This document shows positions 1 to 26,547 of a stretch of 26,547 bases of DNA, piece after piece. The stretch is from a virus. Both the position numbers and the translations under genes were made by a program. How positions within the stretch are numbered: the first letter of the stretch is position 1; each line of letters starts with the position of its first letter. Under the pieces are notes generated by a model. It had not been told where the DNA came from. It worked only from the letters and a program-made list of their open reading frames with translations, and ran no database searches. The stretch covers positions 1-26,547 of the IMG/VR virus record IMGVR_UViG_3300042402_001613, one strand, 5' to 3'.

Positions 1-193
1 GGCAATCGAGGTCGATGGGCATAATACACGTCAACAGTGACGGTACGTTGCGCCATGTACTAGGCACATTCTCTTGCGTAATGAAGTTGAGTCGCACTTG
101 ATTCAACTTGATTACTGCCTTCTTGTCCTCATCGTTCACAAAGATAGGCTTCGTTTCATGGGTGGTGAGATAATGCATGAGTGGGTTCCACAT
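1..193 (-). CDS. Partial leftward CDS, unknown protein (5' part only)
   Basis: An open frame runs leftward from an ATG (complement of 191-193) to the window edge, giving 64 codons with no stop; the C-terminus lies outside. The start is supported by an AAGGAG Shine-Dalgarno site (complement of 201-206) about 7 nt upstream. The visible protein begins MWNPLMHYLTTHETKP and includes a charged stretch (VNDEDKKAVIKLNQVRLNF). I recognise no family. It is the third of three small leftward genes. Its ribosome site lies only a few bases after the T-tract of a terminator-like hairpin, so how it is transcribed is unclear. Confidence 0.7.
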   Translation of the reverse strand, partial: MWNPLMHYLTTHETKPIFVNDEDKKAVIKLNQVRLNFITQENVPSTWRNVPSLLTCIMPIDLDC

Positions 194-208
194 AACTAAA
201 CTCCTTGA

Positions 209-237
209 AGAAAAAAAAGAAGAGGGCTTGCGCCCTC
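209..237 (-). terminator. Rho-independent terminator between two leftward genes
   Basis: On the minus strand a 6-bp GC-rich stem (222-227 pairing with 232-237, loop 228-231) is followed by a T-rich tract that includes eight consecutive T (A at 211-218 on the plus strand). It starts 5 nt after the stop of the 78-aa gene and ends right against the Shine-Dalgarno site of the next leftward gene. Confidence 0.75.
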
Positions 238-241
238 CGTA

Positions 242-478
242 CTAGTGGCGAGTAACCTCGTTGTTCACATAGATGTCGTGGCGAATAGCTTCCATCTCTG
301 CCTGATGCTGACGCTCAAGCTCGATCTCGTGCTTCTTGCTAACCTCAACAAAGATAGAACCAACGAATACCAACATAACCAACATGATTGCCATGTAGTG
401 TTGCTCAGGCTTGATGCCCTTGAATACCAACTTGACGAAAGCGATAAGACGAATCACGAATGTAACAAAAGACTTCAT
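242..478 (-). CDS. Small single-pass membrane protein, unknown role (78 aa)
   Basis: The 78-residue product has a basic, amphipathic N-terminus (residues 3-20), a clear hydrophobic membrane segment at about 29-46, and then a highly charged Lys/Glu/His/Gln stretch (47-67) that could form a short coiled coil. An AGGAG Shine-Dalgarno site lies 9-10 nt upstream of the ATG. The shape (one membrane span plus charged helix) resembles small phage inner-membrane or spanin-like proteins, but it is shorter than usual inner spanins and no homology is claimed. It is flanked on both sides by terminator hairpins, which suggests it is expressed separately from its neighbours or by read-through. Confidence 0.7.
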   Translation of the reverse strand: MKSFVTFVIRLIAFVKLVFKGIKPEQHYMAIMLVMLVFVGSIFVEVSKKHEIELERQHQAEMEAIRHDIYVNNEVTRH

Positions 479-492
479 AATAACTAACTCCT

Positions 493-524
493 AAAAAAAA
501 TAACCACGAATGCATTCCGTGGTT
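493..524 (-). terminator. Terminator-like hairpin just upstream of the 78-aa gene
   Basis: Minus-strand stem of 7 bp (502-508 with 518-524), 9-nt loop, then eight T (A at 493-500 on the plus strand). The T-tract abuts the AGGAG ribosome site of the 78-aa gene, so the element lies in its leader. It is the second of two hairpins in tandem below the 119-aa gene. Confidence 0.65.
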
Positions 525-532
525 TGTAGATT

Positions 533-567
533 AAAAAATCCTACCCGGCATTGTGTACCGGGTAGGA
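533..567 (-). terminator. Rho-independent terminator after the 119-aa leftward gene
   Basis: Perfect 10-bp GC-rich stem (539-548 with 558-567), 9-nt loop, followed on the minus strand by six T (A at 533-538). It begins 9 nt after the stop codon of the 119-aa gene and is a textbook intrinsic terminator. Confidence 0.85.
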
Positions 568-575
568 GTGGGGCT

Positions 576-935
576 TTACAGCCCCTTGCGAACCGAGCGG
601 TAACCGCTCCGCATAGCCGACAGTTGCTTGTCGGACTCCTTCACAACGGTCTCGATACGAGAACCATTGTGCTGTGCAATGAACACTGACCAGTCCATCA
701 AGTCTTCCTCTGGTGCAATGTGGCGAAGACATTCGATAAAGAACTTGTCGATTGCTTCCTTGGATGCTTCAGTCGAAGAATGACCCATGCGAATCATTGC
801 ATCGTTTTTATTGGCAAAAGCCTTGACCGATGATAGTTGATGATTCGATAATGTCAAGCCTTCAGCCTCAATCTCAGCGATGATAGCCAAAGCGTAAGCG
901 GTGATAACTTTTTCCGAGCGTGTAAACGTTGCCAT
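576..935 (-). CDS. Unknown 119-aa soluble protein
   Basis: The 119-residue product begins MATFTRSEKVITAYALAI and looks like a compact, mostly helical, acidic cytoplasmic protein. It ends in a basic Ser/Arg/Lys tail (AMRSGYRSVRKGL). I see no known motif, signal peptide or membrane segment. A GGGAG ribosome site stands about 7 nt before the ATG. It is the first of the leftward genes and faces the divergent 936-1288 region. A perfect 15-bp hairpin with a T-rich 3' side lies about 40-85 nt upstream of its start, where it could act as an attenuator. A strong terminator follows the gene. No function can be assigned. Confidence 0.75.
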   Translation of the reverse strand: MATFTRSEKVITAYALAIIAEIEAEGLTLSNHQLSSVKAFANKNDAMIRMGHSSTEASKEAIDKFFIECLRHIAPEEDLMDWSVFIAQHNGSRIETVVKESDKQLSAMRSGYRSVRKGL

Positions 936-964
936 AATAGACTCCCATAATAAAACATAACATT

Positions 965-1021
965 GTGCAATAAACGAAAACGGCAGATAACAGAATATTG
1001 CACGTTTTCTGTTATCTGCCG
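965..1021 (-). repeat. Overlapping, mutually exclusive inverted repeats (attenuator-like)
   Basis: A perfect 15-bp inverted repeat pairs 981-995 with 1007-1021 around an 11-nt loop. On the minus strand it is followed by a T-rich run (TTTTCGTTTATT), as in an intrinsic terminator. Two further repeats compete with it: 965-972 with 996-1003 (8 bp perfect) and 976-982 with 1003-1009 (7 bp). The loop of the main stem is thus complementary to the sequence after it. In a leftward transcript this would sit in the leader of the 119-aa gene. Confidence 0.6.
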
Positions 1022-1253
1022 ACTAGCAGGGAGCGAACTGTACGCTACCTACACACATGGAGTCTGGCTGGAAACACTTTGCTTAGATAGCCCATGGCCC
1101 GGTAGGGGCTAAGCCACCCACCCAGCAACCCCCTACCCTCGTCCACTCGCTTAGTATGTGACTCCGACGGATATATTCTCTCAGCTCTACTATATATTTC
1201 TCCCATCGGAGAACATCATTTACCCGCGTAGAAAAATGGGTCCCATGCAATTG

Positions 1254-1272
1254 TGGTACTATATGTTATACA
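1254..1272 (+). promoter_or_regulatory. Candidate extended -10 promoter(s) for the rightward dut operon
   Basis: Two overlapping sequences fit the extended -10 pattern (TGn plus hexamer): TGG-TACTAT (1254-1262) and TGT-TATACA (1264-1272). No -35 match is evident. Either would start transcription shortly before the GAGGTG ribosome site at 1279-1284. Small palindromic arms (1260-1265 and 1271-1276) overlap both and could be an operator. Confidence 0.3.
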
Positions 1273-1288
1273 TATATTGAGGTGTGCT

Positions 1289-1549
1289 ATGTTCTTATTG
1301 ACGCAGGGTAATGACAGTGAAGTAACTGTGCAGCAGAGTGCCAAGCATGGCTATTCCGTGACTGTAAAGCGCAAGGATGACGGCAACGTGCCTGAGTATC
1401 AGACTGGCCTATCGTTAGTTGAGGCTGCGCAGCATTGTGCTAACCTCCGTAACGACGGCGTTAAGTTGCCAGCGCGGTTCGTTATTGACTTTCTGATGAT
1501 GGCGCTGGATAGCATTGTGACCACGATTGATGGCGAGGATGTGGAGTAG
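1289..1549 (+). CDS. Unknown 86-aa protein, first gene of the rightward operon
   Basis: I choose the ATG at 1289, preceded by GAGGTG with 4 nt spacing. A longer frame from a GTG at 1253 would run through the probable promoter and lacks a ribosome site. The product begins MFLLTQGNDSEVTVQQ and has a Lys/Arg-rich middle and a hydrophobic helix near the end (FVIDFLMMALDSIV) before an acidic tail. The pattern is of a small alpha/beta cytoplasmic protein; I do not recognise the family. Its TAG stop shares one base with the GTG start of the dUTPase gene, implying coupled translation and a common transcript. Confidence 0.7.
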   Translation: MFLLTQGNDSEVTVQQSAKHGYSVTVKRKDDGNVPEYQTGLSLVEAAQHCANLRNDGVKLPARFVIDFLMMALDSIVTTIDGEDVE

Positions 1550-2004
1550 TGGATCGCCTTGAAATTGTTTATTGCGGTAGTAGCTCTAGTGAGCATCTAT
1601 TCGATCCACATCGCGCTACAAAACAAGCGTCAGGAATAGACATACAGTACATCGCTGATAGGACTATGCCTGTTCGTCCAGACCAAACTGTGTTAGTACC
1701 TACGGGCATGAAAATCAAGCTACACGAGGGTTTTGAGGCTCAGGTGCGTACTCGTAGCGGAATGGCATATAAACACGGCATTGTGGTCTTAAACAGCCCC
1801 GGTACGATTGATGCTGATTACACGGGTGAGATCAAAGTTATTATCAAGAACATGAGTTCTGATACGTTTGTATTTGTGCCCGGTATGCGGATTGCTCAAC
1901 TTGTTATTGCGCCAGTGTGTATGTGTGAACCTGTAGTGGTTGAGACTGGGTCACTATTTGAGACTGAGCGTGGCTCTGGTGGATTTGGATCTACAGGAGT
2001 ATAG
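1549..2004 (+). CDS. dut: dUTP diphosphatase (trimeric dUTPase)
   Basis: Hydrolyses dUTP to dUMP and pyrophosphate, keeping uracil out of phage DNA and feeding thymidylate synthesis. All five motifs of the trimeric dUTPase family are present in order in 151 residues: ASGIDIQ (27-33), RSGMA (69-73), GTIDADYTGEI (85-95, with the expected catalytic Asp88), GMRIAQLVI (112-120) and the glycine-rich C-terminal arm RGSGGFGSTG (141-150). The length is normal for the family. The start is GTG overlapping the previous stop by one base. The partner ThyX is encoded downstream in the window and uses the dUMP product. The identification is secure. Confidence 0.95.
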   Translation: MDRLEIVYCGSSSSEHLFDPHRATKQASGIDIQYIADRTMPVRPDQTVLVPTGMKIKLHEGFEAQVRTRSGMAYKHGIVVLNSPGTIDADYTGEIKVIIKNMSSDTFVFVPGMRIAQLVIAPVCMCEPVVVETGSLFETERGSGGFGSTGV

Positions 2005-2005
2005 T

Positions 2006-2446
2006 ATGGCGTATTACAACAAAAGTGAACTCCAGCCCGTACATGCAGCTGACGCTTGGGATCTAGATAGGTATCTATTTACTGCTACTGCATACATTGC
2101 TAGGGCTGGTAAAAAAGATGGTTCCAAGTATGACGAGGATGTATTAAAGGCGCTTTGGTTTTTAGCATACGCAGTTACAAAGGATGCTAAGTACGCAGAT
2201 ACTGTCAAGAACGTATGTTATAGCCTTACGCCGGGAGCATGTAATGAAGAACGAGAAGCGACGGATACGTCCAATAAACTATCCGAGTATGTTGGTACTA
2301 CGGCTGGATCCGGAAACGTTGATGAATATCGATCGATATGCAGGGTCAAGGAACCGGAGTTGGTTAGTGAGACAGGCGATACAGGAGTACCTCACGAATC
2401 CTATCCGGACAGGGTTAGGAGCTGGCTCAAAGGAGCAATAGAATAG
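2006..2446 (+). CDS. DUF3310-like protein with a C-terminal extension overlapping another gene
   Basis: The ATG at 2006 follows AGGAG by 7 nt and lies right after the dut stop; an upstream in-frame ATG at 1940 lies inside dut and is not needed. The first 60 residues carry the DUF3310 pattern (ATAYIARAGKKDG, residues 27-39, then DEDVLKALWFL, 44-54), a family common in phages and sometimes labelled nucleotide-kinase-like, with no proven activity here. The frame stays open to 2446 (146 aa). From residue about 80 it overlaps the RHH gene at 2244-2441 in a different frame. The conserved core ends before that overlap, so the tail may be overprinted low-information sequence. Confidence 0.75.
   Translation: MAYYNKSELQPVHAADAWDLDRYLFTATAYIARAGKKDGSKYDEDVLKALWFLAYAVTKDAKYADTVKNVCYSLTPGACNEEREATDTSNKLSEYVGTTAGSGNVDEYRSICRVKEPELVSETGDTGVPHESYPDRVRSWLKGAIE
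2244..2441 (+). CDS. Ribbon-helix-helix (CopG/Arc-type) DNA-binding protein, nested in the DUF3310 frame
   Basis: The 65-aa product has the ribbon-helix-helix pattern: a basic N-terminus (MKNEKRRIRP), a beta strand LVLRLDPE (17-24), helix A (TLMNIDRYAG) and a turn with helix B (SRNRSWLVRQAIQEYL, 35-50). Such dimers insert the paired strands into the major groove and act as repressors, so it may regulate the early genes (inference). The start is the ATG at 2244, with GGGAG 6 nt upstream; a longer in-frame start at 2184 has no such site. The whole gene sits in another frame within the 3' end of the DUF3310-like gene and ends 5 nt before that gene's stop. Confidence 0.8.
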   Translation: MKNEKRRIRPINYPSMLVLRLDPETLMNIDRYAGSRNRSWLVRQAIQEYLTNPIRTGLGAGSKEQ

Positions 2447-2453
2447 TTTGTTT

Positions 2454-2525
2454 TCCTACTTAGCTCAGCGGTAGAGCGTTCGGCTGTTAACCGAATGGTC
2501 GCTGGTTCGATCCCAGCAGTAGGAG
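2454..2525 (+). tRNA. tRNA-Asn (anticodon GTT)
   Basis: A complete cloverleaf: acceptor 2454-2460 with 2518-2524 (7 bp), D stem GCTC/GAGC (2463-2466, 2474-2477), anticodon stem TTCGG/CCGAA (2479-2483, 2491-2495) with loop CTGTTAA and anticodon GTT at 2486-2488, T stem GCTGG/CCAGC (2501-2505, 2513-2517) with loop TTCGATC, and discriminator G2525. CCA is not encoded. It starts 8 nt after the DUF3310 stop and is followed 37 nt later by the next CDS, so it is probably cut from a shared transcript. Confidence 0.95.
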
Positions 2526-2562
2526 TATAATTTCTTAACCATGGTTTAGGAGGGCATTGATC

Positions 2563-3039
2563 ATGCCACAAGACAAGAAGTTATCGTATAAAGATTACGT
2601 TGCTGGTAAAGGCAGTTATGACGACAAGTTTGCTGGAACAATCGGTCAGTATGACCCAGAAGGTTTCTATGATGGGAAGCGTAATTCTCGCGTAGAAGCT
2701 GGCGGACGACATGCTCAACGAAAAACCAATGAAGACTATGCGATGAATAAACGTGGCGCAATTGGCATGATGAAGCAATTAAGCTCAAGTCTTTCAGCGG
2801 CAAGAAACAATGAGAAAGCTGGTCGAGCAAAAGGCATGTCTGAAATAGATGCCATGAGTTATGGTACTCAAGCTGCCGAAAATAGTCGTCCTAGTTTTAA
2901 TAGTAAGACAAGAGTAGCTAAACCATTATCCGCAGCAGCTGGAGCAAAAATGGTTTCAGCAATGTCTGGTAAATCTAATGGTACATTTAAAGGCGGATCG
3001 CCACGTTCTTCCATAAGCAAGAATCTTAAAATTAAATAA
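2563..3039 (+). CDS. Unknown basic, cysteine-free protein (158 aa)
   Basis: The ATG at 2563 lies 9-10 nt after a strong AGGAGG site; a TTG at 2557 in the same frame is too close to that site. The product is Lys/Arg/Gly/Ser/Ala-rich, has no cysteine and no membrane segment, and seems largely disordered. Tyr/Asp/Gly patches occur in the first third (SYDDKFAGT, YDPEGFYDGK) and a low-complexity Ser/Lys tail ends the chain. The composition resembles small phage virion or DNA-associated proteins, but no family is recognised. Two terminators follow, so it closes the first rightward transcription unit. Confidence 0.7.
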   Translation: MPQDKKLSYKDYVAGKGSYDDKFAGTIGQYDPEGFYDGKRNSRVEAGGRHAQRKTNEDYAMNKRGAIGMMKQLSSSLSAARNNEKAGRAKGMSEIDAMSYGTQAAENSRPSFNSKTRVAKPLSAAAGAKMVSAMSGKSNGTFKGGSPRSSISKNLKIK

Positions 3040-3071
3040 CCGATTCCCCATGCATGAAAACGCACCGGGAA

Positions 3072-3127
3072 AATAATACCACCGTACGGTCCTTACTCTT
3101 TCTCCCGTATGGTGGTATTATTCTTTT
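3072..3127 (+). terminator. Long-stem terminator after the 158-aa gene
   Basis: An 18-bp stem (3072-3089 with 3105-3122, one G-T pair) around a 15-nt loop, followed by CTTTT. It starts 33 nt after the stop codon. The 5' side is preceded by four A, so the element could also work leftward. Confidence 0.8.
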
Positions 3128-3202
3128 GCCACCGAGAGGTGAGCATTTGAAAGGCCAGAAACCTCCTCTTCTTGCCCGTCAAATTCAAACTCTGCAAACA
3201 AG

Positions 3203-3232
3203 AAAGACCAGTCCGCCACACTGGTCTTTTTT
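3203..3232 (+). terminator. Second terminator, ahead of the DUF5872-like gene
   Basis: Perfect stem of up to 10 bp (3203-3212 with 3220-3229), 7-nt loop, with a run of six T at 3227-3232. Three nucleotides after the T-run comes a perfect TATAAT. The same arrangement occurs at 5273-5305. Confidence 0.85.
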
Positions 3233-3235
3233 GGC

Positions 3236-3241
3236 TATAAT
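3236..3241 (+). promoter_or_regulatory. -10 box (TATAAT) placed for a leaderless transcript
   Basis: Consensus TATAAT only 5 nt before the ATG at 3247. The predicted +1 falls on or next to the A of that ATG. No convincing -35 hexamer is at the usual distance, since that position lies in the loop of the terminator. Confidence 0.5.
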
Positions 3242-3246
3242 GCCTT

Positions 3247-3633
3247 ATGGCTACAGCAACTAAACGAGATCCAGCTAAATGGAAACGCATCGTCGCTAGT
3301 GTAAAGGCAGGGACTAAAGGTGGTGATCCCGGTGAGTGGTCAGCACGTAAAGCACAACTTGCAACACAAAAATACAAGGCATCTGGTGGCTCATACGTAG
3401 GCCCAAAAACTAGTGACAATAGTCTGTCTAAATGGACTGATCAGAAATGGCGCACAAGTGATGGGACTCCTTCTAATGGAACCAAAAGATACTTGCCAGA
3501 TAAAGCATGGGGTTCATTGTCTAAGAGCGAGATAGCTTCTACTAATCGAGCTAAAGCAGCTGGTAATAGAGCAGGTAAACAGTTTGTAGCGCAACCACGT
3601 ACAGTTGCACAGAAGGCAGCGAGACATCGTTAA
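3247..3633 (+). CDS. DUF5872-like small basic protein (128 aa), probably leaderless
   Basis: The body carries a pattern I associate with DUF5872 proteins of phages and large viruses: DPAKWKRIVASVKAGTKGG (8-26), PGEWSARKAQL (28-38), a YKASGGSYVGPK segment, SLSKWTDQKWRT (58-69) and RYLPDKAWGSLS (81-92), then a basic Ala/Arg tail. The function of this family is unknown; the abundance of Lys/Arg suggests nucleic-acid contact. The start is forced: an in-frame TAA at 3238-3240 lies just upstream and no other Met follows. There is no Shine-Dalgarno site, while TATAAT sits 5 nt away. The TAA stop overlaps the next ATG by one base. The family assignment is from memory and moderate. Confidence 0.75.
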   Translation: MATATKRDPAKWKRIVASVKAGTKGGDPGEWSARKAQLATQKYKASGGSYVGPKTSDNSLSKWTDQKWRTSDGTPSNGTKRYLPDKAWGSLSKSEIASTNRAKAAGNRAGKQFVAQPRTVAQKAARHR

Positions 3634-4025
3634 TGTATGAATATGGCATTCGCTTTAAGCGCATCATCGACGGAGATACTTTCGTTTGCGACATTGATCT
3701 CGGTTTTGGTATTTGGCTTATGGATCAGCACTGTCGTCTCTTTGGCGTGGATACACCAGAGAAGAGCACTGCAGAAGGTAAAGCTGCTACGCATGCAGCA
3801 AAGGAATGGTTTGCCGTTAGACAGAATACAGCTGAACGATTTAGCATTGAGGTACTTCAAAAAGCAGATAAGTACGGACGACGATTAGTCAATGTAAAAA
3901 CAGATAAGTCGCCAACTACACTCAACGTTGAGGTAATGAAATTACTTGGTACATATCAGTACTTTGGTGGCACTAAAAGAAAAGCAATTACAGCAACTGC
4001 AATAATAACAGAAGCCCCTCTGTGA
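3633..4025 (+). CDS. Staphylococcal nuclease-fold endonuclease (SNase-like)
   Basis: A 130-aa protein of the thermonuclease family, which hydrolyses DNA or RNA phosphodiesters with calcium. The signature is complete: IIDGDTFVCDIDLG (11-24, metal-binding Asp), RLFGVDTPE (35-43), and DKYGRRL (79-85). The three catalytic positions of the family correspond to Arg35, Glu43 and Arg83. There is no signal peptide, so it acts inside the cell or virion. It overlaps the DUF5872-like stop by one base (TAATG). The last codons and the stop lie inside the stem-loop of the following terminator. A role in host DNA breakdown or recombination is plausible but unproven. Confidence 0.88.
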   Translation: MYEYGIRFKRIIDGDTFVCDIDLGFGIWLMDQHCRLFGVDTPEKSTAEGKAATHAAKEWFAVRQNTAERFSIEVLQKADKYGRRLVNVKTDKSPTTLNVEVMKLLGTYQYFGGTKRKAITATAIITEAPL

Positions 4026-4035
4026 AGGGGCTTCT
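4010..4035 (+). terminator. Hairpin terminator overlapping the end of the SNase gene
   Basis: Perfect 10-bp GC-rich stem (4010-4019 with 4026-4035) with a 6-nt loop that contains the TGA stop of the nuclease gene. The T-tract is weak (TTCTAATTC), so termination may be partial. Confidence 0.65.
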
Positions 4036-4127
4036 AATTCGCTCGGTTTAAATGTCTCTGTGGCATGATGGGCGGACTTTTTAAACTATCATCGCGTCTT
4101 GTTTATATACTATCATGTAATACTTGG

Positions 4128-4136
4128 TGATACAAT
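4128..4136 (+). promoter_or_regulatory. Extended -10 promoter for tRNA-Leu/thyX/ssb
   Basis: TGA-TACAAT matches the extended -10 form (TGn plus hexamer) and lies 9 nt before the first base of the tRNA, placing +1 close to the mature 5' end. No good -35 box is seen. An 8-bp direct repeat (ACTATCAT at 4085-4092 and 4109-4116) lies upstream and might bind a regulator. Confidence 0.45.
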
Positions 4137-4145
4137 ACGCTGTTA

Positions 4146-4226
4146 GCCCCGGTGGTGGAACGGTAGACACGACAGACTTAAAATCTGTTACCGCAAGGTG
4201 TACGGGTTCGAGTCCCGTCTGGGGCA
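4146..4226 (+). tRNA. tRNA-Leu (anticodon TAA)
   Basis: Class II tRNA with a long variable arm. The acceptor pairs 4146-4152 with 4219-4225 (one G-T), with discriminator A4226. The anticodon stem ACAGA/TCTGT has loop CTTAAAA and anticodon TAA. The variable arm carries a GCAA tetraloop, and the T stem/loop is CGGGT TCGAGTC CCGTC in register. CCA is not encoded. It decodes UUA, a Leu codon used heavily in the phage genes here. Its 3' end lies one base from the thyX Shine-Dalgarno site. Confidence 0.95.
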
Positions 4227-4236
4227 TGGAGGAAAG

Positions 4237-4884
4237 ATGGCAGCCACACTCAAGTATATTCAACCAGACGCAGAAGAATTTATGATTCATCTCGCTCGTG
4301 TGTCGTCAGAGAATGAAGATAATCCTGATTACGTCAAGCTACTTAACTATTGTATGCGTAAAGAACACTGGTCTGTGTTTCAAATGGCTGATGTTGTTAT
4401 GGAAATCTACACATCTAGGGCTATTGCTGCACAGATTTTGCGTCACAGAAGCTTCCACTTCCAAGAATTTAGTCAACGTTATGCAAATCCAAGCAAGATT
4501 GAGCTAGATTTGCCTGTTATGCGTCGTAAAGGTAGCACTAACCGTCAGAGTAGTTTACTTTTTGACGATCAAGAGACGCAATTTGAGATGGATAACAAGG
4601 CTCTTGCACCAATATTGGTTGCAATTAGAGCATATGACGACCTTGTGAAGTCAGGTGTTGCTTTAGAATCAGCAAGGATGGTGCTTCCGATGTGCGTTGG
4701 TACAAGGATGTACATGAAGGGTACTGTCAGAGACTGGTTGCATTACTGCAGAGTACGCATGGACAGCCATACACAACAGGAACATCGTGATATCGCTACC
4801 GATTGTTGGAATGTTTTATGCAAAGTACTTCCAAATACTACTCAAGCGTTTGAAAAATACCATTTAGGAGAAAAGAATGATTAA
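4237..4884 (+). CDS. thyX: Flavin-dependent thymidylate synthase ThyX
   Basis: Makes dTMP from dUMP using methylene-tetrahydrofolate, FAD and NADPH. The ThyX signature RHR-x7-S is exact (Arg69-His70-Arg71 to Ser79), followed by QRY. Other family segments are EHWSVFQM (43-50) and ARMVLPM with Arg147 (146-152). The 215-aa length is typical. The ATG at 4237 has GGAGG 4 nt upstream; the frame also extends upstream into the tRNA, which cannot be translated. Only 10 nt separate the tRNA 3' end from this start, so tRNA processing should leave a minimal leader. The stop overlaps the ssb start by 8 nt. Confidence 0.95.
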   Translation: MAATLKYIQPDAEEFMIHLARVSSENEDNPDYVKLLNYCMRKEHWSVFQMADVVMEIYTSRAIAAQILRHRSFHFQEFSQRYANPSKIELDLPVMRRKGSTNRQSSLLFDDQETQFEMDNKALAPILVAIRAYDDLVKSGVALESARMVLPMCVGTRMYMKGTVRDWLHYCRVRMDSHTQQEHRDIATDCWNVLCKVLPNTTQAFEKYHLGEKND

Positions 4885-5266
4885 TCAGTGCACAATTGTT
4901 GGGCGTTTAGTAGCAGATCCAGAGTCTAGGCAAACACCTAACGGTAAATCTGTGACAAACGTACGTGTTGCCGTTGATCGTAAAGGCAGGGAGAAGGAAA
5001 CAGATTTTTTTAGTTGCACCGCATTTGGTCAACAAGGTGACGCACTTGCTGAATACGCACAAAAAGGACGTTTGATTGGCATCGTTGGTAAGATTCAGCT
5101 TGAGCAGTTTGTAAATAAAGAAGGCGCAAAACAACAGACTGTTAAAATCATCATAGATAACTGGCAATTACTAGATTCAAGGAAAGAAACAGAGAACCAA
5201 CCACCTAATCCTAAACCTGCAGGATCAATAAAGGTTGATGATATTGATGATCCATTTGCAGACTAG
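4877..5266 (+). CDS. ssb: Single-stranded DNA-binding protein (SSB)
   Basis: A 129-aa OB-fold SSB. The N-terminal half shows the bacterial/phage SSB pattern (QCTIVGRLVADPESRQTPNG at 4-23, then VTNVRVAVDRK, a TDFFSCTAFG strand near 43-52, and KGRLIGIVGKI). A linker rich in Pro/Asn/Lys follows, and the acidic tail DIDDPFAD resembles the tail by which bacterial SSBs recruit replication and repair proteins. It would coat single strands during replication. The ATG has AGGAG about 7 nt upstream and lies within the end of thyX, so the two are translationally coupled. A terminator begins 6 nt after the stop. Confidence 0.93.
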   Translation: MINQCTIVGRLVADPESRQTPNGKSVTNVRVAVDRKGREKETDFFSCTAFGQQGDALAEYAQKGRLIGIVGKIQLEQFVNKEGAKQQTVKIIIDNWQLLDSRKETENQPPNPKPAGSIKVDDIDDPFAD

Positions 5267-5272
5267 TATGAT

Positions 5273-5296
5273 GACCCGCTTATGCGGGTCTTTTTT
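5273..5296 (+). terminator. Rho-independent terminator after ssb
   Basis: Perfect 7-bp stem (5273-5279 with 5284-5290), TTAT loop, six T at 5291-5296. Three nt later a TATAAT starts, matching the arrangement at 3203-3241. Confidence 0.9.
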
Positions 5297-5299
5297 ATG

Positions 5300-5305
5300 T
5301 ATAAT
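5300..5305 (+). promoter_or_regulatory. -10 box (TATAAT) at the head of the late gene run
   Basis: Consensus TATAAT placed 3 nt after the T-run of the ssb terminator. The expected +1 falls around 5311-5313, at the GAGGTG ribosome site of the next gene. No clear -35 hexamer is seen. It may be the promoter of the long structural run. Confidence 0.5.
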
Positions 5306-5321
5306 GAAATGAGGTGAACTA

Positions 5322-5573
5322 ATGGGAGTAGTAAAGAAGTATCAAAACCCTTCTGGTGGATTAAATGCTGCTGGTCGTGCTCATTACAAGCGTACAACTG
5401 GAGCAAACTTAAAGCCACCAGCACCGCAACCTAAGACAAAGGCAGACGCAGGTCGTCGTGCCTCTTTTTGTGCCCGAATGTCTGGCATGAAAGCTAAATT
5501 AACATCATCAAAGACTGCTAATGATCCTAATAGCCGGATTAATAAATCATTGAGAGCGTGGAACTGTAAATGA
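5322..5573 (+). CDS. Small basic phage protein of the 'GGLNAAGR..YKR' type (83 aa)
   Basis: The ATG follows GAGGTG by 5 nt. The chain carries a recurring signature seen in small phage proteins (I associate it with DUF6321, from memory): PSGGLNAAGRAHYKRTTGAN (10-29), NLKPP (29-33), RRASFCARMSGM (45-56) and a C-terminal NDPNSRINKSLRAWNC. No enzymatic motif is apparent. It is strongly basic and lacks membrane segments. It is the first gene after the terminator/TATAAT pair, and its TGA overlaps the next ATG (ATGA). The function is unknown; a virion or assembly role is a guess from its position. Confidence 0.75.
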   Translation: MGVVKKYQNPSGGLNAAGRAHYKRTTGANLKPPAPQPKTKADAGRRASFCARMSGMKAKLTSSKTANDPNSRINKSLRAWNCK

Positions 5574-5776
5574 GAAAAACTATGTCCCAGATGATGGGAA
5601 TGAAAACTGGTGCTCATAAAGGTATGAGCAAATCAATGGCTTCAATGGAGAAGCGTGAATATGGAAAAAAAGGTTTGTCACCTAAGATGATGGCTAAACA
5701 TGAAAAAGCAGAATATGGTGGCGGAAAGAAATGTCCTAAATGTGGCAAGTCTAATTGTGGATGTAAAGGATACTAA
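5570..5776 (+). CDS. Met-rich small protein with a C-terminal zinc-ribbon motif (68 aa)
   Basis: The product has ten Met in 68 residues. A short repeat occurs twice (EKREYGKKG at 27-35 and EKAEYGGGK at 45-53), and a CPKCGKSNCGC motif (55-65, CxxC-x4-CxC) could bind one zinc. It is very basic. The ATG overlaps the previous TGA by two bases and has only a weak ribosome site, so reinitiation is likely. I know no family for it. Together with its neighbours it forms a group of small basic proteins ahead of the large virion-type genes. Confidence 0.7.
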   Translation: MRKTMSQMMGMKTGAHKGMSKSMASMEKREYGKKGLSPKMMAKHEKAEYGGGKKCPKCGKSNCGCKGY

Positions 5777-5778
5777 TC

Positions 5779-6432
5779 ATGGCACGTAAAACTCCTGAAG
5801 TTAGAAAAGTATTAGCTGCCGGTCGCAAGTCTGGTACGCGTATGGAAAAGCCAGTTCGTAAAAACAAGAGCTGGTCACGCGAACGATTTGGCATGGATCC
5901 AACTGTAAGCACAAGTATTAATAGTCGAAACGCACAAGTATTAGGCGCAAATCAAGGCGTAGTTAAGCAAGCACTTGCTGGAGATGAAACACAAAGACTT
6001 TCTAATCAAGTAGCTAAGATGCGCCAGCAACTTGTTAATCAACGTGCACAGCGACCACCTGTGTCAGTACAGAAAAATCCAGTAGCTGTACGACGTGCTG
6101 GTTTAATGAATGCAGCAAAAACTGGTGGATTACTAGCTGGAGCAACAGCTGTTGGCGGAATGGTTAATGACGCTATGCAGCGCAATGAAGCTGCTGTAAA
6201 TGCATCTAAATCTTTAGCACGTCAAGGTAAGCCAGATAACTTAGCATCTGCAGGTATGCGTGACGCAATGGAAGGTCAGCGACAAGGCCGTGCATTTAAT
6301 GAGCGTGGTCAGGCTACAGCTGCAAAATCAAAAGCACCTGCTGCAAAATCAGCACCAGCTAAGTCTGCTCCAGCTAAATCTGCTGCTCCAGCTAACGCAG
6401 CAAAAGTAACAAAACTTTTAATGAAGAAGTAG
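5779..6432 (+). CDS. Basic, Ala-rich, cysteine-free protein (217 aa), possible internal virion protein
   Basis: The start is supported by AAGGA about 7 nt upstream. The N-terminus is Arg/Lys-rich. A Gln/Arg helix follows, then a Gly/Ala hydrophobic stretch (GGLLAGATAVGGMV, about 116-129), and the C-terminus is a tandem AKSAP-type repeat (AKSAPAKSAPAKSAAPA) ending in LLMKK. There is no cysteine. Small, helical proteins with one Gly/Ala-rich hydrophobic patch are known among podophage ejection proteins (for example P22 gp7 and T7 gp14), but I claim only a similarity of style and position. It directly precedes the 1795-aa gene. Confidence 0.65.
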   Translation: MARKTPEVRKVLAAGRKSGTRMEKPVRKNKSWSRERFGMDPTVSTSINSRNAQVLGANQGVVKQALAGDETQRLSNQVAKMRQQLVNQRAQRPPVSVQKNPVAVRRAGLMNAAKTGGLLAGATAVGGMVNDAMQRNEAAVNASKSLARQGKPDNLASAGMRDAMEGQRQGRAFNERGQATAAKSKAPAAKSAPAKSAPAKSAAPANAAKVTKLLMKK

Positions 6433-6439
6433 GTAAACA

Positions 6440-9400
6440 ATGGCCTCAGCACTATACAACGCAATGATTGCAGCCGAAGAAGACGAAAAGAAAAAGGCTG
6501 CTCCGAAATCTGGACGTGCAAAAGCAGCAGCTACAGCTGAGGCCAAAGATCCCGGCAATACAAATGCCAAATTCACAAGAACACCTGACAAAAAACCATT
6601 AACTGGTGAGGCATCAAAATTACTTGGTGGTGAAAAATCTACAATGATGCGTGGTGAATCTACGCCATTTATGTCAGATAGTTTACGTGGTCAGGGTAGT
6701 TCTTTATTAGGTGGGCAACAATCTCCATTACTTGGAGGTGAGTCTACGCAATTATCAACGCCATTACTAGGTGGACAATCATCTCCTGTTGCAAACGTAT
6801 ATGGTCCACGTTCGGCGCAACCTAGAATGCAGGGACAATCGTCAAACTATCCTTTGACGTATGACATGGTCGAATCAATTGTTGGTCCATTATCTCCGGG
6901 TATGCGTACTAGACTTGGTGAACCCGGCATGGTTCGTGGTGAGGCTGGATCGCGAGCGGAAGGAGTTGAATTCCGTAAGCCAGCAACATTGACACCAGAA
7001 GAAGAAGCTGAAGCACAGCGAACTCAAAGCCAAGCTGATCTATACAATAAGGATTTTACACAATGGGAAAAGGAACGATTACGTCGCGAATCGCAACCTA
7101 GTGTCCAGTTAACTGGCAACATGCAACGACCGATACCGCTTGGGCCACGACCTAATGCTGCAGATTATGTCGGTCAAGGTAAAACAGGTACACCATCAGA
7201 TCCAACGGCAGTTGCACCTCCGCCAGTAAAAGCGTCTGGAATGTTTGGCAAGTTCTTAGCAAAACCAGATAGTGCAACAGATCCAAATGCACGTGCGCAA
7301 GGTATTGAAACTCGTACTGCTGATGCATTACCACGCGCAGATGTTCAAACACCTACTGATGTAATTGGTCAGAAAACAAATATTAATGCAGACGACTTTA
7401 TTGGTGGTATTGCTGGTAAAGAAGTTTCGATAATTAATTCAGCAAAACAATTTGAAAACAATATTGTTGCAGGTGTATCTCCAGCTCGTGCAGCAAAACT
7501 TATTCTTCAGTCTAAAGACTATGATGAGTCAAACCCGTTCCATGCAGCATTGCGTGTGTTTGATCAAGTTGCATCAGGGCAAGATAAGAAGCGAGCAGAA
7601 GTTGCCAAACAGGGCATAGTCGCACTTACAGACTATTTCACACGTGGTGCATCTGGTAAGTCTGGTCATAATGAGACAACATTACGATCCGCAGTAGAGT
7701 ATTTAAATCTTTCTACTATGCCGGGCATGACCGAGTCTAATGCACGTAATTCTTTTGATGAATTACTTCCTGTCATGACAGAAGAAGGAAGTCGATTACG
7801 TCAATTCTTTGGATCATCGACACAACAACAGGCAACACGCACAGCTATTAAAACAGAATCTATGGCTGGAATTGTAACTACGGCATTAAATAAAGTTTCG
7901 CGAAATGTAATTGATCGTATGCCTGATGGTAACGCTCCAGCAATGAAGTCTGCAAGAGACAGAGCGTTGCGAGTATTAGCACCGCTTACTACAGTTAATC
8001 CGGGTGAATCTGCAATTAGGTGGATGGATTCTGATCCACTTAGAAGTAACTTAGCAAACGATTTGTTGTTCGAAACACAACGTTTGATGGGTGGAGATTC
8101 TATTGCATCTATAAAAAACCTACAGGATCAAATTGAAAACGGGCGTATTGCAAGAACGTTTGGTGGGCAGTTTGATGTAAGATCTACGCTAACCCAGATT
8201 ACACAACCTAATTATGCAGGACGTGAGGCTGAGTATGTGCGCGACATGGATCTTGCTGATCAAGCAGAGGCTTCAGGAGATAAGGTTAAAGCTGCAAAAT
8301 TAGCTGCTCCATATCACACAACTGCAGCACTTCAGATGATGTATGGGACAGACGAAGTTGAAGGATACGAATCTGGAAGAGCTATTGGTGTAAGTACTGG
8401 CCTCGGTGGTAACCTCAAGTTACGTGATGCAAAATTACGGCGACAAGAAGTAATCGGTGAAATCACACGTAATCAAGAACCGCCTAAGACTAACTTAACT
8501 CCTATACAGATGTTAGGAACAGTGTTTGCTCAAAACGGTGCAGACAGAACATTACTGAAATTTGGATTGCCATTCTATGGTGGAACTGTTCAGTTTGGTG
8601 GCATGAATGAAAATGCAGGATATATCCGCAGTTATGATATTCCTAATCATCCGGGTTTACGCCTGACATTAAATGTACCTGAAGGTAAACGAAGCATTAA
8701 TCCTATTACAGGGGCTGTAATGGGGGCGGAATCTTTAGATGCATCAAACAACAAAGACATTCAAAAGATTTTAAATCAACTATCTGAATCACAAGATCCA
8801 GCGAAGATGCTTGAGAGGTCTATCCTAAAAAGCACACTAGGTCCAACTGCTGAGAAATACGAGTTTGGAATTATTGAAGCAGCTCAAGATAAAGTTGGTG
8901 CTTCAGATGATTACGCAAAGTTGATGGGTGGATATCGTAGTTATAGTACTGCTGGGGATCAAGGTAAGTTTTCAGCTGATGTAACTGCAGATATGCAATC
9001 AATGTTTAAACTACCAGTTGGTTCTGACGGTATGCCATACATTGATGATAACAGCCAGCAGTTATACGATATGGCTGTACGTGTAAAAACATCACTTGAT
9101 GAGAGTTTAGGTAACTATGTAGAAAAAGATGGTAAGTATGTTTTCTCCGGCAAGGAGAACAAACGGGAACTTCCATTAGTATTATCGCAAGAACAATACG
9201 ATTCGTTACGTGCAACGCAACAACAATTCACATCCATGGTGCGTAGTGCGGATGCAATTCGTGAGTCACTTGGTGTAACTGGTGGTGCTGTAGGATTCCG
9301 TGTTCAAAATGGAGTTCCAATATATTCGCAACCATTAGCCGTAACTGGTGACAATAGGTTTAAACAAGTATCTACAATTTTAGATGCATGGGTAAATAAA

Positions 9401-11827
9401 AAATCGGGTGCTCCAGATTTTACTAAGTTATTTGAAGGCATAGATATCCAACAAGGAGCAAAGTTTTCAAAGACTGTAATGATGTATGACGTTGATCAAA
9501 ATGGAAATCCAATTATTGACAAGCGTCATTTAAGATCATATGAAGTAAATCCAGATGGAACTGTTAACGTACGACAGTTCAAATTAACTGACCCAAAAGC
9601 AGCTGCAGGTGTGCAATCTGGTGACAAAAAAACAACAGGTGGATTTCAAGAATTTGCTGCAGATGAAGTAGCAAAACGATTACGTGGAAGTAATTTTAAA
9701 GAAGGTTATACAGAAGTTACAGCAGAAGGTGGAGCACCTCGCACGGTTTCAATGCCAGCAAATGACGTAGCAGTTACTACTGGTGTGTCAACAGAAAAAT
9801 CAAAGGCGGCATCTTCTGGACGATATGGCTTAAGTGGCGCGTATCTTTACCAGACATTTATGGCTACGCATCGTCAGATTAATGCTGGCCTTAAATTAGA
9901 TGGTGCTGCTGAATCATTTGCAAGAAGTATTTTAGGTACTAACGATAAAGACGTTATTGATAACCTAAAAGAACAAGGCATAACACCAGACCAATTAAAA
10001 ACGATTACAACCAACCTTAATCGCACTCAAGGTGCACAATTACAGATGTGGTTACAGGTATCTGATCCTGCTAAATTCACTCCAGTAGGACGTGCAGCTG
10101 GAACAATGAACGCTACATCAGATCCAAGACGCACAAGTGACGCTGTGTCTGATAGTGCAATTAGATCGGATGAGCGTACTGCAAGACGCAGTATTTCAGA
10201 CATTGTTGTAACTCGCAATGCCAATGTGTGGGATTCGGTAACTGGCTCTGCATTAAAAATGTACGAGGATGAAGGTCAATCTAGAAATTCCCAAGCCGAA
10301 CAAGTTGATCGTATTACTAAAAAGGTTTTAGAAAATGCGGTTGTTGATCCAGAACTAGATGCAGTATTTAGAAAAAATGTAAAAGCATACGTTACATCGC
10401 TCGTCTATAACGATGAAGTATCTCGAACTCCCGGTTTTGAATTTATAGCTGACCTACAAGACTTTGCTGATGAAACAGCTAGAACCAATGTAGAACAAGG
10501 TGATTACAGCACAACAAAACGAGCTGGTGCTGGAGTTACAATTGCCGATGGTCGTGGAACAGCTGCAGATAGACGGCAACGTGTCGCGCGTGGTTTCCTG
10601 CCAGCAGTACAAACATCCTTAGACATCATTAATTTTAATGAAAACAGTCAAGCTATTAAGTCTATTAAACTTGGCGGTAAACAATCTGGAGAACTGGCTT
10701 TAGTAGATACATTGCGCACTAAATATTTAAATGAAACTGATGGTGCAGCAAAACGTACAATATTTACACAGTTGTATAAAGCTGTTCAAAAGTTAGAGGC
10801 TGCTGGTTACACCATGCCAGACAGTGAAACAGCTGAATTTAGATCACCGATTGGACAACAAGGTGCATCGGTTGCAGCTGCAAGAAGCAACAAGACTCCA
10901 GCACAGTTAGCTGCAGATGAGCGCAAGCGCAAAATAATTAATGCTGCCTTAGCAAAACGTGCTGGAACAACACCTCCTCCTGATGACGCGCCAGCTAAAC
11001 GCACAGTTAAATTATCTGCTGTAGACACAAAGGGTAAACCTATTGATGTCCTACTTGATGTTGATCCAGAAGAAGTTAAATCGGGCCTACGTCGTGTTTA
11101 CAGGAAGGTGAACGGCGAGTGGGTTCCTGTAATGCAAGGCGGAAAACCAAAGATGATTCCTGCTGTAATACAGCCGGAAGAAGTTGTTGACCCGACTGTG
11201 CCAAAAGATTTAACAGTAGACACAAAAAATAGAACTGGTGTTAATATACGACGCACTGCATTACCGGCTGGGTTAACATTATTAGCTACGACAAGTAAAC
11301 GGCCAAGTACTCAACAGCACAATCAAGCACTTAATCAAGCAATTATTGGGCAAGTAGTACAAGATGTCGTAGCGCAAATCCCTAAAGATACAGATCCAAA
11401 AATTGCAATGGAACAAATATTTAGGTTAATGGCGCAATCAAATGGCCGAGATCCAAAAGAATGGAAATCATGGTTTAAGGAAATAGGACTGTCAATTGTT
11501 ACACCCAAAAACGTAGACCAGTTTAAAGCTAAGGCTGGAGAACAACATAACCTTGAGGTTATGAAGAAAGAGTTTTTACGTCTGGGTGGAACTATAGAGC
11601 AATGGAATAAAGATCTAGCGTGGGCTGACACAATTACAAAGAAAGTTGTTGGTATTTATAAACCAACAACGTCTGGAGCTAAATCTACACGTCCGGCAGC
11701 ACCTAAAGGCGGGCCAAAAGGCAAGTCAAGTAAAGGGCCAATCACTGGCACAACAGCGTTCTCATTATTAAGCTTACTTGGTGATCAGATAAGGAGGAAT
11801 GAGCAAAATGCCACAAACAAAAAATAA
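6440..11827 (+). CDS. Giant cysteine-free protein of unknown family (1795 aa), likely virion-associated
   Basis: One uninterrupted 5.4-kb frame, the largest gene here. The N-terminus is disordered and Ala/Lys-rich (1-55), followed by imperfect repeats of the form LLGG(E/Q)xS (about 56-116) and a Pro/Thr-rich linker. The central ~1300 residues look mixed and globular. A Pro/Lys-rich region lies near 1500-1540, a short hydrophobic PAGLTLLATTSK segment follows, and the tail is basic (GGPKGKSSKG, then FSLLSLLGDQ). I find no cysteine in the whole chain. I see no lysozyme, protease, methylase or polymerase motif. Size, position and composition suggest an internal or ejected virion protein; a tape measure is the alternative, but no other tail genes support it. 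Confidence 0.6.
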   Translation: MASALYNAMIAAEEDEKKKAAPKSGRAKAAATAEAKDPGNTNAKFTRTPDKKPLTGEASKLLGGEKSTMMRGESTPFMSDSLRGQGSSLLGGQQSPLLGGESTQLSTPLLGGQSSPVANVYGPRSAQPRMQGQSSNYPLTYDMVESIVGPLSPGMRTRLGEPGMVRGEAGSRAEGVEFRKPATLTPEEEAEAQRTQSQADLYNKDFTQWEKERLRRESQPSVQLTGNMQRPIPLGPRPNAADYVGQGKTGTPSDPTAVAPPPVKASGMFGKFLAKPDSATDPNARAQGIETRTADALPRADVQTPTDVIGQKTNINADDFIGGIAGKEVSIINSAKQFENNIVAGVSPARAAKLILQSKDYDESNPFHAALRVFDQVASGQDKKRAEVAKQGIVALTDYFTRGASGKSGHNETTLRSAVEYLNLSTMPGMTESNARNSFDELLPVMTEEGSRLRQFFGSSTQQQATRTAIKTESMAGIVTTALNKVSRNVIDRMPDGNAPAMKSARDRALRVLAPLTTVNPGESAIRWMDSDPLRSNLANDLLFETQRLMGGDSIASIKNLQDQIENGRIARTFGGQFDVRSTLTQITQPNYAGREAEYVRDMDLADQAEASGDKVKAAKLAAPYHTTAALQMMYGTDEVEGYESGRAIGVSTGLGGNLKLRDAKLRRQEVIGEITRNQEPPKTNLTPIQMLGTVFAQNGADRTLLKFGLPFYGGTVQFGGMNENAGYIRSYDIPNHPGLRLTLNVPEGKRSINPITGAVMGAESLDASNNKDIQKILNQLSESQDPAKMLERSILKSTLGPTAEKYEFGIIEAAQDKVGASDDYAKLMGGYRSYSTAGDQGKFSADVTADMQSMFKLPVGSDGMPYIDDNSQQLYDMAVRVKTSLDESLGNYVEKDGKYVFSGKENKRELPLVLSQEQYDSLRATQQQFTSMVRSADAIRESLGVTGGAVGFRVQNGVPIYSQPLAVTGDNRFKQVSTILDAWVNKKSGAPDFTKLFEGIDIQQGAKFSKTVMMYDVDQNGNPIIDKRHLRSYEVNPDGTVNVRQFKLTDPKAAAGVQSGDKKTTGGFQEFAADEVAKRLRGSNFKEGYTEVTAEGGAPRTVSMPANDVAVTTGVSTEKSKAASSGRYGLSGAYLYQTFMATHRQINAGLKLDGAAESFARSILGTNDKDVIDNLKEQGITPDQLKTITTNLNRTQGAQLQMWLQVSDPAKFTPVGRAAGTMNATSDPRRTSDAVSDSAIRSDERTARRSISDIVVTRNANVWDSVTGSALKMYEDEGQSRNSQAEQVDRITKKVLENAVVDPELDAVFRKNVKAYVTSLVYNDEVSRTPGFEFIADLQDFADETARTNVEQGDYSTTKRAGAGVTIADGRGTAADRRQRVARGFLPAVQTSLDIINFNENSQAIKSIKLGGKQSGELALVDTLRTKYLNETDGAAKRTIFTQLYKAVQKLEAAGYTMPDSETAEFRSPIGQQGASVAAARSNKTPAQLAADERKRKIINAALAKRAGTTPPPDDAPAKRTVKLSAVDTKGKPIDVLLDVDPEEVKSGLRRVYRKVNGEWVPVMQGGKPKMIPAVIQPEEVVDPTVPKDLTVDTKNRTGVNIRRTALPAGLTLLATTSKRPSTQQHNQALNQAIIGQVVQDVVAQIPKDTDPKIAMEQIFRLMAQSNGRDPKEWKSWFKEIGLSIVTPKNVDQFKAKAGEQHNLEVMKKEFLRLGGTIEQWNKDLAWADTITKKVVGIYKPTTSGAKSTRPAAPKGGPKGKSSKGPITGTTAFSLLSLLGDQIRRNEQNATNKK
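6605..6790 (+). repeat. Degenerate coding repeats LLGG(E/Q)xS
   Basis: Within the 1795-aa gene, residues about 56-116 contain LLGGEKST, MMRGESTP, LRGQGSS, LLGGQQSP, LLGGESTQ and LLGGQSSP, irregularly spaced. The DNA varies at third positions, so selection is on the peptide rather than recent duplication. Confidence 0.7.
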
Positions 11828-13004
11828 AACGCGAGAGCAAGAATTTACTCGTGCTCAACGCGAACAAATGATGGCTGAGTTGTTTCCATTGATGGTTGCT
11901 AGTAAGCATGCTGGTGTAAAAAGTAATACTCCATATGATCCTGTTGCTACCTATAATCAGTTTTTTAAAGGTAGTAACACAGGTAATCCAAAAAATCCGG
12001 GAACATTCAATAATAAAGAACTGGCAAAAGAAAAACTAACAGGAGAAGCATTGCATTCTGGATCCAGCATTGCTTCAACAGTACTTCCATTTCTTACATC
12101 AGCAATTAACTCGCCTGTTGTTGATGCTATTCCGGCGCCACCACTTAAGGGTGTAAAAGCCGTACGAGCAGCAGCAAATTCAGCAAAAGGGCCAGCTGCT
12201 CGTGCTGCTGGTGACGTTCCATTTTATGGTGGGTTGCGTCCGCAGGTAGCATCAGCATTTCAGTCAGAAAATCCAGATGACAGATTAAACGCATTACTCA
12301 GTTTAGCTGCAATTACAGGATTGGATTTAGCTACTGATGCAGGGGTTAGAGGTATTGGATTTTTATACAACAAAATATTTAAAACAAATATTAATCCATA
12401 TGCAATGAATGCAATGTTAGTTGCAAAAAACAACTTAATGACTCCTGCGTACGGTGCAGTGAGTCAATCTATTTATGATAACAACGCTGGACGTAAAACA
12501 GCAGAAGCAATTAAATTAGTAGACAATTTTATCAATGATGATAATTTGCAAATTGCTTACCATAACACATTGCCAATATTACAAGATATGGCTTACGGCT
12601 ATGGTAATCAGCGACCCCCAACGAATATGCAAGGTTTGGCAGCATCACGCGACCCGATGCAACGTGTGCAAAATGAAGCAGTTGCACCGATGACTGAAAT
12701 ATTACGTCCATTGACTATGACTATTCCGAAGAACTTGCCTGTTGCTAGACAAGCTGCTGATGAAAAATTAGCAGATTTAGGACGTGGCGAGCGTGGAATG
12801 ATGAAAGATATAAGTACGGTGCAAAAAGGCGTAACTAATATTGCATCTAAGTTTGGTAACGATATGCGTAAAAATTTAGGCATGGCTGCTATCAGTGCTG
12901 CTCCAGTTGTAGGTCAGGTTGCAAATGAAGTAAACAATATTGGCGACAAATTTGGAAGTGCAATGAGATCACTGTTTGGTAAATCACCATTGGCAAGGAA
13001 ATAA
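11808..13004 (+). CDS. Cysteine-free Ala-rich protein (398 aa), possible internal virion/ejection protein
   Basis: I choose the ATG at 11808, 10 nt after AGGAGG; an in-frame ATG at 11799 is only one base from that site. The gene overlaps the 1795-aa gene by 20 nt. The product starts with a charged helix (KTREQEFTRAQREQMMAELF) and has several hydrophobic, Ala-rich segments (IASTVLPFLTSAI, LNALLSLAAITGLDLA, MAAISAAPVVGQVA). It has no cysteine and ends in a basic LFGKSPLARK tail. No known domain is recognised. With the 217-aa and 1795-aa proteins it forms a three-gene set just upstream of the terminase. A membrane-interacting injected protein fits the composition but is inference. Confidence 0.6.
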   Translation: MPQTKNKTREQEFTRAQREQMMAELFPLMVASKHAGVKSNTPYDPVATYNQFFKGSNTGNPKNPGTFNNKELAKEKLTGEALHSGSSIASTVLPFLTSAINSPVVDAIPAPPLKGVKAVRAAANSAKGPAARAAGDVPFYGGLRPQVASAFQSENPDDRLNALLSLAAITGLDLATDAGVRGIGFLYNKIFKTNINPYAMNAMLVAKNNLMTPAYGAVSQSIYDNNAGRKTAEAIKLVDNFINDDNLQIAYHNTLPILQDMAYGYGNQRPPTNMQGLAASRDPMQRVQNEAVAPMTEILRPLTMTIPKNLPVARQAADEKLADLGRGERGMMKDISTVQKGVTNIASKFGNDMRKNLGMAAISAAPVVGQVANEVNNIGDKFGSAMRSLFGKSPLARK

Positions 13005-13738
13005 TGACATCCGAAATTAGAGTTCGCACATTACCTAATGGCGCACAAATGAAGCTATGCATTGCGCAAAAACGTGATGGATCAGCTTGTTCAAACATTG
13101 CAGTAAGTGGTCGTGATTACTGCAGTCATCATGGCGGGAAAGCATTAGTTGGTCCAGATAGTCCTCAGTTTAGAACTGGATTATGGACAAAACAGCGACG
13201 TAGATTTAGTCAAGTAGCCCCGACACTTTTAAGGCGCATAGACGAATTACGAGAAGACCCTGAGTTATTTTCATTACGTGATGATGCTGCATATTTGACA
13301 GCACTTATGGACGTACGTGCTGAAGCTGCAAGTAATGGCATATCAGTAGAACATTACGAAACTATTAGAGACCAAATTAAGATTTGTAAATCTGCACCAG
13401 ATGAAGAGTCATATAGTAAAGCTTTTAAACAGTTAGAAACGATGATCAATGAAGGCATCGATATATATCGTGCAAGTCAGGATGTCGTACAACTTATTGA
13501 TAAGCGAACAGAAATTGTTGAAGCTGAAGCTAGGATGATGCACACAAAAGCATATACCCTAGAAGTTGATCAGGCATATAGCCTCGCTATGCAGATATTA
13601 AAAGTCGTAAAAGATTGTGTCCGGAATGCAGATGAATTGTCTGCTATCAAAGCTGGATTTTCCAAATTACTTAAACAGTATCAACAAGAGGATGTAATTG
13701 ACGCAGAGGTAATCGATGAGCAAGACGACTCTGAGTAA
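13004..13738 (+). CDS. terS: Terminase small subunit with N-terminal zinc motif
   Basis: Recognises phage DNA and regulates the packaging motor. The N-terminus holds a compact Cys/His motif (C19-x9-C29-x10-C40-x2-H43) continuing as HHGGKALVGPDSPQFRTG. This layout (Cys motif, HGGK, GP, then a basic helix) is typical of a class of phage small terminases. The rest is helical, with charged heptad-like stretches suited to oligomerisation, and the C-terminus is very acidic (QEDVIDAEVIDEQDD). The gene overlaps the upstream stop by one base (TAATG) and overlaps the terL start by 23 nt, which supports the assignment. Confidence 0.82.
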   Translation: MTSEIRVRTLPNGAQMKLCIAQKRDGSACSNIAVSGRDYCSHHGGKALVGPDSPQFRTGLWTKQRRRFSQVAPTLLRRIDELREDPELFSLRDDAAYLTALMDVRAEAASNGISVEHYETIRDQIKICKSAPDEESYSKAFKQLETMINEGIDIYRASQDVVQLIDKRTEIVEAEARMMHTKAYTLEVDQAYSLAMQILKVVKDCVRNADELSAIKAGFSKLLKQYQQEDVIDAEVIDEQDDSE

Positions 13739-15461
13739 GGCTGCTCCTAGAGCATTTAGAAAATACGTTAAGCCGACCAAGCCACTTACCGTTGCATTAC
13801 TAGAAGCACTTGAGGATGAACTACAACAAGCAATTGAAGTTGGTGACTATGACAATGGCACTGCAAGTAAGTTGCCCGGACACGAACTTGAGTATGAGTC
13901 TTGGTTGTCAGCTTATGCACCACACGCAGCTAGTAGCAGGCTAGCTGAGCATCATCATCGTGCATGGCAATGGGCTGAATCATTAGAACCGTCTAAATCT
14001 CCAGCTGCACTAATTGAGTGTTGGTTTCGCGGTGGTGGTAAATCAACAACAATGGAATTAATTGTGAGTAGACTTGCTGTTAAAGCTACTCGCCGTTTCG
14101 TCGTGTATGTTTGTGCAACACAAGACATGGCAGATAGACACGTTCAGGACATAGCAACAGCAATGGAACGTTGTGGCATCGAACGAGCAATTAACAAGTA
14201 TGGTTTTAGTAGAGGTTGGAACGCATCTAAGTTACGTACAGCAAATGGATTCAACGTTTTAGCCTTTGGATTAGATACTGGAGCACGTGGTGTAAAGTTA
14301 GACCACCTACGTCCAGACATGATTATCTTGGATGACATTGATGAACTTGACGACTCAGTTAATGCAGTTGACAAAAAGATCAGAACTATTACACAGACTA
14401 TTCTTCCGGCAAGAAGTACTGATTGTGCTGTTGTGTTTGTTCAGAATAGAATTCACGCTAATAGTGTAATGTCACACGTACTAAGTGGTGAACTGGATAT
14501 GTTACAAAACAGAATTCAATCACCAATAGTTCCAGCAATAAAAGATTTACAGTACGACACATTTGAACGTGAAGATGGACGTGTTGGATACAAGATAACA
14601 TCGGGCACTCCTATGTGGGAACATAAGACCATAGAAGTTTGCCAGCAAGAAATCGATACTTATGGATTAATGTCGTTCTTGCGTGAGTGTCAACATGAGG
14701 TTGGCGTAGGAGGTTTATTCTTTAATACATTTAGGGAATATGCATCTGATGGTCAGCCATGGCATGTAGTTGAATCCGTAGACATTCAGCCATGGTGGCG
14801 CGTTTGGGGTAGTCACGACTTTGGCACAGGCGCACCTGCATGCTTCTTATTGTACGCAAGTGATGACAGCGAAAATGTTTACGTTATTGGTGAAATGTAT
14901 GAGCAAGGTCTTGTGAGTTCTGCGCAAGCACAACGTGTACTTGACTTGTTAGAGAAGTACAAAATGGGTGAACCGAGCAACACTAAATTGCGTGAGGGTA
15001 AATGGAATACAAAGTTGGAAGCTATTGCATTTGACTGGGCTAATACATTTCCACCTAAAAACCCAGATGAACGCATTGGTGAATATCCAGTAGAAGTGTG
15101 GTGGGAGCGTAACTTGCCAGCTGTTAGAGCAGTTAAAGACAGGAAAGCTGGATGGCGACGTGTCAAGGAATGGTTAGAAGCTACATCAGTAGTAGGTGGA
15201 GCACCTAAACCTAAGTTGCAAATTGTGCGTGGTGCATGTCCAAACCTAATTAAGCAACTTGCAAACACCATGGCACACCCAAGAGATCCAGAAGACATTG
15301 ACAGCGGAACTAAGAATGACCACGCTATTGATAGTTTTAGGTATGGAGTAATGTGGCGTGAGTTTCCAGTTACATGTCCAGAGACTGGATTAGATGGAAC
15401 ACGGAATACTAAGTATGTACCTAAATGGCTAGACAAAGGTAATAATAAAGAATGGCTTTAA
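13716..15461 (+). CDS. terL: Terminase large subunit (packaging ATPase/nuclease)
   Basis: The 581-aa DNA-packaging motor. The ATPase part has Walker A FRGGGKST (104-111) and Walker B MIILDDIDE (202-210), with a coupling-like stretch FVQNRIH (241-247). The C-terminal RNase H-like nuclease has candidate metal-binding acids at Asp368 (GSHDFGTG), Asp440 (AFDWAN) and Asp535/Asp539 (NDHAIDSFRYG), the last block being very typical of terminases. It docks on the portal encoded just downstream. A GAGGT site lies 5 nt before the ATG at 13716, inside the terS end. Length and domain order are normal. Confidence 0.95.
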   Translation: MSKTTLSKAAPRAFRKYVKPTKPLTVALLEALEDELQQAIEVGDYDNGTASKLPGHELEYESWLSAYAPHAASSRLAEHHHRAWQWAESLEPSKSPAALIECWFRGGGKSTTMELIVSRLAVKATRRFVVYVCATQDMADRHVQDIATAMERCGIERAINKYGFSRGWNASKLRTANGFNVLAFGLDTGARGVKLDHLRPDMIILDDIDELDDSVNAVDKKIRTITQTILPARSTDCAVVFVQNRIHANSVMSHVLSGELDMLQNRIQSPIVPAIKDLQYDTFEREDGRVGYKITSGTPMWEHKTIEVCQQEIDTYGLMSFLRECQHEVGVGGLFFNTFREYASDGQPWHVVESVDIQPWWRVWGSHDFGTGAPACFLLYASDDSENVYVIGEMYEQGLVSSAQAQRVLDLLEKYKMGEPSNTKLREGKWNTKLEAIAFDWANTFPPKNPDERIGEYPVEVWWERNLPAVRAVKDRKAGWRRVKEWLEATSVVGGAPKPKLQIVRGACPNLIKQLANTMAHPRDPEDIDSGTKNDHAIDSFRYGVMWREFPVTCPETGLDGTRNTKYVPKWLDKGNNKEWL

Positions 15462-15610
15462 CAACTGTATTACTTTTTATGGTTATTGGATGTTTAATGG
15501 TAGGAGTGTGCCACGTAATCTTGTTGTATAAGATGCAGATCTGTTTACAGCAAATTAAAGAAGAGCGTGTATTAATTGCGCAAATTAATAGCGCAGAAAA
15601 GTGGGTGTAA
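15452..15610 (+). CDS. Hidden 52-aa single-pass membrane protein between terL and portal
   Basis: A short frame starts at ATG 15452, overlapping the end of terL by 10 nt, and ends with TAA at 15608-15610, 3 nt before the portal start, so it fills the gap exactly. The product has one strong membrane segment at residues about 4-26 (TTVLLFMVIGCLMVGVCHVILL) and then a short charged helix (QQIKEERVLIAQINSAEKWV). An AAAGG lies about 12 nt upstream. Exact packing between two conserved genes argues for a real gene. The role is unknown; a small lysis or membrane-association function is possible. Confidence 0.65.
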   Translation: MALTTVLLFMVIGCLMVGVCHVILLYKMQICLQQIKEERVLIAQINSAEKWV

Positions 15611-15613
15611 TAA

Positions 15614-17809
15614 ATGGATCTACGCAGCATGGTAATGCAGAGTCTGCAGGATAATCAACCTAAAGTAAGCGCATTTCAACGTAAAGACGCTACTGGCACA
15701 GTCGGCTCCTTTCCAATTAAAAGCATCGACCGAGATGACAAAAACAATTTAAAGCTTGACCTTGATAATAAGGACTGGAAAGTCAGCCCGAAAGATGATC
15801 CAGACGAAGCTAAAAAAATCACTACCTTTGTCAAAGAGCAGTTTGACATAGCCTATAGATCACGACAGGAAATGGAACTGGAGTGGGTAATGGCGACTGC
15901 GTTCTTTGAGGGTCGTCAGTGGTTGCGCATTAATAGTCAAACACGAAATTTAATTCAGTTACAGAATCCAAACGAGCCAAATAGGTATATGACTGTCAAT
16001 AAGATTAGACCGCTTATTGATGGTGTGGTTGGCAAATTAACGCAGTGTGCCCCAGATGTTACCGCTGTGCCAATTAGCCATAATCCAGTTGACCTTGCTG
16101 CTTCTGATGAAGCTAACTATTTACTAAGTCACTACAATCGAAAGTATGACCGAGAAACACAGACGAAAGAACGTGTACGTTGGGCATGTGTTTGTGGCAC
16201 TTCATACGTCAAAGTATTTTGGGATAACAACCGAGAGCAGGTTGTCCCACAAATGGATGCTACTGCACAAGAAGTTATTGGCCATACAAAGATGCGCGTT
16301 GGAGATGTTGTAGAACAAATTCTTCCAGCGTTTGATGTTTATCTTGACCCTACAGCTAAACGAGACGACGATGTTCGTTGGATGATGCATGCAATGGTCA
16401 AACCGCTTTCGTGGTTTGTTGATTCTTACGGCGAGGCTGGCAAAGCGGTTAAACCTGATGCAATGTCGGGTGTTAATAGTGGTTATGTTGATAGCTATCT
16501 TCATGGTACTAATGGATCTGGTAGAGGATGGGTTCCGCCATCTACCGCTAACTTAACTAATCAAGACACAAAGAAGATGGCTGCAGTTGTTTATGAATAC
16601 TGGGAAAAGCCATCTACTCTTTATCCTGATGGTAGATATATTGTTTCAACTAATAGTTGTTTACTTTATGCTGGCGTATGGCCATATAAAAAGAAAGACT
16701 CTTTTCCTTTTATACCTTTGCGGTGGCAACCAAGAGCTGGAACTCCTTACGGATATTCACTTGGCTTTGACTTAACTGCTCTTCAGTCTACTTATAATCG
16801 TGTCTATTCTCGACTACTTGAACAATTTGAGGGACAGAAAGATTACATTCTTGTTGAGAATTTAAGTGGAGTAGGTGCGGACGCATACGATAATAGTGGT
16901 GACGATATCGATGACAAGAATCGAATTTACCGCCGTATTAACTACATGCGTGGAAGTCATCCTCCAACTATCCAGCGAGCGCCGGGTATTGGATCAGATT
17001 TGTTCCCATTACTGCAATTTATTGAGCGAGACATGATGGATATTGCCGGATTGCATGACGTATCTCAAGGTCAGGCAGCAGCTGGTACTCCTGCTGAAGC
17101 AGTGCGATTACTACAACGTAGCGACAATACACAACACTCGTTTATCCGTGCTGATATTGAAATTAGCGCAGCAAAGATTAAAGAGTGGGAAGTATCTTTA
17201 GTTGAGCAATTTGGCATTGTTCCATTTGTTGGAAACATCCAAGGAAAGATGCTTCCGCAAGACCAGATCCGACAAGGTGTTATGCGTTTTGACGCATTGA
17301 AGTCTGGTGGACAGTTCCGTATTGTTTACATTCCGGGGTCATCAATGGAGGATAGCCCTGATCAGCGATTGCAAAAAATGGCTGCCTTACGACAGATGGG
17401 TGTGTTCGGTGACCCGACAGATCCAGAAACGAACCGACTGTTTGTTGAATTGACTAACATGCCAAATGCTTCAAGGATTTATCAACACCTTGAGGGACAG
17501 GCTCAGAAACAACAAGAGATGCAAGCACAGCAAATGATGATGATGCAACAACAACAAGCTGCTCAATCTAGTGCAAATCAATTCAACCCAGAAGCAGAAC
17601 AAATGAAAACGCAGCTTGAAATCCAGAAACGTACAACTGAGATTCAAGCGCAACTTGAAGCAGACATTGCACTTGAATCAGCTAAGGCAGGACTACAGGC
17701 TGCAGCTAATGAGGATAATGCAATTACAGATCTTGGCAAGCAACGTTTGATGCAAGCCATGCCGCCAGAAGACACTGGCAATTTTTCAGAACAAGAAGGT
17801 ATGATGTAA
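15614..17809 (+). CDS. Portal protein, P22-type
   Basis: Dodecameric ring at one capsid vertex through which DNA is pumped. The length (731 aa) is close to the P22 portal (725 aa), and the N-terminal third has the expected pattern: WVMATAFFEGRQWL (91-104), RYMTVNKIRPLIDGVVGKL (124-142), then a stretch with WACVCGTSYVKVFWD. A clip/crown-like region follows, and a glutamine/methionine-rich tail lies at about 627-656 with a helical barrel-like end (EIQKRTTEIQAQLEADIALESA). It follows terL and precedes the probable scaffold. The start at 15614 lies 4 nt after the stop of the 52-aa gene, with a weak ribosome site (GTGGGTG). Confidence 0.88.
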   Translation: MDLRSMVMQSLQDNQPKVSAFQRKDATGTVGSFPIKSIDRDDKNNLKLDLDNKDWKVSPKDDPDEAKKITTFVKEQFDIAYRSRQEMELEWVMATAFFEGRQWLRINSQTRNLIQLQNPNEPNRYMTVNKIRPLIDGVVGKLTQCAPDVTAVPISHNPVDLAASDEANYLLSHYNRKYDRETQTKERVRWACVCGTSYVKVFWDNNREQVVPQMDATAQEVIGHTKMRVGDVVEQILPAFDVYLDPTAKRDDDVRWMMHAMVKPLSWFVDSYGEAGKAVKPDAMSGVNSGYVDSYLHGTNGSGRGWVPPSTANLTNQDTKKMAAVVYEYWEKPSTLYPDGRYIVSTNSCLLYAGVWPYKKKDSFPFIPLRWQPRAGTPYGYSLGFDLTALQSTYNRVYSRLLEQFEGQKDYILVENLSGVGADAYDNSGDDIDDKNRIYRRINYMRGSHPPTIQRAPGIGSDLFPLLQFIERDMMDIAGLHDVSQGQAAAGTPAEAVRLLQRSDNTQHSFIRADIEISAAKIKEWEVSLVEQFGIVPFVGNIQGKMLPQDQIRQGVMRFDALKSGGQFRIVYIPGSSMEDSPDQRLQKMAALRQMGVFGDPTDPETNRLFVELTNMPNASRIYQHLEGQAQKQQEMQAQQMMMMQQQQAAQSSANQFNPEAEQMKTQLEIQKRTTEIQAQLEADIALESAKAGLQAAANEDNAITDLGKQRLMQAMPPEDTGNFSEQEGMM

Positions 17810-18670
17810 ATGTCCGAAGAGATGGTGACACGAACCGCTGACTCGCCAGCAGCGGCAACGGGCAATGTTGGTGGAGCGTTAATGGATTTTGTTCGGGATG
17901 CCGCCGATTCCGATAGCTTTGATAACCGGGCGTTAAACACACAGAGCGAGTCAGTAGACGCAGTTGATAACAATGAATATGTTGATGCATTTCAAGATCG
18001 AGATATTCAAAGTGTTGTCAAACAAAAACTATTAGATACTGTTGCTCCAGAGCAACCATCTAATGTTCCGTATGAACGATTTCGTGAAGTTAATGAAGAA
18101 GCGAAAGCTTTAAAGCAACAGCAAGAAGCGTTTAGCCGGTGGGCTGATGTAATAAATCAGTTTGAAAATAGCGGTTTCAAATCTGCAGCTGATGTTCAAA
18201 AGGCATTACAGCAACAGGAAATTGCTAAACAAGAACAGGCCATTCGTAATAGGTGGAGTGAGAAAATCTCTACTGAATACATGGACCCTGATGCTGCAAA
18301 TGCATATGCCGAAGCTGAAGTAAATAAGTTCCGGTATGACCAAGTTGTATCTCAAATGAACAACTATATGGTCACTCAACAAAGAGTTGAGGCATTTGAG
18401 CAATTCCCATATGCACGTCGAGCAGAAGATGTAGTCGACCAATTAATCCAGTCAGGTATTGCCCCAACTGAAGCAGCTAGGGCAGTGCACAATCAAGTAC
18501 AAGGATTAGTTGAATCACTCGTCCCAGAATTGCTCGATCTTGTAAATGAACGACGAACAGTACCAACACCAATTGATACGAGTTCTTCAGCACAACCAGT
18601 AGTACAGCCCCAGCAACCACAGCGAAATGCGTTATCAGGAATAACGCGATTGCTAGGTATTGGGCGTTAG
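17810..18670 (+). CDS. Probable capsid scaffolding protein
   Basis: A 286-aa, acidic, helical, cysteine-free protein between portal and capsid, where scaffolds are usually found. The N-terminus is low-complexity and acidic. A segment VPYERFREVNEEAKALKQQQ (about 85-104) is the kind of motif common in phage scaffolds, followed by long charged coiled-coil stretches. The C-terminus is Gln/Pro-rich and ends in a basic LLGIGR, suited to bind the capsid inner face. No protease motif is seen. The start directly abuts the portal stop; a second in-frame ATG 12 nt later is possible. Assigned from composition, motif and position. Confidence 0.72.
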   Translation: MSEEMVTRTADSPAAATGNVGGALMDFVRDAADSDSFDNRALNTQSESVDAVDNNEYVDAFQDRDIQSVVKQKLLDTVAPEQPSNVPYERFREVNEEAKALKQQQEAFSRWADVINQFENSGFKSAADVQKALQQQEIAKQEQAIRNRWSEKISTEYMDPDAANAYAEAEVNKFRYDQVVSQMNNYMVTQQRVEAFEQFPYARRAEDVVDQLIQSGIAPTEAARAVHNQVQGLVESLVPELLDLVNERRTVPTPIDTSSSAQPVVQPQQPQRNALSGITRLLGIGR

Positions 18671-18679
18671 GAGTAACCA

Positions 18680-19693
18680 ATGGCTATCGATTTTAACGGT
18701 GCACTTACACTCGCAGATCAAGCTGTCCTTTCAAACGATCCTCTTGTAAAAGAAATCACCATGTCCCTGCACCAGACATGGAACGCAATCAAGGACATCC
18801 CTTTCTACACATCGCCTTCTTTACGACAGGTTGGTGTTCGCTATACGAATGAAGCTGGCACAATCCCAATGCCGACGTGGTCTACCATTAACGGTGAACC
18901 AAACGCTGTCAAGGGTAAGCCAAAGTCGTACGAAGAGCAAATGTATCTCATCCGTAATAAGATTACGGTTGACTCCCGTTTGCTTGATCAGCCAAACAAC
19001 ATCATTGATCCTGTAGAAGCACAGATCAAGATTTTCCTAGAGGGTTTTGCGTATGATTTTAATGACAAGTTCATTAATAACGATCCAACCTCTCTTACGG
19101 CTGGTAATAGCCCAGATTGTTTTCCCGGATTGCGTTACCGTTTAGAGAATCGTGCAGCATTTGATATTCCACAAGACTGTCTTATTGCACCAGCATCTAC
19201 AGCTGCATCTCTTGACACAACCTCTTCTTACAATGCTCTGGAAGCTAACGGAACGATGTCTGCACTTCAGGAAATGTTTGATAACTTAAACGCACCTGAT
19301 GGAACTGGCATTGTTTTATACATGAACGAAGAAACAAAGCGTCGATTTGAGTTTGTCATTCGCGCACTTGGATCTGGTACTGGTTTTGATGCTAACAAGG
19401 ATGCATTCGACCGCAATGTTGAATCGTTTAAGGGAGCTAAGATTCGTACCGTTGGGCGTAAGGTTGATGGCTCTACGCCAGTTATTAGTGCTCCTACTAA
19501 CTTTGCTGATATTTACGCAGTCCGTTATGGAACTGGCTACGTACAGGGTTGGCAATCTGGACCATTCAAACCTGAGTACTTAGGCAAGTCAAAAGAAAAT
19601 GGCATTATGCATAACGTTCTCTTTGACTGGGGTATGGGTCTCTGGATGCCTAACACACGTTCTATCGCACGTTTACGTTTGGCTACAAACTAA
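18680..19693 (+). CDS. Major capsid protein
   Basis: A 337-aa protein placed after the scaffold and led by a good ribosome site (AGGAG, 7 nt before the ATG). The C-terminal half has features of phage capsid proteins of the HK97 fold: a long helix-and-strand run (MNEETKRRFEFVIRALG), a segment describing a target surface (YAVRYGTGYVQGWQSG) and LFDWGMGLWMPNTRSIARLR at the end. I recognise the general type but not the exact subfamily. Codon choice differs from its neighbours: Leu is mostly CTT/CTC/CTG instead of TTA, and many codons end in C, as expected for the most highly expressed gene. Confidence 0.85.
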   Translation: MAIDFNGALTLADQAVLSNDPLVKEITMSLHQTWNAIKDIPFYTSPSLRQVGVRYTNEAGTIPMPTWSTINGEPNAVKGKPKSYEEQMYLIRNKITVDSRLLDQPNNIIDPVEAQIKIFLEGFAYDFNDKFINNDPTSLTAGNSPDCFPGLRYRLENRAAFDIPQDCLIAPASTAASLDTTSSYNALEANGTMSALQEMFDNLNAPDGTGIVLYMNEETKRRFEFVIRALGSGTGFDANKDAFDRNVESFKGAKIRTVGRKVDGSTPVISAPTNFADIYAVRYGTGYVQGWQSGPFKPEYLGKSKENGIMHNVLFDWGMGLWMPNTRSIARLRLATN

Positions 19694-19705
19694 GGAGATA
19701 ATGAT

Positions 19706-20545
19706 ATGCGCGACGCTAAACTTACATTCTTATATCCGAACGCTGCAGTAACTGCTACGTCAGCTACTATGGGTTCGACGGGTGCTGGTCCAACCACTGT
19801 TATTGGTGGAACGACTTACAATCAAGGTATTGTTTACACTCAAAATGCTACAGTAGCAGCTGGTGCTGTAAACCTTAATGCTCTTGAACTTAACTACGGT
19901 GGATTGCTTATTAATGGCGTATCCGGCGCGGCTATGGACAATGACATGAACGGTGCAGTTGATGCTTCTGACTATGTTCGTGGACAGATTATAAATCCGA
20001 TTTATGTTGTATCGGCATTGAATGTCAGTCAGATGGCTGCATTTGATGTACTTACATGTGAAGTCCATTCTAGCAATACGCTTGGGTTTACTCCATCTGC
20101 TGCAACAATTACATCGTCATTTGCCTACACTCCACCAGTTCAGTTTACTGTTCCGGCAACTGTAGTTACGAGTGCATCGCCATCGATTGTTACAACTTCT
20201 CCGTATTTTGTAACCGCAATTAATACCACTACAAACGCGTTGACTATTTCGGCAACTCGTGGTGGTGGTGCTATTTCTGGTTTAACATCAATTACGGTAG
20301 CTAGTGCTGCTGGATTTGCGGTGAATCAAACTGTTACATTTAGTGCTGCTGTAAACACAATTACTGCAGGTCAATCTGTAGTACTTTCCGTATACAATGA
20401 CGCAAATGCAACAATCCTGTCTGTTCCACTTCAGTCGTACGGTAAGTTCTTACGTGTGCGATGGAATGCAACAACAGCTCGTAATGGTGTAACTATTAAC
20501 GTAGCTCGCACAGCAATTCAGACTGGACGCGAAGGTACAGTTTAA
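19706..20545 (+). CDS. Head-associated beta-rich protein (279 aa), possible decoration protein
   Basis: It follows the capsid gene by 12 nt with AAGGAG 8 nt before the ATG. The chain is rich in Thr, Ala, Ser, Val and Gly with few charged residues. The first part (MRDAKLTFLYPNAAVTAT) leads into a domain with LELNYGGLLINGV and SAAMDNDMNG-type loops, and the second half is Ig-like in style (TISATRGGG, SITVASAAGFAVNQTVTFSA). A beta-sandwich structural protein, perhaps capsid decoration or a minor head protein, is the best reading from its position. No exact family is recognised. Confidence 0.65.
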   Translation: MRDAKLTFLYPNAAVTATSATMGSTGAGPTTVIGGTTYNQGIVYTQNATVAAGAVNLNALELNYGGLLINGVSGAAMDNDMNGAVDASDYVRGQIINPIYVVSALNVSQMAAFDVLTCEVHSSNTLGFTPSAATITSSFAYTPPVQFTVPATVVTSASPSIVTTSPYFVTAINTTTNALTISATRGGGAISGLTSITVASAAGFAVNQTVTFSAAVNTITAGQSVVLSVYNDANATILSVPLQSYGKFLRVRWNATTARNGVTINVARTAIQTGREGTV

Positions 20546-20547
20546 TT

Positions 20548-21195
20548 ATGAATCTAGGTCAAATCAAACGTAATGTTCGGATGCTAGGTAGAAACTACTT
20601 TGGCACTGACGCAGACCGTGATCCATTTGGCCTAGATTACTTGATTATCGAACAGGCCAATCAGATAGCTCGTCAAACGGACTGTCTGGTTGGTCGTCGA
20701 TATTTAGATTTAACGGTTGATGTTAATGATTATTGTGCACCAGACATTTATCGAATTAAAGTAATTAAACTTTTAGATACAAATAATGAGTACCAAAAGG
20801 TACGTGTGTTTGATTACAGCAATCAGTACATAGATGACTGGCGTAACTTAGCTAGTGATCAAAGACCTGAGATTGTTGTCTTGCGTGGAATGAACAACAT
20901 CAGTGTCTATCCAGCTGTAAATGCAACTTTAACTAACGGGCTTTTAATTGAAGGTTATGCGCAGCCGGGTGATAACTGGCAATACACAACTACTGGTACA
21001 GCATTGCCAAACACAGATGCCACAGAGTGCCCCCTGCCTGAAGTCGCTCACGATTGTTTGGTGTATGCAGTTTTACAAGCTCGTGCTATGCAAATGGCAG
21101 ATGCTACTGGAATGCAAATTTTTAAGCCAGAGTATTTACAACGACTTGCCATGGTGGAAAACTATGCTAGTACATATGCACGGAGAACTCGCTAA
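20548..21195 (+). CDS. Head-tail adaptor-like protein 1 (215 aa)
   Basis: The layout matches phage adaptor (connector) proteins: an N-terminal helical part (NLGQIKRNVRMLGRNYFG, then DYLIIEQANQIARQT), a central beta region with RPEIVVLRGMNNISVYPA (a typical adaptor strand pattern), LIEGYAQPGDNW, and a C-terminal helix pair (PLPEVAHDCLVYAVLQARAMQMAD). Such proteins form a ring under the portal and join head and tail. The start lies 2 nt after the previous stop with a weak site. Its TAA overlaps the next ATG by one base. The assignment rests on pattern and position. Confidence 0.72.
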   Translation: MNLGQIKRNVRMLGRNYFGTDADRDPFGLDYLIIEQANQIARQTDCLVGRRYLDLTVDVNDYCAPDIYRIKVIKLLDTNNEYQKVRVFDYSNQYIDDWRNLASDQRPEIVVLRGMNNISVYPAVNATLTNGLLIEGYAQPGDNWQYTTTGTALPNTDATECPLPEVAHDCLVYAVLQARAMQMADATGMQIFKPEYLQRLAMVENYASTYARRTR

Positions 21196-21899
21196 TGGCT
21201 GTAGGTTTTACGGATTTAAAGATTGAAACACTGCGTTTACTGAATGAAACAAACGATTCAGTAGTGGCTGAAGTTCCAGCAGGTGATGGATCTACTCCGA
21301 CATCTTCAAATAACGAAGGTATATTGCAGTATCTAAATGATGCTGCTTTTGATTTATGTAGAACATGCGTTTATCTACCAACGACTTTATCAGTTGGGTC
21401 TCATACTGGAAGAACGTATGATTTCAGTGCATCTTTACTTGCGTTTCCTATAACAGTACACATAAATGGAACGACTGTTCCTCTTACCCGATGCGGGGAA
21501 AATGAGTTGCGTTCGTACGACCTGAACTACACTATTACGTCTGGTGAGCCTACGTATTGGTATGAGGCTGGTTATAGCAACATAGGATTTTATTCTGTTC
21601 CATCAACAGCTATTTCATTTATAGCTCGTGGTGCTGGATTGCCAACTGCTATCACAGATGTATCTGGACAATTTTCATTTTTGAGTGATGACTTGTTGAT
21701 GCAGGCTTTACCAGCTTATGCTGCTCGTAAGATCGCATTAAAAAATTATGACGACCCATCTATTGTTGGACGCGCATTCTGGGGCGATTGGTATGACCAA
21801 ATACGCATGCAATTATGGATGCGACTAGATCCATCTTACAAAGCTCCAAATGGAATCTTCAGTGTTCCACCTGTTATGGGTGGTGGAGACAAAAAATGA
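21195..21899 (+). CDS. Head-tail adaptor-like protein 2 (234 aa)
   Basis: Similar in architecture to the gene before it: an N-terminal helix (TDLKIETLRLLNE), GILQYLNDAAFDLCR (a helix common in adaptors), a beta region with SGEPTYWYEAGYSNIGFYSVPS (about 116-137, the usual adaptor hallmark), FIARGAG, and C-terminal helices with LPAYAARKIALKN. The chain ends in a Gly-rich GGGDKK. It may be a second ring protein of the neck or a tail-tube-like protein. Its start overlaps the upstream stop (TAATG), and its TGA overlaps the next ATG (ATGA). Confidence 0.7.
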   Translation: MAVGFTDLKIETLRLLNETNDSVVAEVPAGDGSTPTSSNNEGILQYLNDAAFDLCRTCVYLPTTLSVGSHTGRTYDFSASLLAFPITVHINGTTVPLTRCGENELRSYDLNYTITSGEPTYWYEAGYSNIGFYSVPSTAISFIARGAGLPTAITDVSGQFSFLSDDLLMQALPAYAARKIALKNYDDPSIVGRAFWGDWYDQIRMQLWMRLDPSYKAPNGIFSVPPVMGGGDKK

Positions 21900-22192
21900 A
21901 CATAGCATGGGGCAGATTAATTCTTCTCGCACTCGGTGCATTTGTTGCCTCTGCTGCTCCTGAGTTTGATTCGGCATGGAAAGCCATGCATGTGCCCGAC
22001 AATGCGTCATTTGGCACGGTGACACGCAGTTTATTATTGTGTAGCATAGAAGGTGTCAGGGCTGGTATACCGGCTATGACAACTGCGTTGATTGCCTTCT
22101 TCATGCGACAAGATAGCAACCTACCAGTATTTTCAGTTAAACTACCGGAGGTGAGACGTGTCAGCGAAACGACGAGGGACATCGATGGATAA
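21896..22192 (+). CDS. Small membrane protein (98 aa), possible lysis partner
   Basis: The chosen ATG at 21896 overlaps the previous stop (ATGA); a longer in-frame start at 21815 lies inside the adaptor gene and is not needed. Two hydrophobic segments are seen at about 7-21 (LILLALGAFVASAA) and 57-70 (AGIPAMTTALIAFF), followed by a charged C-terminal tail. It overlaps the putative holin by 35 nt. Overlapping pairs of small membrane proteins often form a holin/antiholin set, but this is inferred from topology and context. Confidence 0.68.
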   Translation: MNIAWGRLILLALGAFVASAAPEFDSAWKAMHVPDNASFGTVTRSLLLCSIEGVRAGIPAMTTALIAFFMRQDSNLPVFSVKLPEVRRVSETTRDIDG

Positions 22193-22469
22193 ACTGCATA
22201 TTGATTTAAATCAGTTACTGGCCGGGTTAATTGGCGCTGTAATAGGCACTGACTGGCCAAAGATTAAATCAGTTATGCAGGGAATAGTTACTGTTCTGTC
22301 TGGGGCTGCGTCAGCTATTTACTTAACGCCACTAGTTGCGGAAAAACTTGGATGGGACAAGCCACACGAAATGATCGGCTTGTCTTTTTTGTTAGGAACG
22401 TTAGGCTTACGTACTGTTCAAGCGTTTAACATCATAATTGAAAAAGCATTGAAGAAGGTAAGTGAATAA
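22158..22469 (+). CDS. Putative phage holin (103 aa, GTG start)
   Basis: Small membrane protein that would form lesions in the inner membrane at lysis time. It has three hydrophobic segments at about 18-30, 42-60 (IVTVLSGAASAIYLTPLV) and 72-92 (MIGLSFLLGTLGLRTVQAF), separated by a charged loop (EKLGWDKPHE). The pattern of an 'SGAxxAxYLTPLV' helix followed by a 'FLLGxxGLR' helix is seen in phage holin-type proteins. GTG at 22158 is preferred because GGAGG lies 6 nt upstream; ATG at 22185 is an alternative. No endolysin is seen in the window. Confidence 0.68.
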   Translation: MSAKRRGTSMDKLHIDLNQLLAGLIGAVIGTDWPKIKSVMQGIVTVLSGAASAIYLTPLVAEKLGWDKPHEMIGLSFLLGTLGLRTVQAFNIIIEKALKKVSE

Positions 22470-22732
22470 TGCAGGTTAATACATCTATCACACTGGAGCG
22501 TATTGAAGAACTACCTGATGGTTCTATCTCTGCGTATTTTAGTGATGATCCTGCGTCAGGGTTTTCATTTAACAGCCAGCAAGACATGGATGCCTTTTTG
22601 AGTAATGTTGGTCTGTGGATTCCAACTTTAAAAGCTATGTTATTACTCGATTGGACGCAGGAAAGTATTGTTGGTAAAACAGTCATTCTTTCATGCGCTG
22701 ATCCCAACGACAACTGGGTTACGGCATCATAA
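22469..22732 (+). CDS. Unknown acidic protein (87 aa)
   Basis: The ATG overlaps the holin stop by one base (TAATG). The product is acidic and mixed alpha/beta (SITLERIEELPDGSISAYF, then SFNSQQDMDAFLSNV, LWIPTLKAMLLLDW), with no membrane span beyond a single hydrophobic helix near the middle. Two aromatic-rich ends suggest a compact domain. Its position between holin and tail-fibre genes hints at a tail or lysis accessory role, without further evidence. Its TAA overlaps the next ATG. Confidence 0.65.
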   Translation: MQVNTSITLERIEELPDGSISAYFSDDPASGFSFNSQQDMDAFLSNVGLWIPTLKAMLLLDWTQESIVGKTVILSCADPNDNWVTAS

Positions 22733-23856
22733 TGCCTGTAATCCCATTTCGGCATTCGTTAGAAACTATTCCGTACAGAAATGGTGACACTGCTAACAGG
22801 GGTTGGCAGACATACTCTATAACGTCTACTACTAAATTTGGAACACGGTTTCTTTCAGAAACTACAGGTACTGTAACAAAAGTATTGCTGTACGCAACAG
22901 CACAAGCTGCTTCATCCTCAGGGGTAGTTAGATGTGGGTTGCAAACAATCAGTACTACAACTGGTACACCAACTGGGACTTGGGTTGCATATGGGGATTA
23001 TTCTTGGACTACAGCAGCTAGTTCTAACGTAACAGTAGAAGTCAATTGTAGTGTAACTGGATCAGTCACAAGAGGCATTGCATACGCTTGGGTTGTTGAA
23101 TACGTAAGTGGAAACAACTTTAATCTTGGCACGTACATCAATGCTATATCTGATCAAGTATCTCAACCGCATAGATTAGATTTTAGTGGTGGAACGTGGA
23201 CTGTACAAGGTGGATTTCAAAACTGGGAAAGAGTAGTCTATGGCTACTTTGTTAGTACGTGGTTTGGTCATATATATAGTGGTTGGGGACACACAGCTGG
23301 AATAGGTGGTTGGGCTATAGGAAATGTTGTTACTGTGGATGGTAACGCTACACTAACACATGTCACTCTTAAGAATATAAAGACGATACTAAACACAAAT
23401 GCTGTGTGGACTGACCCTTATGAGTTATTCATAGGTTCTGTATCTGGAACAACCTTTACTCAGATATCCCGTTATAACCTAATTGCAACCCCTCACTACA
23501 CTCGGTCAAACAGTAACAATGAATGGTCTGGTTGGGCTGATTTATTTTTGCAAACCGAGGTAACTATCCCTACAAATACAAAAGTATTCATAGGATTAGG
23601 TCAACCTGCTCGTAACCCACAACATGGCTTAGCTTTCTTCTTTAGTGACGTTAGTAGTGTTGATCACTGGAAATGGTGGGATAGATGCGACAACACTAAC
23701 TTTGCAACATTGTCCGGCACTACTATTACGGAAACTGCTACACGTCGCATATGGGCTAACTATGAGTTTTCATCTGTGACAACAACTACTGGTGCTACTC
23801 CACCTAGCACACTTACGGCAGCTCCTCGGTATACAATAAACGCAGGTATTAACTAA
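22732..23856 (+). CDS. Beta-rich tail/fibre-region protein A (374 aa)
   Basis: Rich in Thr, Ser, Gly, Trp and Asn. It appears to hold two sandwich-type halves: GTRFLSETTGTVTKVLLYAT and AWVVEYVSGNNF in the first (about 36-120), and HIYSGWGHTAGIGGW through KVFIGLGQPARNPQHGL in the second (about 180-310). This resembles the jelly-roll modules of receptor-binding or carbohydrate-binding tail proteins. The 375-aa gene at 25043 has similar size and design. The start overlaps the previous stop by one base; no strong ribosome site is seen. A structural tail role is likely from context. Confidence 0.68.
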   Translation: MPVIPFRHSLETIPYRNGDTANRGWQTYSITSTTKFGTRFLSETTGTVTKVLLYATAQAASSSGVVRCGLQTISTTTGTPTGTWVAYGDYSWTTAASSNVTVEVNCSVTGSVTRGIAYAWVVEYVSGNNFNLGTYINAISDQVSQPHRLDFSGGTWTVQGGFQNWERVVYGYFVSTWFGHIYSGWGHTAGIGGWAIGNVVTVDGNATLTHVTLKNIKTILNTNAVWTDPYELFIGSVSGTTFTQISRYNLIATPHYTRSNSNNEWSGWADLFLQTEVTIPTNTKVFIGLGQPARNPQHGLAFFFSDVSSVDHWKWWDRCDNTNFATLSGTTITETATRRIWANYEFSSVTTTTGATPPSTLTAAPRYTINAGIN

Positions 23857-25043
23857 TGCAGACATTCAAGTTAGGTGAGACAACAGACGCATACAGACGC
23901 ATCTATTTTTTTGCTGCTTCTGCAGCCGATGGTTATACTGCACAAACAACTTTAGTCAGTCCGCAAGTACGTATTTATGTTAATGGAACCGCTACCCCCA
24001 CGGCGCAACCAACTACACCTGCAACAGTCGTGCATATAGCTTTAGGTCATTGGTACTATCAAATACCAGCAGTTTACTTATATCAAGTTGGAGTTGTGAC
24101 TGTAACTGTAGAAGATACTAATATTCGACCAGTAGTATTAATGGGCCAGATAGTAAATTATGACTGGACTCAATCTACTGGTGCAACTCCACAACAGGTA
24201 TGGGAATACACTACTCGCACATTAAGTGCTGGATCAATTACAAATACAACTATTGCAAACAACGCAATAGTATTGAGATTGGCTAATGATGCTACTCCTT
24301 CTAATGCTCGATTTACAACGTTTGATTCATTTGCTGGGTATCCATTACTATCAACAAACGCAAATTTCCAAGCTCAAGTTAATGGCCAAAATCACATTGC
24401 AGCAAACGTCCATCAGTTTCAAAACAATGTTATTACAGATACAGCTACTGATGCATCTTTCCTTGCAGAGGTCGCTGATGCTGTGTGGGACGAGATAGCC
24501 AGTGGTCATACTATTGCTGACAGCTTTGGTAAATTACTTGACAATCTTGCATCTGTTTACACTGGTATTACTGGAGCAGTCACTAGTACTGTAAACGCAA
24601 CAACCAATTCGTTTAGCACTAACTTAACAGCATTAGACGACACCTATAACGAACAGACAATCGTGTTTACGTCTGGCGATTGTGCAGGACAATCAGTTCC
24701 GGTAACAGACTTTAACCAGACTAATGGATTTATAACTACTGAAGATCCATTTACTTCAGAGCCTCAACCGGGTGATGTATTTTCCATTATCCCAATTCAT
24801 ATTCACAAACGAACGCAGATTGCGGATGCAATTCTTAGTAGATTATTGGATAGTTCTGGTTCTAGTAATGATGTAATGAATGAGAGAACCGTGCGATCCG
24901 CTTTGCGAGCGATGCGTAATAAAGTTGCTGTTCAAGCTGGAACTGTTACTGTCTATAAAGAAAACGACCAAGATGCAGCTTGGGAAGGCACGTTAAGTAA
25001 CACTGCGGAAGTAGTCGTTAATCCAGATGGAGGTCTTGTGTAA
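23856..25043 (+). CDS. Tail-fibre-like protein B (395 aa)
   Basis: The N-terminal domain (1-105) reads YFFAASAADGYTAQTTLVSP, VRIYVNG, then HIALGHWYYQIPAVYLYQVG and RPVVLMGQIVNYDW. Its ending (PVVL..QIV..D) matches the partial gene at 26163, so the two share an N-terminal module. A linker follows, then AEVADAVWDEIASGHTIADS (about 207-226), a segment frequent in phage tail proteins next to fibres, and a C-terminal part with QIADAILSRLLD and VRSALRAMRNKV. The TAA overlaps the next ATG by one base. Structural role in the tail or adsorption apparatus; exact position unknown. Confidence 0.7.
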   Translation: MQTFKLGETTDAYRRIYFFAASAADGYTAQTTLVSPQVRIYVNGTATPTAQPTTPATVVHIALGHWYYQIPAVYLYQVGVVTVTVEDTNIRPVVLMGQIVNYDWTQSTGATPQQVWEYTTRTLSAGSITNTTIANNAIVLRLANDATPSNARFTTFDSFAGYPLLSTNANFQAQVNGQNHIAANVHQFQNNVITDTATDASFLAEVADAVWDEIASGHTIADSFGKLLDNLASVYTGITGAVTSTVNATTNSFSTNLTALDDTYNEQTIVFTSGDCAGQSVPVTDFNQTNGFITTEDPFTSEPQPGDVFSIIPIHIHKRTQIADAILSRLLDSSGSSNDVMNERTVRSALRAMRNKVAVQAGTVTVYKENDQDAAWEGTLSNTAEVVVNPDGGLV

Positions 25044-26170
25044 TGGCTGCTTTTAACGCTGCCTTTCCAATGGCATCACCAACACCGGCTTTAATTGGTT
25101 TTACTACACGATCAATACAAAACTCCGGAGCTACTTCTGGATTTCAATACATTTTCATTTGCCCTGCTGATTTCGCAAATGGCGCAACGTTTAGGTTTAA
25201 TATTTCAGTTTCAGCTAATGGAAATGGAAGTGGACGCTCCGAAAACGTATCTGCAAGACTCTATAGTTTAAATGGATCTGGTATAGCTAATACTGCTGCA
25301 CCTGTATCGGCCATTACTAACAGAGTTTGCACCCCTGCTAATTTTCCACCCGGTGAAGTTGTTGAAATTTCATTAACACTTACATCTGCTTTGACTATCG
25401 GAACGCGCTATGCATTACGCATATTTCCAGATACAACATTAAATAACTCTATAACGTTCAATGTTACTTACAGTACTGGCCCGTACACCGGAGCTGTTGA
25501 TGAGTACCATGTCAATGGCGTAACTCTAAGTACTGGTTATCCAAATTTAGCAATAGGAACCGCATCTTCTTGGTACACACCTAAATGTACTAGAGCGGCA
25601 ACTTTATTAACTACGGCTACATCTACTACAACATCACAGGTTGGATTTAGGTTTAGCCTTCCTAGTGGGGTTAACTATACGCTTAAAAACATCCGTTTGA
25701 TAGGATTGGTTTTAAGTGCAACTGGTGCTACAACGGGTAGCTTTATAGGGCGAATATTAGATAGTACTGGCGCTACTACCTTAGTTTCTTCAAGGTCAGT
25801 TTTACATACTGATATACGTGCAGCAACAAGTGCTGTTGTTAGTCTTTTTAAATTTGAATTTGTTTCGGAGATAACTCTAACTGGTGGGACAACATACTTT
25901 TTTGTAGTCGAAAGTGATTTAGATAAACGACTGTCATACATTCACTTTCAAGAGGATACTGATTCATCTCAAACATTTAGTGGTGAGGTTAACAGTATTG
26001 ACGTAGTTTCTAGAAACGGAACATCTGGTGTATTCACTTCATTTACAACGTTAGGCCCTCCTGCTTATAGAGCTGTACCGTTTGCCGAAATTGATGCTAT
26101 ACCAGTTGCTAGTGTTGGTGGTAGTGGTATGTTAGTTCACCCCGGAATGTCAGGAGGAATACGTGGCTAA
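25043..26170 (+). CDS. Beta-rich tail/fibre-region protein A' (375 aa)
   Basis: Led by GGAGG 9 nt before the ATG. Two sandwich-type halves seem present: FICPADFANGATFRFNISVS to LTIGTRYALRIF (about 40-130) and VGFRFSLPSGVNYTLKNIRL to LTGGTTYFFVVESD (about 200-300). Each has the hallmark of a strand-rich module ending in 'T.GT.Y.L'. The end is glycine-rich (GGSGMLVHPGMSGGIRG). It pairs with the 374-aa gene at 22732 by size and design. Likely a receptor-binding or decoration subunit; no catalytic residues recognised. Confidence 0.68.
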   Translation: MAAFNAAFPMASPTPALIGFTTRSIQNSGATSGFQYIFICPADFANGATFRFNISVSANGNGSGRSENVSARLYSLNGSGIANTAAPVSAITNRVCTPANFPPGEVVEISLTLTSALTIGTRYALRIFPDTTLNNSITFNVTYSTGPYTGAVDEYHVNGVTLSTGYPNLAIGTASSWYTPKCTRAATLLTTATSTTTSQVGFRFSLPSGVNYTLKNIRLIGLVLSATGATTGSFIGRILDSTGATTLVSSRSVLHTDIRAATSAVVSLFKFEFVSEITLTGGTTYFFVVESDLDKRLSYIHFQEDTDSSQTFSGEVNSIDVVSRNGTSGVFTSFTTLGPPAYRAVPFAEIDAIPVASVGGSGMLVHPGMSGGIRG

Positions 26171-26547
26171 GCAATTAGTACAAATCAATAACACTAGCAG
26201 GACTGAGTATATTTTTATACAGAACTCATCCGTGTCTACTGGTGCTGGTTTAACAGGTCTAGTGTTTAACTCCGCTGGCTTAACCGCAGATTATTGTGTT
26301 GAGCGTGGCGCACGAACGAATATTACTTTAGTAACCCAGACTCCTACTGGTGCATATTCTTCTGGTGGTTTCTGTGCAGTAGATGGAACGAATATGCCGG
26401 GGCTATATAGATTTGATGTTCCAAATAACGTGTTTAACGTTGCAGGTACAGACAAAGCTGTCATTATACTTAAGGGTGCTACTAATATGGCTCCCGTTGT
26501 TCTTGAGTATCAGATAGTTGCATTTAACCCAGATGATGCAGTACGCC
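26163..26547 (+). CDS. Partial tail-fibre-like protein B' (N-terminal 128 aa)
   Basis: Begins with GTG at 26163, with GGAGGA 4 nt upstream, overlapping the previous stop by 8 nt. It is open to the window end. The visible chain contains QINNTSRTEYIFIQNS, LTGLVFNSAGLTADYCVERG, NMPGLYRFDVPNNVFN, KAVIILKGATNMAPVVLEYQ and IVAFNPDDAVR. This module (the GLYRFD strand, then ILKGATNMAPVVLE.Q.V..NPDD) is widespread at the start of phage fibre-type proteins and is related to the N-terminus of the gene at 23856. The C-terminal, probably receptor-facing part lies outside the window. Confidence 0.75.
   Translation, partial: MAKQLVQINNTSRTEYIFIQNSSVSTGAGLTGLVFNSAGLTADYCVERGARTNITLVTQTPTGAYSSGGFCAVDGTNMPGLYRFDVPNNVFNVAGTDKAVIILKGATNMAPVVLEYQIVAFNPDDAVR

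Follow-up and report, generated by a model that had tools for sequence, protein, structure and literature searches.

The known proteins closest in kind to the one reported here are the ejection proteins of short-tailed phages, namely N4 gp50, T7 gp15 and gp16, P22 gp7, gp16 and gp20, and phiKMV gp36 and gp37. These are very long, contain no cysteine and, in known cases, are packaged with the DNA and injected. The N4-like vRNAP has been argued to lack cysteine so as to be injected (PMC3915230), a link noted also in PMC4837373; a literature search on cysteine and ejection, in which subscription papers were thinly covered, returned N4-like papers only. In P22, the scaffold is required for incorporation of the ejection proteins (PMC12005531).

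We counted cysteines in annotated phage genomes for known ejected proteins and scaffolds. None is present in T7 gp15 (747 aa) and gp16 (1,318 aa), P22 gp7, gp20 and gp16, N4 vRNAP (gp50, 3,500 aa), gp51 and gp52, P-SSP7 gp15 and gp16, phiKMV gp35–gp37, or lambda gpH. T7 gp14 has one, and epsilon15 gp14–gp17 have one or two each. In crAss001, gp45 has two, gp46 none, gp47 one in 2,341 aa and gp49 one in 1,349 aa. The crAss001 cargo proteins (gp45, gp46, gp47, gp49 and gp50) are large and helical, are stored in the head and are thought to be partly unfolded on ejection; they are strongly depleted in cysteine (0–2 per protein, with gp50 judged from a partial sequence) but not strictly free of it. 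Their genes follow the ring and tail genes, unlike that of the protein described here, and three are related to RNA polymerases. Zero or near-zero cysteine is an empirical mark of ejection proteins rather than a formal definition, and the protein described below carries this mark.

The scaffolds T7 gp9, P22 gp8, N4 gp57 and phiKMV gp31 are Cys-free as well, and zero cysteine thus marks procapsid-internal proteins, not ejection alone. P22 gp8 and other scaffolds have a C-terminal coat-binding region and are required for ejection proteins to enter the procapsid. At the expected scaffold position, between the portal and coat genes, Roseobacter phage CRP-9 encodes a 1,395-aa protein with one cysteine (L226:26039-30226) and Rhizobium phage RHph_N3_13 a 679-aa Cys-free protein.

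A 1,795-residue protein without cysteine

The DNA analysed here (the window) is a 26,547-nucleotide, 26.5-kb fragment of a viral genome (IMG/VR record IMGVR_UViG_3300042402_001613). Its largest gene encodes, as the original prediction held, a 1,795-residue protein without cysteine (Table 1). The remaining genes of the window have a mean cysteine content of 0.98%, at which the binomial probability of finding none in this protein is about 2e-8; the expectation that such an absence would seldom arise by chance is borne out, and the absence is conserved at low sequence identity (see below). The protein is basic, with a net charge of +21, and consists of a low-complexity N-terminal region (residues ~1–290), a mostly helical core (residues 290–1480), which also lacks cysteine, and a low-complexity C-terminal region.

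Table 1 Features of the window around the 1,795-aa gene.
Feature	Position	Strand	Basis or remark
tRNA-Asn (gtt), before the cassette	2453..2526		
Cys-free basic gene, 160 aa	2557..3039		
Cys-free basic gene, 128 aa	3247..3633		weak DUF5872 match
tRNA-Leu (taa), before the cassette	4146..4226		
thyX-like gene, before the cassette	4198..4884		
DUF6321 gene, 2 Cys; left boundary of the cassette, kept in relatives	5322..5573	+	DUF6321 match, E 9e-26
68-aa Met/Lys-rich protein, CxxC pairs (4 Cys), SQMMGMK motif; left edge of the cassette	5570..5776	+	
217-aa Cys-free, strongly basic protein, same block	5779..6432	+	
1,795-aa Cys-free protein	6440..11827	+	ATG start; longest ORF in the window
Conserved N-terminal peptide MASALYNAMIAAEEDEKKK	6440..6496	+	homologues: MASALMNMMxDEEKK
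C-terminal tail (...TTAFSLLSLLGDQIRRNEQNATNKK), site of the shared tag in relatives	11729..11824	+	
401-aa Cys-free partner gene, overlaps the end of the 1,795-aa gene	11799..13004	+	
Small terminase-like gene (terS), 5 Cys; right boundary of the cassette	13004..13738	+	weak phrog_10899 match, E 9e-4; position
Large terminase (terL)	13716..15461	+	phrog_38, E 1e-30
Portal protein	15614..17809	+	phrog_156, E 2e-43
Putative scaffold, 286 aa, Cys-free, ends NALSGITRLLGIGR	17810..18670	+	position, composition, no Cys
Major capsid protein, epsilon15 gp7-like	18680..19693	+	phrog_212, E 7e-29; NCBIfam E 3e-18, below cut-off

The protein had been described as having no recognisable domain, and this holds for every library searched: neither Pfam, NCBIfam nor PDB sequence profiles gave a significant match, PHROGs gave none that was meaningful, and a protein-level search of 50,697 phage records gave no match. 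A single-subunit RNA polymerase domain was found neither in Pfam, NCBIfam or PDB sequences nor, with confidence, by fold comparison of the core. Profile comparison with the ejection proteins of T7, P22, N4, P-SSP7, crAss001, phiKMV and epsilon15 gave a best E value of 0.055 (1.7 bits); unrelated podoviruses need not show such similarity, but the protein cannot be placed in a named family. A membrane pore is not favoured, as transmembrane prediction found no segment reaching the usual hydropathy threshold.

An AlphaFold model of residues 290–1480, built from 18 sequences, has a mean pLDDT of 66 and is made mostly of helices with a small β part. Its PDB matches are weak helical-bundle matches within the chance range for helical models; one of them, to a pre-ejectosome chain of cyanophage A4, spans 66 residues (Z 5.7) and is not relied on here. 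The sole confident match in the structure libraries is A0A6J5NHX9 (1,378 aa; Foldseek E 1e-18, 15% identity), an 'uncharacterized' protein of an uncultured Caudovirales phage with no function or name, which is probably a deposited member of the same family. The model of the 401-aa partner was unusable (pLDDT 34).

The protein differs from the N4, T7, P22 and phiKMV ejection proteins in several respects: its gene lies before terS, it has no detectable sequence similarity to them, it is basic and has no predicted membrane segment, and neither a polymerase nor a lysozyme domain is recognised in it.

A variable cassette of cysteine-free genes before terS

Scans of IMG/VR with the 1,795-aa protein, the portal and terL returned about 140 related loci. 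The closest copy, 94% identical, lies on a 66,565-bp contig (L149, the 66.5-kb relative). All 22 family members from loci long enough to judge have zero cysteine (1,329–1,795 aa, window copy included, with local identity down to ~23% and some members near-identical to each other). The homologues also retain the start (MAS...), and the best-conserved stretches of the family include the N terminus (MASALMNMMxDEEKK) and portions of the helical core. A search for the host through terL in genome contigs confirmed none.

The gene lies upstream of terS and terL, as originally stated, with the 401-aa gene intervening before terS. Because the 217-, 401- and 286-aa neighbours are also Cys-free, zero cysteine belongs to a gene block and not to one protein. 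This block, or cassette, lies between the DUF6321 gene and terS, and its gene set differs among relatives: several small genes, or a single gene for 728–803, 1,373–1,795 or 2,178 aa. Many relatives are without the 1,795-aa protein, which is therefore not essential to the phage type. Nearly all cassette genes are Cys-free, and the flanking genes on both sides keep cysteine; the exception is a 60–73-aa Met/Lys-rich protein with four cysteines at the left edge, encoded by very small ORFs. The two upstream Cys-free basic genes in Table 1 may be outlying cargo.

In 13 contigs of 52–67 kb, for which ORFs of at least 120 aa were counted, the cassette amounts to 40 proteins and 22,965 aa with no cysteine. 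In the same contigs, cysteine makes up 1.96% of the early genes, 1.64% of terL, 1.55% of terS, 0.57% of the portal and 0.63% of the capsid protein, and the putative scaffold is Cys-free in 13 of 13 (0 in 3,691 aa). A non-redundant cassette set of 36,651 aa likewise contains none, the other genes of those genomes having 0.86%.

Tryptophan and histidine are also scarce in the cassette, though not zero (0.25 and 0.37 times the controls), and valine, isoleucine and tyrosine are reduced, so part of the bias may reflect a general low-complexity, basic composition. Carried further, this would make the lack of cysteine a side effect of a composition that is low-complexity, basic and rich in Met, Ala and Gln, and it would be uninformative on location. 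We consider this very improbable: scaled to the tryptophan deficit, 36,651 aa should still contain some 130 cysteines, yet none is observed; the folded core of the 1,795-aa protein is Cys-free; and in one relative a non-homologous 2,178-aa Cys-free replacement (L113:1833-8369, +) has 27 tryptophans and 43 histidines.

A cassette protein of one relative, 510 aa long and Cys-free (L157:12520-14052, −), contains a 3D (peptidoglycan-hydrolase-type) domain (E 1e-10), which suits a virion-borne entry protein. The cassette of this relative also carries the non-homologous 2,178-aa Cys-free protein in place of the 1,795-aa gene.

Shared C-terminal tails, some with the scaffold motif

Cassette proteins within one genome often end alike. 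In one relative (L096), proteins of 112, 260, 145, 419 and 1,408 aa, seemingly unrelated in their bodies, all finish with variants of LLGIGxAGSAMxxKKR, and in another (L122) three finish with variants of QSKxSKLMGVxxKK. Among in-genome pairs of cassette proteins, 37 of 197 have a C-terminal 30-mer score of at least 30, compared with 3 when mid-protein 30-mers are taken and 5 when N-terminal ones are; these counts are raised by relatedness within the clade, and in at least one tail-sharing pair (L109, 217 and 184 aa) the homology extends past the tail. We defined a strict motif, [LM][LM]G[IVLM] within the last 35 residues. It occurs in 20 of 20 non-redundant scaffold tails, 18 of 96 cassette proteins, none of 15 post-tail proteins and 5 of 410 Cys-containing controls (cassette versus controls, Fisher p 4e-10; shuffles, mean 0.7 and maximum 4), counts that relatedness within the clade inflates likewise. 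The same motif (SMSKLMGV, LSMRKLLGIEQKEHG) is carried by very small Met/Lys-rich proteins, among them the 68-aa protein of the window, and occurs in 26 of 55 non-redundant small cassette ORFs; its density there is 5.3 per 1,000 aa, compared with 0.17 for early genes.

Three homologues of the 1,795-aa protein (L085, L086 and L099) carry the strict motif, the first two ending in TQLLGIAPALYTTQKKEK and ATLLGIGKALYETQKKDN. The window protein itself ends FSLLSLLGDQIRRNEQNATNKK, near the strict motif but outside it, which counts against reading it as cargo. Tentatively, and with the odds somewhat against it, the tails could be transferable packaging tags that copy the capsid- or portal-binding C terminus of the scaffold, such that a Cys-free protein acquiring one would be loaded into the head and injected; imitation of that C terminus would be a simple loading route.

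The main rival to internal cargo is an assembly protein, that is, an accessory scaffold or core that enters the procapsid but exits or is broken down before the DNA is packaged, without ever being injected. The scaffolds of this clade and of T7, P22, N4 and phiKMV are Cys-free, the LLGI/LMGV C-terminal motif of the scaffold is shared by some cassette proteins, and the cassette adjoins the terminase, portal and scaffold genes, all of which would fit. However, the scaffold likeness of the cassette proteins is limited to this short motif, and the window has its own gene in the scaffold position, as do 13 of 13 genomes, where a separate, conserved, Cys-free gene fills the interval between portal and capsid. 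The cassette ranges in content and size from a handful of small genes up to 2,178 aa, unlike a core part of assembly, and one cassette protein has a cell-wall-hydrolase-type 3D domain. We judge an assembly-only role unlikely.

A second cysteine-free module after the tail genes

In the 66.5-kb relative, the tail genes are followed by genes for proteins of ~150, 252, 640 and 4,534 aa, the last three without cysteine. Across complete relatives, the post-tail Cys-free proteins measure about 250–600, 550–730 and 3,000–4,500 aa, with the endolysin next in most; the giant proteins of three relatives have 1 to 3 cysteines. In the 13 contigs, this block has 7 cysteines in 55,996 aa (0.013%). The same block encodes long Cys-free proteins in those cultured phages that gave the nearest annotated terL matches. 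The module has the place and order of T7 gp14–gp16 and appears to supply the usual ejectosome. No SLT lysozyme domain was found in the 66.5-kb relative. Its 4,534-aa protein (L149:1483-15087, −) has no recognised domain and holds an HExxH motif, THEMFHPLF, which may mark a metallopeptidase.

With the canonical position already filled, the window protein would be extra cargo. A diverged equivalent of T7 gp15/gp16 or P22 gp16/gp20 relocated upstream of terS would have its size, helical core and zero cysteine, but complete relatives already have Cys-free proteins in the post-tail position, profile search gave no similarity to known ejectosome proteins, and no transmembrane segment is predicted; a canonical ejectosome subunit is thus quite improbable. 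Profile search also gave no homology between the 1,795-aa and 4,534-aa proteins. The 1,795-aa gene lies outside the post-tail block, which is the usual, not the required, place for ejection proteins. T7 gp6.7 (88 aa, one cysteine) and gp7.3 (99 aa, none), which are far shorter than 1,795 aa and to which no similarity was found, are virion proteins that are ejected, and their genes lie upstream of that for the portal, apart from gp14–gp16, so gene position is not decisive.

The original prediction had argued from this position against a normal tape measure, and the relatives agree. They have a podovirus-type layout, an epsilon15-like capsid protein and a P22-like portal, with Cys-free genes of ejection type after the tail genes; no tube, terminator or tape measure gene was recognised in them, which is weak evidence in phages so divergent. 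A tape measure would likewise be long, helical and Cys-free, as lambda gpH is, but the firm position before terS, the range in length (1,329 to 1,795 aa) and the absence or replacement of the gene in sister genomes with the same structural genes, together with the short-tail layout, make this reading extremely improbable.

Discussion

We propose, at a probability of about two in three, that the 1,795-aa protein is a clade-specific internal cargo of the virion of a short-tailed phage, loaded with or via the scaffold and extruded through the short tail. Packaging, ejection and mechanism are read here from the absence of cysteine, its conservation, the gene layout and the shared tails. The protein would belong to a variable block of Cys-free cargo genes reaching from the DUF6321 gene to terS. 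The shared C-terminal tails suggest that the scaffold accompanies the protein into the procapsid or carries it there, and the protein would then remain in the head with the DNA. At infection, the strict absence of cysteine suggests extrusion, at least partly unfolded, via the portal and short tail; cysteine would be kept out because a disulphide bond or a reactive thiol would impede threading or leave the chain stuck in the oxidising periplasm. The protein would supplement, not replace, the ejection proteins at the canonical position. After ejection, it could act as a DNA-bound or cytoplasmic protein or as part of a periplasmic conduit. The lack of a predicted membrane segment and the net charge of +21 make a cargo travelling with the DNA likelier than a membrane channel.

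That a Cys-free chain of this length would unfold and pass through a channel had been part of the original prediction. The match with the Cys-free ejected proteins of T7, P22, N4, phiKMV and lambda favours it, and the Cys-free scaffolds weaken it as a sign of ejection; passage through a channel, as opposed to a tape measure role, is the best-supported reading of the sequences and extends to the whole cassette. The post-tail module and the shared tails were out of view of that prediction because the window is a fragment.

The link between the lack of cysteine and injection is already published for the N4-like vRNAP; we found no report of the cassette or the shared tag, a weak negative given the thin coverage of subscription papers. 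An old remark on one protein, the Cys-free N4 vRNAP, thus becomes a testable rule: in this phage group, strict absence of cysteine singles out two gene blocks by sequence, one in the canonical place and another that was not expected. Should the shared tails act as packaging signals, the cassette would show by what route phages acquire new injected proteins, and the tails would offer a simple tag whose ability to load proteins into phage heads can be tested. The region before terS would then be an evolving locus for swapping cargo, and a natural protein-delivery system readable from sequence alone.
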